A stretch of DNA of 64,000 bases, taken from positions 452,501 through 516,500 of the forward strand of contig NZ_CP044310.1 of assembly GCF_009664365.1 (NCBI RefSeq), written 5' to 3'. This document shows, one piece after another, positions 1 through 64,000 of the stretch. Below the pieces are notes generated by a model. It made no database searches. It was not told where the DNA came from and worked only from the letters and a program-made list of their open reading frames with translations. A program made the position numbers and the translations under genes. The first letter of the stretch is position 1. The number at the start of each line of letters is the position of its first letter. This stretch comes from Paenibacillus xylanilyticus. GTDB lineage: Bacteria; Bacillota; Bacilli; Paenibacillales; Paenibacillaceae.

Positions 1-213
1 CTGAATGCTGTTCTTCATCGTAATCGCTATGATGCCGAAGAGACGCTTCGGGGTGTGGAAAGTTATGACGAAACCACGAAAGCCTATATGGCCGCCCGTA
101 CGAATGGCGAACGTACAACGCCATGGTCGGAATTGATGGCCAAACGTCTCACCGAGCCGGCACGTCTGCAGATGAAATCGTATCTCGAAGGCAGAGGGTT
201 TATGAAACGTTAA
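1..213 (+). CDS. C-terminal end of an unrecognised protein (partial)
   Basis: An open frame runs from the first base of the window to a TAA at 211-213, giving 70 residues that end in GRGFMKR. The 5' part lies outside the window. The stretch is charged, hydrophilic and has no membrane segment, and I do not recognise the family. It is followed directly by a strong hairpin terminator, which fits a real gene end. No function is proposed. Confidence 0.6.
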   Translation: MNAVLHRNRYDAEETLRGVESYDETTKAYMAARTNGERTTPWSELMAKRLTEPARLQMKSYLEGRGFMKR

Positions 214-225
214 TCAAGGTCAACG

Positions 226-260
226 AAAAGGGTCAGCCGGGAAGTCCGGCTGACCCTTTT
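226..260. terminator. bidirectional intrinsic terminator
   Basis: A perfect 15-bp inverted repeat (AAAAGGGTCAGCCGG, 5-base loop, then its complement) is flanked by A and T tracts. It separates the converging partial gene on the plus strand from the TatD-type gene on the minus strand and can serve both. Confidence 0.85.
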
Positions 261-280
261 GTCGTCTATCTGCACTTGCA

Positions 281-1087
281 TTAAGGTAAACGGTAGAACC
301 GCTTCGTGTTCTGGTAAAAGAGACGCGCTGCCCGATCAGTTCCCATGCCCGTGATCTCGCTCCAGGCCTGAATCACCTGTCTCGTCATGGCGGGATGTGT
401 CATTCTTCCCTGAAACGGCCCTTCGAAAGGCCAAGGTCCGTCCGTCTCTGCCATGACCTGTTCAGATGGATATTGTCTTACCAGCTCACGAATTTCCTCT
501 TCATACTGAATGTCTGGCGTAAAGGAGATGAAGTACCCGTTATCCGCCATTCGCCGCACGGTTTGACGGGAACCCTTGAACCAGTGGAAATGGGCGCGTC
601 TGACCTGATATTGCTCCAGCAAGTCGCATGCGATGTCGGCATCCTCGTAAACGGCATGAAGCACGATGGGTTTGTTATGCCGCTTGGCGAGTTGAATAAA
701 CCGTTCGAGCAGCTCGATATATCCACTCTGATCAAAAGCAAGTCCTGCCTGTTCTGCTTCCTGGCGATTGTAGTAGGGCAGTCCAACTTCCCCGATGGCT
801 GCAGCTTGTTCGATATGCCTTTCAATCCAGTCGAAGAACAGGTTCTGATCCTGCGCCGATGGCAGGGGCTGTTCCGGATGAAAGCCAAAAGCCGGATAGA
901 TGAATCGGGGATTCTGTCTCGCCAGATCCAGATTGTCCTGTGCCGAGGTGATATTCATGGAAACGGCGATGACAGCCTCAACCTGTTGATCCGGGAAAGA
1001 TTGCAGCATATGCTGCTGTTCCTCCACGGTATATTTGTCAAAATGGATATGAGCATCAATCAGTGGTGCAAAAGCTTGGGAATGCAT
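281..1087 (-). CDS. TatD-family metal-dependent hydrolase
   Basis: The 268-residue product has the TatD amidohydrolase layout. HxH is at residues 13-15, the metal-bridging Glu at 100 (GEVGLP), His at 144 and 168, and the terminal Asp at 216 (ETDGPW). Family members are TIM-barrel DNases or hydrolases of unknown substrate. The start has the strong site AGGAGGGG about 9 bases upstream. It lies downstream of thiZ on the same strand, but a terminator overlapping the end of thiZ separates them, so it is probably its own unit. The family is clear; the substrate is not. Confidence 0.85.
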   Translation of the reverse strand: MHSQAFAPLIDAHIHFDKYTVEEQQHMLQSFPDQQVEAVIAVSMNITSAQDNLDLARQNPRFIYPAFGFHPEQPLPSAQDQNLFFDWIERHIEQAAAIGEVGLPYYNRQEAEQAGLAFDQSGYIELLERFIQLAKRHNKPIVLHAVYEDADIACDLLEQYQVRRAHFHWFKGSRQTVRRMADNGYFISFTPDIQYEEEIRELVRQYPSEQVMAETDGPWPFEGPFQGRMTHPAMTRQVIQAWSEITGMGTDRAARLFYQNTKRFYRLP

Positions 1088-1176
1088 GAAAGTGGCCCCT
1101 CCTAATTATCTTTTATCTTTTGAAGGTTGATACGTAAATATCATGAATGCGGATCACCGTTTTGGAAAAATATAAC

Positions 1177-1205
1177 GAAAAACCCGCGCTATGGAGTTAG
1201 CCGGG
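1177..1205 (-). terminator. terminator at the end of the thiamine-precursor operon
   Basis: On the minus strand CCCGGCTA and TAGCGCGGG form a stem with one mismatch, followed by a run of five T. The hairpin overlaps the last codons and stop of thiZ. Confidence 0.7.
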
Positions 1206-2094
1206 CTTTTCTCTGTTCTTCTTTCATCCACTCCGAAATCTGCCGTTTGCGTTCGAGGAAAGCCTTCTCTTCCGTTATTTCTTCACGTCTTGGACGATCA
1301 AAAGGGACATGTACCTCATGCAGCACAGTCGCAGGTCGGTTGGATAATACATAGATTCGATCGGCAAGCAGCAGTGCCTCTTCGATATTGTGGGTGATAA
1401 ACAGGACGGATCGGCGGTTCTGTTCCCATATATCGAGCAGCCATCGCTGCATGTCACTGCGTGTCAACGCATCGAGGGCGCTGAAGGGCTCATCCAGCAG
1501 CATCAGTTCCTGCGGGCTGAGCAGGGCACGTAAAAAGGCTGCCCGCTGCTGCATACCGCCCGATAACATGTGCGGATAAGCCTGTTCAAATCCTCCCAGA
1601 CCGACGCTGGAAAGCCACTTCCGTGCTTCCGCAAGCGCTTCTGCCTTGGGTGGCGTATGTGCTGATACTTCCCCGGCCAGCAGCACGTTGTCTTCAATGG
1701 TACGCCAAGGAAAGAGAGCGGGCTGCTGCGGCATATAGCTGATTTTACCCCGCTGCCCGGTAACGTTCTGTCCGTTCATGAGAACCTGGCCGGTTTGGGG
1801 TTTCAATAATCCGCCAATGATATGGAACAACGTACTCTTGCCGCATCCGGATGGCCCAACGATCGCTACGAATTCGCCCTGTTCTACGGTCAGGGATAAT
1901 CCGTTCAGGACAGACAGCTTGTTCCGTCGTTCACGGAAGGAAGCGTGGACGTCCTGAACTTCCAGTGCAGGCAGGCTCTGCTTACCCGAATCGGAGGTAG
2001 CGGTGGAAGCAGTGCGGAGTGATTCTTCTCGAGTTGAAATTCCAGTGCTTCCGCCTGGTGCAGGTGGTGCCTGTTCGTTATATTTGAGTGTCAT
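1189..2094 (-). CDS. thiZ: ABC transporter ATP-binding protein, thiamine-precursor importer
   Basis: The ATPase subunit has 301 residues from the chosen ATG. Walker [10 protein letters not shown] is at residues 80-88, the signature LSGGM near 178, Walker B LMLLDEP near 197-203, and a switch His lies in the ITHNIEEA segment. The family is nitrate/taurine/ThiZ-like. The frame stays open further upstream into the permease gene, but ATG 2094 has a good AGGAAGTG site and a family-like beginning, except for an unusual Ser/Thr-rich leader of about 40 residues. It is the last gene of the TPP-controlled operon. Substrate (HMP or formylaminopyrimidine) is inferred from the operon. Confidence 0.88.
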   Translation of the reverse strand: MTLKYNEQAPPAPGGSTGISTREESLRTASTATSDSGKQSLPALEVQDVHASFRERRNKLSVLNGLSLTVEQGEFVAIVGPSGCGKSTLFHIIGGLLKPQTGQVLMNGQNVTGQRGKISYMPQQPALFPWRTIEDNVLLAGEVSAHTPPKAEALAEARKWLSSVGLGGFEQAYPHMLSGGMQQRAAFLRALLSPQELMLLDEPFSALDALTRSDMQRWLLDIWEQNRRSVLFITHNIEEALLLADRIYVLSNRPATVLHEVHVPFDRPRREEITEEKAFLERKRQISEWMKEEQRKARLTP

Positions 2095-2137
2095 CTCACA
2101 TTCACTTCCTAACCTTGTATAGTGCTTTTGCTGCGAA

Positions 2138-2896
2138 TCAGCGCTTCTGTGGTCGCCAGCGAACGAGCAGCTTCTCCAGCAGGGCAATAAACAGGAAGAG
2201 CAGCAGGCTGAGCGCGACAATAATCATGATCGCAACGAATAGACGATCTGTCCGGTAAGCGGACTTCTGAAGCATCATGTAATACCCGATCCCTTTGTCG
2301 GCTCCGATCCATTCAGCAATAATGGCACCCATAACGCTGTAAGTCGCGGCAATCTTGACACCAGAGAAGATGGAAGGCAGTGCGTGCGGGAGCTCCAGCT
2401 TCCAGAAAATTGGGCCGCGTCTCGCTCCCGCCATGCGCATGTAATTCATCATGGCGGCATCCGTACGTGTCAAACCATCCATGGCTGCGACAGCAACGGG
2501 AAAGAAGCAGACCAGGATGATGGTAATCAACTTGGGCAGCAGTCCGAATCCGAACCAGATCAGCAGGAGCGGAGCGAGCGCAATTGTCGGTATATTTTGA
2601 CTAAGAATAAGTAAAGGATACAGGGCAGATTTCAGAAAAGGAATCAGATGCAGTACCATGGCGATCAGCAGCCCAACCAGCGTACCGGCCGCGAAGCCAA
2701 TTAACGTGAGTTGAATGGTCGCCCATGCATGCATGCCCAGACGATCTGCTTGGGAGGCTGCTTCCTGTGCGATGTCGGAAGGTGCGGGCAGCATCCATTT
2801 CTCAATATGAAACAGGGACACGGCACCCTGCCATAGGGCTATAAAGAGAATAACCGCCACAATGGGCGGCCATACACTTTTGAAGTACGTATGCAT
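2138..2896 (-). CDS. thiX: ABC transporter permease, thiamine-precursor importer
   Basis: This 252-residue integral membrane protein has about six hydrophobic segments and the BPD_transp_1 cytoplasmic loop (EAA-type region near SIFSGVKIAATYSVMGAIIAEW). It belongs to the SsuC/ThiX permease group. Its ATG overlaps the TAA of the upstream thiamine-binding gene (TAATG), which indicates translational coupling, and the thiZ start follows 43 bases downstream. Together with the ATPase and ThiY it forms a complete importer. The precise pyrimidine transported cannot be told from sequence. Confidence 0.88.
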   Translation of the reverse strand: MHTYFKSVWPPIVAVILFIALWQGAVSLFHIEKWMLPAPSDIAQEAASQADRLGMHAWATIQLTLIGFAAGTLVGLLIAMVLHLIPFLKSALYPLLILSQNIPTIALAPLLLIWFGFGLLPKLITIILVCFFPVAVAAMDGLTRTDAAMMNYMRMAGARRGPIFWKLELPHALPSIFSGVKIAATYSVMGAIIAEWIGADKGIGYYMMLQKSAYRTDRLFVAIMIIVALSLLLFLFIALLEKLLVRWRPQKR

Positions 2897-3186
2897 TAGC
2901 GATATTTCTCCGTCAGGGTATCCATGCTGAAGCCGTTCGGGCTATGGGCGATTTTGATCTGGGAGATGATGCTTGGACTGCCAGCCTCCACGAGCACCTC
3001 ATGCATTTTACGGACAACTTCCAGCAGTTCCTCCAGCTCACCTTCCATTGTGGTATCGAGCGGATTAACCTGATATTTCAAGCCGGATTGCTGGATCACT
3101 TCGATCGCCCGATCTACATACGGATACGAATTTTCGCCATTCGGCGTTTTGGGAATCACTTGAATGCTAAGCAGTGTACTTGCCAT
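2896..3186 (-). CDS. thiamine-binding protein of the MTH1187/YqgV family
   Basis: This 96-residue protein matches the small ferredoxin-fold Thiamine_BP family (MTH1187/YkoF-like), with the typical LSIQVIPK start, a central repeat-like segment and a conserved SPNGFSMDTL-type tail. Family members are soluble and bind thiamine or its precursors, but their cellular role is unsettled. Its position inside a TPP-riboswitch operon between thiY and thiX supports thiamine-related binding. The upstream gap holds an intergenic palindromic repeat, and the ribosome site GAAAGGAG precedes the ATG. Confidence 0.85.
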   Translation of the reverse strand: MASTLLSIQVIPKTPNGENSYPYVDRAIEVIQQSGLKYQVNPLDTTMEGELEELLEVVRKMHEVLVEAGSPSIISQIKIAHSPNGFSMDTLTEKYR

Positions 3187-3240
3187 GAGAGATCACGGCT
3201 CCTTTCGAGATGAGTAAGTAGAACATCGTGAATGTACACT

Positions 3241-3365
3241 TGACCACTTCGATTGCAGCACCCTCTTCCGATCGCTGTTATCACCGGATTTCTTGATTCC
3301 ATTTTTAATGGGGAAATCCGGCGATAAAGGCGACCACTTTGTTTCTACAGATGGGTTCAGCACTC
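3241..3365 (-). repeat. intergenic palindromic element, copy A (A/C2 subtype)
   Basis: Read on the minus strand, this stretch shares ordered blocks with 26294-26425. These are GGAACGNAGAG, ATCTGTAGAA, a stem TTATCGCCGGATTT pairing with AAATCCGGTGATAA, then AACAGCGATCGGAAGA and a degenerate tail ending near GAAGTGG. It lies between thiY and the thiamine-binding gene, in the orientation of the latter and about 55 bases before its start. It may be part of the operon transcript. No function is known to me. Confidence 0.8.
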
Positions 3366-3407
3366 TTCGTTCCGGTGTACATAAAAGTCGACTTATACAG
3401 TTATATT

Positions 3408-4448
3408 TTATTGGGGTAAAAAATCGTTCGTATACGCTTGGGATACATCGATCTGCTCATCAAGCAGTTTTTTGCTGAACATCCAGTCCGTGTAGTTCTG
3501 CCACACTTCCTGTTTTTGCTCACCCCAGCGCGGAGCGTCATCCTTGTATTTCGGGCTCAGCCATTTCTGACTTGCCACCACAAGGTCCTTATCGAGATCA
3601 GGTACAGCCTTGATTAAAATGTCCGCAGCTTCTTCGGGATGATCAATCGCATATTGATACCCTTCAGAAGTAGCCTTCATAAATGCCTTCACCAGTTCGG
3701 GGTCGTTCTGAATGGTCTGCTCGTTCGTCACGAGTACAGGCGTGTAATAGTCCAGCGCATCGGAATAATCCTTCACATACAGCATGTCGAGGGGTTCTCC
3801 GCGCAGCTCGGCTTCAATGCCGGTCCATGCATAGAAGATCCATGCAAAATCAATGTCCCGTTTCACTGCGGTAAAAAAGTCGGCGTCGCCCATATTAATA
3901 TTTTTTACTTTGGACACATCGGCGCCTTCGCCTTCCATAATGGATTGCATAACCGCTTCTTCAACGGGTGATCCCCAGCCGCCATAGGATTTGCCTTCGA
4001 AATCCTTGGGTGATTTGATTTTTCGATCCACCGGAGCGGCGAATCCAGACGTATTATGCTGAATGACAGCTGCAATGGAGACGAGCGGAACGTCCTGTGT
4101 GCGGGCCTGTGTTACGCTCTCCTGATAACTTACCCCAAAAGGAACCTCGTTTGAGGCTACCATCGTATCCGCACCGCCAGCTCCCGGCTGTACAATCTCG
4201 ACATTCAAACCTTCTGCCTGGTAAAACCCTTGATCCACGGCGGCATAAAGGCCGGTGTGGTTCGTATTGGGTGTCCAGTCGAGCACGACCTTAACATCCT
4301 TCAATGCTGCGCTGTCACCTTCGCTGCTGTTTTCAGTGGTGCTGCTGCCATTCTGTCCTGCAGGTGCTGCTTCCTTGCTGCCGCATGCAGCTACGGTGAC
4401 CAGTGTCATACACAAGAGCAGGAGTCCAATCATTTTACGCCATCTCAT
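3408..4448 (-). CDS. thiY: ABC transporter substrate-binding lipoprotein, thiamine pyrimidine precursor
   Basis: The 346-residue protein has a lipoprotein signal peptide with lipobox VAAC (Cys22) and then the NMT1/THI5-like fold. The segment DWTPNTNHTGLY near residue 57 is the hallmark of ThiY-type proteins that bind formylaminopyrimidine or HMP. It is the first gene after the TPP riboswitch. A 221-base gap with a palindromic repeat separates it from the next operon gene. The substrate class follows from family plus riboswitch; the exact ligand is inferred. Confidence 0.9.
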   Translation of the reverse strand: MRWRKMIGLLLLCMTLVTVAACGSKEAAPAGQNGSSTTENSSEGDSAALKDVKVVLDWTPNTNHTGLYAAVDQGFYQAEGLNVEIVQPGAGGADTMVASNEVPFGVSYQESVTQARTQDVPLVSIAAVIQHNTSGFAAPVDRKIKSPKDFEGKSYGGWGSPVEEAVMQSIMEGEGADVSKVKNINMGDADFFTAVKRDIDFAWIFYAWTGIEAELRGEPLDMLYVKDYSDALDYYTPVLVTNEQTIQNDPELVKAFMKATSEGYQYAIDHPEEAADILIKAVPDLDKDLVVASQKWLSPKYKDDAPRWGEQKQEVWQNYTDWMFSKKLLDEQIDVSQAYTNDFLPQ

Positions 4449-4591
4449 CTTGTTTTTTTCTCTCCTTCATATGGTCCGGCCAGTGGCGCGGGGTACTCCT
4501 TGGCTTCATATCCAAGCATGGTGCATAAATCCTTCGATTTATACCAGCTATGATCCGGATGACGTACTTTTTGTGTCAAAAAGATACCATC

Positions 4592-4619
4592 AAAAAAAGC
4601 GCCCCGTAATCCGGGACGC
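4592..4619 (-). terminator. expression-platform terminator of the TPP riboswitch
   Basis: On the minus strand GCGTCCCG and CGGGGCGC pair around a 5-base loop and are followed by seven T. It lies just downstream of the aptamer and upstream of thiY, so high TPP is expected to favour termination. Confidence 0.85.
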
Positions 4620-4677
4620 GTGCAGGCGTTAGAGAGGTGGCTGCAGCACATGGCTGGGCCAATTCGATATACTCCGA

Positions 4678-4762
4678 TTCCTACGCTGGCATGATCCAGA
4701 TCAGGTCTAAGGGTTAGTATCTTGATGGGATACACTCTCAGCCGGCCAATTCCGACTCCCCT
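4678..4762 (-). promoter_or_regulatory. TPP riboswitch aptamer (thi box)
   Basis: The minus strand carries the full thi-box core in order: AGGGGAGTC, GGCTGAGAG, ACCCTTAGACCTGATCTGG and ATGCCAGCGTAGGAA. The terminator at 4592-4619 and thiY follow. This directly supports thiamine-pyrophosphate repression of the downstream ABC operon. Confidence 0.97.
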
Positions 4763-4797
4763 GGGAAACTATGAAGTTACGGGCATTACTAGGTGTA

Positions 4798-4826
4798 ATT
4801 ATAGGCCAGAGGCCGGAATGTGTCCA
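4798..4826 (-). promoter_or_regulatory. sigma-A-type promoter of the thi operon
   Basis: On the minus strand TGGACA (4826-4821) and TATAAT (4803-4798) are 17 bases apart, placing the start near 4791, about 30 bases before the riboswitch core. Confidence 0.7.
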
Positions 4827-4976
4827 GTCAGGAACTGGAGGAATAGCCAAGGGAGGATTGCTTTGGGGAATGTACCTTATATCAGGAAGGATACGCGGAT
4901 CGGAATCGATATTTGTTTGAAGGCAGAGGGGTACAGGTTATTTCTGGTATGAAATATCCCTTATGCGATATATGGT

Positions 4977-5366
4977 TTAGCGCTGGAAAAACTCAATCCA
5001 TTCCTTTTCTGGTCCATAGATGAAGAAATATCGATAGCCGTTGGGCAGCGTAATGATCTCCCCGTCGATAAACTCTGCCTCCGTAGCCTGGATACGCTTA
5101 TATTCCGCATCAAGGTCCTCTACGTGGATGGCAAAATGGTGCACCGTTCCTTCGGAAGGCAGTTTATCACTGTATCCCTGAATCAATTCAATCTCCGTTT
5201 CATCACTACCATTGAAGCCAAGGAAAGCGAGTTGAATGACACCGTTCGTGTGAGTTACCCGGTCTTTCAATTCGAGTCCTACAATCTCCGTATAGAAACG
5301 CAGTGTTGTCTCCAGATCACGTACAGCAATACCGATATGGTCAATACGCTTTTGAAAACCCATCAT
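4977..5366 (-). CDS. VOC-superfamily protein, glyoxalase I / epimerase-like
   Basis: This 129-residue protein has two beta-alpha-beta-beta-beta VOC modules. The usual metal ligands are visible as His10 (IDHIGIAV), Glu60 (IELIQ), His76/77 (VHHFAIHV) and Glu125 near the C terminus (WIEFF). This fits lactoylglutathione lyase or methylmalonyl-CoA-epimerase-like enzymes, and the substrate cannot be assigned. GGGAGG precedes the tandem ATGs at 5366. It is a single minus-strand gene with no terminator visible before the thi operon promoter region. Confidence 0.82.
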   Translation of the reverse strand: MMGFQKRIDHIGIAVRDLETTLRFYTEIVGLELKDRVTHTNGVIQLAFLGFNGSDETEIELIQGYSDKLPSEGTVHHFAIHVEDLDAEYKRIQATEAEFIDGEIITLPNGYRYFFIYGPEKEWIEFFQR

Positions 5367-5535
5367 GAAAACCTCCCAAGTTCAGAAAATTGTTTCTTAC
5401 ATATTAAGGGATATGATAGATTCCTAATTCCGAGTTGTCAAATGAGATTTAAATCAAATTCACAGAATGTTCACTTATGTGGAGATATTCGCGATCTTTA
5501 TAATTGGCAGAGTAAACAGAGAGGATGAGAGAGAG

Positions 5536-6036
5536 TTGCCAACTACGAAGAAAGAGCATATTTATTTTGGCTTGATGATGTGTACAGGAATGGTCATCGT
5601 GATGATGTCCTTCAACCTGATTTACAACGGATTAATCGGTAAATTATCCCCGCTTGAATTACTGTTTCAGTTCGTTTTGTGTTTTGCCGTTGCTTTCCTG
5701 GTGGAATCCTTTATTGTCGGCCCAGTAGCCCAGAAAGCTGCCTTTTCACTGCCGTTTGACAAGTCCAACAAGCTTCTCGGTATTGTGGCCATGTCTTGCT
5801 GCATGGTTGTTGGCATGGTTTTGATCATGTCCTTATACGGTATGGCTACATCTTATTTTGCGGATCAATTGATGGGGAAACCGCTGCTCGAAACCTATCT
5901 TCACACCATTGCTCGTAACTTTAGTCTGGCCCTTCCGCTGCAGCTTTTCATTATTGGGCCCCTTATTCGTTACGTATTCCGCACATTTATTAAAGGGAAA
6001 GAAGTAGTGGCTCCCTTGATCAACAACGAGGCTTAG
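5536..6036 (+). CDS. DUF2798-type four-helix membrane protein
   Basis: The product has two repeated halves of about 75 residues, each with two hydrophobic helices and a conserved FxxxxFxVGP-type end (SFIVGPVAQ and LFIIGPLIR), as in DUF2798 membrane proteins of unknown function. I chose TTG 5536, preceded by GAGGATGAGAGAGAG, giving 166 residues. The frame stays open to an ATG at 5467, but that extension does not resemble the family. It has no operon partner and ends before a bidirectional terminator. Confidence 0.75.
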   Translation: MPTTKKEHIYFGLMMCTGMVIVMMSFNLIYNGLIGKLSPLELLFQFVLCFAVAFLVESFIVGPVAQKAAFSLPFDKSNKLLGIVAMSCCMVVGMVLIMSLYGMATSYFADQLMGKPLLETYLHTIARNFSLALPLQLFIIGPLIRYVFRTFIKGKEVVAPLINNEA

Positions 6037-6181
6037 TAAACCTTCTGAATTTAATTTATAAATGAATGCTGATATTTTTCACTCCAAAAATGAAATAACC
6101 TGCCGCAAACTATTTCCTGGGCAATCATGATGTAGACCATTGGACCACATGAGTTTCAGTCTACATTACAATTATTGAAGC

Positions 6182-6220
6182 AAAAATGGCTCCAAAGCAT
6201 ACGCTTCGGAGCCACTTTTC
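6182..6220. terminator. bidirectional terminator
   Basis: TGGCTCC(A)AAGC and GCTT(C)GGAGCCA form a stem with A and T tracts on either side, between the converging DUF2798 and MFS genes. Confidence 0.8.
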
Positions 6221-6271
6221 ATTATAGCTAAATTGGTGAATCCAAAATTTAATACGAACGCAAGACGGTAA

Positions 6272-7504
6272 TCAAACGGAAGCTGCACGTTGTCTGTTCT
6301 GCCACTGATAAGCAACCAAGCTGATTACAAGCAGACCCCCAGCAAATAGTGCAAGCATCCATGTGGATTGATTAACGTCCAGATGATCCAGACTCCAACC
6401 GGTAAGCAGAGGCAGAATGGCGCCGCCGACTCCGCCAGATGCAATCAGGATACTGGGCGTAGACTCTTCTGTTCCTGGCAGCATTTTGCTGGCAAAAACG
6501 AGAGCAATGGAGAAAACTCCGGAAAACGCCAGTCCAAGCAGGAGAATAATTAGAAAAGCAGACCAGATCTGGTTGGTGAACGGAAAAATAGCCATAAGCA
6601 GAACAGCTGCCAGACAGCTGTACAAAATGTACACGCGATACTGGAACTTTTCAGCGATATACCCGGCGAAGAGTCTTCCAACAGACATCGCGATCCAGAA
6701 GCAGGTAACACTAAGAGCTGCCCCAGCTTCCTTCATGTTCATTTTTTCAATCAGAATGGCAGGCATGAAATTGGCAAGACTCATCTCCGTGCCGACATAG
6801 AGAAAGAAAAATGCAACGAATAGGATCATCAGGGCCAGATTACGGCCTCGGTAGGTTGAACTGGTTGTTTTACTGCCTGATGAAGACACACTATCTGAAG
6901 CTTCCATCGCATGGACGTGTCCAGCAGCGGCATCTGGCTGACGCCTGCTGAGTGCGGGATCCAGCTCCCCGAATGACATTCTGGCCCAGAAGAGAAAAGT
7001 CAGTGCTGAACAGACGGCAACGACGAGGAAGGACATGCGCCAGTACCCTGCCGAGATCAGACCGCTGGCGATAAGCGGCATGACCATGGCTCCGATACCG
7101 AATAATACTTCAAGCCTGCTCATTGCCACTGCGGTATTTTCTTTGATGGCAGCAATGATGATCGTACCGATTACGGCTTCGATCATGCCGAATCCGAAAC
7201 CGGCTGCGGGTGCAATGACGAACATAAAGCCCCAGGGAGGCAGCAGCATATAGGATAACTCTGCGATGCATAGCAGAGCTGCAGCGATAAGTAATCCGCC
7301 GCGTTTGCCAAAACGACGATTTAACGGAGGAGACAACAGTACACCGCCCAGGAATCCGGCAAATTGGGCAAAGATCAGTGTTCCTCCCTGACTGTAATCT
7401 TTACCGTAATGTTCTAGTGCGACAGGCAGAATGGAACCGAGGACCACGTGTGCAAGTCCGATAAGAAAATAGGACAGACAGCCGATCCATAACAATTTTT
7501 TCAT
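6272..7504 (-). CDS. MFS transporter, fucose/glucose permease-like
   Basis: This 410-residue protein has about 12 transmembrane helices and a polar cytoplasmic loop near residues 185-220 rich in Ser, as usual between the two MFS halves. The N-terminal half (LAHVVLGSILP, NRRFGKRGG loop 2-3 motif) resembles the FHS group that includes GlcP-type sugar permeases. AAGGAG sits 6 bases before the ATG. It stands alone on the minus strand, divergent from serS. Substrate is unknown. Confidence 0.8.
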   Translation of the reverse strand: MKKLLWIGCLSYFLIGLAHVVLGSILPVALEHYGKDYSQGGTLIFAQFAGFLGGVLLSPPLNRRFGKRGGLLIAAALLCIAELSYMLLPPWGFMFVIAPAAGFGFGMIEAVIGTIIIAAIKENTAVAMSRLEVLFGIGAMVMPLIASGLISAGYWRMSFLVVAVCSALTFLFWARMSFGELDPALSRRQPDAAAGHVHAMEASDSVSSSGSKTTSSTYRGRNLALMILFVAFFFLYVGTEMSLANFMPAILIEKMNMKEAGAALSVTCFWIAMSVGRLFAGYIAEKFQYRVYILYSCLAAVLLMAIFPFTNQIWSAFLIILLLGLAFSGVFSIALVFASKMLPGTEESTPSILIASGGVGGAILPLLTGWSLDHLDVNQSTWMLALFAGGLLVISLVAYQWQNRQRAASV

Positions 7505-7612
7505 GGAGAACTCCTTCTATACCTATGTACAATTTAAGGTCAGCTACTTCGGCTCATACGTCCGAGTGCAAACAAGTCTATCATAACAGCATGTGTAAGG
7601 ATTTGGTAGGAC

Positions 7613-7642
7613 TTGCAAAGTGGTTCATGGTTCGGATATACT
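7613..7642 (+). promoter_or_regulatory. sigma-A-type promoter of serS
   Basis: TTGCAA and TATACT are 18 bases apart, just upstream of the T-box leader. Confidence 0.6.
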
Positions 7643-7654
7643 GAAACACAACAA

Positions 7655-7860
7655 TTACAGATCGGAACCATGCCGTTGAAGAGCATCCAACTCGGAGGCG
7701 TTATCGCCAGGGGAGCGAATCCATCCCCAAGTTAACCGGAACCGCCCGTTATCGCGGACCAAGAGGCTGGAACAGGGTATCCTGATTCGGCAAGTTGGGT
7801 GGCACCGCGAGCAGAGCGCTCCTCGTCCCAAGGGATGAGGGCGCTCTTTGCATTTTTTTA
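7655..7860 (+). promoter_or_regulatory. T-box leader, serine specifier UCC
   Basis: The conserved T-box sequence GGGTGGCACCGCGAG is at about 7797-7811. It is followed by a terminator hairpin (AGAGCGCTCCTCGTCCC with its complement, then a T run to 7860). In the stem I region the specifier loop reads GAA-TCC-A, with TCC at 7720-7722, a serine codon. This agrees with the seryl-tRNA synthetase downstream: uncharged tRNA-Ser should allow readthrough. Confidence 0.93.
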
Positions 7861-7879
7861 GCCAAAGGAGACGGTGACC

Positions 7880-9175
7880 ATGTTGGACATGAAGTGGATT
7901 CGGGCCCATGCAGATGAAGTGCAGGCGGCAGCAGACGGGAAGAAAATTAATATTAGCATTCGTGCATTGCTGGAGCGGGATGAGGAGCGCAGAGCGCTTT
8001 TGCAGGAAACAGAAGAAGGACGCAGAATGCGGAACACCTTATCAGCGGATATCGGAAAATTGATGCAATCCGGGGACCGTGAACAGGCCGAAGGATTGAG
8101 AATTCAGGTGAAACAGCTGAACGAGAAGCTGGAAGAGGTCGAAGCGAAGCTTGCGGGCGTGCAGGAGGAAGTGACCCGGCTGCAATGGCTGGTGCCTAAT
8201 GTCGTATCACCGGATACGCCGGTTGGAGCATCGGACGAGGATAATGTGGAGCTGCGACGTGTGGGGGAAACACCGACATTCGCTTACACAGCCAAGGACC
8301 ATGTGGAGCTCGGGGAGCTTCATGATCTGATTGATATCCCGCGGGGGGTGAAGATCGGAGGGACACGAAGCTATGTGTTAAAAGGAGCAGGGCTGCTTCT
8401 GCACCGGGCGGTACAGCAGCTCGCACTTGATCTGCTGCTGCGCCAAGGGTTCACCCCTATGGAAGTGCCTCTAATGGTCAGAGAGGATGCACTTGTGAAC
8501 ACGGGGTTTTTCCCGACAGGACGCGATCAGGTCTATGAATTGGAAGGTGAGGACAAGTGGCTGGTTGGCACCTCCGAGGTACCGCTTGTCTCGTATTATG
8601 CCGATGAGATTGTAGATGTACAGCAGCCGATTAAACTGGCTGCCGCATCCACCTGTTTCCGCAGTGAGGTGGGGTCAGGCGGACGGGATGTACGAGGTTT
8701 GTACCGGGTGCATCAGTTTGCGAAAGTCGAACAGGTCATTCTCTGTGCACCGGATGCAGAGGAATCGGAGCGCATGCTGCAGGAAATTACCGGACATGCA
8801 GAGGAATTGCTGCAGCTGCTTGAACTGCCTTATCGGGTCGTGGCGGTATGTACAGGCGACATGTCGCAGAAAACGTATAAACAATACGATATTGAGACAT
8901 GGATGCCGAGCCGGGGCGCTTATGGGGAAACCCATTCGTCGTCAAACCTGCATGACTTTCAAGCACGTCGTTCGAATATTCGCTGCCGCAATGCCGAAGG
9001 TCAGCTAGCGTACTGTCATACGCTCAACAATACGGCCGTGGCATCGCCGCGGATCCTTATTCCATTATTGGAGAACCACCAACAGGAGGATGGAAGCATT
9101 CGCATTCCGGCAGCTCTCCAGCCTTATATGGGTGGAGCTGAATATTTGGCATTGCCTCTTCAAAGTGAAGAGTAA
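7880..9175 (+). CDS. serS: seryl-tRNA synthetase with variant motif 3
   Basis: The class II aminoacyl-tRNA synthetase has 431 residues. It starts with a tRNA-binding coiled coil (about residues 25-110), followed by the catalytic core with motif 2 FRSEVGS and motif 3 ending FQARRSNIR. ATG 7880 is preferred over GTG 7874 because AAAGGAG is properly spaced for it. The region usually reading EISSCSN reads ETHSSSN here. The T-box with a serine specifier supports charging of tRNA-Ser. It may be a second SerRS rather than the housekeeping copy, which is often elsewhere in relatives. Confidence 0.95.
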   Translation: MLDMKWIRAHADEVQAAADGKKINISIRALLERDEERRALLQETEEGRRMRNTLSADIGKLMQSGDREQAEGLRIQVKQLNEKLEEVEAKLAGVQEEVTRLQWLVPNVVSPDTPVGASDEDNVELRRVGETPTFAYTAKDHVELGELHDLIDIPRGVKIGGTRSYVLKGAGLLLHRAVQQLALDLLLRQGFTPMEVPLMVREDALVNTGFFPTGRDQVYELEGEDKWLVGTSEVPLVSYYADEIVDVQQPIKLAAASTCFRSEVGSGGRDVRGLYRVHQFAKVEQVILCAPDAEESERMLQEITGHAEELLQLLELPYRVVAVCTGDMSQKTYKQYDIETWMPSRGAYGETHSSSNLHDFQARRSNIRCRNAEGQLAYCHTLNNTAVASPRILIPLLENHQQEDGSIRIPAALQPYMGGAEYLALPLQSEE

Positions 9176-9198
9176 CCGTAGAGTATAAGTTGGTAGCA

Positions 9199-9246
9199 AG
9201 ACAGAAACGGAGCCCCTTTCCAAAAAGGTTCTGTTTCTGTCTTTTC
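9199..9246 (+). terminator. terminator of serS
   Basis: AGACAGAAAC and GTTTCTGTCT flank an inner CCTTT/AAAGG hairpin, followed by a short T run. Confidence 0.8.
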
Positions 9247-9410
9247 TATGTAAATGTCGTATGGCTTTGATTGGTTGAGGTTCATTGGAAAATTGTCGAA
9301 TCTCACTTCTTTTGACCATCCTGGCACTATAAAATTCATTATTATGCATTCAATCTCCGATATAATATAATAGAAGTAAAATATTGGATTATAGGAGATG
9401 GAAGATTGCA

Positions 9411-10517
9411 ATGAAAAGAGTTAAACGAACACTTCGAGGAATGCTTGCACTGATCATGGTATGTGCCATCTTGGCTCCATCACACATTTTGGCGGCCACC
9501 GGTGACGTGACCTCCATTGAAATTACCAACAGCAGCCCGCAGAAGTTAAGTGTGTCCCAGACGGTTGCGTTGAAGGTGATGGCTGAAGTTGAAGGATTTG
9601 ATAACAAGCAGGATGTGACCGCAGGGGTTACATGGTCTACGAGTAATGCAGCAGTTGCAACTATTGTGAAAGGTAAAGTAAAGGCCGTAGCAGCGGGTGA
9701 GGCAACGATTCATGCTGAAGTCGATGGGGCCAAGGCGCAGCTTCTTGTTCAGGTTTCCGAGAAAATCAAAAGCATCAAGGCTTCGCCCAAATCCTATAGC
9801 TTCGTCAAAGGCAGTGAAAGTGCACTGCCCAAAGTCAGCATTGTACGTGCGAGCGGCAAGGAAGAAGATGTAACATCAGAGATCGTGTGGAGCGTTTCGA
9901 ATGCAGCAGCTGTCGTGGAAAACGGCAAGATTAAAGGTAATACGCCTGGCCGGGTGCTGTTGCAAGGCAAATACGGCTCGGAAACAGTTAAAGTGCCTGT
10001 CGCCATTACTGACATTATTACCAAAGTGGAAGTTACTCCTACTGCAATGCAGTTGAACATCAAGAAATCCAAGGCACTGAAGGTCATTGGTACATATGCC
10101 AACGGAAAAACAATTAATCTGTCGAAACAGGTGACCTGGACTTCCTCGAACAATGCAGTGGCAACCGTTAAAAACGGGACGGTCAAAACGCTGACCGAAG
10201 GAAAGGCAACCTTGACAGGAACCTACCAAGATCAGACAATAAAGACAGAAGTTACAGTTGTACCATTGCTCAAAAAGTTGATTACAGGTCAGAAGAAGCT
10301 GGTGTTATCCCCGCAGGGAAGCACCACGCTAACCGTTATGGCGCAGTATGATACAGGCAAAACAACGGTGGTTACCAACAATGCAGTCTGGAGCAGTACG
10401 AAACCGGGCGTAGCTACGGTAACCAATGGCAAAGTAGTGGCTGTGGGTAAAGGCAAAACGAGTATAACCGTCAAGTGGAACAACAAGAAAGTGACGATAC
10501 CGGTAACGGTAAAATAA
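9411..10517 (+). CDS. secreted protein with four bacterial Ig-like (BIG2) repeats
   Basis: This 368-residue protein has a signal peptide (basic start, hydrophobic core, cleavage near ILAA-TG, residue 29). It is built of about four BIG2 domains of roughly 80-85 residues. Each carries the W-S-S/T-S-N-x-A-V-A-T-V-x-x-G-x-V/I-x-G/A motif (WSTSNAAVAT, WSVSNAAAVV, WTSSNNAVAT, WSSTKPGVAT). No catalytic domain, sortase motif or SLH domain is present, so it is probably released or wall-associated. TTG 9384 is also open, but ATG 9411 begins the signal peptide. It forms a single-gene unit ending in a terminator. Confidence 0.88.
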   Translation: MKRVKRTLRGMLALIMVCAILAPSHILAATGDVTSIEITNSSPQKLSVSQTVALKVMAEVEGFDNKQDVTAGVTWSTSNAAVATIVKGKVKAVAAGEATIHAEVDGAKAQLLVQVSEKIKSIKASPKSYSFVKGSESALPKVSIVRASGKEEDVTSEIVWSVSNAAAVVENGKIKGNTPGRVLLQGKYGSETVKVPVAITDIITKVEVTPTAMQLNIKKSKALKVIGTYANGKTINLSKQVTWTSSNNAVATVKNGTVKTLTEGKATLTGTYQDQTIKTEVTVVPLLKKLITGQKKLVLSPQGSTTLTVMAQYDTGKTTVVTNNAVWSSTKPGVATVTNGKVVAVGKGKTSITVKWNNKKVTIPVTVK

Positions 10518-10575
10518 AGCTAATTTCATACCAGCGAGTGACCATAGCTTTTGACATCATAGAGACAGACAGCAG

Positions 10576-10602
10576 AGGGACGTAGAATATACGTCCCTTT
10601 TT
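10576..10602 (+). terminator. terminator after the Ig-like protein
   Basis: AGGGACGTA and TACGTCCCT form a perfect stem around a 5-base loop, followed by five T. Confidence 0.85.
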
Positions 10603-10683
10603 AGATACAAAAATGCGAATGCACCGCAATAAGTGGCTAAGCTGCGCGTGCCCAGAAACAAAAACGGAGAGGACGTGATCCGC

Positions 10684-10865
10684 ATGAAGGCTACAATTAT
10701 AAGTTCAAGCGGGGATCTGAAGGATTGGGCGTACCTTAGGTATCTTTTTTTTCGATCATCTCGGTACTGTCGTTTCAGAAGTGCATTAAGGTTGAGGAAA
10801 TGAAACAAAAGGCAAGTGAGATGTATAAAACAGGTTACCATCTGAGAACCAACTACAGATCATAG
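10684..10865 (+). pseudogene. possible frameshifted small gene in the 10603-10928 gap
   Basis: An ATG at 10684 opens a 39-codon frame ending at 10803 (start MKATIISSSGDLKDWAYL). After a run of eight T (about 10744-10751), a neighbouring frame continues to a TAG at 10863-10865 with a protein-like hydrophilic tail (KVEEMKQKASEMYKTGYH). Joining the two needs one frameshift at the T run. This could be a remnant, a slippage-expressed small gene or chance. No other feature was seen in this gap. Confidence 0.2.
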
Positions 10866-10928
10866 AATTGCTGTACAGATAGAGAACTGCGGTTTAGTTC
10901 CGATGGATCGTAAGCATTGGAGAAGGTG

Positions 10929-11333
10929 ATGTTGATCAGAGGAAGACATATGTACTTTATTGCGGTAGTCATTACCATGGCAGCTGGGCTGGCATCCCGT
11001 CGCTATGGGGATATAATGCCTGTTTTCTTACATGAACATGCGGGAGATGCCTTGTGGGCAGGCATGATCTATTTCGGATTTCGGATGGTTTGGATCAGGC
11101 GAAGTAAGGCTTGGGCTTTCCTATTGAGCTTTGTGTTTAGCTGGGGAATAGAATTCTCGCAAATGATTCAGATGCCATGGCTCAATGAGGTACGTTCAAC
11201 CACGTTGGGTGCCTTAATTTTGGGACACGGTTTTCTTGTCATAGATCTCGTCAGATATACAGCAGGGATTCTGTGCACGTTCGTGATAGACCATTATTTC
11301 CTGAGCAATAGGAGGAGTTCGTATGAACATTGA
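10929..11333 (+). CDS. DUF2809-family membrane protein
   Basis: This 134-residue protein has about four hydrophobic helices and the family features GLASRRYGDIMP, AGDALWAGMIYFGF and FSWGIEFSQ, as in DUF2809 proteins, which are VanZ-like in appearance. ATG 10929 has GGAG 6 bases upstream; TTG 10917 is the only longer choice. The 3' end overlaps the next gene by 11 bases, so the two are likely co-translated. Function is unknown. Confidence 0.8.
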   Translation: MLIRGRHMYFIAVVITMAAGLASRRYGDIMPVFLHEHAGDALWAGMIYFGFRMVWIRRSKAWAFLLSFVFSWGIEFSQMIQMPWLNEVRSTTLGALILGHGFLVIDLVRYTAGILCTFVIDHYFLSNRRSSYEH

Positions 11334-11880
11334 AAAGTTATTTGCGGAGTCACCAGAATTTGAAACAGAGCGGCTGCTGCTTAGACGTCTTACATTGGAC
11401 GATACGGAGGATTACTATGCATTTGCCTCCGACCCCAGAGTGAGCGAGCAGAGTCTGTGGAACCGCCATGAGAAGGTGGATGACTCCGTTCAATACATCC
11501 AACGAGCCTTGGACAATTATGAGAACAAATCGGTGTATCTATGGGGATTTGTTCGCAAAGACACGGGGCGCCTGATTGGCCGCGGGGGAATTTTTCATTT
11601 CAATGAGCTTATGCAGAGTGCTTCTTTGGGATATGCCATTGCAAGCAAGGAGTGGAATAAAGGGATTGCTGCTGAAGCGATGCAGCCCATCGTTCATTAC
11701 TGCTTTCAGGAACTGGACTGCAATCGGCTGGAGGGCAGATGCAATGCTGGCAATATCGGTTCGGCGCGGGTCATGGAGAAACTGGGCATGTCGTATGAAG
11801 GCCTGCTTCGCAAGCAATTGAAGATCAAAGGCGTGTTCACGGATCAAAAATTGTACTCCCGTATCCGGGATGATCTATAA
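11323..11880 (+). CDS. GNAT acetyltransferase, RimJ/RimL type
   Basis: The 185-residue protein has the Acetyltransf_3 fold. It opens with ETERLLLRRLTLDDTEDYYAF and contains LGYAIASKEWNKGIAAEA, which includes the acetyl-CoA pyrophosphate loop, and NIGSARVMEKLGM near the C terminus. Relatives acetylate ribosomal protein N termini or small molecules; the substrate is not predictable. Its start lies inside the DUF2809 gene with AGGAGG upstream, and the DUF952 gene follows 53 bases later, suggesting an operon of small genes through 14367 or beyond. Confidence 0.88.
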   Translation: MNIEKLFAESPEFETERLLLRRLTLDDTEDYYAFASDPRVSEQSLWNRHEKVDDSVQYIQRALDNYENKSVYLWGFVRKDTGRLIGRGGIFHFNELMQSASLGYAIASKEWNKGIAAEAMQPIVHYCFQELDCNRLEGRCNAGNIGSARVMEKLGMSYEGLLRKQLKIKGVFTDQKLYSRIRDDL

Positions 11881-11933
11881 TACTTGCAATGATACACAGG
11901 ATACATAGAAGAGATTGATAAGGAGGCGGCGCA

Positions 11934-12263
11934 ATGATTTACAGCATTATTTCTCAATCGGTATGGGAACAGGTATCCAAGGAGAGCGTGTATGCACCGG
12001 ATAGTCTGGAAACGGATGGATTCATTCATTGCTCTACCAAAGAGCAGATTCCATGGGTAGCTGCGCAATATTACGCAGGGCGTACGGATCTGCTGCTGCT
12101 GGGTATTGATGAAAAAACATTGAAGCCAGAACTCGTATATGAAGACCTGTATGAGTTAAATGAACTTTTTCCTCATATTTATGGAGAGCTTAATCTCGAT
12201 GCGGTGAAAAAAGTGATTCCTTTTCCGCCGAACGAAGAAGGCGTACTGGTATTTCCCGAATAA
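11934..12263 (+). CDS. DUF952-family protein
   Basis: This 109-residue protein shows the DUF952 signature: an N-terminal IYSIISQSVWEQ segment, DGFIHCST near residue 28-35 and a C-terminal PHIYGELNLDAV segment. The fold is related to ADP-ribosyl-binding/2'-phosphotransferase-like proteins, but activity is not established. AAGGAGGCGG precedes the ATG. It lies in the run of small plus-strand genes. Confidence 0.85.
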   Translation: MIYSIISQSVWEQVSKESVYAPDSLETDGFIHCSTKEQIPWVAAQYYAGRTDLLLLGIDEKTLKPELVYEDLYELNELFPHIYGELNLDAVKKVIPFPPNEEGVLVFPE

Positions 12264-12307
12264 AGCAAGCCTTGCACTCACTATGGATATAGAAAGGTGT
12301 TGGCCAA

Positions 12308-12886
12308 TTGGATATGAATATGAATCAGGTATTTCTGGAGACAGCCGAGAAGCAATTTCTGTACTATAAGCAGCTTGGAGAGAAGGCCATGGAGCAGCTG
12401 GAGACCGAGCAATTATTTCAGGCATGGCATGAGGATACCAACAGCATTGCCGTTATTGTGAAGCATCTGTGGGGCAATATGTTATCCCGCTGGACGGATG
12501 TGCTCACAAGCGATGGTGAAAAGCCTTGGCGGGCGCGAGACGCGGAATTCGTCAATGACATCTCCACACGAGAAGAACTGATGGGCAAGTGGGAGGAAGG
12601 CTGGAACTGCCTGCTGAGTGCCATTCGTTCTTTTGCACCGGAACAACTCTCACAGATCATATACATTCGCAATGAAGGTCATACCGTCATGGAGGCTATT
12701 ACACGGCAATTGGCGCATTATCCGTATCATGTGGGACAAATTATTTATGCAGCCAAAATGCTGAAAGAAACACCATGGGCCAGCCTTTCTATACCAAGAA
12801 ATGGATCAGCAGTATACAACGGCAACAAGTTTGCCAAACCAAAAGAACGCAAACATTTTACCGCGGATGAGTTAGACACGGATTGA
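12308..12886 (+). CDS. DinB-like DUF1572 protein
   Basis: This 192-residue four-helix-bundle protein has the three His expected for a metal site: one in AVIVKHLWGNM, and two in QLAHYPYHVGQI. This is the DUF1572 branch of the DinB/YfiT superfamily. Some relatives are thiol-dependent transferases, but no substrate can be named. I chose TTG 12308 with AAAGGTG 8 bases upstream; ATGs at 12314 and 12320 are alternatives. Confidence 0.85.
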   Translation: MDMNMNQVFLETAEKQFLYYKQLGEKAMEQLETEQLFQAWHEDTNSIAVIVKHLWGNMLSRWTDVLTSDGEKPWRARDAEFVNDISTREELMGKWEEGWNCLLSAIRSFAPEQLSQIIYIRNEGHTVMEAITRQLAHYPYHVGQIIYAAKMLKETPWASLSIPRNGSAVYNGNKFAKPKERKHFTADELDTD

Positions 12887-12936
12887 ATGATCGGCAACAT
12901 GAATAACGCCTACTATAGAACAAAGTGAGGGACACT

Positions 12937-13530
12937 ATGACACAGTTTGCATTAATACGTCACGGAAGCACGGCATGGAATAAAGAGAAACGGTCTCAGG
13001 GACAGACGAACAATCCACTGGATCAGGAAGGGAGAGAACAGGCGGTTTTGCTTGCGGAAAGGCTGAGTTCGGAATCGTGGGATGCCATCTATGCCAGTGA
13101 TCTGGGGCGTGCACATGAGACGGCGAAGATTATCAGTGAACGGCTGGGTATAAGTGAGATTCATCTGGACCCAAGGCTGCGTGAGATGGGCGGGGGTCAG
13201 GTGGAAGGAACAACGGAGGCAGAACGTATAGCCAAATGGGGCCCAGAATGGAGCACTCTGGAGCTGGGACGGGAAGCTGCAGAAGCTGGGACGATGCGTG
13301 GCAGTGCTGCGATCGAGGATATATGCAAAGAGCATCCTGATGGTAAAGTGATTGTGGTCAGTCATGGGGCCATTCTGCGTAATACCCTCCGAGGATTGGT
13401 ACCTGCGCTGGATGTTGGCACGAAGTTATCCAATACCTCGATTACCCGAATAGAAAAGAAAGCTGGATCCTGGGCCTGCGAATTATACAATTGCAGTATC
13501 CATCTGAATTCTGCAGAGGATTCCTTATAG
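12937..13530 (+). CDS. histidine phosphatase family protein
   Basis: This 197-residue protein has the phosphoglycerate-mutase-like core. RHGSTAWN near residue 8 carries the catalytic His, LREMGGGQVEG carries the acid Glu, and VVSHGAILR the second His. This type includes broad phosphatases and alpha-ribazole phosphatase-like proteins; the substrate is unknown. ATG 12937 follows GAGGG. The stop is immediately followed by the ATG of the DUF2785 gene at 13531, indicating tight coupling. Confidence 0.88.
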   Translation: MTQFALIRHGSTAWNKEKRSQGQTNNPLDQEGREQAVLLAERLSSESWDAIYASDLGRAHETAKIISERLGISEIHLDPRLREMGGGQVEGTTEAERIAKWGPEWSTLELGREAAEAGTMRGSAAIEDICKEHPDGKVIVVSHGAILRNTLRGLVPALDVGTKLSNTSITRIEKKAGSWACELYNCSIHLNSAEDSL

Positions 13531-14367
13531 ATGAATGCAACTGAACTTAAAGGGCAATTACAGCTTATACAATCGAAGAATTTTGCGGCCGATGAGGTAG
13601 AGCGACCTTACGAACTGGCGCTGCATATGTTACAGCACATTGGAAGTACGGATCCGGTCCTTCGAGATGAGCTTATATATGTTACGTTTGCAACCTGGAT
13701 CGGACAGGGGATATTTTCAGCAGAACAACTCCGTGTTTTGCTCTATAAAGCAATGGATGATCAGCATCTTTTCTATGGGATCGGAGAGAAAGGAAGGGAC
13801 AGCGTATTTACACGGGCCTTTTCCGTCCTGCTGCTGCCTCCCATCCTAAACATGGATCGTCAGCGGAACTTTCTGATCAAGGCAGATATCGAGGCTATTC
13901 ATCACCGATTGACCACATACCTGAAGGAAGAGAAGGATGTTCGCGGATACGTCGATGAAAAAGGTTGGGCTCATGCTCCTGCACATGCCTCCGATGCGGC
14001 TGAAGACCTTGCTCAATCCCCATATATGGATGAAACGGCGTTGAAAGAACTGTTGGACTCACTCGCTGTGAAGATAACGGAATCTACCGCAGTATACATC
14101 CATGATGAGGACCAGCGTATTGCTCATGCGGTAGTGACTATAGTTAGGCGCAAGTTGCTCAATAGATCGGATCTTGCAGCATGGATTGCTGCACTTCAAC
14201 AGGCATGCATAGATCAGACCGGTGAAAGAAGCTATGTGGAGATATGCCGGATTAGCATGAACGTACGTGTCTTTTTGCAGACTCTGTATCTGGTGATACG
14301 AAAAGAAGAACAAGATCCATTTTCAATAGTTAGGGAGCTTGTTCTAAACGCTTTGGAAAATGAGTGA
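13531..14367 (+). CDS. DUF2785-family protein
   Basis: This 278-residue protein is largely alpha-helical and contains the segment DVRGYVDEKGWAHAPAHASDA, characteristic of DUF2785. It has no signal peptide or membrane segment. It starts directly after the histidine phosphatase stop, and its end overlaps the longest open form of pxpB. Function is not established. Confidence 0.75.
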   Translation: MNATELKGQLQLIQSKNFAADEVERPYELALHMLQHIGSTDPVLRDELIYVTFATWIGQGIFSAEQLRVLLYKAMDDQHLFYGIGEKGRDSVFTRAFSVLLLPPILNMDRQRNFLIKADIEAIHHRLTTYLKEEKDVRGYVDEKGWAHAPAHASDAAEDLAQSPYMDETALKELLDSLAVKITESTAVYIHDEDQRIAHAVVTIVRRKLLNRSDLAAWIAALQQACIDQTGERSYVEICRISMNVRVFLQTLYLVIRKEEQDPFSIVRELVLNALENE

Positions 14368-14405
14368 ACATGATCAATCCTAACTTACCAATAGGGGGAG
14401 ATGGC

Positions 14406-15164
14406 GTGAGCAAAATCAAGTATGCATGGACAGAAGAGATGCTGTCTCCACTGGGTGAGGCTGGGGTAATGATTCGTTGCGGAGATGCAATATCGGATGA
14501 AGTTCACCGCAGAGTGATCTCGGTCTGTGCTTGGCTGGAGGGAAATTCCTTTCCGGGTTTGGTGGAGTTGGTTCCATCATTCGCGTCGGTTGCACTGTTT
14601 TATGATCCAATAGTTGTTGCAGAATCGGCTCGATCGGCTTTAGGAAAAGGAACACATAGAGTTTCTCCATATCAACAGGTGTGCAGGATGATATTGTCCC
14701 GGTTAGAGATGCTGGAGGATTCCGTACATAATCAATTCAGAACTATAGTAATCCCCGTATGCTACGGAGGTCCATTCGGGCCTGATCTGGAGTATGTTGC
14801 AAGTGAAAACGAACTGACCCCAGATGAGGTTGTTGCGATTCATACATCCGGGGAATACCTGGTCCACATGATTGGATTTGCCCCGGGGTTCCCCTACCTT
14901 GGCGGATTACCCAAGCGGATTGCGACACCCCGAAGAGCAACTCCGAGGCTGAGAGTGGAAGCTGGGACCGTCGGAATCGGCGGCGAGCAAACCGGAATAT
15001 ACCCGGTAGCCACGCCTGGTGGTTGGCACTGCATCGGACGAACACCTCTGAAGCTGTTTCGTCCTGAACATGATCTGCCGAGCCTGCTTCAGGCAGGGGA
15101 TCGGGTCCGGTTTGAAGCGATAACGGAACAGGATTACATGGAGTGGAAGGAGGGCGAAGGATGA
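14406..15164 (+). CDS. pxpB: 5-oxoprolinase subunit B (PxpB/KipI type)
   Basis: This 252-residue protein has the CT_C_D domain with the conserved HTSGEYLVHMIGFAPGFPYLGGL segment split over residues about 150-175 and a PRATPRLRVEAGTVGIGG-type region. PxpB, C and A form the ATP-dependent 5-oxoproline (pyroglutamate) hydrolase. In Bacillus, KipI also inhibits the sporulation kinase KinA. GTG 14406 has AGGGGGA at proper spacing; GTG 14364 is the longer option. Its stop overlaps the pxpC start (ATGA). Confidence 0.92.
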   Translation: MSKIKYAWTEEMLSPLGEAGVMIRCGDAISDEVHRRVISVCAWLEGNSFPGLVELVPSFASVALFYDPIVVAESARSALGKGTHRVSPYQQVCRMILSRLEMLEDSVHNQFRTIVIPVCYGGPFGPDLEYVASENELTPDEVVAIHTSGEYLVHMIGFAPGFPYLGGLPKRIATPRRATPRLRVEAGTVGIGGEQTGIYPVATPGGWHCIGRTPLKLFRPEHDLPSLLQAGDRVRFEAITEQDYMEWKEGEG

Positions 15165-16189
15165 AAATGGAGGTCATTCGCCCAGGCCTGTTGTCCACAG
15201 TTCAGGATGAGGGAAGGTACGGATATCGACGGCATGGGGTACATCCGGGTGGAGTCATGGATACATTTGCAGCAAGAACAGCCAATATGCTGGTGAATAA
15301 TCTCCGTAATGCAGCTGTGATGGAAATAACCATGACGGGCCCTGAGCTTCGATTTCATGAAAATAGCCTCATCGCTCTATGTGGGGCAGATCTGTCGGCG
15401 ACCGTGAATGATCAGCCTGTTCCCCTGTGGCGTCCGGTCGCGTTAATGGCGGGAAGTGTATTGAAATTTGGGCGATGTCGATCCGGATTGAGAGCATATC
15501 TGTCCATTGCTGGTGGGATAGAGGTAAATGAGGTCATGGGGAGCCGAAGCACGGACCTGAAAACAGGTATTGGTGGCTTGGGAGGCAGAGCTTTGCGGGC
15601 AGGAGATATATTATCTGCTGCGGCGGCTTCTTGGGAAGCACGAGCCATGCTCCAGCAATTGCTGGGACAAGCGAAGCTGGGGAAAACACAAATGAAGGGG
15701 CCGATATGGCACTTATCCAGCAGAGAATGGCCTTTATATCAGAAGGATCCAGTGATCCGTGTGATGTTGGGTGCGGATACCTCCAAGTTTACCAGGGAAA
15801 GCCTGGAAAGGCTGTATAAAGAACAATATGTGATTGCTCCTCAGTCGAATCGGATGGGATATCGATTGGAGGGTTCAAGGCTGGAGCTTGAACAACCCAT
15901 GAGTCGATTATCGGAAGCTGTAACCTATGGCACAGTACAGGTCCCTGCAGATGGTCAGCCCATCATCCTGATGGCAGATCATCAGACCATTGGAGGATAT
16001 CCTGTGATTGCACAGGTCGCCAGGGTGGATTTACCAGTATTGGCTCAGGCAAAGCCTGGGACTCGGGTGGCTTTTCAGCCAATTACACATGAAGAAGCGC
16101 AGCAGTTGTTCCTGGAGCAGGAACGGAGATTACAGCTGAGCGCTGCATTCATCCGCAGAAGATTGACCGAAACGGGGGATCGCCAATGA
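15161..16189 (+). CDS. pxpC: 5-oxoprolinase subunit C (PxpC/KipA type)
   Basis: This 342-residue protein has the CT_A_B domain, from [23 protein letters not shown] at the start through the [17 protein letters not shown] region to the [13 protein letters not shown] segment. It works with PxpB and PxpA in cytosolic pyroglutamate cleavage to glutamate. ATG 15161 overlaps the pxpB TGA, and the gene ends overlapping the pxpA start by 4 bases, so all three are translationally coupled. Confidence 0.93.
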
Positions 16190-16950
16190 AGACGGTAGAT
16201 ATTAATTGTGATCTGGGCGAAAGTTACGGTATATACCGAATGCCGTGGGATGAGGCGGTTTTGCCGCTGATCACTTCGGCCAACATTGCTTGCGGATTTC
16301 ATGCAGGCGATCCGGCCACGATGCGATCCACGGTGGAAAAGGCGATGGAGCATCAGATTGCAATTGGAGCACATCCGGGATTGCCGGATATGCAGGGTTT
16401 TGGCAGGAGAAGCATGGATATAACCCCGCAGGAAGCCTATGACATGGTCGTATACCAGATCGGGGCACTGGATGCCTTCGTACGCGCATACGGTGGATGC
16501 ATGCATCATGTGAAGCCGCACGGCGCGTTATACAATATGGCCGCGGAGAATATGAGGCTTGCTGAAGCCATTGCTCAGGCGGTTTACAACGTAAGGCCAG
16601 AATTATACCTGTATGGTCTTGCAGGCAGCGCGCTCATTGAGGCGGCGGATGTCACCGGTCTGCGCAGCGTAAGTGAAGTGTTTGCAGATCGGACTTACGG
16701 TTCGGACGGTAAATTGACGCCCCGCAGTCATGCCGGAGCAGTCATTGGGCAGCCAGAACAAGCGCTGGCTCAAGTGCTGCGCATGGTGAATGAAGGTGTC
16801 GTTGTGTCCACGGAAGGCATAGCGGTTCCACTCAAAGCGGAAACCATATGCATACATGGTGATGGGGAGCATGCCCTATCTTTTGCAAGAGAAATCCGCA
16901 GATTACTTGAAGCTGAAGGGGTAACTCTATCGGCTGCAGGTCATGCTTGA
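16186..16950 (+). CDS. pxpA: 5-oxoprolinase subunit A (PxpA, LamB/YcsF family)
   Basis: This 254-residue LamB/YcsF protein begins [12 protein letters not shown] and carries [13 protein letters not shown] and the VKPHGALYN motif, all highly conserved. It provides the remaining subunit of the 5-oxoprolinase. The operon order B-C-A differs from the YcsF-first order of B. subtilis but is otherwise complete. It ends without a visible terminator. Confidence 0.95.
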
Positions 16951-17014
16951 GATTGGAACGGTACCGAAACCGACCGAGATCAATACATATGAATGAATTG
17001 GAGTCGATAAACAG

Positions 17015-17473
17015 ATGAAACCGATACGAAATTCCGCGAAGGCGGTCATCGTTCAGAATGGAAGGCTGTTCGTCATCCGTTTGGAGGATCAATACGGTGC
17101 AGCTTATGTTTTCCCAGGTGGAGGACAGGAGAAGGGTGAAGAATTGAAGGATGCGGTCGCCCGCGAATGCTTGGAGGAGATCGGACAGGCGGTAACCGTG
17201 GGAGACTTGCTTCATATCCGGGAATATATCGGGAAGAATCATGAGTTTGCCGAATGGGATGCTGATATACACCAGGTTGAATTTTATTTTGAATGCAGTC
17301 TGAAGGATGTGAATGCCACAGTATTTGAAGGCACCAATCCGGATGACAATCAGGTCGCGGTCGAATGGATCGCCCTTGAGGAGCTGGCTTCCGTCCGTTT
17401 GTATCCCCAAACGATTGGCGAATTGCTGCTGAAACGTGAACCATCCCGGATTTATCTTGGGGATATGAACTGA
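17015..17473 (+). CDS. Nudix hydrolase
   Basis: This 152-residue protein has the Nudix box at residues about 35-57 (GGGQEKGE start; RECLEEIG end, with the metal-binding Glu residues intact). It hydrolyses some nucleoside diphosphate derivative; the substrate is not predictable. GGAG precedes ATG 17015, 64 bases after pxpA, so it may share that transcript. The downstream gap of about 400 bases holds a palindromic repeat. Confidence 0.88.
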   Translation: MKPIRNSAKAVIVQNGRLFVIRLEDQYGAAYVFPGGGQEKGEELKDAVARECLEEIGQAVTVGDLLHIREYIGKNHEFAEWDADIHQVEFYFECSLKDVNATVFEGTNPDDNQVAVEWIALEELASVRLYPQTIGELLLKREPSRIYLGDMN

Positions 17474-17687
17474 TAACCTTTCCAATATTGTCACGTTTAC
17501 GAACGGATTCATGGATTCACCATAGGTGGGGTGGGTACACTATAAGTACAGGCTTTTATGTCACAACAAACTTATAAATAAGCAGGCCGATGTTTACTCG
17601 ATAACATCAAAAAATGTCCTTAAGATGGGTATTTAATGAGGTGTCCTGTAAGCCTATGGCTTAGCTATCTCTGTTTTGAAGAGCTGT

Positions 17688-17849
17688 GGGAGCAGTGAAG
17701 GGGACGGAATCGATTCTGAAGAAGCGTCAGCGGTCACGTTTGTCTCTGAATTATAACCTTACAACAATAAAATTAAGAAAATTTAGAGACAACAGTGATC
17801 GGAAGAACGATCCGTAACCGTAACGACTGCCCATATGTACTTCAAAACT
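17688..17849 (+). repeat. intergenic palindromic element, copy B (B/C1 subtype)
   Basis: It starts GCAGTGAAGGGGACGGAATC, followed by GATTCTGAAGAAGCG. The stem TTGTCTCTGAATT pairs with AATTTAGAGACAA, then ACAGTGATCGGAAGAACGATC and CCGTAACCGTAACG follow. Outer arms GGG(A)GCAGT (17688-17696) and ACTGCCC (17826-17832) can pair and close the whole element. It lies about 30 bases before the ribosome site of the next gene, in that gene's orientation. Head and tail match 26221-26530; the central stem sequence does not. Confidence 0.85.
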
Positions 17850-17876
17850 ACCCCCAAACCGAAAGGAGCATGTCCC

Positions 17877-18293
17877 ATGAATAAGTCGGAACTCGAACAA
17901 AACATTGTAAAGGCATTGGAAAACAACCCTTTTTGCAGCTTCTCAACTGTGGAAAATGGTAAACCGAAATCCCGCTATATGGCGCTTTTCAATGATGGCA
18001 TGAATATTCACTTGGCGACGAACCGCCGCACGCATAAGGTGGAGGAGCTGGAGAACAACCCGAATGTCAGTCTTTTGCTCGGCTATGAGGCGGGTGGCTC
18101 CAAAGAAGTGGTTGAGATCGAAGGAACCTGTGAAGTGACCAAGAATGAAAACCTGCGCGAAGAAGTGTGGAATGATGAACTGAAAGCATGGTTTGACGGA
18201 CCGAACGATCCGAATTATGTGATTTTGGATATTACACCAGTACGCATTGAATATACAGGTAAGGACCATGAGCATCAGGTGTGGGAACAATAA
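17877..18293 (+). CDS. pyridoxamine 5'-phosphate oxidase-like protein (general stress protein 26 type)
   Basis: This 138-residue split-barrel flavin-binding family protein has the segments FCSFSTVENGKPKSRYMAL and LATNRRTHKVEELENNPNVSLL, typical of general stress protein 26-like proteins. These bind FMN or F420-type flavins, but activities vary. ATG 17877 has AAAGGAG upstream, while the frame is open to 17835. It is a single-gene unit with a terminator at 18357. The preceding palindromic element forms most of its upstream region. Confidence 0.85.
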   Translation: MNKSELEQNIVKALENNPFCSFSTVENGKPKSRYMALFNDGMNIHLATNRRTHKVEELENNPNVSLLLGYEAGGSKEVVEIEGTCEVTKNENLREEVWNDELKAWFDGPNDPNYVILDITPVRIEYTGKDHEHQVWEQ

Positions 18294-18356
18294 AATAACC
18301 GAATGAAGTGCTCTCTGGCAGCACTGAATCATCGGATATATCTTGATGGACATATA

Positions 18357-18388
18357 AACCGTGAGGCCGCAGGGCTTCGCGGTTTTTT
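18357..18388 (+). terminator. intrinsic terminator
   Basis: ACCGTGAGGCC pairs imperfectly with GGGCTTCGCGGT, and six T follow. Confidence 0.75.
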
Positions 18389-18446
18389 GCTGGCTAATGA
18401 GCAGGGGGAAATGGATACATATGTAAGTGTTATGTAATATACGTAT

Positions 18447-18586
18447 TTAACACATCTCGTAAACTATATATTAACAAAAAAAGAGAGAATAATGTCGAAA
18501 TTCCGCATGATTATGTAAAGTTGAACCCTTATGTGCGGATAATGTAAAAAATAATGCTTTTCAACCACGCTTCATTGCGTTATGAT
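18447..18586 (+). promoter_or_regulatory. promoter region of the secreted nucleotidase
   Basis: TTTTCA (18558-18563) and TATGAT (18581-18586) are 17 bases apart, implying a leader of about 170 bases. Upstream are TTATGT at 18511 and 18529, TAATGT at 18540 and TAATGC at 18552. Further upstream, TTAACA (18447), TAAACT (18460) and TTAACA (18471) resemble a degenerate Pho box. The rest of the 18389-18766 gap shows nothing I can name. Confidence 0.4.
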
Positions 18587-18766
18587 TTGGAATGTAAACG
18601 ATACGCACAGATATGAATAGATGTTCATGTGAGATAAACTAACCTGAATTCAGCTGGTGAAGACCTTGATTTCAGCAAGCACAACCCATGAAATCTATGC
18701 TATTTCTGCGCCTATTCGTTTGCACACTATGGCATGATTCAATGTACATAACCGGGAGGGGTTATT

Positions 18767-21013
18767 TTGAAAAAGAACAAAAAAGTATTATCAAGCCTGA
18801 CTGCCGCTTTGGTTGCATTAAACGTGCTTGCAGTATTTCCGGTACCTGTATCGGCTGCAGATGCTGCCAAAGTAAAATTGCGGATCATGGAAACCACGGA
18901 CATTCATGACAATCTGCTTAATTACGACTACTACTCCGATAAAGAGACCGATCAATATGGACTCGCTAAAACAGCTACGCTGATCAAAAAAGCGCGTGAT
19001 GAAGCGAAAAACAGCCTGTTGTTCGACAATGGTGACTTGATTCAGGGTAACCCGCTCGGAGACTATGTAGCCAAAATTGATCCACTTCAAAAGGGTGAGA
19101 CTCACCCTGTATATAAAGCAATGAACCTGCTCGATTATGATGCCGGTAACATCGGAAACCACGAGTTTAACTATGGTCTGGACTTCCTGGACATGACGCT
19201 GGAGGGCGCCAACTTCCCTTATATTAATGCGAATGTCTATATCGATGACGGCGATGATGATGAAACGAACGACAAGAATTACTTCACCCCCTATGAAATT
19301 CTGGACAAAAAAGTAACGGATGAGAGCGGTAAAGAGCACACGATCAAAGTGGGTGTTATTGGATTCGTACCGCCACAAATCATGCAGTGGGACAGTGCTA
19401 ATCTGGAAGGCAAAGTCATTGCCAAGGATATTATTGCTACAGCCAAGAAATTCATTCCGCAAATGAAGGCTGAAGGTGCAGACATTATCGTGGCCATTCC
19501 TCACTCCGGTTTTGAAGATATCCCTCAAACGGATCTGATGGAAAACTCGGTGCTGTACCTGAGCCAGGTAGAGGGCATCAATGCGATTCTGTTTGGACAT
19601 GCCCACAAGGTATTTCCAAGTGCTGATTTTGAAGGCAAAAAGGGAGTAGATCTTGAAAAAGGCACCATCAATGGCGTTCCAGCGGTGGAGCCAGGCTTCT
19701 GGGGTGATCATCTCGGAATCATTGATCTTGATCTGGAGCTGGTGGATGGCAAGTGGAAAGTGGTAGATTCCGCGACAGAAGCACGTCCAATCTATGACAC
19801 TGCGAACAAAAAGCCATTGGTTGACGCAGATCAGGAGATCATCGACGCGGTTCATGAAGAGCACGAAGGTACGCTTGAGTATGTACGTGGTCCGGTCGGA
19901 GAGACAACGGCTCCAATCAACAGCTTCTTCGCGTTGGTTCAGGATGATCCATCCATTCAGATCGTGACGAATGCTCAGAAATGGTACGTGGAGAAACACA
20001 TGCAAGGAACCGAGTATGAAGATATCCCGGTATTGTCTGCAGGAGCTCCATTTAAAGCGGGCGGTCGTTCAGGTGCTTCGTACTATACGAATATCCCTGC
20101 AGGCACCATCGCAATCAAAAACGTAGCGGATCTGTACGTATATCCGAATACGGTACATGCCGTTCTGGTTAACGGTGCTGAAATCAAAGAATGGCTGGAA
20201 TGGTCTGCAGGCCAGTTCAATCAGATCGACCCGGCTAAGGGTGGACAGCAGCAGCTGATCAACATGGATTTCCCAACGTACAACTTTGATGTTATCGATG
20301 GTGTAACGTATCAAATCGATGTGACTCAGCCTGCCAAATATGATTCCAAAGCAACCGTGGTAAATGCATCGGCTAGCCGGATCAAGGATCTGAGTTTCAA
20401 TGGCAAACCGATCGATCCGGAGCAAAAGTTTATCGTGGCAACGAATAACTATCGTGCTTCTTCGTCCAAACTGGCCAACCCGGATGGTAAACGTATCGTT
20501 TTGGCAGCACCGGATGAGAACCGTCAAGTCATCATTGACTATATCCGTGATAACAAAACAATCAATCCGGCAGCGGATGGCAACTGGTCACTGGCACCAA
20601 TTAAGCCTTCTGCAAGTGTAACTGCAGCAGCACTGAACGATCTTGAAGTGGTGTTTGCTTCTTCTCCGGATGCCAAAGCGCTGGTTGAAGCTAACCCGGC
20701 AATGTCGTTCATTGGTACGAATGACGAAGGTTTTGCCGAGTATGGCTTGAAATTGACTGGAGAAGCAGCGGTGACTCCTGAACCGGGAACGAAGCCTGCT
20801 CCAGCCCCAACACCTGCCCCAACACCAAAACCAGAACCGCAACCTGAGAAACCAGCAAGCGGCAAAGTGGTATATGTGGTGAAAAAAGGGGACAACCTGT
20901 ACCGCATCGGCTTGAAATATGGTGTGGACTGGCGCAAGCTTGCCACAGCCAACAAAATTTCAAATGTACATCAATTGAAAGTTGGACAGAAAATCGTAAT
21001 CCCCGCTTCTTAA
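18767..21013 (+). CDS. secreted 2',3'-cyclic-nucleotide phosphodiesterase / 3'-nucleotidase with LysM anchor
   Basis: The 748-residue protein has several parts. A signal peptide ends near VSA (residue 30). A calcineurin-type metallophosphoesterase follows, with the metal motifs TTDIHDN (Asp45, His47), DNGDLIQGN, GNHEFNYG, HSGFE and GHAHKVF. Next come the 5'-nucleotidase C-terminal domain, a Pro/Thr/Lys linker near 665-695, and one LysM domain at the end. It releases phosphate and nucleosides from nucleotides outside the cell and binds peptidoglycan by LysM. TTG start with GGGAGGGG. It stands alone, ending in a terminator. Confidence 0.92.
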   Translation: MKKNKKVLSSLTAALVALNVLAVFPVPVSAADAAKVKLRIMETTDIHDNLLNYDYYSDKETDQYGLAKTATLIKKARDEAKNSLLFDNGDLIQGNPLGDYVAKIDPLQKGETHPVYKAMNLLDYDAGNIGNHEFNYGLDFLDMTLEGANFPYINANVYIDDGDDDETNDKNYFTPYEILDKKVTDESGKEHTIKVGVIGFVPPQIMQWDSANLEGKVIAKDIIATAKKFIPQMKAEGADIIVAIPHSGFEDIPQTDLMENSVLYLSQVEGINAILFGHAHKVFPSADFEGKKGVDLEKGTINGVPAVEPGFWGDHLGIIDLDLELVDGKWKVVDSATEARPIYDTANKKPLVDADQEIIDAVHEEHEGTLEYVRGPVGETTAPINSFFALVQDDPSIQIVTNAQKWYVEKHMQGTEYEDIPVLSAGAPFKAGGRSGASYYTNIPAGTIAIKNVADLYVYPNTVHAVLVNGAEIKEWLEWSAGQFNQIDPAKGGQQQLINMDFPTYNFDVIDGVTYQIDVTQPAKYDSKATVVNASASRIKDLSFNGKPIDPEQKFIVATNNYRASSSKLANPDGKRIVLAAPDENRQVIIDYIRDNKTINPAADGNWSLAPIKPSASVTAAALNDLEVVFASSPDAKALVEANPAMSFIGTNDEGFAEYGLKLTGEAAVTPEPGTKPAPAPTPAPTPKPEPQPEKPASGKVVYVVKKGDNLYRIGLKYGVDWRKLATANKISNVHQLKVGQKIVIPAS

Positions 21014-21031
21014 TATATAGCGGATACTGAA

Positions 21032-21063
21032 GGCCGACAGTCAACAGACTGGCGGTCTTTTTT
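21032..21063 (+). terminator. terminator of the nucleotidase gene
   Basis: AGGCCGACAGTC pairs imperfectly with GACTGGCGGTC, and six T follow. Confidence 0.75.
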
Positions 21064-21224
21064 ACTGCAAAAATGTTTAAGACTGTAGCAAAAACGTTCA
21101 TACCGGAAGTCATCAAAACACTAGAGATTAATTTTATGACCCATGCTATAATATTTACAAACTTTGGGTATATACCATTTAACATTAATTGAAATAGAAA
21201 CATAAACCGGCAAGGGGGTTCTAC

Positions 21225-22268
21225 ATGAATTGCAGTGGCTGCAGTCCAATCTATCCAATTGAGGATCAAGGTACTCTGTATCTGCGTCCCGTTTTCCCCG
21301 TTTTGCTGGAATTGCTGAGAACGTTGGGTGTGCATGTTGAACATTCAGATGAAGTGATATGGATGAACTATACGAATGCCGAATCTGTACAAGACTGGCT
21401 GGAAGCCATACAGAAGCTCGAAGTCATCCGTCCGGAATCCATTACAGTACAGGTAACTCCAATTCAAGAACAGGCGGATCAAGCAGGCTGGATTAGTCTT
21501 CAGATGATGAAATCTCGATTCAAGCATGCAGATCTGGTATCGATTATTTTGAACACTCAATTCAGCAGTCATATGCAGCCTATTGTTGATGCCAATGAAC
21601 AGATTGTCGGATTCGAGTTTTTGCTTCGACCTTCCGAAAATGGCAAGACGTTTAGCCCGTATAACTTGTTTGAGGTTGCCCGGGACACGGGTTTACATTC
21701 CTTTTTGGATCGGACTGCAAGAATCACAGCAATCGAAACAAGTGCAGCTTTTTTGCCTCATGGTGTTAAGCGCTTTGTGAATTTTCTGCCCTCCTCTATA
21801 TACAATCCTGAATTTTGCCTGACCCATACGTTTGAAGCGATTGAGCGCTTGGAACTGGATCCCAAGGATTTTGTGTTTGAAGTTGTGGAAACGGAACAGA
21901 TCCAGCATATGTCCATTCTCCAGCATATTTTTTCGGTGTATCGTTCCCGTGGAATGTCGGTAGCACTGGATGATGTTGGGGCAGGGTATTCGACCATCGA
22001 ATTAATGAATCGGCTGGAGCCTGATTTTGTCAAAATTGATCGCAGTCTGATTGATCAGTGTGATCGTGACCCGGTGAAACAACAGCAAATTATGGATATT
22101 GTGCAGATGTCACGCCGATTCGGGGGACGTGTGCTTGCTGAAGGCATCGAACGCATGGAGGAATTCGATTTTTGTCGCTCCATAGGGATCGAGCTGGCTC
22201 AGGGATACTACTTTGGCAAACCGTCGCCCAAGCCGCCACAGGGCCCATACCGTCAAACATCTGCCTAG
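21225..22268 (+). CDS. EAL-domain cyclic-di-GMP phosphodiesterase
   Basis: This 347-residue cytosolic protein has an EAL domain from about residue 105. Key positions read EFLLRP (EAL variant), NFLPSSIYNP, FEVVETE, LDDVGAGYS (DDFGTG variant), VKIDRS, LAEGIE and AQGYYFGKP. Metal and catalytic residues appear present, so hydrolysis of c-di-GMP is plausible. The N-terminal 100 residues start with MNCSGCSPIYPIE, a possible thiol or metal-binding CxxC, and match nothing I know. AAGGGGG precedes the ATG. Confidence 0.88.
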   Translation: MNCSGCSPIYPIEDQGTLYLRPVFPVLLELLRTLGVHVEHSDEVIWMNYTNAESVQDWLEAIQKLEVIRPESITVQVTPIQEQADQAGWISLQMMKSRFKHADLVSIILNTQFSSHMQPIVDANEQIVGFEFLLRPSENGKTFSPYNLFEVARDTGLHSFLDRTARITAIETSAAFLPHGVKRFVNFLPSSIYNPEFCLTHTFEAIERLELDPKDFVFEVVETEQIQHMSILQHIFSVYRSRGMSVALDDVGAGYSTIELMNRLEPDFVKIDRSLIDQCDRDPVKQQQIMDIVQMSRRFGGRVLAEGIERMEEFDFCRSIGIELAQGYYFGKPSPKPPQGPYRQTSA

Positions 22269-22294
22269 ATAAATGCCATTTTAATGTGTACATA

Positions 22295-22330
22295 TAAACA
22301 AGTCACTTCCAATTAGCGGAGTGGCTTGTT
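22295..22330 (+). terminator. probable terminator after the EAL gene
   Basis: AAACAAGTCACT and AGTGGCTTGTTT form a stem with small mismatches. No long T run follows, so efficiency is uncertain. Confidence 0.55.
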
Positions 22331-22355
22331 TGACATGTCGTGTAAATTATTGTAA

Positions 22356-22382
22356 TCAAATAAATTTGAACTTAAGCCGATA
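22356..22382 (+). promoter_or_regulatory. sigma-D-type (motility) promoter of the chemoreceptor gene
   Basis: CAAA at 22356-22359, 15 bases, then a perfect GCCGATAT at 22375-22382. The Bacillus sigma-D consensus is TAAA-N15-GCCGATAT. It lies about 115 bases before the chemoreceptor start. Confidence 0.8.
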
Positions 22383-22496
22383 TATAAGATAACCCTATCG
22401 CGAAGATTTGGTATGAAGAGAAGGGTTAAGGTAGACATGGAGAGGGTCCTACATAAAAACAAAGAAGGATTGAACTTTTTAGAGGGGGAAAAGCAG

Positions 22497-24590
22497 ATGG
22501 GGGAGAATCTGGACCAAGGGCAAGTGAAAAAGGCTGCCAAACCAGTCAAACAGAAAGAAAATAAAACAAAAAAGAAGAACAAGAAAAAGGGCTTTGTCTG
22601 GAGTATACGAAATAAATTGCTGGTATCCTTTCTGGCCGTACTGCTGGTGCCCAGTGTGACCATTGGAATGATCACACTGTTGATTGCCGATCGCACGGTA
22701 GAAGGTCAACTGATGGATAGTGCCAAACAAAGTGTAAGCACGACGAATTCAATTATTGAAACCCATGTCAATGCGAAGATTCACGATATCAATTATTTTG
22801 CCGAATCCATTCGGACGGACATGCTTAGCGGGGATGGTGGCCTTTCTGCATTGGAAGTGAAACTACAGCAGTATGTCGGATTGCATCCTGATGCGCTGAA
22901 TATATTTGTAGGAACTGAAGATGGAACCATGGTTAGGGGGAAAGAAACAACCGGCAGTGCACAAGGGTCCAACTATGATCCAAGGGAGCGGGAATGGTAC
23001 AAGCTGGCGATGGCCAACCCGGGCAATCCCGCTGTGTCGGCCGTGTCCAAGAATACGGATGGAGTAACGGTTGTGTTTATCTCCAAAACACTGGAAGATC
23101 AATCTGGTGTAGTAGGTCTGTCTTTGGATCTAACGGAACTTAGCGAACAGGCTTCCATTAAGGTGGGCAAGGAAGGGTACGTTATTATCATGGATCCGGA
23201 GAGAAATTATATCTCCTCACCTGTGGTGGAATCTGGCACGCAAGAAACGTCAGAGGCTTTGGACCCCATGTTTGCAGAACCAGAGGGATCATTCGATTAC
23301 ACCTACAATGGTGATTCCAAAATGATGATCTTCTCCACCAATGAAGCTACGGGCTGGAAGATTGGCGGAACGATGTTCCAAAGTGAATTGTCCCATGCCA
23401 GTAAAGACATTCGGATGGCAACCTTAATCGTCATTCTGGCTGCGACCTTCCTCACGCTAATTTTCATAATTTGGTTTACACGTTCCATGCTGCGTCCAAT
23501 CCGGCGTCTGCAGGAGTCTGCTCGTGCGGTGAGCAAAGGGGATCTGACGGTCAAGATGGAAACCGGACGAAAAGATGAAGTCGGTGATCTCGCCAAGTAT
23601 TTTGAGCGAATGGTAGATAACCTTCGAATGATGATTCTGGGTGTACAGGAGACGACGGAGCAGGTATCGGCTTCCTCTCAGGAATTGTCGGCGAGTGCGG
23701 AGCAAACGACCAAAGCCATTGAGCACTCGACACTTTCCATTCAGGAACTTGCGGAAGGTGCAGAGCAGCAGGTGAAGAGCGTGACGGACGGATCGGGCCA
23801 GATGAGTCGTATGGCCGAAGATGTCCGCATGATGTCTGAACGTGTGCAATCCATTACGCAGAACATGCGGAATACATCCGGAGCAGCTTATTCCGGTAAT
23901 GAAGCAGCGGGACAGGCCATGGATCAGATGAGCAGCATTCAGGAGACAGTGGAACAGCTGGCGGTGGTGGTTCAGTCCTTGAATGCGCGGTCGACAGAAA
24001 TTGGAAACATGGTTAATGTCATCGCCACCATTTCCAAACAGACCAACCTGCTTGCACTGAACGCGTCCATTGAAGCGGCGAGAGCGGGGGATGCTGGTCG
24101 CGGATTCGCAGTGGTAGCAGGTGAGGTTCGGAAACTGGCGGAAGAATCCGGCAGCTCTGCAGCACAAATCGGTGAACTCGTTCATAATATCCGTCTGGAT
24201 ATGGATGCCGCCATGGATGCCATGACAGCTGCCCAGACCCGGGTAGAGGATGGCATTCAGGCAGTAAATACTTCGGGCCAATCATTCGCACAGATTCGTG
24301 TGGCCGTTGAAGATGCAGCCCATACGCTCGATGATCTGTCTCAAACAACGAAGCAGCTGGAAGAAGGAGCGGCTCGTGTTGCCCAAGCTATGAATGATAT
24401 TTCTGTCGTAACCCAGGAGAGTGCTGCGAATACGGAATCCGTATCGGCTTCCTCTGAGGAACAGCTGGCATCTGTAGAAGAGATTGCGTCATCATCCGCA
24501 CATCTGAACAGTATGGCGGAACAATTGCAAGGCCTGCTGGGCATGTTCAAAATGGTGGAAGATACGCCGAAAAACAAGGACCAGGCATAA
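22497..24590 (+). CDS. methyl-accepting chemotaxis protein with dCache sensor
   Basis: The product has 697 residues from ATG 22497, which follows GAGGGGG; the frame is open to 22413. A Lys-rich cytoplasmic N terminus (about 35 residues) precedes TM1. An extracellular dCache-type domain of about 250 residues follows ([11 protein letters not shown] and [13 protein letters not shown] segments), then TM2, HAMP and the MCP signalling domain with the conserved hairpin tip [33 protein letters not shown], split across residues about 505-540. It couples ligand sensing to CheA. The ligand is unknown. The sigma-D promoter supports membership of the motility regulon. Confidence 0.95.
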
Positions 24591-24730
24591 CCCGGTGATA
24601 TTACTTGTTCATAGAATAAAATAAAGATAGACAATCCTCCTGTTGCCCTGTATAACTATATCGTTGGTTTTTCTCTTAGATTGCGGTGTATTTATAATAG
24701 TAGTAATAGGGTGAAGGTACAGGAGGATTT

Positions 24731-26023
24731 ATGACATACGTAGCTATACTAATCTTTGCATTAACCGTTGCGCTCGTGATCTGGCAGCCACGTGGACTGG
24801 GGATTGGCTGGTCTGCTTCAGGTGGAGCCGTGCTCGCCCTGCTATGTGGTGTCGTCAGTCTGAATGATGCCTCCGATGTGGCATCCATCGTATGGAATGC
24901 AACACTGGCATTTGTCGGCATCATTATGATTTCACTGATTCTGGATGAGACCGGGTTCTTCGAATGGGCTGCACTTCATATGGCGAGACTCGCTGGAGGG
25001 AATGGACGCAGACTATTCATCTATTCCATATTGCTCGGAGCAGCAGTGTCTGCTTTATTTGCCAACGATGGTGCGGCGCTTATTCTGACTCCGATTGTTC
25101 TCGCCATGGTGCGTGCGCTGAAATTCGATGAACGCATGGTACTTGCATTTGTCATGGCAAGCGGGTTTATTGCCGATACCACGTCACTGCCGCTGATTGT
25201 CAGTAACCTGGTGAATATTGTGTCAGCCGATTATTTTGGAATTACGTTTGTGGAGTATGCTGTGCGGATGATTGTTCCCAATATCTTTTCCATGGTAGCG
25301 AGTACAGGAATGCTGTATCTGTTTTATCGTAAAAGTATCCCTCATCGCTACGACATCTCCGCCGCTCGCGATCCCCAAGAAGCCATTCGCGATCCGCGGA
25401 TGTTCCGTATTGCCTGGTATATGCTTGCGCTGCTTTTGATAGCCTACGTCTCAAGTGAGTTTCTGCCGATCCCGGTATCGGTTATCGTGGGCGCCGTCGC
25501 TCTGCTATTCGCCATATTGGCACGCAAGAGTGAAGCGGTTGACCTTAAACGTGTTGTCAAGGAAGCGCCTTGGTCCATTGTGGTCTTCTCGGTAGGCATG
25601 TACATCGTTGTATACGGACTGCGTAATGCCGGGTTAACAGATTATCTGAGCCGCTGGCTGGATGCCATAGCAGAGCATGGCCTGCTGGCTGCATCAGTGG
25701 GCATGGGATTGATTGCAGCGGTGTTATCATCGGTGATGAACAATCTGCCAACCGTGTTAATTAACGCACTGGCCATCCAGGATGCACATACCGAAGGCAT
25801 TGTTCGAGAAGCGTTGATCTATGCCAACGTGATTGGATCTGATCTGGGTCCCAAAATGACGCCGATCGGCTCATTGGCCACATTGCTCTGGCTGCATGTG
25901 TTGTCGCGGAAGGGTGTAAAGATTACGTGGGGATATTATTTCAAGGCAGGTGTTATCCTGACGATCCCGACATTGTTGATTACCTTGGCTGGACTGGCCC
26001 TGTGGCTGTGGATTTTGAATTAG
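24731..26023 (+). CDS. arsB: ArsB-type arsenite/antimonite efflux permease
   Basis: This 430-residue membrane protein has about 11-12 helices and the ArsB/CitMHS-type features [30 protein letters not shown] and [22 protein letters not shown]. It matches the single-protein arsenite exporter family. ACAGGAGG precedes the ATG. No arsR, arsC or arsA is nearby, so induction by arsenic is not supported by context. Export of a different oxyanion is possible. Confidence 0.87.
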
Positions 26024-26032
26024 TAGAAAAGG

Positions 26033-26077
26033 CTGCTTTTCTCAGGTGCCATTGCACTTGAGGAGGGCAGTTTTTTT
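26033..26077 (+). terminator. terminator of arsB
   Basis: CTGC-TTTCTCAGGTGC pairs with GCACTTGAGGAGGGCAG around CATT, and seven T follow. Confidence 0.8.
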
Positions 26078-26130
26078 ATTTTCTTCTATATATTGAAGTT
26101 TAAATATCATTAACAAAAAGTATTTACATT

Positions 26131-26159
26131 AGACCGGCCTTTTATTGGCTGGTCTTTTT
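26131..26159 (+). terminator. second hairpin terminator
   Basis: AGACCGGCC and GGCTGGTCT pair with one wobble around a short loop, and five T follow. It may back up the first terminator. Confidence 0.75.
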
Positions 26160-26220
26160 CTATTTACTCACCTCTCCCAAGGCGGTGGATTGAAACGTCT
26201 GGAAACGACCAAACAAACCC

Positions 26221-26530
26221 GTAGCAGTGGAGGGGACGAAATCGATTCTGAAGAAGCGCTGGCCTGCTGCTTGAAGTTTTTTTACATTACATTGGAACGG
26301 AGAGGACAGCAATAATCTGTAGAAGCGAAGCGTTCGCGTTTATCACCGGATTTTTACCAAAGGGAAAAATAATGAAATCCGGGGATAACAGCGATCGGAA
26401 GATTGTTCTGTCAGCGTAGTGGCACGATGTAATTTACGTGAAGCAGAGCCAATACAGCGATCAGAAGAACGATCCGTAACCGAAACGGTCGCTCATGGAG
26501 TTATTTGCCTTCCATATATTTCAAAACACC
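26221..26530 (+). repeat. nested pair of intergenic palindromic elements, copies C1 and C2
   Basis: The outer element (C1) begins GCAGTGGAGGGGACGAAATC and TCTGAAGAAGCG, as copy B does. Its left arm GCTTGAAG plus TTACATTAC (26269-26290) can pair with GATGTAATTTACGTGAAGC (26426-26444). Its tail GATCAGAAGAACGATC, CCGTAACCGAAACG again matches copy B. Between the arms lies C2 (about 26294-26425), which matches copy A: GGAACGGAGAG, ATCTGTAGAAGCG, stem TTATCACCGGATTT with AAATCCGGGGATAA, then AACAGCGATCGGAAGA. The pair sits upstream of pstS in its orientation. Confidence 0.85.
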
Positions 26531-26540
26531 GCCCATAATT

Positions 26541-26594
26541 TTAACATTGCGTTTACAAAACATTGATTTTGAGATGACATACCGAAACTACAAT
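26541..26594 (+). promoter_or_regulatory. candidate Pho box and promoter of pstS
   Basis: TTAACA (26541-26546) and TTTACA (26552-26557) are 11 bases apart start to start, matching the PhoP direct repeat TT(A/T)ACA-N5. A -10-like TACAAT lies at 26589-26594. The pstS start is 72 bases further on. Confidence 0.6.
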
Positions 26595-26665
26595 GATAAA
26601 AGAGTTGATGGTGAACAAACAAATTCACAAAACGCCATCACTACATTGGGGGAGGAAAACAAAAC

Positions 26666-27598
26666 ATGTTTAAAAAGTTGCCGTTTATTTTGATGACCTT
26701 AACGTTCGTACTGGTACTCGCAGCATGCGGATCCAAAAATGACGCTGGTACAGAGGGCGCTACAAGCAATGGTTCAGGATCAGGCGAAGCAGCTGCTGAG
26801 CTTAGCGGAAACATCCTGGCTGTTGGTTCAACAGCACTGCAACCTCTGGTAGAGCAAGCTGGACAAAAATTTATGGCAGTTGATGAATATAAAAATGTAA
26901 CAGTGCAAGTGCAAGGTGGCGGTAGTGGTACGGGTCTGACTCAAGTATCCGACGGACAAGCTACAATCGGTAACTCCGACGTATTTGCAGAAGAGAAGCT
27001 GGAAGATGAAGCAAAAGCAAAAGAACTGGTTGATCATCAAGTAGCAGTAGTAGCGATCGCACCAGTAAGCAACAAAGATGCAGGTGTGGAAGATCTGACG
27101 AAACAACAATTGATCGATATCTTCTCCGGTAAAATTACAAACTGGAAAGATGTTGGTGGTGCAGACCAAGCAATCGTTATTGTTAACCGTCCAAGCAGCT
27201 CCGGTACTCGTGCAACATTCGAGAACTTCGCTCTGGGAACAAAAGTTGAAGATATTCAAGGATCCATCCAAGAAGATTCCTCAGGTACAGTGAAGAAGCT
27301 TGTATCCGAGACTCCAGGCGCAATTGGTTACCTGGCACTGTCTTACCTCGATGACAGCCTGCAAGTATTGAAATACGAAGGCGTTGAAGCAACAGTTGAG
27401 AACGTAGAAGCTGGAACATATCCAGTATGGGCTTACCAGCACATGTACACAAAAGGTGAGCCGGATGCAGCGACAAAAGCATTCCTCGACTACATGCTGA
27501 GTGACGAAATTCAACAAAATGATGTAACGGAACTGGGTTACATTCCGGTATCCGGCATGAAAGTAAAACGCGATGCAGCAGGTAACCTGACTCAATAA
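26666..27598 (+). CDS. pstS: phosphate ABC transporter substrate-binding lipoprotein
   Basis: This 310-residue lipoprotein has lipobox LAAC (Cys21) and a Ser/Gly-rich linker. The PBP-like_2 domain carries the phosphate-binding segments GSTALQPL, GGGSGTG and RPSSSGTRATF. It captures inorganic phosphate at the outer membrane surface and delivers it to PstCA. GGGGGAGG precedes the ATG. A hairpin after the gene may limit read-through to pstC, consistent with PstS being made in excess. Confidence 0.96.
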   Translation: MFKKLPFILMTLTFVLVLAACGSKNDAGTEGATSNGSGSGEAAAELSGNILAVGSTALQPLVEQAGQKFMAVDEYKNVTVQVQGGGSGTGLTQVSDGQATIGNSDVFAEEKLEDEAKAKELVDHQVAVVAIAPVSNKDAGVEDLTKQQLIDIFSGKITNWKDVGGADQAIVIVNRPSSSGTRATFENFALGTKVEDIQGSIQEDSSGTVKKLVSETPGAIGYLALSYLDDSLQVLKYEGVEATVENVEAGTYPVWAYQHMYTKGEPDAATKAFLDYMLSDEIQQNDVTELGYIPVSGMKVKRDAAGNLTQ

Positions 27599-27623
27599 TC
27601 TTTGAACTTGCTCATACAGCGAG

Positions 27624-27650
27624 AGAGGCGGACTAAGGTCCTGCCTCTTT
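27624..27650 (+). terminator. intra-operon hairpin between pstS and pstC
   Basis: AGAGGC-GGAC and GTCC-T-GCCTCT form a stem around a 4-base loop followed by only three T. It may act as a partial terminator or an RNA 3' end stabiliser. Confidence 0.6.
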
Positions 27651-27739
27651 GCGCGGTTTGAACTGAAATAATCCCATATTTTACATTACTCTATTATAGA
27701 AGGATGGTTGTTATGGAACAGACCGAAGGGGGAACGGTA

Positions 27740-28648
27740 ATGAACAGCAAGATCAAGTCACGCCGGCCCTTGAGAGAGAAACATTTCTGGGAAGAGTGGA
27801 CAGGACGGATCTATACGTCGATTTGTGTCGTATTGTTGATCGTTGTCATGTTTTCCATCGTTTATTTTGTGGCGTCCAAGGGTCTCTCCACCTTTTTTAA
27901 GGATGGTGTGAGCCTGAGTGAATTCCTGTTCGGCAAAACGTGGAGTCCATCATCAGAACCAGCAGCCTATGGAGCATTACCGTTCATCACCGGTTCCTTC
28001 ACAACCACCCTGCTGGCCGCGTTGATTGCAAGCCCGCTCAGTTTGTGTGCGGCACTCTTCATGACGGAGATCGTACCGGGTAAAGGGAAAAAGATACTGC
28101 AGCCTGCCATTGAATTGTTGTCCGGTATTCCGTCTGTCGTTTACGGTTTTATCGGTCTGAGTGTTATCGTGCCTCTATTGCGCAGCATCTTCGGCGGAGC
28201 CGGCATCGGGATTGCAGCCGGATGTCTGGTTCTATCCGTAATGATTCTGCCTACCGTAACAAGCATTATGGCCGATGCTCTGTCTGCTCTGCCCAAAGGC
28301 TTGCGTGAATCGTCCTACGCTCTGGGCGCTACGCGCTGGCAGACGATCTACCGCGTTATTATTCCAACGGTTCTTCCAGCCTTGCTGACAGGGATCGTTC
28401 TGGGGATGGCTCGTGCCTTCGGTGAAGCACTCGCCGTACAGATGGTTATCGGTAATGCACCGCATGTACCGACATCCTTGCTTGAATCAGCTTCAACATT
28501 AACAAGTGTAATCACCCTGAGTATGGGTAACACCACAATGGGTTCGGTTCATAACAATGCACTCTGGAGTATGGCGCTTGTCCTGCTTGTGATGACGTTT
28601 GTATTCGTCATTCTGGTTCGTTTGCTCGAAAGGAGAAACCGGGTATGA
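27740..28648 (+). CDS. pstC: phosphate ABC transporter permease PstC
   Basis: This 302-residue permease has six hydrophobic helices, the periplasmic-type insert after TM1, and the permease loop around ALPKGLRESSYALGATRWQT. It forms the phosphate channel with PstA. ATG 27740 has AAGGGGG 7 bases upstream; ATGs at 27704 and 27713 are in frame and possible. Its stop overlaps the pstA ATG by 4 bases. Confidence 0.94.
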   Translation: MNSKIKSRRPLREKHFWEEWTGRIYTSICVVLLIVVMFSIVYFVASKGLSTFFKDGVSLSEFLFGKTWSPSSEPAAYGALPFITGSFTTTLLAALIASPLSLCAALFMTEIVPGKGKKILQPAIELLSGIPSVVYGFIGLSVIVPLLRSIFGGAGIGIAAGCLVLSVMILPTVTSIMADALSALPKGLRESSYALGATRWQTIYRVIIPTVLPALLTGIVLGMARAFGEALAVQMVIGNAPHVPTSLLESASTLTSVITLSMGNTTMGSVHNNALWSMALVLLVMTFVFVILVRLLERRNRV

Positions 28649-29538
28649 AAATGAAGGCGAAAACGGTCGATAAAATTGCTACATCCGTCATAGTTGTTTT
28701 GGCCTTGTTCATCGTGGTATTGCTGCTCGGTTTGCTGGGATTCATCCTGTTCCGGGGAGTAGGGCAAATCAACTGGCACTTCCTGACGAGTGCGCCGCAG
28801 CTGCTCAAAGGGGGCGGCGGGATTGGACCACAGCTCTTTAACTCCATCTTCCTGTTGATCTTAACGCTTATTATCACCATTCCGCTCGGTTGGGGCGGAG
28901 GAATCTATATGGCGGAGTATGCGAAGCCAGGCAAGATTACAAGTTTTATCCGATTGGTTGTTGAGGTATTGTCCTCCTTCCCGTCGATCGTTATTGGTTT
29001 GTTTGGTCTCTTGTTGATTGTAAATACGTTCGGCCTCGGCTTCTCCCTGATCTCGGGTGCCATGGCGCTCGCGATATTCAATCTGCCGCTCATGGTGCGG
29101 ACAACGGAGCAGGCTTTCCGGGCCGTTCCGAAGGAACAGAAGGAAGCGGGCCTGGCACTGGGCCTGTCCAAATGGAAAATCATCACGTCCATCCTGCTGC
29201 CTGTGGCGCTGCCAAGCTTGATTACAGGTACAATCCTGGCTTCCGGCCGGATCTTCGGTGAAGCGGCAGCCCTGATGTTTACGGCAGGGATGAGCAGTCC
29301 GCCGCTGGACTTCACGGATTGGAATCCGACAAGCCCAAGATCGCCGCTTAACCCATTCCGTCCGGCAGAGACACTTGCCGTTCATATCTGGAAAGTCAAC
29401 AGTGAAGGCATCGGGCCAGATTCCAAGGAAGTGGCAGCCGGAGCATCTGCGGTGCTTGTTATCCTTGTACTGGCATTCAATTTGAGTGCGCGCTGGATCG
29501 GCCGGGTTGTATACCGCCGCATGACAGCTTCGAAATAA
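28645..29538 (+). CDS. pstA: phosphate ABC transporter permease PstA
   Basis: This 297-residue permease has six hydrophobic helices and the EAA-type loop RAVPKEQKEAGLALGLSKWKI. It has the PstA-specific insert rich in Pro between helices (PPLDFTDWNPTSPRSPLNPF). It pairs with PstC. It starts inside the pstC stop (ATGA) and is followed 12 bases later by pstB. Confidence 0.95.
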   Translation: MKMKAKTVDKIATSVIVVLALFIVVLLLGLLGFILFRGVGQINWHFLTSAPQLLKGGGGIGPQLFNSIFLLILTLIITIPLGWGGGIYMAEYAKPGKITSFIRLVVEVLSSFPSIVIGLFGLLLIVNTFGLGFSLISGAMALAIFNLPLMVRTTEQAFRAVPKEQKEAGLALGLSKWKIITSILLPVALPSLITGTILASGRIFGEAAALMFTAGMSSPPLDFTDWNPTSPRSPLNPFRPAETLAVHIWKVNSEGIGPDSKEVAAGASAVLVILVLAFNLSARWIGRVVYRRMTASK

Positions 29539-29550
29539 GGAGGAACCAAC

Positions 29551-30306
29551 ATGGCCATACCTTTTGGTACGGAACAGTTAAGCATATATTATGGGCATTT
29601 CCAGGCAGTCAAGCAGATCAGCCTCGCGTTTCCTGAAGCCAGCGTTACCGCGCTGATCGGACCTTCCGGTTGCGGTAAATCCACGTTTTTGCGGTCCCTC
29701 AACCGCATGAACGATGAGATTTCCGGTTCCCGCACAGAGGGGCACATCTGGATGGATGGTAAAGACCTGAACGAGCCAGGCACCGACGTGATCAAATTGC
29801 GCCAGAAAATCGGCATGGTGTGGCAGAAGCCAAACCCATTTCATAAGTCCATCTATAACAATATCGCGTTTGGCCCCCGCTACCGCGGTATCAAAGGCAA
29901 GAAGGCACTGGATGAAATCGTGGAGAAAAGCTTGCGCCGCGCCGCGCTGTGGGATGAAGTAAAGGATCGACTGAATGAGTCCGCACTGTCTCTCTCTGGT
30001 GGACAACAACAGCGTCTGTGTATTGCCCGCGCATTGTCTGTTGATCCTCAGATTTTGCTGCTCGATGAGCCGGCATCCGCGCTGGACCCGGTATCAACGG
30101 GTAAAGTGGAGGAACTCATTTCCGAGCTTAAGAAGGATCTCCGCATCGTAATCGTAACCCATAATATGCAGCAAGCAGCACGCATCTCGGATTATACAGC
30201 GTATTTTTATCTGGGAAGCATGATTGAACACGGGGATACGGAACATATTTTCACCAACCCCGACAACCGTTTGACGCAAGAGTACATTATGGGACGTTTC
30301 GGTTAA
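29551..30306 (+). CDS. pstB: phosphate ABC transporter ATP-binding protein
   Basis: The 251-residue ATPase has Walker [10 protein letters not shown] (about residues 37-45), the signature LSGGQQQR, Walker [13 protein letters not shown], a switch His in VTHNMQQA and the PstB-typical C terminus [26 protein letters not shown] precedes the ATG. The operon ends here with a terminator. No phoU follows, unlike in many bacteria. Confidence 0.96.
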
Positions 30307-30358
30307 GGAAAGTGCATTACATTGGATGGAGTATAATATAGAGTCATAAACAGAGAAG

Positions 30359-30403
30359 AAAGCATAACACCCAAACGGCAACGTATGGGGTTATGCTTTT
30401 TAT
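30359..30403 (+). terminator. terminator of the pst operon
   Basis: AAAGCATAACACCC pairs with GGGGTTATGCTTT around a 14-base loop, followed by a T-rich stretch. Confidence 0.85.
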
Positions 30404-30549
30404 ATTTTAGGAGTGGTAGAGTTTGCCATAACAAAAACAATCATGCTACGATAACCAGAGTTACAAGATAATGAGTAGCACTGATCTGATCTATATTTCT
30501 GAAGGTAGAGATGACAAGTTGGATATCTAGAATTCCGAAGGAGATGTTG

Positions 30550-31605
30550 ATGATAACAACAGACCACGAACGATTCCTGGACAGCTTGGTAGCGGATGCG
30601 ATAACACATTATCCCTTAAGGAAGCCCGTTGCCTCCTTTATCCGTCACAATGAGAACCTGACATATCACATTATGGACGAAGCAAGTGGACAGAAGTATC
30701 TGCTGCGTATACATAAAGCTGCTTATGCAAGCATGACCGGTATTCAACATACACGTCCGGCGCTGGAAGCGGAGATGAATCTCCTTCATGAATTAAATTC
30801 AACGACTGATCTACGCGTGCAGCACCCTGTTCGTAATCTGTCTGGAGATTGGGTTACCGTCTGCTTCCTGGAAAACGGGGAGGAAATCTGCTGCACCATG
30901 CTGGAATGGATTGAAGGCAGGGACATTCAGCAAGGAGAGCAGCTGACAAGAGAGCAGATTCATGACTTGGGGTTACAGATGCAGACACTTCACCACTATG
31001 GTCGTATGAAGGATACGCTTGATACAGCCGCCGCCGGACCAGATGCGAAGGAAGGCTGGACAGGCCAGACTGAAGTTCGTCCATCATATGGAAGTATCAA
31101 GGAAAATCTGAACATGCTTGGGCAGCTTGAGGAAGGTGTCAGATTGGGCATATTTACACTTGAGGACTTTGCCTTGATACGTGAGACATTTGCGAATATC
31201 AACAACCAGCTGGAAGCATATCCTACTCGCCCAGAGACATGGGGAGTGATTCATGGTGACATCACCCGGGGGAATCTGCTGGTGACGGAACAGGGAATCT
31301 CCATGATCGACTTTTGCTTATATGGTGATGGCTATTATCTTTTCGATGCTGCAGGTGCAGCCTTGATCTTCAATCGGGAAGAACGGGATATCTTCCTGTC
31401 GGGTTATACCAAACAAACAGCTCCGCTTATCGAACAAGAGATCAGGCTGATGGAAGGATTCATGCTGATTTTTACGTTCGGTTACTATGCCTTCCAGATG
31501 GCCAACGAGTCCAGACATGAATGGATGAAGGATCGGATGCCGAAGCTCTGCAGCAAATACTGCAGACCCTACGTCGAGAACCACAGTATCTTCTATGAAT
31601 TATAA
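30550..31605 (+). CDS. APH/ChoK-type phosphotransferase
   Basis: This 351-residue protein has the aminoglycoside-phosphotransferase/choline-kinase fold. The Brenner motif HGDITRGN carries the catalytic Asp, and IDFCLYGDG provides the metal Asp. Relatives include homoserine kinase-like YcbJ and small-molecule kinases. The substrate is unknown and resistance should not be assumed. AAGGAG lies 6 bases before ATG 30550; in-frame starts exist at 30511 and 30544. A single-gene unit. Confidence 0.85.
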   Translation: MITTDHERFLDSLVADAITHYPLRKPVASFIRHNENLTYHIMDEASGQKYLLRIHKAAYASMTGIQHTRPALEAEMNLLHELNSTTDLRVQHPVRNLSGDWVTVCFLENGEEICCTMLEWIEGRDIQQGEQLTREQIHDLGLQMQTLHHYGRMKDTLDTAAAGPDAKEGWTGQTEVRPSYGSIKENLNMLGQLEEGVRLGIFTLEDFALIRETFANINNQLEAYPTRPETWGVIHGDITRGNLLVTEQGISMIDFCLYGDGYYLFDAAGAALIFNREERDIFLSGYTKQTAPLIEQEIRLMEGFMLIFTFGYYAFQMANESRHEWMKDRMPKLCSKYCRPYVENHSIFYEL

Positions 31606-31819
31606 GATCGTTATTTAATACAGTAATGAAGGCATCACGACATCACAACATTATGACCACATGCTTCAGCCAATATAATTGGGGCGTCCTGAACTCAGGG
31701 GGCTCTTTTTGTATACTCTTGGCTTTTTTGCTTCAAGAACCATTTATGAAGAAAGTATAAACTCTGCGGAGAAAAAGGTGTATTTCGTTACAATACAATC
31801 ATGGGAGGATGAGGCAGCG

Positions 31820-32530
31820 ATGAGAGACAACGTGAACATATTGCTGGTGGAGGATGATCCGGAAATTGCCCGCATTTTGATGGACCATCTTCGGCGAGAG
31901 GGATATGGGGTGACCTGGGCTTCGAGCGGCCTGGAGAGCTGGGAAGATTTCAGGACGGGGACCTATCAGCTGGTCCTGCTCGATCTGATGCTGCCGGAGA
32001 TGGACGGGTTCACGGTATGTAAAAATATCCGGCTGATCAGCGACGTTCCGCTGCTCATGATGAGTGCACGCATTGAAGAGGAGAGCAAGGTTAGAGGTCT
32101 TGGTCTGGGCGCTGACGATTATATTACCAAGCCGTTCAGCCTGGCGGAGCTTACAGCCCGCATTGAATCCCACCTGAGCAGATATCGCAGATATCAGGGC
32201 ATCAAGCCGGAAGCGACCCATCAAGCTTACAACGACGGCTTGTCGATCAACCCATTGAATCAACAGGTGCAGGTTCACGGGGAAGATGTCGTACTGACGG
32301 GCAAGGAGTGGGCTTTGCTCACGCTGCTCGCTTCTCATCCGGGCCGTGCATTCACCAAAGCGGAGCTGTATGAACATGTGTGGAACCAGCCAGTAGCAGG
32401 AAGCTCAGGTACGGTTACCGTCCATGTCAAAAGCCTGCGGGCCAAGCTTGGCGACGAACCACATCAACCACGCTGGATTCAGACCGTGTGGGGCAGCGGA
32501 TACCGATTTATAGGAGATATAGCAGAATGA
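31820..32530 (+). CDS. OmpR/PhoB-family response regulator
   Basis: This 236-residue protein has a receiver domain with acidic pair Asp12-Asp13, phospho-acceptor Asp55 (LVLLDLMLPE) and the conserved Lys of ITKPF. A winged-helix DNA-binding domain follows (GKEWALLTLLASHPGRAFTKAEL, VHVKSLRAKLG). The frame is open to 31679, but ATG 31820 starts the family. It overlaps its kinase gene by 4 bases. The partner genes suggest envelope sensing; PhoP identity is not supported beyond proximity to pst. Confidence 0.93.
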   Translation: MRDNVNILLVEDDPEIARILMDHLRREGYGVTWASSGLESWEDFRTGTYQLVLLDLMLPEMDGFTVCKNIRLISDVPLLMMSARIEEESKVRGLGLGADDYITKPFSLAELTARIESHLSRYRRYQGIKPEATHQAYNDGLSINPLNQQVQVHGEDVVLTGKEWALLTLLASHPGRAFTKAELYEHVWNQPVAGSSGTVTVHVKSLRAKLGDEPHQPRWIQTVWGSGYRFIGDIAE

Positions 32531-33990
32531 AGCTGAAGTACTGGTTGATGGTTGCTTTTCTCATTGTGATGCTGCTTCCTGTCGCTGCAGGTTGGGCACT
32601 CTTCTCCCTGTACAACTACTATAACGACCAGCGCTCCGTAGCGGAATATGTAGAATTAACCGGGCGTCTTGCTCCCATTGAAAAGAGGTTGTCCGATCCG
32701 GAACTGTACCGTCTGCAATCTTCGGATGCCTATGCGTCAGTCTCTGAACTGGCTAGTGATCAAGTAAACGTTGACCTCTATCTGCCTTCAGGGATCCGGG
32801 TGTATACATCCGGCGGAGATACCTGGGCTGCCGGAGCTTATACGGTCAGGGGTTCGGAGCTATATCGTGATCTGTACGACATGCAGATTCGTCATCGCAC
32901 GTTTACGCTGAAAAAGCCAGTATGGGAAAAGGGTGAACTGATTGGCATTTACGAGATTACCATGCTTCGCGGAGAGTGGCTGGAGGGCATCTCGGTTCGG
33001 ACAGCCTGGGTCGTTGGGTTCGCTGGTGTTTTCTTTATCCTGTTATATGGCACCGTGCTCTGGCTGCTATCCAGAAAGCTCTTCCGTCCGATGAGACATC
33101 TGATGGGCCGAATGCATGCGTTTGCGCGGGGTGAGGTCCCCGTAGATAGCGTGCCTGCACGTCGGGATGAAATGGGCATGCTGCTGGAGCAATTTGATGC
33201 GATGCAGGAGAAAGTCAGGCAGACTCAGGCAGAGGTGGAGAAGGAGCAAAAAGAGAAAGAGCTCATGGTCGCTTCGCTGTCTCATGATCTGAAGACACCA
33301 TTAATGTCCATCAGTGCCTATGCGGAGGCACTCAGTGTGGATGCTCCGCTGGAGCCGTCAGAGAGACGGGACTACCGGGATGTGTTGTTTGGTAATGTGG
33401 AACGGATGAAACACATGATTGGTGAACTTGAAATGTATACGGCGCTGGGTTCCAGTGAATTGGAGATGGCCATGGTGGAGGTGGAAGGAGAAGAGTTCTT
33501 CGATATGCTGCTTGGAAGTTACGGGGGACTTGCCGAGCGTGGACAGATTGAGGTGAGAACGGCTGTCCGCACGGACCGCCTTTACCGGCTTCATCCCGAA
33601 CAACTGATGCGTCTGACAGATAATTTGATCAACAATGCACTGCGTCATACAAGCCAGAACGGTTTGATGGGTCTAGGTGTGATTGCTTCAGATCAGCCGC
33701 TGCCGGAATGGGTTATTCCAACACTGGCGCAGGAGCTGAATGAGTACAGAACGGGAGCAACATTAATTCTGGTGCAAAATGAAGGGACTGCTATTCCCGA
33801 AGAACAGCTGGATCGTATTTTCGAACCCTATGTTCAACATCAGAATCAGGAAGAGAAGGCGTATGCGGGCAGTTCGGGTCTCGGATTAAGCATAGCCAAA
33901 CGGATTGCGATCAAGCATGGAGGTGAGATGCGCATGTGGTCGGCTGAAGGATATGGCACGCTGGCTGCATGTCGATTGCCCGAGTTGTAA
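32527..33990 (+). CDS. membrane sensor histidine kinase
   Basis: The product has 487 residues: TM1 (about 5-25), an extracellular domain of about 130 residues, TM2 (about 165-185), HAMP, and HisKA with His253 (SHDLKTPL). The HATPase domain has the N box LTDNLINNALRHT, a degenerate G1 region (LVQNEGTAIP rather than the usual D-G-G) and the G2 box GSSGLGLSIAKR. It starts inside the regulator stop (ATGA). The ligand is unknown. The next gene is a lipoprotein, perhaps part of the same sensing unit. Confidence 0.92.
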   Translation: MKLKYWLMVAFLIVMLLPVAAGWALFSLYNYYNDQRSVAEYVELTGRLAPIEKRLSDPELYRLQSSDAYASVSELASDQVNVDLYLPSGIRVYTSGGDTWAAGAYTVRGSELYRDLYDMQIRHRTFTLKKPVWEKGELIGIYEITMLRGEWLEGISVRTAWVVGFAGVFFILLYGTVLWLLSRKLFRPMRHLMGRMHAFARGEVPVDSVPARRDEMGMLLEQFDAMQEKVRQTQAEVEKEQKEKELMVASLSHDLKTPLMSISAYAEALSVDAPLEPSERRDYRDVLFGNVERMKHMIGELEMYTALGSSELEMAMVEVEGEEFFDMLLGSYGGLAERGQIEVRTAVRTDRLYRLHPEQLMRLTDNLINNALRHTSQNGLMGLGVIASDQPLPEWVIPTLAQELNEYRTGATLILVQNEGTAIPEEQLDRIFEPYVQHQNQEEKAYAGSSGLGLSIAKRIAIKHGGEMRMWSAEGYGTLAACRLPEL

Positions 33991-34024
33991 TGCCCTTAAA
34001 CGAAATGAGAGAGGATGAACGATA

Positions 34025-35116
34025 ATGATGAAAAAAGGATGGATGATGCTCGGTACAGCGCTACTTGCGGGGTCACTGCTCGGAGGCTGCGCAGAGAAGG
34101 ATCTGGTTGGCCTGTCTGGTGATGAGATGATCGAGAAGGTTGTCACTGCAGAAACGAAGCCCGTTTCGTACTATGCCGAAGGTGTAATGAAAGTGTGGTC
34201 GGATGATAAATTGAGTCACACCATGCACATTAAGGAATGGGTTGACGGAGAGACCGGGCGTAAGCGCACCGAAACAGAGGAGAATGGCCATATCAGCTAC
34301 GCGGTCAATAACGGAACAGATATCACCATTTACGAAAAAGAGACCGGTACGGCCTATTCGATGAACGTAGCTGCCACGGGACAACAGCCAGAACAGACTC
34401 AAAAGCAGATGCTGGTGGATCAGCTGGAACGGTTGCGGGATTCCCATGATGTGGATATGATGGGACAGGAAGAGCTTCACGGACAGGAAGTCATTCACAT
34501 CAAGCTGATGCCGAAAGAGAATGGCACCTTATCCATCTCCTCTGAATATTGGGTTGACCCCAAAACGTGGATGATTGTTAAAGTCATCAGCACATATGGT
34601 GATGAAAAGTCAGAAATGGTCTATGATCCGATTCAATATGATCCCGAATTTTCGGAGGATACGTTCGTAATCGACATTCCCGAAGAAGTGGAAGTGAAAG
34701 ATCTGAACGATCTGAGCCAGCGTTCGGAAGTGAGTCTGGAAGAAGCCGAACAAGCGTTGGGCCAACCCTTTTTACAGGATATGAGCGGTGAGCTTGAGCT
34801 GTCTCGGGTGGAGATGTTTTCATCAAGCGGAGAGTTGGGCAGGGATGAAGTGATTTTGTATTACGTCAACAACGACAAGGTTGAAGTGAGTCTGTCCGTA
34901 TTCAAGGCACCGGATGAAAATGTGGATGATACACTGCTGCCTGATGAGTCCAAGGTGGAGGTTCGGGATACCGAGGGTTCGTATATGAAGAGCATACGAA
35001 ACATATCATGGACTGAAAATGGGCTGCGTTACTCCATCATGGGTGAGAACGAGGAATGGACGAAGGAGAAGCTTCAGGCTTGGGCGAAGGAACTGAAGCT
35101 TCCTAATCAGCCTTAA
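34025..35116 (+). CDS. LolA/RseB-like lipoprotein
   Basis: This 363-residue lipoprotein has lipobox LGGC (Cys22). Residues about 40-220 resemble the LolA/LppX/RseB half-barrel (SYYAEGVMKVW; SEYWVDPKTWMIVKV; EDTFVIDIPEEVEV). The C-terminal 110 residues resemble the DUF4367-type domain often found in sigma-factor or kinase accessory proteins of Firmicutes. It begins 34 bases after the kinase and is likely co-transcribed. A role in sensing envelope state is an inference. Confidence 0.75.
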   Translation: MMKKGWMMLGTALLAGSLLGGCAEKDLVGLSGDEMIEKVVTAETKPVSYYAEGVMKVWSDDKLSHTMHIKEWVDGETGRKRTETEENGHISYAVNNGTDITIYEKETGTAYSMNVAATGQQPEQTQKQMLVDQLERLRDSHDVDMMGQEELHGQEVIHIKLMPKENGTLSISSEYWVDPKTWMIVKVISTYGDEKSEMVYDPIQYDPEFSEDTFVIDIPEEVEVKDLNDLSQRSEVSLEEAEQALGQPFLQDMSGELELSRVEMFSSSGELGRDEVILYYVNNDKVEVSLSVFKAPDENVDDTLLPDESKVEVRDTEGSYMKSIRNISWTENGLRYSIMGENEEWTKEKLQAWAKELKLPNQP

Positions 35117-35147
35117 TTTTGAATGGTAGGAGAGTGTGAGTCACGCA

Positions 35148-35642
35148 ATGGATTACACAGAGGTTAACAACGGAGAACTGCGACGTCTCCACCCCAAAGC
35201 GAAACAAGCTACAGCCCTGACGGCCCTTATGGTCAATGGGCTGTTGACTCTTTTGGCTGCTGGATATCTGATGATCGCATGGGTTAGAGACTGGGTGCTG
35301 TGGCCGGGCTGGATTGGCTTAGGGCTTTTTATCATTTCACTGGTCTGGTACACATGGATTTTGCCCGGCTTGCGACACCGACACTTTAGTTTTCGGGTGG
35401 CTGAGGATGAAGTGGAGATCCATTCCGGCTGGTTATGGCATACGGATACGATTGTGCCGATGACGCGTGTACAGCAGGTGGAACTGGAGAGTGGTCCGCT
35501 GCTGCGAAAGTATGGACTTGCCAAGGTCAGCATCGTTACTGCCGCAGCCACACTCCATATCGCCGGACTGGAAAGAGAGGAAGCAGAGCAATTGAAGCGC
35601 AGTATCGGACATCTGGCGAAGGTGGAAGATCCCGATGAATGA
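35148..35642 (+). CDS. ydbS: PH-domain membrane protein, YdbS-like
   Basis: The protein has about 164 residues with two adjacent helices near residues 30-80, followed by a bacterial PH (bPH_2) domain (FSFRVAEDEVEIHSGWLWHTDTIVP, RVQQVEL). In Bacillus the YdbS-YdbT pair is membrane-associated and linked to resistance to some antimicrobials. ATG 35148 has its Shine-Dalgarno 15 bases away, and GTG 35136 one only 3 bases away, so the start is uncertain. It overlaps ydbT by 8 bases. Confidence 0.85.
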   Translation: MDYTEVNNGELRRLHPKAKQATALTALMVNGLLTLLAAGYLMIAWVRDWVLWPGWIGLGLFIISLVWYTWILPGLRHRHFSFRVAEDEVEIHSGWLWHTDTIVPMTRVQQVELESGPLLRKYGLAKVSIVTAAATLHIAGLEREEAEQLKRSIGHLAKVEDPDE

Positions 35643-37155
35643 ACCCAAGCATCTACATAAGCTGTACATGTTATTTCCCTTTTTTAGCGTAATGAAGTCC
35701 ATCATTCCCATCCTCGTTCTACTCATCATCAAAGGCGTGAACTGGAGCAAATTTCCCTGGTATGGTTATGCTGCTGCCCTTGTTCTATTTACGCTTCCTA
35801 TTATTCTGTATGGGTGGTTTAAATGGCGTAAATTCAGCTACACGCTTCAGGATGATCGGATTGTGCTGCGTCAGGGCATCTTTGTCCGGGAGGAGAAATC
35901 GATCTATTTCAGCCGTATTCACTCCATCCAGACACAGCAGCCTCTGATTCAGCGCTTGCTCCGGCTAGCCCAGCTCAAGATTGAGACGCCGGGCGGCAGC
36001 AAAGAGGCCGATGGTGTATTACCTGCTCTGGCAGTTGCGGAGGCCGAACGGATAGAGCAGTGGTTGTATCAGAAACGGAATGAGGCTGTGAAGAAAGCGG
36101 AAGCACCTCTCCCAGCTGAACATGCTGAAGATCTTAACTCTGATGAAGAGGGAGAATCTCCTGAGCAAAAGGAGAAACACATCCAGGCATCCGCTACGCT
36201 TATGCAGCCAGAACGGGAAGTTCTGCTGCGGCTGTCAGCCGGAAGACTGTTTGCCGGAGCGCTGACCACGATGAATTTGCCGCTCGTCGTCGTATTCGGT
36301 ACGGGGGTTTATTCCTTCGCGGATGATCTGCTCCCTGCGCACTTCTACAGCAGCTTGGTTGAGCGGGCTGGACAGCTGCCGGCGATCTGGTGGCTCGGAC
36401 TTGTTCCTGTCATGTTTTTGCTGGCCTGGATCTTGTCTGCTGTCCTGTTCACGATAAAGTATGCCGGATTCACAGTGGAGCAGGAAGGCGGTAATATTAC
36501 GATAGTTTCCGGATTGCTCGACCGAAAGAAGCATGTGTTCTCTCCAGGGAAGGTCCAGGCGGTAGAGATCAGGGAGGGACTGCTGCGACAGCCGTTTGGT
36601 TATGCCGAGGTGGAGATTTATGTTTTGACTTCAGAAACGGAGAAAAAAATGATGCTTCATCCGCTGCTGCCGCTCCGCGATGTCAATGAGCTGCTTGCCC
36701 GAATTGTACCGCAATTCGTCATGCAGCCACCCGCCAACAGACCACCGGACCGAGCTCGCTGGTTATTCTTGCGCTGGAAACTGCTTGGCGCAGCCCTACT
36801 GGGAACAGCGGGGACGGTGTTTCTGGGCCCGGTGGGTGCATTTCTAATTCTCCTTGTTCCCTTATGTGCCGTTTGGGGGTACGGTTGCTTCAAGGATGAA
36901 GGGCTGAGTATTCAGGGCAAGCTGCTAACCATTCGCCACCGGGCCATCTCCCGCAGAACAGCACTGATGCGCCGGCCTCATGTGGTCACAGTGGATACGG
37001 TGGCTACCCGAAGACAGCGAGGCAAGTCCTTGTTATCCGTTCGGGCGAGGCTGATGGTGAATCGAGGCGGCTTCAAAGCCATATTCCTGGAATATGGTCA
37101 GGCTAATGCCGTAAATGAATGGTTTCGGCAGGCTTCGGATTTGACCCAAAAATGA
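35635..37155 (+). CDS. ydbT: PH-domain membrane protein, YdbT-like
   Basis: This 506-residue protein has pairs of hydrophobic helices alternating with three bPH_2 domains, recognisable by DDRIVLRQGIFVREEKSIYFSRI, EGGNITIVSGLLDRKKHVFSPGK and KLLTIRHRAISRRTALMRR type segments, each kept short here. An acidic linker lies near residues 155-190. It is the larger partner of YdbS and overlaps it. Function is poorly known. Confidence 0.88.
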   Translation: MNEPKHLHKLYMLFPFFSVMKSIIPILVLLIIKGVNWSKFPWYGYAAALVLFTLPIILYGWFKWRKFSYTLQDDRIVLRQGIFVREEKSIYFSRIHSIQTQQPLIQRLLRLAQLKIETPGGSKEADGVLPALAVAEAERIEQWLYQKRNEAVKKAEAPLPAEHAEDLNSDEEGESPEQKEKHIQASATLMQPEREVLLRLSAGRLFAGALTTMNLPLVVVFGTGVYSFADDLLPAHFYSSLVERAGQLPAIWWLGLVPVMFLLAWILSAVLFTIKYAGFTVEQEGGNITIVSGLLDRKKHVFSPGKVQAVEIREGLLRQPFGYAEVEIYVLTSETEKKMMLHPLLPLRDVNELLARIVPQFVMQPPANRPPDRARWLFLRWKLLGAALLGTAGTVFLGPVGAFLILLVPLCAVWGYGCFKDEGLSIQGKLLTIRHRAISRRTALMRRPHVVTVDTVATRRQRGKSLLSVRARLMVNRGGFKAIFLEYGQANAVNEWFRQASDLTQK

Positions 37156-37188
37156 TATAGAAAAGCAGCTTGGATTAAACCGACTTGG

Positions 37189-37216
37189 GACTGCCCGATT
37201 AATGGCAGTCTTTTTT
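37189..37216 (+). terminator. terminator of the ydbST unit
   Basis: GACTGCC and GGCAGTC form a perfect stem around an 8-base loop, followed by six T. Confidence 0.88.
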
Positions 37217-37369
37217 CTGTACGGAAAGCCCTGCGATATATGATGATCGACGCAGGCATTGTCCATTTTTTTACTGCGAAAAAGGATCAAATAGGAGATA
37301 ATACAATTATTGGGTTTTAAATCAGTGCATTGAATGATTTAAGGAATGAATCCGGGAGGGATATAATGG

Positions 37370-38647
37370 ATGAGTAATGATCGTGATCAGGGGAAAGGGA
37401 AGGGCGCCGAGTCAGGTGGATGGAAACATGCCGGCTTGCTGCTGGGCGGAGTAGGCATATCCAATCTGGGGGATTTTATCTACATTGTGGCCATTAATTT
37501 GATGGTGCTTAACATGACACAGTCCCCGGCGGCAGTCGCAGGCTTGTGGATTATCTCGCCGATTGCCTCGGTATGCACCAAGTTCTGGTCAGGCAGTCTG
37601 ATTGACCGCTACGACCAGCGGCAGCTGATGATTGGGGCAGATGTGGTGAGAGCTGTGCTCGTGGCATTGCTTCCGCTGATGCCTAGTCTATGGATGATGT
37701 ACTGCGTTATGTTTCTTGTCAGCATGTCCTCATCCATATTCGTACCTTCTTCGCAGGTGTACATCACCCGACTGGTTCCTACTGAGCGGCGCAAGCGATT
37801 CAATTCCCTGCAGGCCATGATCAGTTCAGGTGCTTTTATTACCGGTCCGGCCATAGCCGGAGTCATGTTGATCTATCTGTCTCCTGCAGCGGCGATCTAT
37901 GCCAATGCAGCTTCCTTTGTGGTGTCGGCGCTCATCCTGATGTTCCTGCCAAGGCTGGGCACGGGAGAGCAGAGCAGCGGTAGGACAAGGCTAACCCCTC
38001 GCCTGATCGCTCAGGATTGGCGAGCGGTAATGCTATTCAGTCGCCAAGCAGGATATGTGGTGAGCATCTATGCCCTGTTCCAGATTATTCTTGTTATTGG
38101 CATGTCGCTGGATGCACAGGAAGTGGTATTTATCCGACAAGTCATGAACCTGTCCGAGTCACAGTATGGGGCGTTGATGAGTGTTACTGGAGCAGGATAC
38201 ATGGTGGGGTCTCTGCTGGTGTGGTTGTTCGCCAAACACTTGTCCATCCGTCACATGATGGGCGGAGGCGTGCTCTTGGTTGCGCTTGGCTATTTCCTGT
38301 TCGCTCGTTCGTTTTCGTTCGAGCTTGCCGCATTCGCCTTTATCCTGCTAGGGCTGTGTTCGGCGCCGGCAAACACGGGACTGGTCACCTTTTATCAGAA
38401 TAATATACCGGTAGACTTGATGGGGCGAATGAGCAGCGTACTTGGACTCATGCTGAGTGCATTGCAGGTCATTTCGATTTTGGTCATGGGTGTAGTTGCC
38501 GAAGTGATCTCTCTTCGAACGGTATATACGGTCGTTTCGGCCGTTCTGATGCTGGGTGCCCTTCTGTTATGGCTTACGAGCTGGCTTCCTTCAAGACAGT
38601 CATATTATAAGGATCACAGCTCATCATCAAAATCTCTCCATAGCTAG
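37370..38647 (+). CDS. MFS exporter, macrolide-efflux-like
   Basis: This 425-residue protein has 12 predicted helices and the loop 2-3 motif GSLIDRYDQRQLMIGADVVRA. It also has STSQVYI-type and NSLQAMISSGAFITGPAIAG segments typical of the MFS_3/MefA-like exporters. The substrate is unknown. GGGAGGG is 12 bases before the ATG. It is a single gene without a clear terminator before the glycine riboswitch region. Confidence 0.85.
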   Translation: MSNDRDQGKGKGAESGGWKHAGLLLGGVGISNLGDFIYIVAINLMVLNMTQSPAAVAGLWIISPIASVCTKFWSGSLIDRYDQRQLMIGADVVRAVLVALLPLMPSLWMMYCVMFLVSMSSSIFVPSSQVYITRLVPTERRKRFNSLQAMISSGAFITGPAIAGVMLIYLSPAAAIYANAASFVVSALILMFLPRLGTGEQSSGRTRLTPRLIAQDWRAVMLFSRQAGYVVSIYALFQIILVIGMSLDAQEVVFIRQVMNLSESQYGALMSVTGAGYMVGSLLVWLFAKHLSIRHMMGGGVLLVALGYFLFARSFSFELAAFAFILLGLCSAPANTGLVTFYQNNIPVDLMGRMSSVLGLMLSALQVISILVMGVVAEVISLRTVYTVVSAVLMLGALLLWLTSWLPSRQSYYKDHSSSSKSLHS

Positions 38648-38837
38648 TCTATATCCTATTGAAAACTGAACGATTCCGTGGAAGGCTGCATATAATATTA
38701 GTGGAATTTTGCCAAGATGATAATGATGCGTTACTTTTGTTGACATTACGTGTGTTGCATATTAATCTGTTATATGAATGATCAATCTCATAAGGACAAC
38801 GTTTGATATGTGTTCAAGCGAATATATACGATACAGC

Positions 38838-39062
38838 GGATGAGAACGAGCGGGAGAGACCTGGGAAGGCCATTGGTTTCAGTAGGCTGCCAGGCACCGA
38901 AGGAGCAAGCCGCTGCGCACCCGGCGCAGGTGGTTAATCTCTCAGGTAAATGTACCATCGTTGGACGCAGCTCTGGAGAGTGCGCGAATGCGCCACCCAA
39001 GGGGTATATGATGAGAAGGGTACCCCATGGGGCGGCCTCTGATCATGAAACTCTCAGGTAAC
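38838..39062 (+). promoter_or_regulatory. tandem glycine riboswitch (gcvT element)
   Basis: Two aptamers are in tandem. The first has GAGCGGGAGAGACC, CACCGAAGGAGCAA (about 38895-38908) and AATCTCTCAGGTAAA. The linker GGACGCAGCTCTGGAGAG leads to the second, which has CCACCCAAGGGG, AAACTCTCAGGTAA and the closing AGGACAGAGAG. An intrinsic terminator follows directly. The downstream genes encode L-serine dehydratase rather than the glycine cleavage system. Confidence 0.94.
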
Positions 39063-39063
39063 G

Positions 39064-39106
39064 AGGACAGAGAGAGGGCCTAAAGCCTTCTACTGTCCTT
39101 TTTTGA
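39064..39106 (+). terminator. expression-platform terminator of the glycine riboswitch
   Basis: AGGACAG and CTGTCCT enclose an inner AGAGGGC/GCCTTCT stem, followed by six T. Its 5' arm overlaps the end of aptamer II, allowing mutually exclusive folding. Confidence 0.88.
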
Positions 39107-39178
39107 TGTCATCATTCAGTAATTAAGGAACATTATGGTGCATGTCTGGATGGATATGACGATATGGAGGGGTGCAGG

Positions 39179-39868
39179 ATGCGATTTAAAGATGTTTTTT
39201 CAATTATTGGTCCGTCGATGACGGGCCCTTCAAGTTCACATACAGCTGGGGCAGCGAGACTGGGGAGAATTGCACGGCAGTGGCTGGGGTGTACGCCTGA
39301 ACGTGCCAGGCTGACACTATACGGCTCATTTGCAGATACGTATCAAGGTCACGGTACGGATCTGGCGTTAATTGGTGGTTTGCTTGACTATGTCACGGAT
39401 GATCCGCGGATACCAGACGCCGAGAAATATGCTGAACAAGCGGGCATGGAGGTGGAGTTCTACACGAGTGGACTGCCTGCTCCGCATCCGAATACGGTCA
39501 AAATTGAGTTGTGGCACGGCGAGCGTCAATGTTCACTCGTTGGTGCTTCGATTGGCGGCGGCAGTGTGTCGGTGCATGCGCTTAATGATTTTCGGGTACA
39601 GATCAGTGGGGAATTCCCCACACTCGTTCTGCGTCATGCGGACAAGGCAGGGGTGCTTGCTTCCGTGACGTCTACGATCAGCTCCTCAGGGGTTAATATT
39701 GGTTATATGCAGGTAGACCGGAAAGCCCGGGATGGCGAAGCGCTAACAGCCATGGAAATGGACGGAGCACCGAGTGCCGAGATGTTGGAACGCCTGCGTT
39801 CACTGGATCATGTGCTGGATATTCGTGTCATTGATTTGAAGAGAGGGGTTGATTCGGATGCGGTTTAA
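39179..39868 (+). CDS. sdaAB: L-serine dehydratase beta subunit
   Basis: This 229-residue protein starts with the SDH_beta region (SIIGPSMTGPSSSHTAGAARLG) and ends with an ACT domain (VLRHADKAGVLASVTSTISS, about residues 145-220), which usually binds an amino acid for regulation. With SdaAA it deaminates serine to pyruvate and ammonia. ATG 39179 follows GGAGGGG; the frame is open to 39164. It overlaps sdaAA by 11 bases. Confidence 0.95.
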   Translation: MRFKDVFSIIGPSMTGPSSSHTAGAARLGRIARQWLGCTPERARLTLYGSFADTYQGHGTDLALIGGLLDYVTDDPRIPDAEKYAEQAGMEVEFYTSGLPAPHPNTVKIELWHGERQCSLVGASIGGGSVSVHALNDFRVQISGEFPTLVLRHADKAGVLASVTSTISSSGVNIGYMQVDRKARDGEALTAMEMDGAPSAEMLERLRSLDHVLDIRVIDLKRGVDSDAV

Positions 39869-40805
39869 GCACTTGCATGAGCTGAATACGATCTGTACGG
39901 CTGAATCCAAAACCATAGCCCGGCTAATGATCGAGGAGCAGGTTCAGGAGACCAATACGCCGGAAGCAGACGTTGTGCGGCAGATGTCGGAATATTATCA
40001 GGTGATGAAAGAGGCTGTACGCAAAGGACTGACAGAGGACACCACTTCGCGCAGTGGCTTGACTGGAGGAGACGGCAAAAAGTTGGCCGAATATATTCGT
40101 CAGGGCGAGACGTGCTCAGGTGACGCTTCCGCGCTGGCCATGGCCTATGCCCTGTGTGTATCTGAAGTCAACGCATCGATGGGCCGAATTGTGGCTACGC
40201 CAACAGCCGGTTCTTGCGGGATCATTCCCGGTGTATTCATCAGCTCCCAGGAGCGATTCGGATGGAGTGATGAGCATCTGGTGAACGGCTTATTCTGTGC
40301 AGGTGCTATCGGATATGTCATTGCCAATAACTCATTTATTTCCGGTGCAGAGGGTGGCTGTCAGGCAGAAGTCGGTTCTGCGATCGGCATGGCCGCTGGT
40401 GCAATGGTAGAGCTGCGCGGAGGGACGCCGGAGCAGGTCGTTCATGCCGTAGGTCTCGCGTTAAAAAATACACTGGGCCTCATCTGTGATCCGGTTGCAG
40501 GGCTTGTTGAAATTCCATGCATCGTCCGCAATGGACTCGGTGCGGTAACGGCCCTGGCCGCAGCCGATATGGCGCTTGCCGGGGTAAGAAGTGCCATCCC
40601 ATCGGATGAAGTCATTGACGTCATGCTGGAAGTGGGAAGTGCGATGCCGAGCAGGCACCGCGAGACAGCGCAGGGCGGGTTGGCCCAGACGCCAACAGGC
40701 CGGAAAATGATGGAGAAGCTGGCGAAACCCAAAGCGAAGCGTGCGGAACCTGAAGCTGAGTCCGAACCACAGAGCACGAAGGATAATTCGAAAGAGCAGG
40801 CATAG
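39858..40805 (+). CDS. sdaAA: L-serine dehydratase alpha subunit
   Basis: This 315-residue catalytic subunit has the SDH_alpha motifs TPTAGSCGIIPGVF, LFCAGAIGYVIANN and CDPVAGLVEIPC, whose Cys residues bind the [4Fe-4S] cluster. The Lys/Glu/Pro-rich last 30 residues look like an added tail. ATG 39858 is preferred over TTG 39849 because GAGGGG is 9 bases upstream. A terminator follows. Together with the riboswitch this links glycine level to serine breakdown. Confidence 0.95.
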   Translation: MRFKHLHELNTICTAESKTIARLMIEEQVQETNTPEADVVRQMSEYYQVMKEAVRKGLTEDTTSRSGLTGGDGKKLAEYIRQGETCSGDASALAMAYALCVSEVNASMGRIVATPTAGSCGIIPGVFISSQERFGWSDEHLVNGLFCAGAIGYVIANNSFISGAEGGCQAEVGSAIGMAAGAMVELRGGTPEQVVHAVGLALKNTLGLICDPVAGLVEIPCIVRNGLGAVTALAAADMALAGVRSAIPSDEVIDVMLEVGSAMPSRHRETAQGGLAQTPTGRKMMEKLAKPKAKRAEPEAESEPQSTKDNSKEQA

Positions 40806-40856
40806 AACGAAGCCGATAGGATAGGATTTATTATACGGGAGACAAAATGGAGAAAA

Positions 40857-40898
40857 GCGTCCGCTGGCCTTTACAGGTCATGCAGGACGCCTTTTTTT
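40857..40898 (+). terminator. terminator of the sda operon
   Basis: GCGTCC and GGACGC enclose an inner TGGCCT/AGGTCA stem, and seven T follow. Confidence 0.87.
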
Positions 40899-40987
40899 AT
40901 TTGAAGAGAAAGGGCTTCAGTCTAACTCTGGGCTTTACAGGAGAAAGCTCATGTAATCTACGACGATGAGAAATAAATATTTACTGT

Positions 40988-42748
40988 TTATCCCTGACTG
41001 ATATCCGTACTTAACACGGCATAACCGTATGCTGGCAGTTCAACAGCGAGAACATCGCCGTCCTTAGCTGTGCGGTGGTTACCGTCCAACAATTCGGTCC
41101 ATTCGCCCGCGCCACCTTCGAATTCAATGATCGCCGTTTCCTCCGAACGATTGAACAGAACGAGAATGCGTTCATCCTCACTCTGCCGTTCGAGAATCAG
41201 CTGGCTGCCCTCAGGACGGGCTTGCAGGAATCGGACTTGACCTTCTGCACGGAGAGCGGGATGGGCATGGCGAAGAGCGATGAGCAGCTGATAAAAGGTG
41301 AACAACTCACGGTCCTGCTTCGCCTCGTCCCACTCCATGCATTTCCGGCAGCCCGGATCTTGGTCGCCATCCAGCCCAATCTCGTCTCCGTAATAGATGC
41401 ACGGCGTGCCCAGATAAGTGAACTGGAACAATGCGGCCAGTTTCATCTTGCGCTGATCGCCTTCACATAGCGTCAGCAGCCTTGGGGTATCATGGCTATC
41501 CAGCAGGTTGAACGCCACTTCGCTGGCTTGCAGCGGATAACGTGACAGCTGCCGTCCGATGGAATTCGCGAACGTCTCGGCATTCATTTTATTTTTGACA
41601 AAGAAACCATTCACGGCATCGGTAAACGGATAGTTCATGGCAGCGTCGAACTGATCGCCTTGCAGCCATGCCGAGGATTCATTCCAGATTTCTCCGAGAA
41701 TATAAGCTTCAGGATTCGCAGCCTTGACCACCCGGCGGAAATCGCGCCAGAACGCATCATCCACTTCGTCCGCAACGTCCAGCCGCCAGCCGTCCATGCC
41801 CACTTCCTTGATCCAATACTCCGCTACCTTCAGCAGATAGTCCTTCACCTCCGGATTTTCCGTGTTCAGCTTCGGCATATGAGGCTCGAATCCAAAGGTC
41901 TCATACGTAGGGATGCCATCCTTCACAGCCAGCGGGAATTCATGAACATGGAACCAATCCTTGTATTTGGACTTCTCCCCGTTCTCCTGTACGTCCACAA
42001 AAGGGGCAAACGTCTTCCCGGAATGATTGAACACCGCATCGAGAAGCACCCGGATACCGCGTTCATGACACAGCTTGACCAAGCGTTTCACGGTGTCTGC
42101 ATCACCGAAATGCCGATCTACCCGGAGATAATCCTCAGTATCATATTTATGATTGGTGGTTGCTTCGAAGATGGGGGTAAAATAAATGGCATTAATGCCT
42201 AGCTCACTGAGGTAGTCCAGATGATCCATTACACCCTGAAGATCACCTCCAAAGAAGTTGGATGGTGTAGGCTCGCCGCCCCATGGCTCAACATTCTCCG
42301 GATTCAGCTCTGGATTGCCGTTGGCAAATCGCTCGGGGAAGATCTGATAGAAAACCGCATCCTTGACCCACTCAGGCGGTGTAAAGACCGCACCCTGGTG
42401 AATATAGGGGAACTGAAACATCTGCCCCGGATCGTCCGGTTCGTCTTCCTGGAAACCCGTTTCGGACATCCAGATCTGCTCGTCTCCGCTTTTGAGCAAA
42501 AAGGAGTATTTCAGACGATGGTACGGAGGCTTTATTTCACCTTCATAGTAGTCGAACATGGAGTCTGAGGTGAATTTGGTTAAAGAGATCTGCTTTTTGG
42601 TATTTTCCCATGCGTATTTGTCGCCAGTCATGGCGTATACCTCGGTGAGATCATTCTTCTTGGCACGCAGGCGCAGGCGAACAGTATCCTTATCGTAGGC
42701 ATATGCCCAGTTCCGCTTGGGTTGATGATAGATGGCTTCCAGCAGCAT
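40988..42748 (-). CDS. neopullulanase/cyclomaltodextrinase-type alpha-glycosidase (GH13)
   Basis: This 586-residue enzyme has an N-terminal CBM34-like domain (about 1-120) and a GH13 TIM barrel. Region I is DAVFNHSG; the nucleophile Asp is in GWRLDVADEV, the acid Glu in ILGEIWNES and the third Asp in LLDSHD. Region V is near MPKLN. A C-terminal beta domain follows. There is no signal peptide, so it acts on imported maltodextrins or cyclodextrins in the cytosol. GGGAGG precedes the ATG. It stands alone on the minus strand. Confidence 0.93.
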   Translation of the reverse strand: MLLEAIYHQPKRNWAYAYDKDTVRLRLRAKKNDLTEVYAMTGDKYAWENTKKQISLTKFTSDSMFDYYEGEIKPPYHRLKYSFLLKSGDEQIWMSETGFQEDEPDDPGQMFQFPYIHQGAVFTPPEWVKDAVFYQIFPERFANGNPELNPENVEPWGGEPTPSNFFGGDLQGVMDHLDYLSELGINAIYFTPIFEATTNHKYDTEDYLRVDRHFGDADTVKRLVKLCHERGIRVLLDAVFNHSGKTFAPFVDVQENGEKSKYKDWFHVHEFPLAVKDGIPTYETFGFEPHMPKLNTENPEVKDYLLKVAEYWIKEVGMDGWRLDVADEVDDAFWRDFRRVVKAANPEAYILGEIWNESSAWLQGDQFDAAMNYPFTDAVNGFFVKNKMNAETFANSIGRQLSRYPLQASEVAFNLLDSHDTPRLLTLCEGDQRKMKLAALFQFTYLGTPCIYYGDEIGLDGDQDPGCRKCMEWDEAKQDRELFTFYQLLIALRHAHPALRAEGQVRFLQARPEGSQLILERQSEDERILVLFNRSEETAIIEFEGGAGEWTELLDGNHRTAKDGDVLAVELPAYGYAVLSTDISQG

Positions 42749-42953
42749 GTTACAATTCCTCCCGTCTATTCACTTCATATGTACATCATGGACATCATGC
42801 ATGGCATTTCTGTAACTGAAGATTAAGGTATAATACTAATGAAAGTAACGGAGTAGTCCCTTTCGATGGTGCTTCGTTCGTACATACAGCTTACTCCAAT
42901 ATGTTCAGATATATAATTAACCCAAAGGGTGCAGAAAGGAAACGAATCCACGC

Positions 42954-43637
42954 ATGAAAACAAAACTGCTATACATTGAGGACGATACAGAAATCGCGAC
43001 ATGGGTCAGAGCTGACCTGGAGGAACGCGGTTATGAGGTAATATGGCTGGGAAGCGGTGAAGGTGCAGCAGAAGCTGCCGGGGGCTGCTCACTGATTATT
43101 TTGGATGTTATGCTGCCTGGGCTGGATGGATTTACGGTAGGACAGCGGATGAAAAAGGAACATCCTTCCGTGCCCATCGTCATGCTCTCGGCCAGAACAT
43201 CCATCGATGACAAGCTGCATGGGCTTGATTTTGCCGATGATTATGTAACCAAGCCGTTTCACCCTGATGAGCTCGCTGCACGCATTGAAGTACAGCTGCG
43301 CAAGGCAGGAACTACCGTTTCGTCCGATGCTGCCCTGAAGCTGGATCACCTGTCCATCTATGAGAAGGACAATCGGATCGTCAATGAGGAGACCGGGGAG
43401 GAGATCATTTTATCGGGCAAACAATTTCACATCTTCGCCTACCTGCTCAGGCATATGGGCATGATTCGTACGAAAGAACAGATTTACGAGGCTGTCTGGA
43501 ACGAGCCTTATCTGGATGGGGATAAGACATTAATGGTACATATTCGCCATCTGCGCGAAAAGCTTGAACGGGATCCGGCCAATCCGTCGGTTATTCAAAC
43601 TGTACGCGGGGTTGGATACCGTGTGAAGAAACCATGA
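42954..43637 (+). CDS. OmpR-family response regulator of the lantibiotic-type module
   Basis: This 227-residue protein has a receiver domain with Glu9-Asp10-Asp11, phospho-acceptor Asp51 (IILDVMLPG) and Lys in VTKPF. A winged helix follows (LSGKQFHIFAYLLRH, HIRHLREKLE). The receiver has a one-residue deletion relative to GADD (LDFADDYVTKPF). It overlaps the kinase gene by 4 bases. It likely controls the ABC genes downstream, as in CprR/SpaR/BraR-type systems (inference). Confidence 0.92.
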   Translation: MKTKLLYIEDDTEIATWVRADLEERGYEVIWLGSGEGAAEAAGGCSLIILDVMLPGLDGFTVGQRMKKEHPSVPIVMLSARTSIDDKLHGLDFADDYVTKPFHPDELAARIEVQLRKAGTTVSSDAALKLDHLSIYEKDNRIVNEETGEEIILSGKQFHIFAYLLRHMGMIRTKEQIYEAVWNEPYLDGDKTLMVHIRHLREKLERDPANPSVIQTVRGVGYRVKKP

Positions 43638-45145
43638 TCAGGCGGTTCAGAAAGCAAGAGAATCGGGCAGAACAGAGCGCAGGAAAGAAGAACGAACAAC
43701 GAAAGCTCCGATTCGGCCGCTCGCTGATGTCCCGTTATATGCTTCTGATCCTGTGTGCGGTTTTGTTCGTCCCCGTTGTTCTTCCGATCACATCTTTCAT
43801 TTATGTCCTAGTCGTTAATAACGTGAGTAAGAGCAGCGCCGCTCCTTACGGTGACGTTACGCACATAAGCAATCTTTGGTCCAATGAATCGAAGAAGCTG
43901 GGTCAGGCAGCACCCGCCAAGATCGACGATCGCATGAAGCAGTTACATGCCAAGTATCCCAAATCTTCAGTGTACAGAGTGGATGAGAATGGGAAAACCG
44001 CTTTTATACTTGGAGGTGAGGGTGTAGAAGTAGTTGAAACTCCGGCAAATGGCTCAACCCTGACTACTTTGAAATGGCCGCTGAGTGATCAGAAGAAGGT
44101 CGAAACCCGCATTCCCGCAGTATGGGATGCTTCCTACACGATGGCATTCATGAAGGAGGCCGTCTACCGTGACCCGTTAACCGTCGTTTCATTTATAGGT
44201 GGAGGCAATCAGGACAAGGGAAAAGGCTTCATGGTCATTGAAGTGCCGAGATATCTGCTCCAAAAATCCCAGAGCAACTGGCCGATGGAGCTCCTGTATC
44301 TTGGTTTGCTAATGACGATTATTTTTCTGTTCTTCATTGTGATGTCCATTCTGTTTTTTGCACGGATTCGCAAACGGTTGATCCGTCTGCAGACAGCCAT
44401 GATTACGCCAGGTAAAGAAGGTATTCCGCTTCCTGTTGATATTCGCAGATCGGACGAGATCGGTCAGCTGGAAGACTCCTTCAATCAGATGGTGTATCAG
44501 CTGACCGAAAGCCGTCATAGGGAACGTGAGGAGGAACAGTTCCGCAAACGTCTCATTGCTGGACTTTCCCATGATTTGCGTACGCCACTCACGGTCATTC
44601 GTGGGCATATGCATGCTCTTCACAAGGAAGCGCTCAGCGATAAGGGCATCAGTTCATTGTCACGCATGGAGTCCAAGATGGATGATCTAAGCGGACTTAT
44701 TGATAACATGTTATCGTACAATCTGCTTGCGAGTGGTAAGTACACGCTGAAGCTGGAAGAGAAAGATGTTCTCCGGATCGTCAGGGAAACGGCCGCGGCA
44801 TGGTACCCTGTATGGGAGAAAGAGCAGTTCGCCATCGATATTGACCTGCCGGATGAGCCGCTGATCTGGAACGTGGATGAACAGGGCATGCGTCGTATTC
44901 TGGATAACCTGTTTCAGAACGTGGTTCGGTATGCAGGAGACGGAAAATACATTGGCATATCCACTGAACGAATTCACGACAGAACAGCTCTGGTTATTCG
45001 GGATCAGGGTCCGGGCATGCAGCAAGAGGTGGGGGCGAAAGGTACAGGTCTCGGGCTGTCCATTGTGGATCTGCTCGTTCGCGAGATGGGCCTGCGTAAA
45101 AAGGTGGATAGCTCATCCGAAGGAGTTCAGATATTTATATATTGA
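43634..45145 (+). CDS. membrane histidine kinase of the lantibiotic-type module
   Basis: The product has 503 residues: a basic N terminus, TM1 (about 33-57), an extracellular domain of about 160 residues, TM2 (about 215-240), HAMP, and HisKA with His313 (SHDLRTPLTVIRGH). The HATPase has N box ILDNLFQNVVRY, RDQGPGM and the G2 box GTGLGLSI. The large extracellular sensor fits peptide sensing by CprK/SpaK-like kinases, but ligand identity is inferred only from the LanFEG genes next door. Confidence 0.9.
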   Translation: MIRRFRKQENRAEQSAGKKNEQRKLRFGRSLMSRYMLLILCAVLFVPVVLPITSFIYVLVVNNVSKSSAAPYGDVTHISNLWSNESKKLGQAAPAKIDDRMKQLHAKYPKSSVYRVDENGKTAFILGGEGVEVVETPANGSTLTTLKWPLSDQKKVETRIPAVWDASYTMAFMKEAVYRDPLTVVSFIGGGNQDKGKGFMVIEVPRYLLQKSQSNWPMELLYLGLLMTIIFLFFIVMSILFFARIRKRLIRLQTAMITPGKEGIPLPVDIRRSDEIGQLEDSFNQMVYQLTESRHREREEEQFRKRLIAGLSHDLRTPLTVIRGHMHALHKEALSDKGISSLSRMESKMDDLSGLIDNMLSYNLLASGKYTLKLEEKDVLRIVRETAAAWYPVWEKEQFAIDIDLPDEPLIWNVDEQGMRRILDNLFQNVVRYAGDGKYIGISTERIHDRTALVIRDQGPGMQQEVGAKGTGLGLSIVDLLVREMGLRKKVDSSSEGVQIFIY

Positions 45146-45244
45146 CTTAAGGTCTGACCCAGCACGATTTAAACTAAACTTAAACTTCGGACAACTGTAG
45201 TTTTAACCTTGGACGGTTACGATGATATCCGAGGTGATTAAACA

Positions 45245-46159
45245 GTGAGTGATAACATTATTCAAACGGCTAATTTATGGAAAACATATCGGGATCGGGC
45301 GGCAGTTCGCGAATTGGATCTGCATATCAAGAAGGGGGACATTTACGGTTTTCTGGGACCCAACGGTGCGGGTAAAACAACAACCATTCGTATGCTGCTG
45401 GGCTTGATCAAACCGACAAAAGGGGTCATTCGTGTCTTCGATAAAGACATTCGCAAGGATCGCATGGATATTCTGCGCCGTGTTGGTTCGCTCGTAGAGT
45501 ATCCGTCATATTACGGACATCTGAATGCAGTCGAAAATCTGGAGGCATTGCGGCGGATCCTGAATGTACCCAAATCCAGAATTGCTGAAGTATTGTCCAT
45601 AGTCGATCTGACGAGGGATGCAAAGCGCGCGGTTAAAGGGTACTCACTTGGAATGAAGCAGAGACTCGGGATTGCAAGTGCCTTGCTGGGTCAGCCGGAA
45701 CTGTTGATATTGGATGAACCTACGAATGGACTGGATCCGGCCGGCATTCAGGAGATCCGTGAGTTAATTAAACGCATGCCGCTGGAACATGGCATTACGG
45801 TATTGGTATCGAGTCACTTGCTCAGTGAGGTGGAGCAGATGGCTAGCCGCGTGGGGATTATTCGCGAAGGCAAAATGGTGCTTCAGGATACCATTGCAAA
45901 TCTGCACAGCCAGACTGGCAGCTCTATCCGATTGATTGTTTCCGAGCCGGAAGAAGCCATGAAGCTGGCAAGAGAACAAGGGCAATTCGGTCAGCGTCAA
46001 GGCTCTGAGCTGACATTCCCATATATGGACAACAGTGCGATTGCGCTGCTGGTACGCAGATTGGTTGAACAAGACCACGCCATTTACCGGGTGGAGGAGC
46101 ACCGACAGTCTCTCGAAGACCTCTTCATGCGGGTCATTGGTGAGGGGGCTATGGTATGA
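45245..46159 (+). CDS. lantibiotic-protection ABC transporter ATPase, LanF type
   Basis: The 304-residue ATPase has Walker A GPNGAGKTT, the signature YSLGMKQRLGIA, Walker B LLILDEPTNGLDP, and a switch His in SSHLLSE. At the Q-loop position it reads SLVEYPSYYGHL: Gln is replaced by Glu, the E-loop known from LanF proteins (NisF, SpaF, CprA). Start is GTG after GAGGTG. It begins 99 bases after the kinase and overlaps the first permease by 4 bases. Confidence 0.9.
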   Translation: MSDNIIQTANLWKTYRDRAAVRELDLHIKKGDIYGFLGPNGAGKTTTIRMLLGLIKPTKGVIRVFDKDIRKDRMDILRRVGSLVEYPSYYGHLNAVENLEALRRILNVPKSRIAEVLSIVDLTRDAKRAVKGYSLGMKQRLGIASALLGQPELLILDEPTNGLDPAGIQEIRELIKRMPLEHGITVLVSSHLLSEVEQMASRVGIIREGKMVLQDTIANLHSQTGSSIRLIVSEPEEAMKLAREQGQFGQRQGSELTFPYMDNSAIALLVRRLVEQDHAIYRVEEHRQSLEDLFMRVIGEGAMV

Positions 46160-46872
46160 CGGGGCGTGCATTATCGTCGGACTGGCTCAAAATTCGTGGA
46201 AAAGGCATTTGGTTTCTTGTCTTCCTTGCACCCATCGGACTTACCTTAATGCAGGCACTGAACTTTGGACTCCGTCTGGATTATTTAAAAGGAATATATG
46301 GGGATAACCTGTGGAATGGGCTTCTGGAGAATGTGGTTGTTTTTGTACCGTTAGCTTTAATGCTTGGCGCAACGATACTGAGCTCCATGATTGCGAATGT
46401 TGAGCATGAGCAGGGTTCATGGAAGCAGCTTCTGGCCATGCCGATTCCGAGACCAGCAGTTTATCTGGCGAAGTTCTTATTGGCGTGTATACTGCTTGTG
46501 ATCTCTTGTCTTCTTTTGACTGCCGGAATCGTGATTCTGGGCCTCGTGTTCGGCTTCAATGCCGGAGACATTCCATGGATTCAAGCATTCAAGCTGGGTC
46601 TGCTGCCGCTGGCCGGGGCACTTCCTGTACTATCCATTGAACTGTGGCTAACGATGGTTGCCAAAAATCAGGCACTTCCGGTGACCTTGGGCATTGTCCT
46701 TGCAATCACAGGCATGTTCGCACTTAGCATCTCACCAATCTTCCCGCTCGCTTGGGCACAGATGGCATGGAATGGGCCGAATCCATTCATGTACGTAGGG
46801 ATGGGGTTGGCGGCAGGGATTCTGATTATGCTGCTTGGGATGATGCATTTCAGCCGGAAGGATGTGGCTTAG
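46156..46872 (+). CDS. lantibiotic-protection ABC permease, LanE/MutE type
   Basis: This 238-residue protein has six hydrophobic segments. It carries the family-typical cytoplasmic segment EHEQGSWKQLLAMPIPRPAVYLAK after TM2, split here to stress the E-x-x-x-G-x-W-K motif. It belongs with the second permease and the E-loop ATPase in an exporter that expels lantibiotics from the membrane. Substrate range is unknown. Confidence 0.87.
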   Translation: MTGRALSSDWLKIRGKGIWFLVFLAPIGLTLMQALNFGLRLDYLKGIYGDNLWNGLLENVVVFVPLALMLGATILSSMIANVEHEQGSWKQLLAMPIPRPAVYLAKFLLACILLVISCLLLTAGIVILGLVFGFNAGDIPWIQAFKLGLLPLAGALPVLSIELWLTMVAKNQALPVTLGIVLAITGMFALSISPIFPLAWAQMAWNGPNPFMYVGMGLAAGILIMLLGMMHFSRKDVA

Positions 46873-46873
46873 G

Positions 46874-47608
46874 ATGAACTTTGCTGCGACGTATTTCCGA
46901 ATCCTGTCCTCCGAACGGCTGAAAATGGGCAAATCACCCGTATGGCTCCTGATTCTGCTGAGTCCATTGTTAGCTTTGCTTATTGGGCTGCTCAGTGAGC
47001 CATCAGGACAGTGGAAAGTTCTGATGGGAACCATGGTCTTTTTGCATGGAATGCTGCTCATGCCGATCCTGACGGGGGTATTCACTTCATTTGTCTGCCG
47101 CTTCGAACATGCTGGTGGGGGGTGGAAGCAAATGCTGGTGCTGCCTCTCACCCGGACAGGCGTTTATGCAGGCAAGTTGACGATTGTCATTTTGCTGCTG
47201 CTTTGCACCCAAGTGCTGCTGCTGATATCCATTCTGCTGGCAGGTTGGATTCAGGGTCTTACCGAGCCTGTGCCGTGGTCGTTCATTATCAGCAAATTGC
47301 TGCTCGGCTTGTTCGCCTGCCTGCCCCTTGCCGGACTGCAAATGCTGGTTTCCCTGATATGGAGCAGCTTTGCAGCACCCCTTGCTCTGAATTTTGCCTT
47401 GACGGTACCGAACATACTGATTGTGAACTCGGCGAAAATCGGCCCATTCTATCCTTGGGCTCAGCCCATGCTGCTGATGACACCAACGGATGGCGGAGGG
47501 TTCGGGGCTTACAATGTACCGCTTGGTACGCTCCTTACCGTAGTCGGAGGAAGTGCAGTGCTGTTCATTCTTATGGGCATTCTCTATTTTAGAAAAAAGG
47601 AAATTTAA
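46874..47608 (+). CDS. lantibiotic-protection ABC permease, LanG/MutG type
   Basis: This 244-residue protein has six hydrophobic segments and the matching FEHAGGGWKQMLVLPLTRTGVY segment with G-G-x-W-K, the counterpart of the upstream permease. ATG 46874 follows the stop of that gene by one base; the in-frame ATG 46862 would overlap it and has no spacing to a ribosome site. The operon ends here at a strong bidirectional terminator, with no lantibiotic precursor or LanB/C/M/T gene in the neighbourhood. Confidence 0.86.
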   Translation: MNFAATYFRILSSERLKMGKSPVWLLILLSPLLALLIGLLSEPSGQWKVLMGTMVFLHGMLLMPILTGVFTSFVCRFEHAGGGWKQMLVLPLTRTGVYAGKLTIVILLLLCTQVLLLISILLAGWIQGLTEPVPWSFIISKLLLGLFACLPLAGLQMLVSLIWSSFAAPLALNFALTVPNILIVNSAKIGPFYPWAQPMLLMTPTDGGGFGAYNVPLGTLLTVVGGSAVLFILMGILYFRKKEI

Positions 47609-47646
47609 GATGGTGTGATGTTTAAAACTGATCTTCATCAGACAAG

Positions 47647-47697
47647 ATCCCCCAAGACCGTCAACCGAGTATGTATTCGGGTGTGGTCTTGGGGGAT
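47647..47697. terminator. bidirectional terminator
   Basis: ATCCCCCAAGACC and GGTCTTGGGGGAT form a perfect 13-bp stem with an inner ACCGA/TCGGGT pairing. It separates the ABC operon from the converging acyltransferase gene. Confidence 0.88.
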
Positions 47698-47703
47698 ATT
47701 TTA

Positions 47704-48279
47704 TTACCTCAACCAACCTTCGTGTATGGTGAGTTCACGAACTACTTTTGCGGGTGTTCCGGCAACCAATGTATTGGCGGGTACATCCTTGGTAACCGTA
47801 CTTCCCGCAGCAACAACGGCATTTTTTCCTATTGTTACTCCTGGAAGAACCAACACACCAGTTCCAATCCAGGCATTGTCATGAATGATAATTTTTTTGG
47901 CCATGCTGCTGCCGTCATCCAGAGAGTCAATCCGGTGATAGGCACTATCGAATATGCTTGTCCTTGGTCCAATCATGACGTTATTGCCAATGGAGATCTC
48001 GATATTGGCAGCAATCCCCACCCCGGCATTAATCATGACATCATCCCCAATGGTTAATCTAGCGCCTTTGACAACCGTCAGCTGTGTTCCCCAGGGCTTT
48101 CCAATGATATTAAGTCGTTTGCCCACATGGAGATCACCAAATTTATTCAGGTAAACCTTGCCTCGTATTCGTGGTAGAAGCCTGAGAGAAGGCTGTATCC
48201 TCCCAAATAAGGCCATTCCTCTTACCTTTCCATAAGCAACTTTAACTCGATTAGGCAGCATGATCTCCATCCTCTCCAT
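47704..48279 (-). CDS. hexapeptide-repeat acyltransferase
   Basis: This 191-residue protein has a left-handed beta-helix of hexapeptide repeats (I-G-N-N-V-M-I-G-P, I-I-I-H-D-N-A-W-I-G, V-L-P-G-V-T-I-G-K-N-A-V-V-A-A-G-S-V-type) and the WbbJ/Maa-like ending NTLVAGTPAKVVRE. It transfers an acetyl or related group, probably to a sugar. Start could be 48279 or the ATG at 48261, which has GAGAGG 9 bases upstream. It stands alone; no polysaccharide cluster is adjacent. Confidence 0.85.
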   Translation of the reverse strand: MERMEIMLPNRVKVAYGKVRGMALFGRIQPSLRLLPRIRGKVYLNKFGDLHVGKRLNIIGKPWGTQLTVVKGARLTIGDDVMINAGVGIAANIEISIGNNVMIGPRTSIFDSAYHRIDSLDDGSSMAKKIIIHDNAWIGTGVLVLPGVTIGKNAVVAAGSTVTKDVPANTLVAGTPAKVVRELTIHEGWLR

Positions 48280-48668
48280 AACTAGGCACGTCCTGTTCTA
48301 CTTCGTACTGGATTAAGTACGTGTATATTGATACAGGTAGGCTCTTTGTGTATCGATTATAGCTAAAACGATACAAAATGTATCTAAGACGTTGTAACTA
48401 ATATCCATATTTTCAAATGCAATTTTGGGAAAGGGGACCCGATTAGAAGTTGATTTGAAGCAAAGAAGGGAAGGTTCCAACTTTTTCAATTTGAAATATT
48501 GCAATTTTTATACCAGATTGTAAGCAAAGTGAGACTGGAATCTGGTAAAATAAAAAAAGCTGTTTCTATGCAGCCTTACTTGGTTATTCGTGGGTAGAAG
48601 CTTTAAACTATAAATGACGTTAATGAATTGTTAGAAGAAGATACAGGCTGAGAAAAGAGGGGTAAGCC
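48280..48668. other. 389-base gap without a recognisable gene
   Basis: This is an AT-rich region between divergent genes. The only structure I can point to is an inverted repeat ACCAGATT (48512-48519) / AATCTGGT (48539-48546), not followed by a strong T run. Confidence 0.5.
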
Positions 48669-51377
48669 TTGGATATTAATAAAACGGAAACCCTGAAGCG
48701 GATTATTTCTGAAGGTAGTTCTTACCAATCACTGTTTTTTAATCACCCGGATGCCATATATGTGATGGACATCCATGGAAACTATATCGATGCCAATCCA
48801 TCCGTAGAGCGTATATCTGGATATACGCTCGATGATTTGATGCGCATCCATCCAGGTCAGGTCTGTCCGCCAGAGAGTGAACAGTCGAGGCAGGACTATA
48901 TTCGTGAGGTGCTTACTGGCCGTTCAGTCAGTAACAACATCACGTTTTATCATAAGAATGGTTCTGTAAGACAGGCTGAGATCACCTACGTGCCCATTAC
49001 AGCAGGAGAAGAGGTTGTGGGCATCTATGGCATTGCCAAAGATATAACGGAGATCGTTGAAGTGGAGCGGAAACTCCAGGAGACGCAAGAAAAGTATCAG
49101 GTGCTTGCTGAACATGCTCAAGACCTCATTACGACAAGTTCGCTGGATGGCGAGCTGCTCTATGTATCTCCATCTGTGTATCCTCTGCTTGGGTATCAGC
49201 CGGAAGAGGTGACGGGCAAGTCCTTCAAGGATTATTGTTATCCCGGAGATTTCCCTGACCCGATGGTACTATCCGAGATTGGTAATGGCTGCAAGATGCG
49301 CGTCCGGCACAAAAAAGGGCATTACATCTGGATGGAAACTTTGGCTAAGCCTGTAGCTGGAGAGAGGGGAAGAGGTGTCCAGATTGTAAGCATAAGCCGG
49401 GATATTACCCAGCACAAGGATGCAGACAGACGCCTGAGAGAGAGTCGTCAGCGTTACAAGTCCCTGTTCGAGCATAATCCGGCTGCGGTGTACTCCTTGA
49501 ATCTGGAAGGCAAGTACAGTGCGGTGAATCGAAATCTGGTCAAAATGCTGGATATTCCGCGCAGCAAACTTATCGGACAATCGTTTTTGTCCAATCTGGA
49601 TCCATGTGAGGTAGGGCGCGGCAGAACCTACTTTGAGCTGGTGAAGCAGGGGAAACCTCAGCATTATGAAACTCGCATTGTGAATTCCTCGGGCAGGAAG
49701 TTCGATGCATCCATCATTAATGTGCCTATTATCGTCGACCAGGAATTGGTTGGAGTATATGGAATATTGTCAGACATTACGGAACGCAAGGAGTATATGG
49801 AGCGAATTCAGGAGCTCAGCAAGCAGCATGCACTGATTCTGAATTCCGTTACAGAAGGCATATATGGTCTGGATGCAGAAGGGGTCACCATGTTTATGAA
49901 TCCGGCGGCCGCTTCCATGTTTGGTTATGAAGTAGAAGAATTTATCGGTAAAAGCGCCCATCCGATTATCCATCATTCCCGTGCGGATGGAAGTTATTTT
50001 CCCAAAGAAGAGTGTCCCATTCACATGACGGTGATGGATGGAAAAGGGCGCTCCGTCAAGGAAGATGTGTTCTGGCGCAAGGACGGCAGCAGCTTCTTGG
50101 TGGAATACCAGGTTACGCCGATTATTGATCAGGAGCAGATCCAGGGCGTTGTCATTGTGTTCAATGATGTAACCGGAGAGCGAGAAATTGTCCGCGCCAA
50201 GGAGACGGCTGAGCTTGCAGCGCAGGCCAAGTCGGAATTTTTGTCGATGGTGAGCCATGAGATTCGCACGCCGATGAACGGAATTGTTGGCATGACTGAA
50301 CTGCTGATTGGAACCGATCTATCGGAAGAACAGCGGGAATATGCCCAGATTATTCAGGAGAGTGGGGATGCGCTGCTGAATATTCTGAATGATATTCTGG
50401 ATTTCAGCAAGCTGGAGTCCGGTAAAATGGCTCTTGCATACGAACCGTTCTCTCTTCGCAAAATGCTGGAACAGGTGGCGGAGCTGTTTAAACCTCGGGC
50501 AGACGAGAAACAGCTGCAGATCAGGTATCGCCTGAATCCCACCATTCCGGAGTTCATGGTGGGGGATGCCATGCGTATCCGTCAGATTTTGGTCAATCTG
50601 GTCAGTAATGCACTGAAATTTACGGACAAGGGCAGCATTGATGTCAATGTGGATATTATTAAGGGCAGAAAGCCAGAAGATAGCGTGCTTGATTTTGCAG
50701 TGAAGGATACCGGGATCGGCATTCCTGCGGACAAGCTGGATCAGTTGTTCCAATCCTTCTCCCAGCTGCACCCGGTCATTAATCGCAAGTATGGAGGTAC
50801 AGGACTTGGTCTTGTCATCTCGAAGCGGCTTGTGGAGATTATGGGCGGTAGTATTAGCGTGGAGAGTGAGGACGGCAAAGGATCAACGTTCCGTTTTGCC
50901 GTACCTGCAACAAGTGTAGATTACGCGTCAGAAGACACAGCACGTCAATTCAGTCACGACCGCACACGTCAAGGTGACAAGGTGGCCATGCGGATTCTGG
51001 TAGCAGAGGATCACCCGGTGAACCGGAAGATTTTGACCGAGTATCTGGAAAAGCTTGGCTATGAAGCAGATGTATGTACCAACGGAGTTGAAGCCATCGA
51101 GGCCATCTCGCAGAATTCGTATGATATTGTGTTGATGGATATTCACATGCCGGTCATGGACGGGCTCAAGGCAACCGATCTGGTACACCGTCTGATTCCA
51201 CAGGATCGCATTCCGGCGATTATTGCCGTAACGGGTAATGCCAAACGGGAAGACAAGGAAGCTTGTCTTGAGATCGGTATGCGTGACTTCATCAGTAAAC
51301 CGGTGATGCTCAGTGAGCTGAAGCGGGTGCTTCAGCAATGGGGGCCGACAGATCAGCCTCAGCTGGCACCGAATTAA
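48669..51377 (+). CDS. hybrid sensor kinase with four PAS domains
   Basis: This 902-residue cytosolic protein has PAS domains at about 12-125, 138-255, 262-378 and 385-505, each with PAC-type ends (YGIAKDITE, SISRDITQ, YGILSDITE, IVFNDVTG). HisKA follows with His530 (MVSHEIRTPMNG), then HATPase (GTGLGLVISKRLVEIMGG) and a C-terminal receiver with Asp824 (IVLMDIHMPVMDG). No membrane helix or output domain, so signal passes by phosphorelay to an unseen partner. Start is TTG with GAGGGG. No regulator gene is adjacent. Confidence 0.93.
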   Translation: MDINKTETLKRIISEGSSYQSLFFNHPDAIYVMDIHGNYIDANPSVERISGYTLDDLMRIHPGQVCPPESEQSRQDYIREVLTGRSVSNNITFYHKNGSVRQAEITYVPITAGEEVVGIYGIAKDITEIVEVERKLQETQEKYQVLAEHAQDLITTSSLDGELLYVSPSVYPLLGYQPEEVTGKSFKDYCYPGDFPDPMVLSEIGNGCKMRVRHKKGHYIWMETLAKPVAGERGRGVQIVSISRDITQHKDADRRLRESRQRYKSLFEHNPAAVYSLNLEGKYSAVNRNLVKMLDIPRSKLIGQSFLSNLDPCEVGRGRTYFELVKQGKPQHYETRIVNSSGRKFDASIINVPIIVDQELVGVYGILSDITERKEYMERIQELSKQHALILNSVTEGIYGLDAEGVTMFMNPAAASMFGYEVEEFIGKSAHPIIHHSRADGSYFPKEECPIHMTVMDGKGRSVKEDVFWRKDGSSFLVEYQVTPIIDQEQIQGVVIVFNDVTGEREIVRAKETAELAAQAKSEFLSMVSHEIRTPMNGIVGMTELLIGTDLSEEQREYAQIIQESGDALLNILNDILDFSKLESGKMALAYEPFSLRKMLEQVAELFKPRADEKQLQIRYRLNPTIPEFMVGDAMRIRQILVNLVSNALKFTDKGSIDVNVDIIKGRKPEDSVLDFAVKDTGIGIPADKLDQLFQSFSQLHPVINRKYGGTGLGLVISKRLVEIMGGSISVESEDGKGSTFRFAVPATSVDYASEDTARQFSHDRTRQGDKVAMRILVAEDHPVNRKILTEYLEKLGYEADVCTNGVEAIEAISQNSYDIVLMDIHMPVMDGLKATDLVHRLIPQDRIPAIIAVTGNAKREDKEACLEIGMRDFISKPVMLSELKRVLQQWGPTDQPQLAPN

Positions 51378-51401
51378 AATATAACCCTGAGTTGTTAATC
51401 C

Positions 51402-51446
51402 AAACAGGCCAGCGATTTCTCCTAGCAGGAGGTCGCTGGCCTGTTT
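51402..51446. terminator. bidirectional terminator
   Basis: AAACAGGCCAGCGA and TCGCTGGCCTGTTT form a perfect 14-bp stem, with an inner CTCCT/AGGAG pairing, between the converging kinase and ldh genes. Confidence 0.88.
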
Positions 51447-51508
51447 GATTGTTCATGCTTTTCGATTTCCGAAATGAGTCTGTTGTAAGGCTGACGGAAC
51501 AATTACAA

Positions 51509-52462
51509 TCACGCCAAGGTCAGGCGATTAATGTTGCCAGATAATATTTCACAGGAACGCTCGAACTTCTCACGCTCGGAAGCGTCCAGATTCAGTTCGA
51601 TAATTTCCTGAATTCCGTTTCCTCCGATAATGGCTGGAACACCTGCACAGACGCCGCTCTGACCGTACTCCCCCTCCAGAATGGCTGAGACGGCAATGAT
51701 TTTGTGTTCATCATTAAGGATGGAGCGTGTAATATGAGCCAGTGCATTGCCGATACCGAATTGGGTGGAACCTTTGCGGGTAAAGATTTCCCATCCGGCA
51801 TCTTTGGTTTTCCGGGCAATGTCGTCGAGATCCAGGTGTTTGAAGCGTTCCTTATGCTGCTCCATAATGTGCATGATCGGCTTGCCTCCAATCGTCACGT
51901 GGGACCAGGCAACGAACTGGGACTCCCCATGCTCCCCGAGAGCATATCCGTGCACACTGCGCGGATCAATAGAGAACACTTCAGATAGCAGCGTTTTGAG
52001 ACGGGAGGAATCAATGGAGGTCCCGGTACCGATGACACGCTCACGCGGAAGACCGGATAACTTCCATACCATATAAGTTACTATGTCAACCGGATTGGCA
52101 GCGACGACAAAGATACCGTTGAATCCGCTATTCATGATGGGGAGTACGATGTCTTTGGCAATCGATTCGGCCTCCTCCAGTATATCCAGGCGTGTCTGGC
52201 CTGCTTTTGGATTGGCTCCTGCAGTCAGGACAATGACATCCATGTTTCCGCAATCTGCATATGTCCCGGCATATACTTTGGTACGATTATGTGTAAAATC
52301 CATACAATGCGAGAAATCCAGCGCCTGCGCCACAGCACGGTCATACGTCCGATCCACCATCATGATTTCCCTGCATATCGACTGATTGATCATGGAATAT
52401 GCACAACTTGAGCCTACAAGACCCGCCCCGATGACCGCCACTTTACCTGATTTGCCTAACAC
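51509..52462 (-). CDS. ldh: L-lactate dehydrogenase
   Basis: This 317-residue NAD-dependent enzyme has the Rossmann motif GAGLVGSS near residue 12. The substrate loop is [14 protein letters not shown], with the Gln/Arg region expected for lactate rather than malate. The conserved NP of ANPVD, the Asp-Ser-Ser-Arg segment and the catalytic His in GEHGESQ are also present. Start is GTG with GGGGG upstream. It interconverts pyruvate and lactate in fermentation. Stand-alone gene. Confidence 0.92.
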
Positions 52463-52770
52463 TGTCGTTCAACCCCCATATCCTAATCATGTAATTGTCC
52501 TGACTTCAAGCCATATGTTAAGTATAGTCCTTTAATTTATGCCGAAATCCGTTTCTACGTTACATAAGATAACACATGGAAAAGCAGTGCAGCAATGATA
52601 TCCTCTGTCGCGGGAGCGTATTGGAGTAATGGAGTTAACAAAATTGACATGAATATCCTGTTTTCATAAACCGACGGCGTCTGCACCAGCATCATTCGAC
52701 GTGACAGGATTCATCCTCCATGTCGGAATAGGAGAGATTTTTACGAATAACACACGTGACAAAAGTTCTT

Positions 52771-52875
52771 ATGAATCCGCAGAAACAGAACAAAACCGCC
52801 AAAGGGATCGAGCCAGACGTTGACGAATACCTATGGCAAGCTAAACAAAAGCGATTTGTTCATGAGACAGGTTGA
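52771..52875 (+). CDS. possible 34-residue small protein in the 52463-52954 gap
   Basis: ATG 52771 to TGA 52875 encodes a hydrophilic peptide (start MNPQKQNKTAKGIEPDVDEY, end RFVHETG); GTG 52756 is an alternative start. Composition is protein-like, but no good ribosome site lies close to either start. I do not recognise it. The remainder of this 490-base gap shows nothing I can name. Confidence 0.25.
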   Translation: MNPQKQNKTAKGIEPDVDEYLWQAKQKRFVHETG

Positions 52876-52954
52876 CCCGATCCGATGACAGTTCCAGAAG
52901 GGAACGCTGAAGCCACCATTTCGAATTCAAAAGACTTCATTCCGGGAGGGAATA

Positions 52955-53611
52955 ATGATGATTGAAGAAGTTGGAGCAACGACGGAAACGGCCAAGAGCC
53001 TGGGCATAGGAGCCAGTACTCTTCGTAAATATGCGGCAGCACTTGAGGAACAGGGATATCGATTCGAGCGTTCCGCCAACAAGTCCAGATTGTTCAGATC
53101 GGACGATATTCAGTGCATTGAACGATTAATGACGGAGCTGAGGGAGCATAACCTGCCGCTTGCAGATGCCGTGGTGACGGTCCTTTCCCCGAATGTGCCA
53201 GAGAGCAACGTAGAGATAACTTCTGAGAAGGAATGTGCAGCAGCCGTGCTGCCTGCCGTACTCTCTGAAGAAACGGAGCCGACTGGCCATCTCCGGTCCT
53301 ATGAAGGTCTGGGTCAGCTTGTGAATGAAGTGACCTTCGGGATGATCGAGCCACAGGATGATCGTGTGCAAATGCTCCAGCAGCGGGTGGATGAACTGGA
53401 GTTAACGCTGAAACAGCTTGCAGATACGCATACGGCTCTTCAGGATCAGATGGAGAAGCAGCGTCTATGGATGAATGAGAAGCTGGAGGAAGAACGGGAT
53501 CGTGAACTGGTCACCAATCTGCGCAGCTTCCAGGGCCGTAAACGCAAACCGAAAGGGACTTCGCTGCGTATGCTCTTTGGCTTGCTGCCCAAAAAACACA
53601 AGGAAGCGTGA
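52955..53611 (+). CDS. MerR-type helix-turn-helix protein with coiled coil
   Basis: This 218-residue protein has a MerR-like winged HTH at residues about 8-75 (TAKSLGIGASTLRKYAAALEEQGY, RLFRSDDIQCIERL). A variable middle follows, then a coiled coil at about 130-185 (heptad pattern in QMLQQRVDELELTLKQLADTH) and a basic tail (GRKRKPKGTSLRMLFGLLPKK). The plan recalls RacA-like or plasmid-type DNA-binding proteins, but identity is not established. GGGAGGG precedes tandem ATGs 52955/52958. The kinase gene follows 144 bases later. Confidence 0.7.
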   Translation: MMIEEVGATTETAKSLGIGASTLRKYAAALEEQGYRFERSANKSRLFRSDDIQCIERLMTELREHNLPLADAVVTVLSPNVPESNVEITSEKECAAAVLPAVLSEETEPTGHLRSYEGLGQLVNEVTFGMIEPQDDRVQMLQQRVDELELTLKQLADTHTALQDQMEKQRLWMNEKLEEERDRELVTNLRSFQGRKRKPKGTSLRMLFGLLPKKHKEA

Positions 53612-53755
53612 TGGCAGAGGGGCTGCCGTGATTTCGTGCAGGCAGCCTGATATAATAAGCTCCATAGTACAACAAGAAAACTGGCTGTTACGGCTGCTCG
53701 AACGTGCCTGTGAAGGGTCGCGTGAAGTTCAGAAGTCGCCGGTGTGGGAGGACAA

Positions 53756-54574
53756 GTGGAGCTGCAACGAAGCTGGCAAAGATTGGTGGGTCTGTGGACA
53801 GACCGTCCCCGGCGGGAAGGTTCTCTGATCTCGGGACGTTACCGAATCCAGGAGCTGCTTGGTATGGGGAGTTATGGACTCACCTATTTGTGTATCGACG
53901 AATTGAATGGCGAGGAAGTGGCGTTAAAGGAATCGAAGCCAAGCAAAGGCAGACTTTCTGCCCGGTTGCTGGAACGGGAAGCGGACGTGATGAGCCGGAT
54001 GGATCACCCGGCCATCCCGAAGCTGCTCCATGCATTTATATATAAGGGGAGAAGCTGCATTTCCACAGAGTATATCCGGGGAGAGACGCTGGAACAGTGT
54101 ATATTTGAACAGGGGCATAAATATACAGAGCAGGAATGCTTGGCACTGGCTCTACAACTGCTGGAGCCTGTGCTCCATGTTCACGAACGGGGATATATCC
54201 ATGGGGATGTGCGCATACCCAACGTTATTTTGCGTGATGAGCGTGTACATTTGATTGACTTCGGTCTGGCGCGGCGTATGGGGGAGCCGTTGCTGCCTGA
54301 GCTGAAGCGAAGAATGCGGGAACTGCCCACGCCGGAGGATGAGCCGGCTGCACCTGATCAGGATCTGCAGGATCTGGGACACTTTCTTCTGTTTATGCTG
54401 TACTCGGCATATGAGCCGGAGAAGGGCAAGGCACCTGCAAGCTGGCAGGAGGAGCTGAAGCTTACGCCTGGTTTGCACCACATGCTGGAGAGACTGCTGG
54501 GGCTTCGCCCGGGATACACAGAAGGTGCGCCTGAATTACAGGCCGAGATCAAACGTTTGCTGGATTCCTATTAA
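53756..54574 (+). CDS. Hanks-type protein kinase, RD-negative
   Basis: This 272-residue cytosolic kinase has the Gly loop GMGSYG (36-41), ATP-binding Lys58 and catalytic loop HGDVRIPN, with Asp151 and Asn156 (HGD in place of HRD). DFG is at 168-170, with a shortened activation segment and a small C lobe. There is no membrane helix or PASTA domain, so it resembles YrzF/YbdM-like kinases rather than PrkC. GTG 53756 follows GGGAGGA; GTG 53744 is in frame. Substrate is unknown; the upstream coiled-coil HTH protein is a candidate by position only. Confidence 0.82.
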   Translation: MELQRSWQRLVGLWTDRPRREGSLISGRYRIQELLGMGSYGLTYLCIDELNGEEVALKESKPSKGRLSARLLEREADVMSRMDHPAIPKLLHAFIYKGRSCISTEYIRGETLEQCIFEQGHKYTEQECLALALQLLEPVLHVHERGYIHGDVRIPNVILRDERVHLIDFGLARRMGEPLLPELKRRMRELPTPEDEPAAPDQDLQDLGHFLLFMLYSAYEPEKGKAPASWQEELKLTPGLHHMLERLLGLRPGYTEGAPELQAEIKRLLDSY

Positions 54575-54589
54575 AAGTGAATCGGAAAC

Positions 54590-54646
54590 GCCAATAGGGG
54601 ATGTTCTGCTGCCGTAGATACGGCTGGCTGAACATCCCCTATTGGC
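54590..54646. terminator. long hairpin, probable bidirectional terminator
   Basis: GCCAATAGGGGATGTTC and its exact complement form a 17-bp stem, with an inner GCCGTA/TACGGC hairpin. It lies between the kinase gene and the converging small gene but lacks a T run on either side. Confidence 0.65.
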
Positions 54647-54670
54647 ATATATCATCATTGCAGCACCATA

Positions 54671-54880
54671 TTAACTGGAGCTGTATTTTCTGCTTTTGTA
54701 ATAACCGGAACCATGGCGGTTATCCCTGTATTTCATATCGGACGATGAATATCGTTTATAGCTTCGTTTGCCTGAGGAGCTGCTGTAGCGTTTATAGGAG
54801 CGTCTGTCCGAGGAGCTATAGCGCCTTCGGTGAGATGAAGATTTGGAATCAATGAGTTTACCAATAATTTTTTTGAACAT
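54671..54880 (-). CDS. Arg/Ser/Tyr-rich small basic protein
   Basis: The 69-residue product begins MFKKIIGKLIDSKSSS and continues as low-complexity repeats around RRYSSSD, RRSYKRYSSS, KRSYKRYSSSD and YKSRKYSSS. AAGGATG lies about 9 bases before the ATG, supporting translation. It has an amphipathic N-terminal helix and no signal peptide. It is strongly cationic, so nucleic-acid or wall-polymer binding is conceivable. No family is recognised. Confidence 0.65.
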   Translation of the reverse strand: MFKKIIGKLIDSKSSSHRRRYSSSDRRSYKRYSSSSGKRSYKRYSSSDMKYRDNRHGSGYYKSRKYSSS

Positions 54881-55093
54881 GGATAATCATCCTTTCTTCT
54901 TCAACCGTTTTAAGCATATACGCACCTTGGTGAGGAGGGTTTCGTGTTTTTTAGGGAATGTGGTATTCATTGCACACGAGGTTGGCGTATAATAGGATGT
55001 TGGTGCTTTACCGATTGTACGAATTTTTTATTTTGTGCGTTTCGCGTTACAATAGAAGACAGGATAAGATCATAACGGACAGGAGAAGTTGGA

Positions 55094-55843
55094 ATGATTA
55101 CGTTAAAAACCAAAGAGCAGATACAGAATATGAAAAAAGCAGGCGAGATTCTTGCCGCGTGCCATAAAGAGATTGCGAAAATGATCCGTCCAGGGATCAC
55201 TACCCAGGAGATTGACCAGTTCGCAGAAGCTTTTATGAAGAAAAATGGCGCAACACCGGAGCAAAAAGGGTACAACGGGTACCAATATGCGACATGTGCG
55301 TCTGTAAATGACGTGATTTGTCATGGCTTTCCGGGAAAATACGTACTGCAAGACGGGGATATCGTTACGATTGATATGGTCGTGAATCTGAATGGCTGGC
55401 TGGCCGATTCCGCGTGGTCTTATGCAGTGGGTCAAGTGACACCGGAAGCCCAGCATCTGCTGGATGTCACCAAAACGTCCCTCTACAAAGGCATTGAGCT
55501 TGCCGTAGTTGGCAACCGGATCGGTGATATTTCCCATGCTATTCAGACGTATGCTGAAGGGGAGGGCTTGTCTGTCGTACGTGAGTTTATCGGTCATGGC
55601 ATTGGCGAGAAAATGCATGAAGAACCACAGGTGCCCCACTATGGTCCACCGCATCGTGGTCCCCGCCTCAAAGAAGGCATGGTCATTACCATTGAGCCGA
55701 TGCTGAACATTGGGACGTACCGGAGCAAGCTGGATGCGGATGGCTGGACAGCCCGTACGCAGGACGGAAGCCTGTCTGCTCAATACGAGCACACCATTGC
55801 CATCACAGCAGATGGTCCTGTAATTTTGACAGCGCAGGAATAG
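55094..55843 (+). CDS. map: methionine aminopeptidase, type I
   Basis: This 249-residue enzyme has the complete pita-bread metal site: Asp94, Asp105, His168, Glu201 and Glu232, plus catalytic His77 (CHGFPG). It removes initiator Met from nascent proteins. It lacks an N-terminal SH3-like extension. It is probably a second copy, since the main map usually sits in the ribosomal protein cluster. AGGAG precedes the ATG. Single-gene unit. Confidence 0.95.
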   Translation: MITLKTKEQIQNMKKAGEILAACHKEIAKMIRPGITTQEIDQFAEAFMKKNGATPEQKGYNGYQYATCASVNDVICHGFPGKYVLQDGDIVTIDMVVNLNGWLADSAWSYAVGQVTPEAQHLLDVTKTSLYKGIELAVVGNRIGDISHAIQTYAEGEGLSVVREFIGHGIGEKMHEEPQVPHYGPPHRGPRLKEGMVITIEPMLNIGTYRSKLDADGWTARTQDGSLSAQYEHTIAITADGPVILTAQE

Positions 55844-55882
55844 TGAATTAACTGTAGCAATAGAATGAATTTGATGTTTTCA

Positions 55883-55915
55883 AGGCGGCCCACGTTTGTG
55901 ATCCGCCTGTTTCGG
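55883..55915 (+). terminator. probable terminator of map
   Basis: AGGCGG and CCGCCT form a stem around a 14-base loop, followed by a T-rich but interrupted stretch. Confidence 0.5.
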
Positions 55916-56101
55916 TTTAAACTATTAAGAGTCAGTATTTGGCATATGGGATACGAAAGAGCATCGTTTGGGATTCTGAATTGCTAACGGTGGCTTCCAG
56001 ATCAGCTATGTGCCAATGCTCGATAAGATAACATATTGTGCTGGTGGTATAACATATACGATGATAAGGGTTATACGCAGGCCACTGGCAACAAGGAGGT
56101 C

Positions 56102-57121
56102 ATGAAGTTGTCTCGAAATGAACAGATCGTACTAGCATCCCGTCCGGAAGGTGCACCATCCAGGGATAATTTCAAATTCATTCATACTCCGCTCCCTGAA
56201 CCGGAAGCAGGACAGGTTCTGGTGCGTACATTATATTTGTCGGTTGACCCTTATATGCGTGGCCGTATGAAGGATACGAAGTCTTACGCACCTCCGTACG
56301 CGCTGAATGAAGTGATCAAAGGTGGGGCGATTGGACAAGTGGTGGACTCGTCAGAACCCAATCTGCGCAAAGGTGACTTCGTCTCCGGCATGTGGGGCTG
56401 GCAGCGGTATGCGGCTGTCAATACGGGAGATCTTTCGCTGATCGATACGGAGGAAGCGCCCCTTACAGCCTATCTTGGTGCCCTTGGCCTGACGGGCCTG
56501 ACGGCTTATTTTGGCATGGAGGATATCGGTAAACCGAAGGATGGCGAAACGGTGGTGGTATCCGGCGCAGCGGGAGCCGTTGGTATGATTGCCGGTCAGA
56601 TCGGCAAGATTGTCGGAGCAAGAGTGGTTGGAATCGCAGGTTCTGACGAAAAATGCGCATATCTGAAAGAAAAGCTCGGGTTCGATGTGGTCCTCAACTA
56701 CAAGCGGGAGAGTGACATGTCCGCAGCGATTGAACGGGTATGTCCGGACGGCGTGGATGTCTATTTCGATAATGTTGGCGGTGACATCTCGGATGCAGTG
56801 CTCAGACATATCAATCGAAATGCGCGTATTCCGCTGTGTGGGCAGATTTCGTCCTACAATTTGGAGAAGCCGGACATCGGCATGAGACCACAGACGTTAC
56901 TTTTGACGAATACCGCGCTGATGAAAGGTTTTCTATTGGGGGACTATGCCAAGTCCTTCAAGGAAGGGCGCGCCAAGTTGGCCAAATGGATGAGGGAAGG
57001 CCTCATTCAATATGAGGAGAACATTGTGGAAGGGTTTGATCAGACACCGGAAGCCTTTATGGGACTGTTCTCGGGAGATAACCTGGGTAAACAGCTGGTG
57101 AAAGTTGCAGACCCCGAGTAA
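56102..57121 (+). CDS. NADP-dependent oxidoreductase, zinc-independent MDR family (CurA/YfmJ-like)
   Basis: This 339-residue protein has the GroES-like start with VDPYMRGRM (no zinc ligands) and the nucleotide motif VSGAAGAVGMIAGQIGKIVGARVVG, given here only as its AAGAVG core near residue 160. The YFDNVGG motif is typical of leukotriene-B4-dehydrogenase and curcumin-reductase relatives. It reduces activated double bonds of enones. ATG 56102 follows AAGGAGG; the frame is open to 56036. Confidence 0.9.
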   Translation: MKLSRNEQIVLASRPEGAPSRDNFKFIHTPLPEPEAGQVLVRTLYLSVDPYMRGRMKDTKSYAPPYALNEVIKGGAIGQVVDSSEPNLRKGDFVSGMWGWQRYAAVNTGDLSLIDTEEAPLTAYLGALGLTGLTAYFGMEDIGKPKDGETVVVSGAAGAVGMIAGQIGKIVGARVVGIAGSDEKCAYLKEKLGFDVVLNYKRESDMSAAIERVCPDGVDVYFDNVGGDISDAVLRHINRNARIPLCGQISSYNLEKPDIGMRPQTLLLTNTALMKGFLLGDYAKSFKEGRAKLAKWMREGLIQYEENIVEGFDQTPEAFMGLFSGDNLGKQLVKVADPE

Positions 57122-57170
57122 GATCACGCATTACCCTTTCTGCCTTGGAAGCAAGGCGAGATAAACAACA

Positions 57171-57214
57171 AAAAGACACGTTCCGCATTCCTATATGCCG
57201 AGAACGTGTCTTTT
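57171..57214. terminator. bidirectional terminator
   Basis: AAAAGACACGTTC and GAACGTGTCTTTT form a perfect 13-bp stem with an inner GCAT/ATGC pairing, between the reductase and the converging ccdC. Confidence 0.88.
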
Positions 57215-57236
57215 ATTTTGACTTCGTCGCGTAAGC

Positions 57237-57722
57237 TCAAGCCGATGCAGCAACGACTTCTTTGTAGTGTTTATACATATATACCCGCCAGCGCACGATC
57301 ATGCCGAAGGCCAGAAGGAAGAACAATCCACCGGTTTGCGGAATGGTGACGTACTGCTGAATGACTTCATGCAGGATCAGACGTACCGCCAGCAACCCAA
57401 GCAGAATGAAGGCAAAGCTGCGGGAACGGGTCGCGAATATCTCTTCGTTTACCTTTTCAAACCGGGTACTGCGAATGAGAGGATACGAGAAGATGAACCA
57501 GCCAACCAAAAATGCAATTAAGGCCCACCATAACGGAAAATGCGTCTCTGGTACAACAAACATGAAAAATCCGGTACTCATGCCCAGTGGGGGAATCAGA
57601 ATTTTGCGTATGGTCACCGGTCTGTGACTGGCTTTCAAACGGATGAAAATGGCAAGCAATGCCATGATAAGCATACCCAGGGTTGCACCGATCTGAAGGT
57701 AAGACGGACTGATTTGAGCCAC
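57237..57722 (-). CDS. ccdC: CcdC-like membrane protein (DUF1453)
   Basis: The 161-residue protein has four to five hydrophobic helices and matches CcdC/DUF1453 (PPLGMSTGFFMFVVPETHFPLWWALIAF; GMIVRWRVYMYKHY). CcdC sits in the cytochrome c maturation cluster in Bacillus, but its role is dispensable and unclear. GTG 57722 with AGAGGGAT upstream is chosen. The frame is open for another 135 codons, but that extension is not protein-like. Confidence 0.82.
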   Translation of the reverse strand: MAQISPSYLQIGATLGMLIMALLAIFIRLKASHRPVTIRKILIPPLGMSTGFFMFVVPETHFPLWWALIAFLVGWFIFSYPLIRSTRFEKVNEEIFATRSRSFAFILLGLLAVRLILHEVIQQYVTIPQTGGLFFLLAFGMIVRWRVYMYKHYKEVVAASA

Positions 57723-58024
57723 GGAAATATCCCTCTTTCTGGAATAATATATGTTCCGGACATCCGGATCATCAAACAAATCATAGAATTTATTGTTTCT
57801 ATATATAGATTCTATTATATCACAAACCAAGAAAGCCGATAGAATGCTTAGTGCATCATTTTGCCCGAATACGGTATAACGAGATGAACACAGTTTGTAT
57901 TGAAAATTTGTACTATTTTGTCCAAAGCAGGTGCATTTATGCGAGCAAGGGCAAATCAGGTAATTACACGCGATATTTGATGCACTAAGAGAGCAAGCAA
58001 GACACCCTGGGAGGAAGACACAGC

Positions 58025-59158
58025 ATGAAAAGAAACCACAGGCCGCTAACCTTATGGTTGCTGGCTTGTCTGACGGTGATATCGGTCGGTCTGGTTGTCC
58101 CCTGGATCTGGTGGCAATCTCAAGCACCAGTGCTGCTGAACATCATGATTATAGACAAAACGAATGCTAATGCACCTTCTCCGGGATACAAGGGCCTGGT
58201 TTGGCTATTGAATCAACAGAAGATTGTACAGAAGACCGGAGAACGATACGTTTATGACGAAAATGAGGATGAGGTTAACCTCCTAGAGCATGCTTCCCCA
58301 ATAACGAAAAAACTTCCGGACGAAGTCACTGAAACCGATCTGATCTATCTGGCTTCATCTAAAACAAATGCTGCACCTTCTGTTCGTCTCAGAACGAAGA
58401 AGGTCGAGGAGCCCGCAGGGTTAACCGTTTATGATGCCCTTAAAATTCGCGAAGCTGCCAGCAGAGGGGTCGCCGTCGTTGCAGAGTATAATACACAATC
58501 CTTATGGACGTCGGATAACGTCAGGGAGCAGCTTCATCCCATTCTGGGCTTGAAGAGCAGCGGATGGCGGGGGAAATACATATCCAATCTGCAGAGCCGA
58601 GTTCAAGTGCCTGAACAGGTACGCATGGATTATGAGCGTATTGCAGGGCAGGCTTGGCCGTACTCCGGAAAGGGCATTCTCCTGGTGCATGACGATGGCC
58701 GGGTCATCGTGCTGCGTGGCGGCAAGGATGTCCAGACAGCAGAGATCAAGCTGTCTTTTACGGAGAAAGGCAGGCAGTGGAGCGGCATCCAGCAGGAGTT
58801 CCAATATACCAGCTGGTTCGATGTGGTCGTGCCGGATTCGCCAGAAACGATACTGGCAAGATACAAAACGAGCCTGACTCAAGAAGGACGTCAGAAGCTG
58901 GTTAATGCCGGTATTCCAGGTGATTTTCCAGCCATCCTTCGTAATGATGGAGAGTATCAGTCGTATTATATGACAGGTTCATTCGGAGAGATGGAGCATT
59001 ACTCATTCTGGCGCAGGATCAAGGGATGGGATGTTATCAGAGAGTGGCTTACACCGAATCGAAAAGAAATACCGGATATGTTTTACTGGAAGGTGTACGT
59101 GCCTGTCATGAAACAGATTCTGAAGGATGTTCAAGCCGAAGAGCATGTGTGGCCATAG
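58025..59158 (+). CDS. membrane-anchored exported protein of unknown function
   Basis: This 377-residue protein has one N-terminal helix (about residues 9-30), then an extracellular domain. It contains IMIIDKTNANAPSPGYKGLVWLLNQQK, YLASSKTNAAP and a repeated beta-rich pattern including RVIVLRGGKDVQTAEIKLSFTEKGRQW. I recognise no family. GGGAGG precedes the ATG. It is divergent from ccdC across about 300 bases and ends at its own terminator. Confidence 0.8.
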   Translation: MKRNHRPLTLWLLACLTVISVGLVVPWIWWQSQAPVLLNIMIIDKTNANAPSPGYKGLVWLLNQQKIVQKTGERYVYDENEDEVNLLEHASPITKKLPDEVTETDLIYLASSKTNAAPSVRLRTKKVEEPAGLTVYDALKIREAASRGVAVVAEYNTQSLWTSDNVREQLHPILGLKSSGWRGKYISNLQSRVQVPEQVRMDYERIAGQAWPYSGKGILLVHDDGRVIVLRGGKDVQTAEIKLSFTEKGRQWSGIQQEFQYTSWFDVVVPDSPETILARYKTSLTQEGRQKLVNAGIPGDFPAILRNDGEYQSYYMTGSFGEMEHYSFWRRIKGWDVIREWLTPNRKEIPDMFYWKVYVPVMKQILKDVQAEEHVWP

Positions 59159-59197
59159 AGAAATACCGTTCGAAGAGAAACGACAGAAGGTAGAAAG

Positions 59198-59226
59198 GGA
59201 TGCAGTGTAGTGCTGCATCCCTTTTT
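59198..59226 (+). terminator. terminator of the unknown exported protein
   Basis: GGGATGCAG and CTGCATCCC form a perfect 8-9-bp stem around a 7-base loop, followed by five T. Confidence 0.88.
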
Positions 59227-59256
59227 CATATGTTTACGATTTTTCATATGTTTACG
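59222..59256 (+). repeat. 18-base tandem direct repeat
   Basis: TTTTTCATATGTTTACG occurs twice (59222-59238 and 59240-59256) with an 18-base period, in the gap between a terminator and the 3' end of tetR. Confidence 0.85.
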
Positions 59257-59264
59257 GTGCAGAG

Positions 59265-59837
59265 TCAGTCCTGATGCAAATGCTGCAGCCCGTTAAGGAA
59301 GGCCTGGACGGTCAGGTGCAGACTCTCATTAGAATCAAAATCCATGTTGAATCCGCCTTGGGCTTCAATGGATGCGAAGCCATGGCACAGGCTCCTTAAT
59401 CCGCGCACCGCATGCAGCGCTTCGGCTTCGGTGAGCGTGTAGGGCTGCAATGCATGCAGCAGAATCTCCAGCGTAGCTGTATTGGCTGCGGCAAGCTCCG
59501 GTTCATGGATATCCGGAGCGTGGAACGAGGCTTCGTACAGCCCTGGATGCTGGCGGACGAAGCCATTATAAGCTGCGGCGATGGCCTGTATGGCCTCGTC
59601 GCCCGTGCGTTCAGCGGCAGCCGTGGCAAGTGCCTGGCTGAGCTGCAGTACAGACATCAGCGCCAGTTCCTGGCGAAGCCCGGGGAGCCCGCTGATGTGG
59701 TTGTACAGCGACGGGGAGCGCACGTCCAGCCGCTGGGCCAGTGCGGCCAGCGTCAGCGCCTGGAAGCCGTCGCTGTCGGCAAGCTGGGCCGCGGCACTTA
59801 GCAGTGTGCCGCGATCCAGTCCCTGCCGCGGGCTCAC
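59265..59837 (-). CDS. TetR-family repressor
   Basis: This 190-residue protein has the N-terminal HTH (LAALAQRLDVRSPSLYNHI, residues about 28-48) and a WHG-type C-terminal domain (TetR_C_33-like: GLRSLCHGFASIEAQGGF). Start is GTG overlapping the MBL stop (GTGA), so it is the second gene of the MBL-tetR operon. Two near-identical palindromes over the operon promoter are the likely operators, giving autoregulation. GC content here is visibly higher than in neighbouring genes. Confidence 0.9.
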   Translation of the reverse strand: MSPRQGLDRGTLLSAAAQLADSDGFQALTLAALAQRLDVRSPSLYNHISGLPGLRQELALMSVLQLSQALATAAAERTGDEAIQAIAAAYNGFVRQHPGLYEASFHAPDIHEPELAAANTATLEILLHALQPYTLTEAEALHAVRGLRSLCHGFASIEAQGGFNMDFDSNESLHLTVQAFLNGLQHLHQD

Positions 59838-60559
59838 AGGTGCCCCCCGGCAGGGCGCAGCCGCTGCTCCGCATCAGCCGCAGCCGCACGCATGGCGGCC
59901 GCTGGCTGGCGCAGCATCCGTCCGTGGCCTACCGCCAGCACGGACGGTTCCAGCTCGGCCAGGTGCTTCCCGCTGGCCAGAGCCAGTTCCCGGTTCCACG
60001 TCGCAAGCGCGGGGAACGGGAAGAGCGGGCGCACGCGGCCGGAGACGGCGAGGCCGCCATGCAGCTGATACGCGTCGCCGGCAATGAGCACACGGCTGCG
60101 CGTATCCATGAAGGCCATATGCCCTGGCGTATGGCCTGGAGAAGCAATGGCGATCAGGGAACCAATGCGATCGCCGTCTTCCAGCAGCCGGTCCGGACGG
60201 GTGCGGATACCTTTCGGCACACTGCCGCGTACCGGAGTCTGGGGTTCTCCCGGAAGCAAGGCGGCATCTCCGGCCAGCAGCCTGGCATCCCGGCTGGAGA
60301 TAGAGACCTCTGCTGAAGGGACGGCCTCCTTGAGACCATCCAGCGCACCGACATGGTCGCCATGGGCATGGGTCAGCATAATCCGGGTGATCGGTTTACC
60401 AAGGGACTCAGCCGCAGCAAGAATCCCCTTCAGACTAAATGGCATCCCCGCATCAATGACGGTTACACCATCATCTTCTTCCACAAGATAGACGTTCACA
60501 GGGAAAAGACGAGGGAGAAAGGAAATCTGAATAACGTTATGTTCACGAGTTAATCTCAT
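59834..60559 (-). CDS. metallo-beta-lactamase-fold hydrolase
   Basis: This 241-residue protein has the zinc-binding motif THAHGDHVGAL near residue 62. Further ligand regions are SPGHTPGHMAF and IAGDAYQ, and GHGR lies near the C terminus. It belongs to the glyoxalase II/quorum-lactonase-like MBL group and is not a classical beta-lactamase. ATG 60559 follows TAGGAGG; the frame is open to 60619 through the operator region. It is co-expressed with the TetR repressor, probably as its controlled function against some small molecule. Confidence 0.9.
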   Translation of the reverse strand: MRLTREHNVIQISFLPRLFPVNVYLVEEDDGVTVIDAGMPFSLKGILAAAESLGKPITRIMLTHAHGDHVGALDGLKEAVPSAEVSISSRDARLLAGDAALLPGEPQTPVRGSVPKGIRTRPDRLLEDGDRIGSLIAIASPGHTPGHMAFMDTRSRVLIAGDAYQLHGGLAVSGRVRPLFPFPALATWNRELALASGKHLAELEPSVLAVGHGRMLRQPAAAMRAAAADAEQRLRPAGGHL

Positions 60560-60575
60560 CGATCGGCCTCCTAAA

Positions 60576-60619
60576 ACTAATGGTATTAGTAATATAACTA
60601 ATGGCATTAGTTTTTGCAA
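60576..60619 (-). promoter_or_regulatory. promoter and twin TetR operators of the MBL-tetR operon
   Basis: Minus-strand TTGCAA (60619-60614) and TATATT (60596-60591) are 17 bases apart. Two 15-base palindromes, ACTAATGGTATTAGT (60576-60590) and ACTAATGGCATTAGT (60597-60611), are spaced 21 bases centre to centre. One fills the promoter spacer and the other covers the start site. Confidence 0.85.
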
Positions 60620-60674
60620 GCTGCCTTGTAAAATAAAAAAAATCGAGGAAAATCTTCTCTTTACAAAAAAAGCG

Positions 60675-60772
60675 TTTTCAAATTGAGAAATACCGATTAT
60701 AATGATGACGTAAGCCCTTTCATATGTCTATCTTTTTGGAGCCATTCGCGATGCGATTGGCTCACTTTTTTT
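60675..60772 (+). ncRNA. candidate short RNA gene: promoter followed closely by a terminator
   Basis: TTTTCA (60675-60680) and a perfect TATAAT (60698-60703) are 17 bases apart. About 30 bases after the expected start lies a terminator: GAGCCA-T-TCGC, loop GAT, GCGA-T-TGGCTC, then seven T (60739-60772). The predicted transcript is about 60-65 bases and contains no start codon with a ribosome site. It could be a small RNA or a leader terminated before the rrf2 gene. Confidence 0.45.
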
Positions 60773-60886
60773 GTTCGTTTTGTATAGAATCGCGGTTACT
60801 TTCGTAAAATGACCTTGTTCTGTTTGAGGACGAAAATAGCTGCTATTATAGGGAATCCTGAGCCTGGTTGCACAGGGGAGCAGAAG

Positions 60887-60922
60887 TTGACAAACATAAC
60901 TGTTATTCCTATAATAACAGTT
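60887..60922 (+). promoter_or_regulatory. consensus promoter with overlapping palindromic operator of the Rrf2 gene
   Basis: A perfect TTGACA (60887-60892), 17 bases, then a perfect TATAAT (60910-60915). The inverted repeat AACTGTTATT / AATAACAGTT (60898-60907 and 60913-60922) overlaps the spacer and -10, a position suited to strong repression. Confidence 0.88.
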
Positions 60923-60977
60923 GAACTTACCTTGTGTTGAAGCACATCGGTGATTGCTGCCGGGAAGGGAGTAAGTG

Positions 60978-61436
60978 ATGAACAGTGAATTTACCATTGC
61001 CGTCCATTGTCTGGTTTTTCTGTCCATGAAGGATGAGTGCATGGCGAACAGTGAAGACCTGTCCCATAGCGTCGGTACGCACCCAGCGAGAGTACGCAAG
61101 GTTCTTAGTGTGCTGCGGAAGAATGGTTATCTGACCACCAAGGAAGGTGCACACGGCGGATACCTGCTCAGTCGTCCGAGTGAAGAGATCAAGCTTGGAG
61201 AGTTGTACCGTCTGGTTGCCGGCGGCTCACTTGGGCCCAATTGGTGTTCCGGAGAGTCCGGTTCCAATTGCATCGTCTCCTCTAACATGCAGGATGTCAT
61301 GGGAAGCATCTATGATGGCGGTGAGGAAGCGCTAACTTCCTATTTCGACAGTATATCGATTGAGGATGTGAAGCATCGTATCGGAAATGGGGAAGCATGC
61401 TCTTCGTCCAAGAATGAATTGTCGTCGAACGGTTAA
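60978..61436 (+). CDS. Rrf2-family transcriptional regulator
   Basis: This 152-residue protein has the Rrf2 winged HTH (HPARVRKVLSVLRKNGYLTTKEGAHGGYLLSRP; key GAHGGYLL near residue 58). Cys is at 11, 21, 90 and 98, of which Cys90 and Cys98 (NWCSGESGSNC) fit the redox or metal-sensing loop. It lacks the three-Cys cluster spacing of IscR. ATG 60978 has GGGAAGGGA upstream. The palindrome over its promoter suggests autoregulation. The nitroreductase gene follows about 210 bases later. Confidence 0.9.
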   Translation: MNSEFTIAVHCLVFLSMKDECMANSEDLSHSVGTHPARVRKVLSVLRKNGYLTTKEGAHGGYLLSRPSEEIKLGELYRLVAGGSLGPNWCSGESGSNCIVSSNMQDVMGSIYDGGEEALTSYFDSISIEDVKHRIGNGEACSSSKNELSSNG

Positions 61437-61648
61437 TTGGCATGCACGTTGTCCCGGTGAAATGAGATTCATGGATGTTTCAGGAGATTCCGGGCATAAC
61501 GTGAACACAGATGGGTGCGATCGTCTGCGCTGATGTTATTTTCGGAAGGTGGGTATCTCGTAGAGATCACTTGATATGGCCTTGCGAACATAAATGAAAC
61601 AACAGAAATGATTAGATATAATAAAAACAACTTTGGGGAGTGGAATGA

Positions 61649-62275
61649 ATGTCCAGCATTGAAAACAATGAAACACTGCGCGTCATTAACGAACGTCATT
61701 CAGTCAAGAAATATGAAGCCGGCTTTGTTATGCCAGAGGAGGATCTCACTGCGATCCTGACTGCAGCTTCTGAAGCTCCGTCTGCATGGAACCTGCAGCA
61801 CTGGAAATTCCTTGTGATTGAATCCGAAGCGGATAAGGCTAAATTGCTGCCGATCGCTTATGGTCAAAGTCAAATCACAGAAAGCTCCGTTACAATCGCT
61901 GTACTCGGAGACCTCGAAGCCAATCGCAATGCGGTTATCTATGATCAGGCTGTTGAAGCTGGCTACTTGAAACCTGAAATTCGCGACGCGTTGGTTGGTC
62001 AAATCAATGGTGCTTATCAAAGCCAGCAAACGGCTCGCGACGAAGCGATCCGCAATGCTTCTTTGGCTTCGCAAAACATTATGCTGGCTGCGCGTTCCCT
62101 TGGCTATGATACATGCCCAATGGGTGGTTACAACCCGCAGCAACTGATTGAAACATTTAACATTCCTCCTCGTTACATTCCTATCATGTTGATCACAGTA
62201 GGTAAAGCGGCACAACCGGCTCGCCCGGCAGGTCGTTTACCATTGTCTGATGTCGTCGTTAGAGGTTCGTTCTAA
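61649..62275 (+). CDS. nitroreductase-family flavoprotein
   Basis: This 208-residue FMN-dependent enzyme has RHSVKKYEAGF (FMN phosphate-binding Arg region), EAPSAWNLQHWKFLVI and NIMLAARSLGYDTCPMGGYN. It resembles YodC/YdgI-type NAD(P)H nitroreductases. ATG 61649 follows TTTGGGGAG. A -10-like TATAAT at 61617-61622 suggests its own promoter. Regulation by the upstream Rrf2 protein is an inference; no copy of the Rrf2 palindrome is visible before it. Confidence 0.92.
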   Translation: MSSIENNETLRVINERHSVKKYEAGFVMPEEDLTAILTAASEAPSAWNLQHWKFLVIESEADKAKLLPIAYGQSQITESSVTIAVLGDLEANRNAVIYDQAVEAGYLKPEIRDALVGQINGAYQSQQTARDEAIRNASLASQNIMLAARSLGYDTCPMGGYNPQQLIETFNIPPRYIPIMLITVGKAAQPARPAGRLPLSDVVVRGSF

Positions 62276-62291
62276 GATATATTCGTATTAA

Positions 62292-62330
62292 AAATAGCCG
62301 CATGCCCCCTCAGGGAGCATGCGGCTATTT
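62292..62330. terminator. bidirectional terminator
   Basis: AAATAGCCGCATGC and GCATGCGGCTATTT form a perfect 14-bp stem between the nitroreductase and the converging SLH gene. Confidence 0.88.
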
Positions 62331-62396
62331 GCTGTAAGAGGCAGGAAGGATTGGGTAGCTCAGCCGCCCATCCTTTCCATCTCTTCATTGCAATTC

Positions 62397-63080
62397 TTAT
62401 TTCTCAGGTGTTTCCGGGATTTGCGGAGCATGGAAGCTTTCCATGTATTCGATGGCATTGTACATCATTACTGCAGCTTCTGCGCGAGTGATGGTTTCCT
62501 TCGGATTGAAGTTGCCATCCGCATCAAGCGTGTTGATTTTAAGAACCAGCGAGCGCTGAACCGCACCCTGATATTCCGGAGTAAGCTCCTGTTCATCTGT
62601 AATGTCTACCGGTTTGATGTTAATCATCGGCAGGCCGCCTTTGGCTTCGATCCCCTTCATCAGGAACAGAGTGAATTGTTCGCGTGTCATTTCTGCAGCC
62701 GGATCGATGTCCTTGGGCATCTGAATTCCATTATACTGGGCACGAACGAAGGCATCGCTGTACCATACACCGTCCTTGACGTTGCTGAAGGTATCACTCG
62801 GGAGCGGTTGTTTGATAAAACGAATCGCATCCAGGTTCAGATCGAGACCATCGGTAATCAGCTGCACTCCTTGTGCGGTATTTAATTGCTGTTCCGGTTT
62901 GAACAAGCCGTCGCTCACTCCCTTGATCAATCCATCCTGATGCAGAGCTTCAATTTTGTCAGCACCTGCAATACCTTGAAGGTCAGTAAAATGGGCTTGA
63001 GCAGCGTTAATCGGGCCAGCACTCAGGGAGAGTGTGAGCAGTGCTCCGGCAGTAATAGTGGCTAGTATATTTTTTTTCAT
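62397..63080 (-). CDS. secreted S-layer-homology (SLH) domain protein
   Basis: This 227-residue protein has a signal peptide cleaved near NAAQA (residue 27-29) and about three SLH-like modules (HFTDLQGIAGADKIEALHQDGLIKG; VKDGVWYSDAFVRAQYNGI; FNPKETITRAEAAVMMYNAIEY). There is nothing else, so it is a wall-binding protein without a separate effector domain. The second module is degenerate. A good ribosome site precedes the ATG. Confidence 0.88.
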   Translation of the reverse strand: MKKNILATITAGALLTLSLSAGPINAAQAHFTDLQGIAGADKIEALHQDGLIKGVSDGLFKPEQQLNTAQGVQLITDGLDLNLDAIRFIKQPLPSDTFSNVKDGVWYSDAFVRAQYNGIQMPKDIDPAAEMTREQFTLFLMKGIEAKGGLPMINIKPVDITDEQELTPEYQGAVQRSLVLKINTLDADGNFNPKETITRAEAAVMMYNAIEYMESFHAPQIPETPEK

Positions 63081-63219
63081 ATTGAAATCGCCTCACTTTT
63101 CTAGGGAGTCCCTTTGTATAAAAGCTATTTGCCCCTATAGACGACCCTTGTCTAAAAAAGGTTGCTGCAATTTTCCAACAGATGATTCATTTTGTTTCAA
63201 GTAACAAGGGGATGCATAA

Positions 63220-64000
63220 CTAGCCCTTGGATTTGTTGCGATACTCCGTAGGTGAACGTCCCATCATTTTGCTGAATAGTCGTGAGAAATAATAAGGGTC
63301 CTTGAACCCCAGCTCAGAGCTGATCTGTTTGACGGTCCAGTCCGTAAAATCAAGATAACGGCAGGAATGCTGGATTTTGAGTCGCAGGAAATAGTCTATG
63401 GGTGAATGTCCAGTTGCCTGCTTGAATAGTTGTGAATAATGGGGTGCCGATAACTGGGCCTGTGCGGCGAGCTCCTTTAAAGTCAATCCGCGCTCCAGGT
63501 GTTCCAGCATGTACTGGACCGATTGTTCAGCCGCCCGTTTGCTGCTGATCATGCTGACCCCTGTTCCCTGACCATAGGCCAGCATGCCGAGCATGTAGCC
63601 CGTAATCTGCGAAGCGTATGTCATGGCTTGCAGGGAGTACCCGGTTTCCAGTGCATCATAGCATTCATGGAACAGTTCCAGCCATTTGGGGGCTTTGGAA
63701 GGAACGATGGCAGAGATTTTATGGGCCAGGAGCAGTTCAATATAGGTAGAAGCGTGTTCGCCGCGCAGATGAATCCAGTAGATGCTCCAGGGTTCGGCCG
63801 CATTAGCCCCGTAAACGTGGGCCATATATGCAGGCAAGATGACCAGGTCACCTGCATGTACAACTTGTGGCTTGCTGCCATCTAATTCGTACCATCCTGT
63901 TCCTTGTACGCAATACATGAGAATATGGGAGTCACATCCTTGAGGCCGATCCCGGTAATGATGCTCCGCTTCATGGAAATATCCGATATCCGTAACGTAC
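63220..64000 (-). CDS. AraC-family transcriptional regulator (partial, N terminus outside window)
   Basis: The frame is open from the right edge of the window to a stop at 63220, giving about 260 residues. It has an AraC-binding cupin domain (VVHAGDLVILPAYMAHVYG) and a C-terminal double HTH (LTLKELAAQAQLSAPHYSQLFKQATGHSPIDYF; VKQISSELGFKDPYYFSRLFSKMMGRSPTEYR). A Met at 63918 could be mistaken for the start, but upstream residues (DIGYFHEAEHHYRDRPQGC) continue the cupin. Target genes, often sugar uptake, are outside the window. Confidence 0.92.
   Translation of the reverse strand, partial: YVTDIGYFHEAEHHYRDRPQGCDSHILMYCVQGTGWYELDGSKPQVVHAGDLVILPAYMAHVYGANAAEPWSIYWIHLRGEHASTYIELLLAHKISAIVPSKAPKWLELFHECYDALETGYSLQAMTYASQITGYMLGMLAYGQGTGVSMISSKRAAEQSVQYMLEHLERGLTLKELAAQAQLSAPHYSQLFKQATGHSPIDYFLRLKIQHSCRYLDFTDWTVKQISSELGFKDPYYFSRLFSKMMGRSPTEYRNKSKG

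What the first reader, a model, noticed from the sequence alone, without database searches (positions are those of the whole stretch)
17688..26530. Family of intergenic palindromic elements whose stems change sequence but keep pairing
At least four related elements (copy A 3241-3365 minus; B 17688-17849; C1 and C2 within 26221-26530) share ordered blocks: (A/G)AGAAGCG-like head, a central stem, and (A/C)AG(C/T)GATC(G/A)GAAGA tail. The central stems are TTATCGCCGGATTT/AAATCCGGTGATAA (A), TTGTCTCTGAATT/AATTTAGAGACAA (B), TTATCACCGGATTT/AAATCCGGGGATAA (C2) and GCTTGAAG..TTACATTAC/GATGTAATTTACGTGAAGC (C1). Sequence differs, pairing is mostly retained, and B also has closing outer arms. That pattern points to selection on a fold or to a structure-dependent mobility mechanism. 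I know no named family that matches.
Basis: partly seen in the sequence, partly recalled or inferred. Interest (0 to 1): 0.75.

Follow-up and report, generated by a model that had tools for sequence, protein, structure and literature searches.

The report
Nested hairpin repeats in Paenibacillus operons
A family of roughly 200-letter hairpin-forming repeats, absent from the RNA-family library we searched, sits in the gaps between genes of Paenibacillus bacteria, often inside operons, and its paired mutations suggest that evolution preserves its shape as RNA.

Summary
The window holds four copies of one element; C2 is nested inside the apical loop of C1. A covariance model finds 74 copies in the 6.4-Mb genome, at least 150 in one relative, and matches in 36 of 36 same-genus genomes (own included); it is sparse beyond, and no Rfam family matches. 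Stems covary: 95% of cells pair, and 7 of 32 helix pairs but 0 of 12,371 others pass a tree-aware null on one alignment (1 and 2 of 32 on two others). In the core G·U exceeds A·C 219:51 on the element's own strand, beyond mutational bias, so the conserved object is probably RNA; the outer arms pair without that asymmetry. Copies lie mostly in sense between tandem genes, including likely arg, kdp and pur junctions, a median 48.5 nt before the next start codon. Sites turn over between species: 45 of 55 orthologous cases are occupied, 8 of these by the other subtype. Best reading: a new family of mobile, RNA-structured intercistronic repeats that works like ERIC or bcr elements, probably on mRNA processing or stability. 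Transcription, mobiliser and function are not shown.

The parts
3209..3406 (-). Copy A (type 1) with outer arms; CM core 3226-3383. Lies between the NMT1/THI5-like gene (3408-4448) and the Thiamine_BP gene (2896-3186) of an operon behind a TPP riboswitch
   Evidence: about 198 bp here against 6 bp in G003, G028, G031 and 4 bp in G012; Pfam
17682..17844 (+). Copy B (type 2) core, followed by a PNPOx-family gene starting at 17877
17673..17848 (+). Copy B with closing outer arms GTTTTGAAG (17673-17681) / CTTCAAAAC (17840-17848)
   Evidence: Sequence; fold
17570..17605 (+). Likely remnant of the 5' half of an older type 1 element in which copy B was nested
   Evidence: By eye: G070 has type 2 inside a whole type 1; G003 and G028 have type 1 alone
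26221..26286 (+). Copy C1 (type 2), 5' half, interrupted by C2 (boundary by eye)
26287..26432 (+). Copy C2 (type 1), TTACAT..ATGTAA, nested in the apical loop of C1 (model match 26284-26440)
   Evidence: simple C1 in G028 and G031, nested in G003 and G012
26433..26496 (+). Copy C1 (type 2), 3' half (boundary by eye)

Best explanation
It is a family of non-coding dispersed repeats of about 160 nt (core) to 200 nt (with arms). Read on its own strand as RNA it folds into one long hairpin interrupted by conserved purine-rich internal loops (GNA opposite GNA; GNAGAAGCG opposite CGGAAGA, by eye). Copies spread to, or are kept in, intergenic gaps, usually in the same sense as both flanking genes and shortly before the next start codon, so most would be transcribed as intercistronic or untranslated mRNA. 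SHOWN: copy number, predicted fold, covariation, sense bias, turnover, nesting, conservation in place at two junctions of a likely arg operon. INFERRED: transcription; that the RNA hairpin is processed or bound and sets stability or relative output of the flanking cistrons (for example an RNase III target, or a 5' barrier for the downstream cistron), as reported for ERIC and suggested for bcr3. UNKNOWN: what copies or moves it.
For: Copy number: 74 end-to-end model matches E<=5.3e-5 in own genome; 150, the scoring cap, in G034. Range: 36 of 36 same-genus genomes, own included, and 4 of 23 others of the order; of 121 class genomes 9 match, all in the own family. Covariation: (95.0% of cells paired against 81.3% shuffled; 445 double-change cells against 114). 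Strand: 175 non-redundant copies, WC 5050, G·U 219, A·C 51, other 229; G·U ahead at 21 pairs, A·C at 6, tied at 5; mutational control 1176 against 1174 changes, rate ratio 1.29. Position: of 78 own-genome places 57 same/same, 9 opp/opp, 9 opp/same, 3 same/opp; named species 33/11/7/15 of 66, 11 of 77 not classifiable. Bias follows genes, not replication: leading-strand tandem gaps 52 sense, 9 antisense; lagging 5 sense, 0 antisense; replication arms set by GC skew. In-place conservation: core identity 0.80 against 0.63-0.70 for flanks, gaps counted, in 16 of 21 orthologues; 95.2% and 94.6% paired at two sites.
Against: No RNA data were seen for any copy. Tree-aware covariation is weak on alignments A3 (1 of 32) and A4 (2 of 32). 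Outer arms show no clear strand asymmetry (G·U 46, A·C 32). The 8 scored antisense copies fold as well as the 48 scored sense ones (92.5% against 92.0% WC), which points to selection on the element itself rather than on the local mRNA, or to recent insertion. The sense bias is weaker in named species, where 15 of 66 copies lie in convergent gaps. 10 of 55 orthologous cases are empty, so those copies are dispensable. Gene conversion between copies could mimic in-place compensation, and subtype swaps show that cores are replaced.
Confidence: 0.55

Rival explanations
1. Purely selfish DNA element (MITE-like). The palindrome is kept for a transposase or by quasi-palindrome correction during replication; intergenic position and orientation only reflect where insertions are tolerated. 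It has no RNA role.
For: Empty/filled sites, subtype swaps and nesting; arms pair without clear G·U bias; antisense copies fold equally well; some copies in tandem arrays.
Against: G·U far exceeds A·C in the core, including one wobble pair held in 89 of 175 copies with no A·C there, which DNA pairing or palindrome correction would not favour; the core is better conserved than flanks at an orthologous site; no clear target duplication; the one transposase family searched gave no partner.
Confidence: 0.25
2. The RNA itself is the mobile unit: a self-structured transcript is copied back into DNA, preferring transcribed intergenic or hairpin-loop targets.
For: RNA-strand signature in the core, seen in few cells also in antisense copies (G·U 4, A·C 0); sense bias follows gene direction rather than replication; one element inside another's apical loop.
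Against: No enzyme identified, none searched for beyond Y1 transposases; no intermediate; antisense copies need another explanation.
Confidence: 0.08
3. A metabolite-sensing leader (riboswitch class).
For: Conserved internal loops, covarying stems, place before start codons.
Against: 30 scanned downstream genes share no pathway; many copies between tandem genes with short spacers or in convergent gaps; no Rfam match.
Confidence: 0.04
4. A transcription terminator or attenuator.
For: Strong hairpins; of the 9 antisense tandem copies, 6 lie within 40 nt of a stop codon.
Against: Only 5 of 63 non-redundant own-genome copies have five T within 20 nt 3' of the model end; sense copies sit between genes of likely operons. 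Antisense read-out was not scanned for T runs.
Confidence: 0.04

Closest known systems
ERIC repeats (enterobacteria, Yersinia, Vibrio)
   Same: About 127 bp (69-127 in Y. pestis) repeats that fold into one long stem-loop; Yersinia ERIC reported to act on neighbouring genes as RNA hairpins (passages of PMC2267715).
   Different: Other bacteria; here up to at least 150 copies per genome, two stem subtypes, whole-element nesting and a G·U/A·C strand signature. ERIC sequence itself was not compared.
bcr1-bcr3 repeats of the Bacillus cereus group
   Same: MITE-like, often in UTRs or operon gaps; genes co-transcribed with bcr3 had longer mRNA half-lives, which the authors call inconclusive as to cause (passages of PMC3446304).
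   Different: Described from the B. cereus group; bcr sequences were not at hand and were not compared.
NEMIS elements
   Same: MITE class, inserted next to coding sequences, transcribed, folding (passage of PMC3733652; RNase III processing of meningococcal mRNAs appears there as a reference title).
   Different: MITEs are there given 15-30 bp terminal inverted repeats and insertion-sequence ancestry; here no clear target duplication, and no partner found in the one transposase family searched.
REP/BIME/REPIN with RAYT (TnpA-REP)
   Same: High-copy extragenic palindromes.
   Different: REPs are 20-40 bp with a GTAG or CGTC tag at one end (PMC3733652, title and abstract start in listings); here about 200 nt. 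The genome has one Y1 transposase only, IS200-like with its own hairpins.

Membership tests
MITE (miniature inverted-repeat transposable element) | Small, high copy, no coding capacity | tested here: met
   74 copies of about 160-200 nt; no gene called inside any of the 78 places
MITE (miniature inverted-repeat transposable element) | Terminal inverted repeats shared between copies | tested here: inconclusive
   Type 1 often ends TTACAC..GTGTAA with arms like TATAAGTTGAAC..GTTCAACTTATA, but type 2 ends differ and arms vary between copies while pairing within each
MITE (miniature inverted-repeat transposable element) | Target-site duplication of fixed length | tested here: inconclusive
   Filled/empty comparisons give precise gaps but no consistent duplication; one empty site looks like a deletion scar
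MITE (miniature inverted-repeat transposable element) | Autonomous element with the same ends | not tested
   Only Y1_Tnp (PF01797) was searched; other transposase families were not
REP/REPIN-RAYT | RAYT-type Y1 transposase in the genome | tested here: not met
   Single Y1_Tnp, read as IS200-like, between CCACCCG.. hairpins; nearest copies of the element are over 200 kb away
Riboswitch class | Association with genes of one pathway | tested here: not met
   30 of 66 listed downstream genes (63 distinct) scanned with Pfam: glycolysis, purine, amino acid, potassium, peptide transport, chaperone, regulators; one had no family
Any Rfam 15 family | Covariance-model match at the gathering score | tested here: not met
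   Window: only TPP and glycine riboswitches; copy B region at E<=10: five matches, best E 0.29, all below their gathering scores
ERIC | ERIC consensus sequence | not tested
   No ERIC sequence was used as a query
bcr1-bcr18 | bcr consensus sequence | not tested
   No bcr sequence was held; only shows no model match outside the own family among 121 class genomes, unnamed

The most novel reading that the evidence does not exclude
A mobile genetic element whose transposed or selected unit is the folded sense-strand RNA: it spreads by an RNA-dependent route into transcribed gaps and into hairpin loops of its own kind, its cores being exchanged like cassettes inside standing outer arms, and once resident it is co-opted as a standard intercistronic RNA module in core operons across a bacterial family.
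Probability: 0.08. Interest if true: 0.9.

Novelty: new variant of a known kind. Interest (0 to 1): 0.6.

Why it matters
More than 70, and in one relative at least 150, copies of one structured element sit in gene gaps of Paenibacillus, including likely arg, pur, kdp and enolase junctions, with no family in the RNA library searched. If the hairpins act on mRNA, they would be a genome-wide post-transcriptional layer that annotation misses. They also give a clean test of an old question about ERIC, REP and bcr repeats, namely whether the fold is selected as RNA or only kept as a DNA palindrome: the wobble-pair asymmetry speaks for RNA in the core, and compensatory mutants could settle it.

Tried and rejected
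RAYT/REPIN origin: rejected, only an IS200-like Y1 transposase in the genome. Riboswitch: rejected on gene diversity. Terminator: disfavoured, 5 of 63 with a T run. Replication-driven orientation: rejected. Lead from PMC5670726 that the thiC leader of P. riograndensis, with GAUAA/UUAUC stems, holds the element: not supported; 2 of 30 thiC loci of other genomes have a hit, both away from the leader (TPP aptamer located in the 12 loci scanned). P. riograndensis itself was not searched. Orphan 3' motifs as ends of a longer autonomous element: of 7 motif places without a model match (C1 apart), six were read and the seventh; one (1990977) looks like a decayed 3' half, the rest coding or chance, by eye. 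Exact motif hits: 68 of the 80 listed loci have a model match; 12 do not, namely the 6 from other phyla or genera (L153, L169, L171, L173, L177, L182; taken as chance) and 6 Paenibacillus loci (L130, L156, L157, L178, L184, L191; not examined). Plasmid and phage collections: 2 P. cellulosilyticus replicons, no phage record; 13 of 19 stretches from viral contigs do carry model matches.

Rows dropped: of 304 aligned matches, 59 were dropped for gaps or opposite-strand shadows and 70 as redundant, leaving 175. One search used 16 of 21 orthologues. Binomial p-values treat copies as independent and are overstated; its orientation test uses 54 against 9 because only the 74 strong places were taken. 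The PurH junction rests on one of the 4 weak places (776782).
Full report
WHAT IS THERE. They belong to one family with two subtypes (named here). Type 1 has a TTTATC(C/A)CC..GGGGATAAC stem and a GTGCAGAACCA..TGGTACTGCA-like lower stem; type 2 has TTTGTCTCC..GGAGACAAC and GACGGAATCG..CGATCCGT. A and C2 are type 1, B and C1 type 2. C2 sits inside the apical loop of C1. Some copies of both subtypes carry an extra module of about 38 nt at one fixed place after GAAGCGAAGC.

THE MODEL. 23 own-genome copies were aligned without structure (A1). RNAalifold gave 32 pairs, 17 with changes on both sides. The covariance model R1 finds 74 end-to-end places with E<=5.3e-5 in the 6,447,596-bp chromosome, plus weaker ones and opposite-strand shadows of the palindrome. 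In G034 it returns 150 matches, the scoring cap, all end to end. All 36 same-genus genomes (own included) match, as do 4 of 23 others of the order. Of 121 class genomes 9 match, all in the own family; of the 112 without a match only 20 are listed, all from other families. Of the 80 listed, 73 bear the name Paenibacillus, 1 Bacillus sp. FJAT-27264 and 6 others; 68 match the model, including the Bacillus sp. one and none of the 6. Rfam 15 has no match.

COVARIATION. On the alignment of named-species copies (A2, 103 rows) 95.0% of cells pair, against 81.3% after shuffling and at most 50.8% after sliding; 445 cells have both sides changed against 114 expected. Because copies are related, I wrote a tree-aware null that places the observed substitutions of each column on random branches (20 replicates). 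On the 67 non-redundant rows of A2 7 of 32 helix pairs reach E<0.05 and 0 of 12,371 other pairs; on A3 (own genome, 63 rows) 1 of 32, on A4 (relatives and viral contigs, 45 rows) 2 of 32, again 0 others. Several pairs never or rarely vary and say nothing.

RNA OR DNA. A fold selected as RNA tolerates G·U but not A·C on the transcribed strand; a DNA palindrome does not distinguish them. Over 175 non-redundant copies there are 5050 Watson-Crick, 219 G·U, 51 A·C and 229 other cells; G·U leads at 21 pairs, A·C at 6, 5 are tied. One pair is G·U in 89 copies with no A·C; without that pair the counts are 129 against 51. Mutation alone gives a rate ratio of about 1.29 at third codon positions of 55 genes (1176 against 1174 changes). 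So the core is most likely kept as RNA, on the strand that mostly agrees with neighbouring genes. Outside the core, the flanks of a copy complement each other better than flanks of other copies (8.79 against 5.89-6.35 own genome; 8.13 against 5.93-6.40 named species; no excess at 80-120 nt out), but there G·U (46) and A·C (32) do not differ clearly. The arms may owe their pairing to something else.

WHERE IT SITS. A simple codon-model gene caller placed 78 own-genome places (74 strong, 4 weak): both neighbours in the element's direction 57, both against 9, divergent 9, convergent 3. Named-species copies give 33, 11, 7 and 15 of 66, with 11 of 77 not classifiable. GC skew of the fetched loci is positive in 29 of 29 below 3.3 Mb and negative in 28 of 28 above; with these arms, tandem gaps of leading-strand genes hold 52 sense and 9 antisense copies, those of lagging-strand genes 5 and 0, so direction follows genes. 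Of 66 places with a co-directed downstream gene most end 30-67 nt before its start codon; among the 54 strong same/same copies the median is 48.5 nt, and in 21 both spacers are at most 75 nt. Downstream genes are diverse: 30 of 66 were scanned and include enolase, KdpC, SAICAR synthetase (PurC), AICARFT/IMPCHase (PurH, at a weak place), AA_kinase and Aminotran_3 in a row (read as ArgB and ArgD), HSP90, OppC-like, Asp23 and thiamine-binding protein. Copy A lies in an operon of NMT1/THI5-like, Thiamine_BP, permease and ATPase genes behind a TPP riboswitch. Table 3 of PMC5670726 (passages read) lists what looks like the same operon of P. riograndensis as one RNA-seq-detected unit; whether that species has the element there is not known.

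TURNOVER. At 14 own-genome sites I judged presence in four relatives (about 87-95% identical at L021): 45 of 55 site-genome cases are occupied (one case had no data). Copy A is absent from all four, leaving 4-6 bp; L013 site 2 is absent from G012; two sites in L021 are absent from three and from two relatives, one with an apparent scar TTTACACC|CTATAG. In 8 occupied cases the other subtype is there: B in G003 and G028, L013 site 3 in G003 and G031, and L055:10116 in all four, where the own genome has type 1 and the relatives type 2 inside much the same outer arms (CATTTATATG..CATATAAATG). Nesting occurs both ways: type 1 in type 2 (C), type 2 in type 1 (B in G070). No consistent target duplication was seen, and several patterns fit loss as well as gain. 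At the likely argB and argD junctions about 20 genomes keep an element: 21 and 19 distinct copies pair at 95.2% and 94.6%, with 6 and 4 pairs showing two or more Watson-Crick types. At the argB site, in 16 of the 21, core identity with gaps counted is 0.80 against 0.63-0.70 for flanks and 0.84 for the start of the gene. Gene conversion could contribute.

HOW IT PROBABLY WORKS. The likeliest role is as a transcribed intercistronic hairpin that is cut, bound, or blocks decay, shifting the output of neighbouring cistrons. ERIC in Yersinia is reported to act through RNA hairpins (PMC2267715, passages), MITE-like repeats are described as transcribed and acting on neighbours (PMC3733652, passages), and genes with bcr3 in the transcript have longer half-lives, cause not settled by the authors (PMC3446304, passages). 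That this element is cut by RNase III or shields the downstream cistron is inference. Against a purely local mRNA role: antisense copies fold equally well. The mobiliser is unknown; the only Y1 transposase is an unrelated IS200-like one.

NOVELTY. In the rows listed by eight searches of the held library I saw no paper on such a Paenibacillus repeat; only the top rows were seen and subscription papers are mostly not held, so this is no proof. I class it as a new variant of a known kind: it works like the transcribed structured repeats, but I could not show that it meets the transposon-derived definition of a MITE. The genus name of the window is inferred from named loci.

Noticed in passing
window 4660-4772 (-): TPP riboswitch ahead of the NMT1/THI5-like transport operon that holds copy A.
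   Followed up: partly
window 38841-39072 (+): Tandem glycine riboswitch aptamers.
   Followed up: no
window 13510-14365: About 856 bp, mostly a DUF2785 gene, present here but reduced to 8-10 bp in G003, G028 and G031.
   Followed up: no
window 10741-10860: About 120 bp absent from G003 and G031 (130 bp against 10 in G028); not the element.
   Followed up: no
L055:10116-10275 and L307-L310: Own genome has type 1, four relatives type 2, inside shared outer arms CATTTATATG..CATATAAATG: the core seems to be exchanged like a cassette.
   Followed up: partly
L141:1228-1777 and L163:7140-7863: Tandem arrays of three copies of the element plus spacer, periods 182 and 244 bp, in P. xylanexedens and P. 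cellulosilyticus; G012 has two type 2 copies at L013 site 4.
   Followed up: partly
L103:1348-1941: Single IS200-like Y1 transposase of the genome with CCACCCG.. hairpins at both sides.
   Followed up: yes
L021:4006-4202 and other insert-bearing copies: Optional module TAAAAGCTTTCTGAAAGAAAGCTACTTCGGAAGCATA at a fixed site in both subtypes, looking like an added arm of a junction; in short copies GCGAAGCGTTCGC could form a hairpin that competes with the TCGC/GCGA stem (by eye).
   Followed up: no
L243, L245, L246, L249-L252, L254-L256, L258-L260: 13 of 19 stretches from the viral collection carry model matches; whether in phage genes or host flanks was not checked.
   Followed up: no
L013:6020-6310 (G000) against L262 (G012): At L013 site 2 the 5' arm TGATGAATGAA complements the host flank TTTCATTCATA that is also there in the empty site of G012, as if the flank had been copied inverted; one instance.
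   Followed up: no
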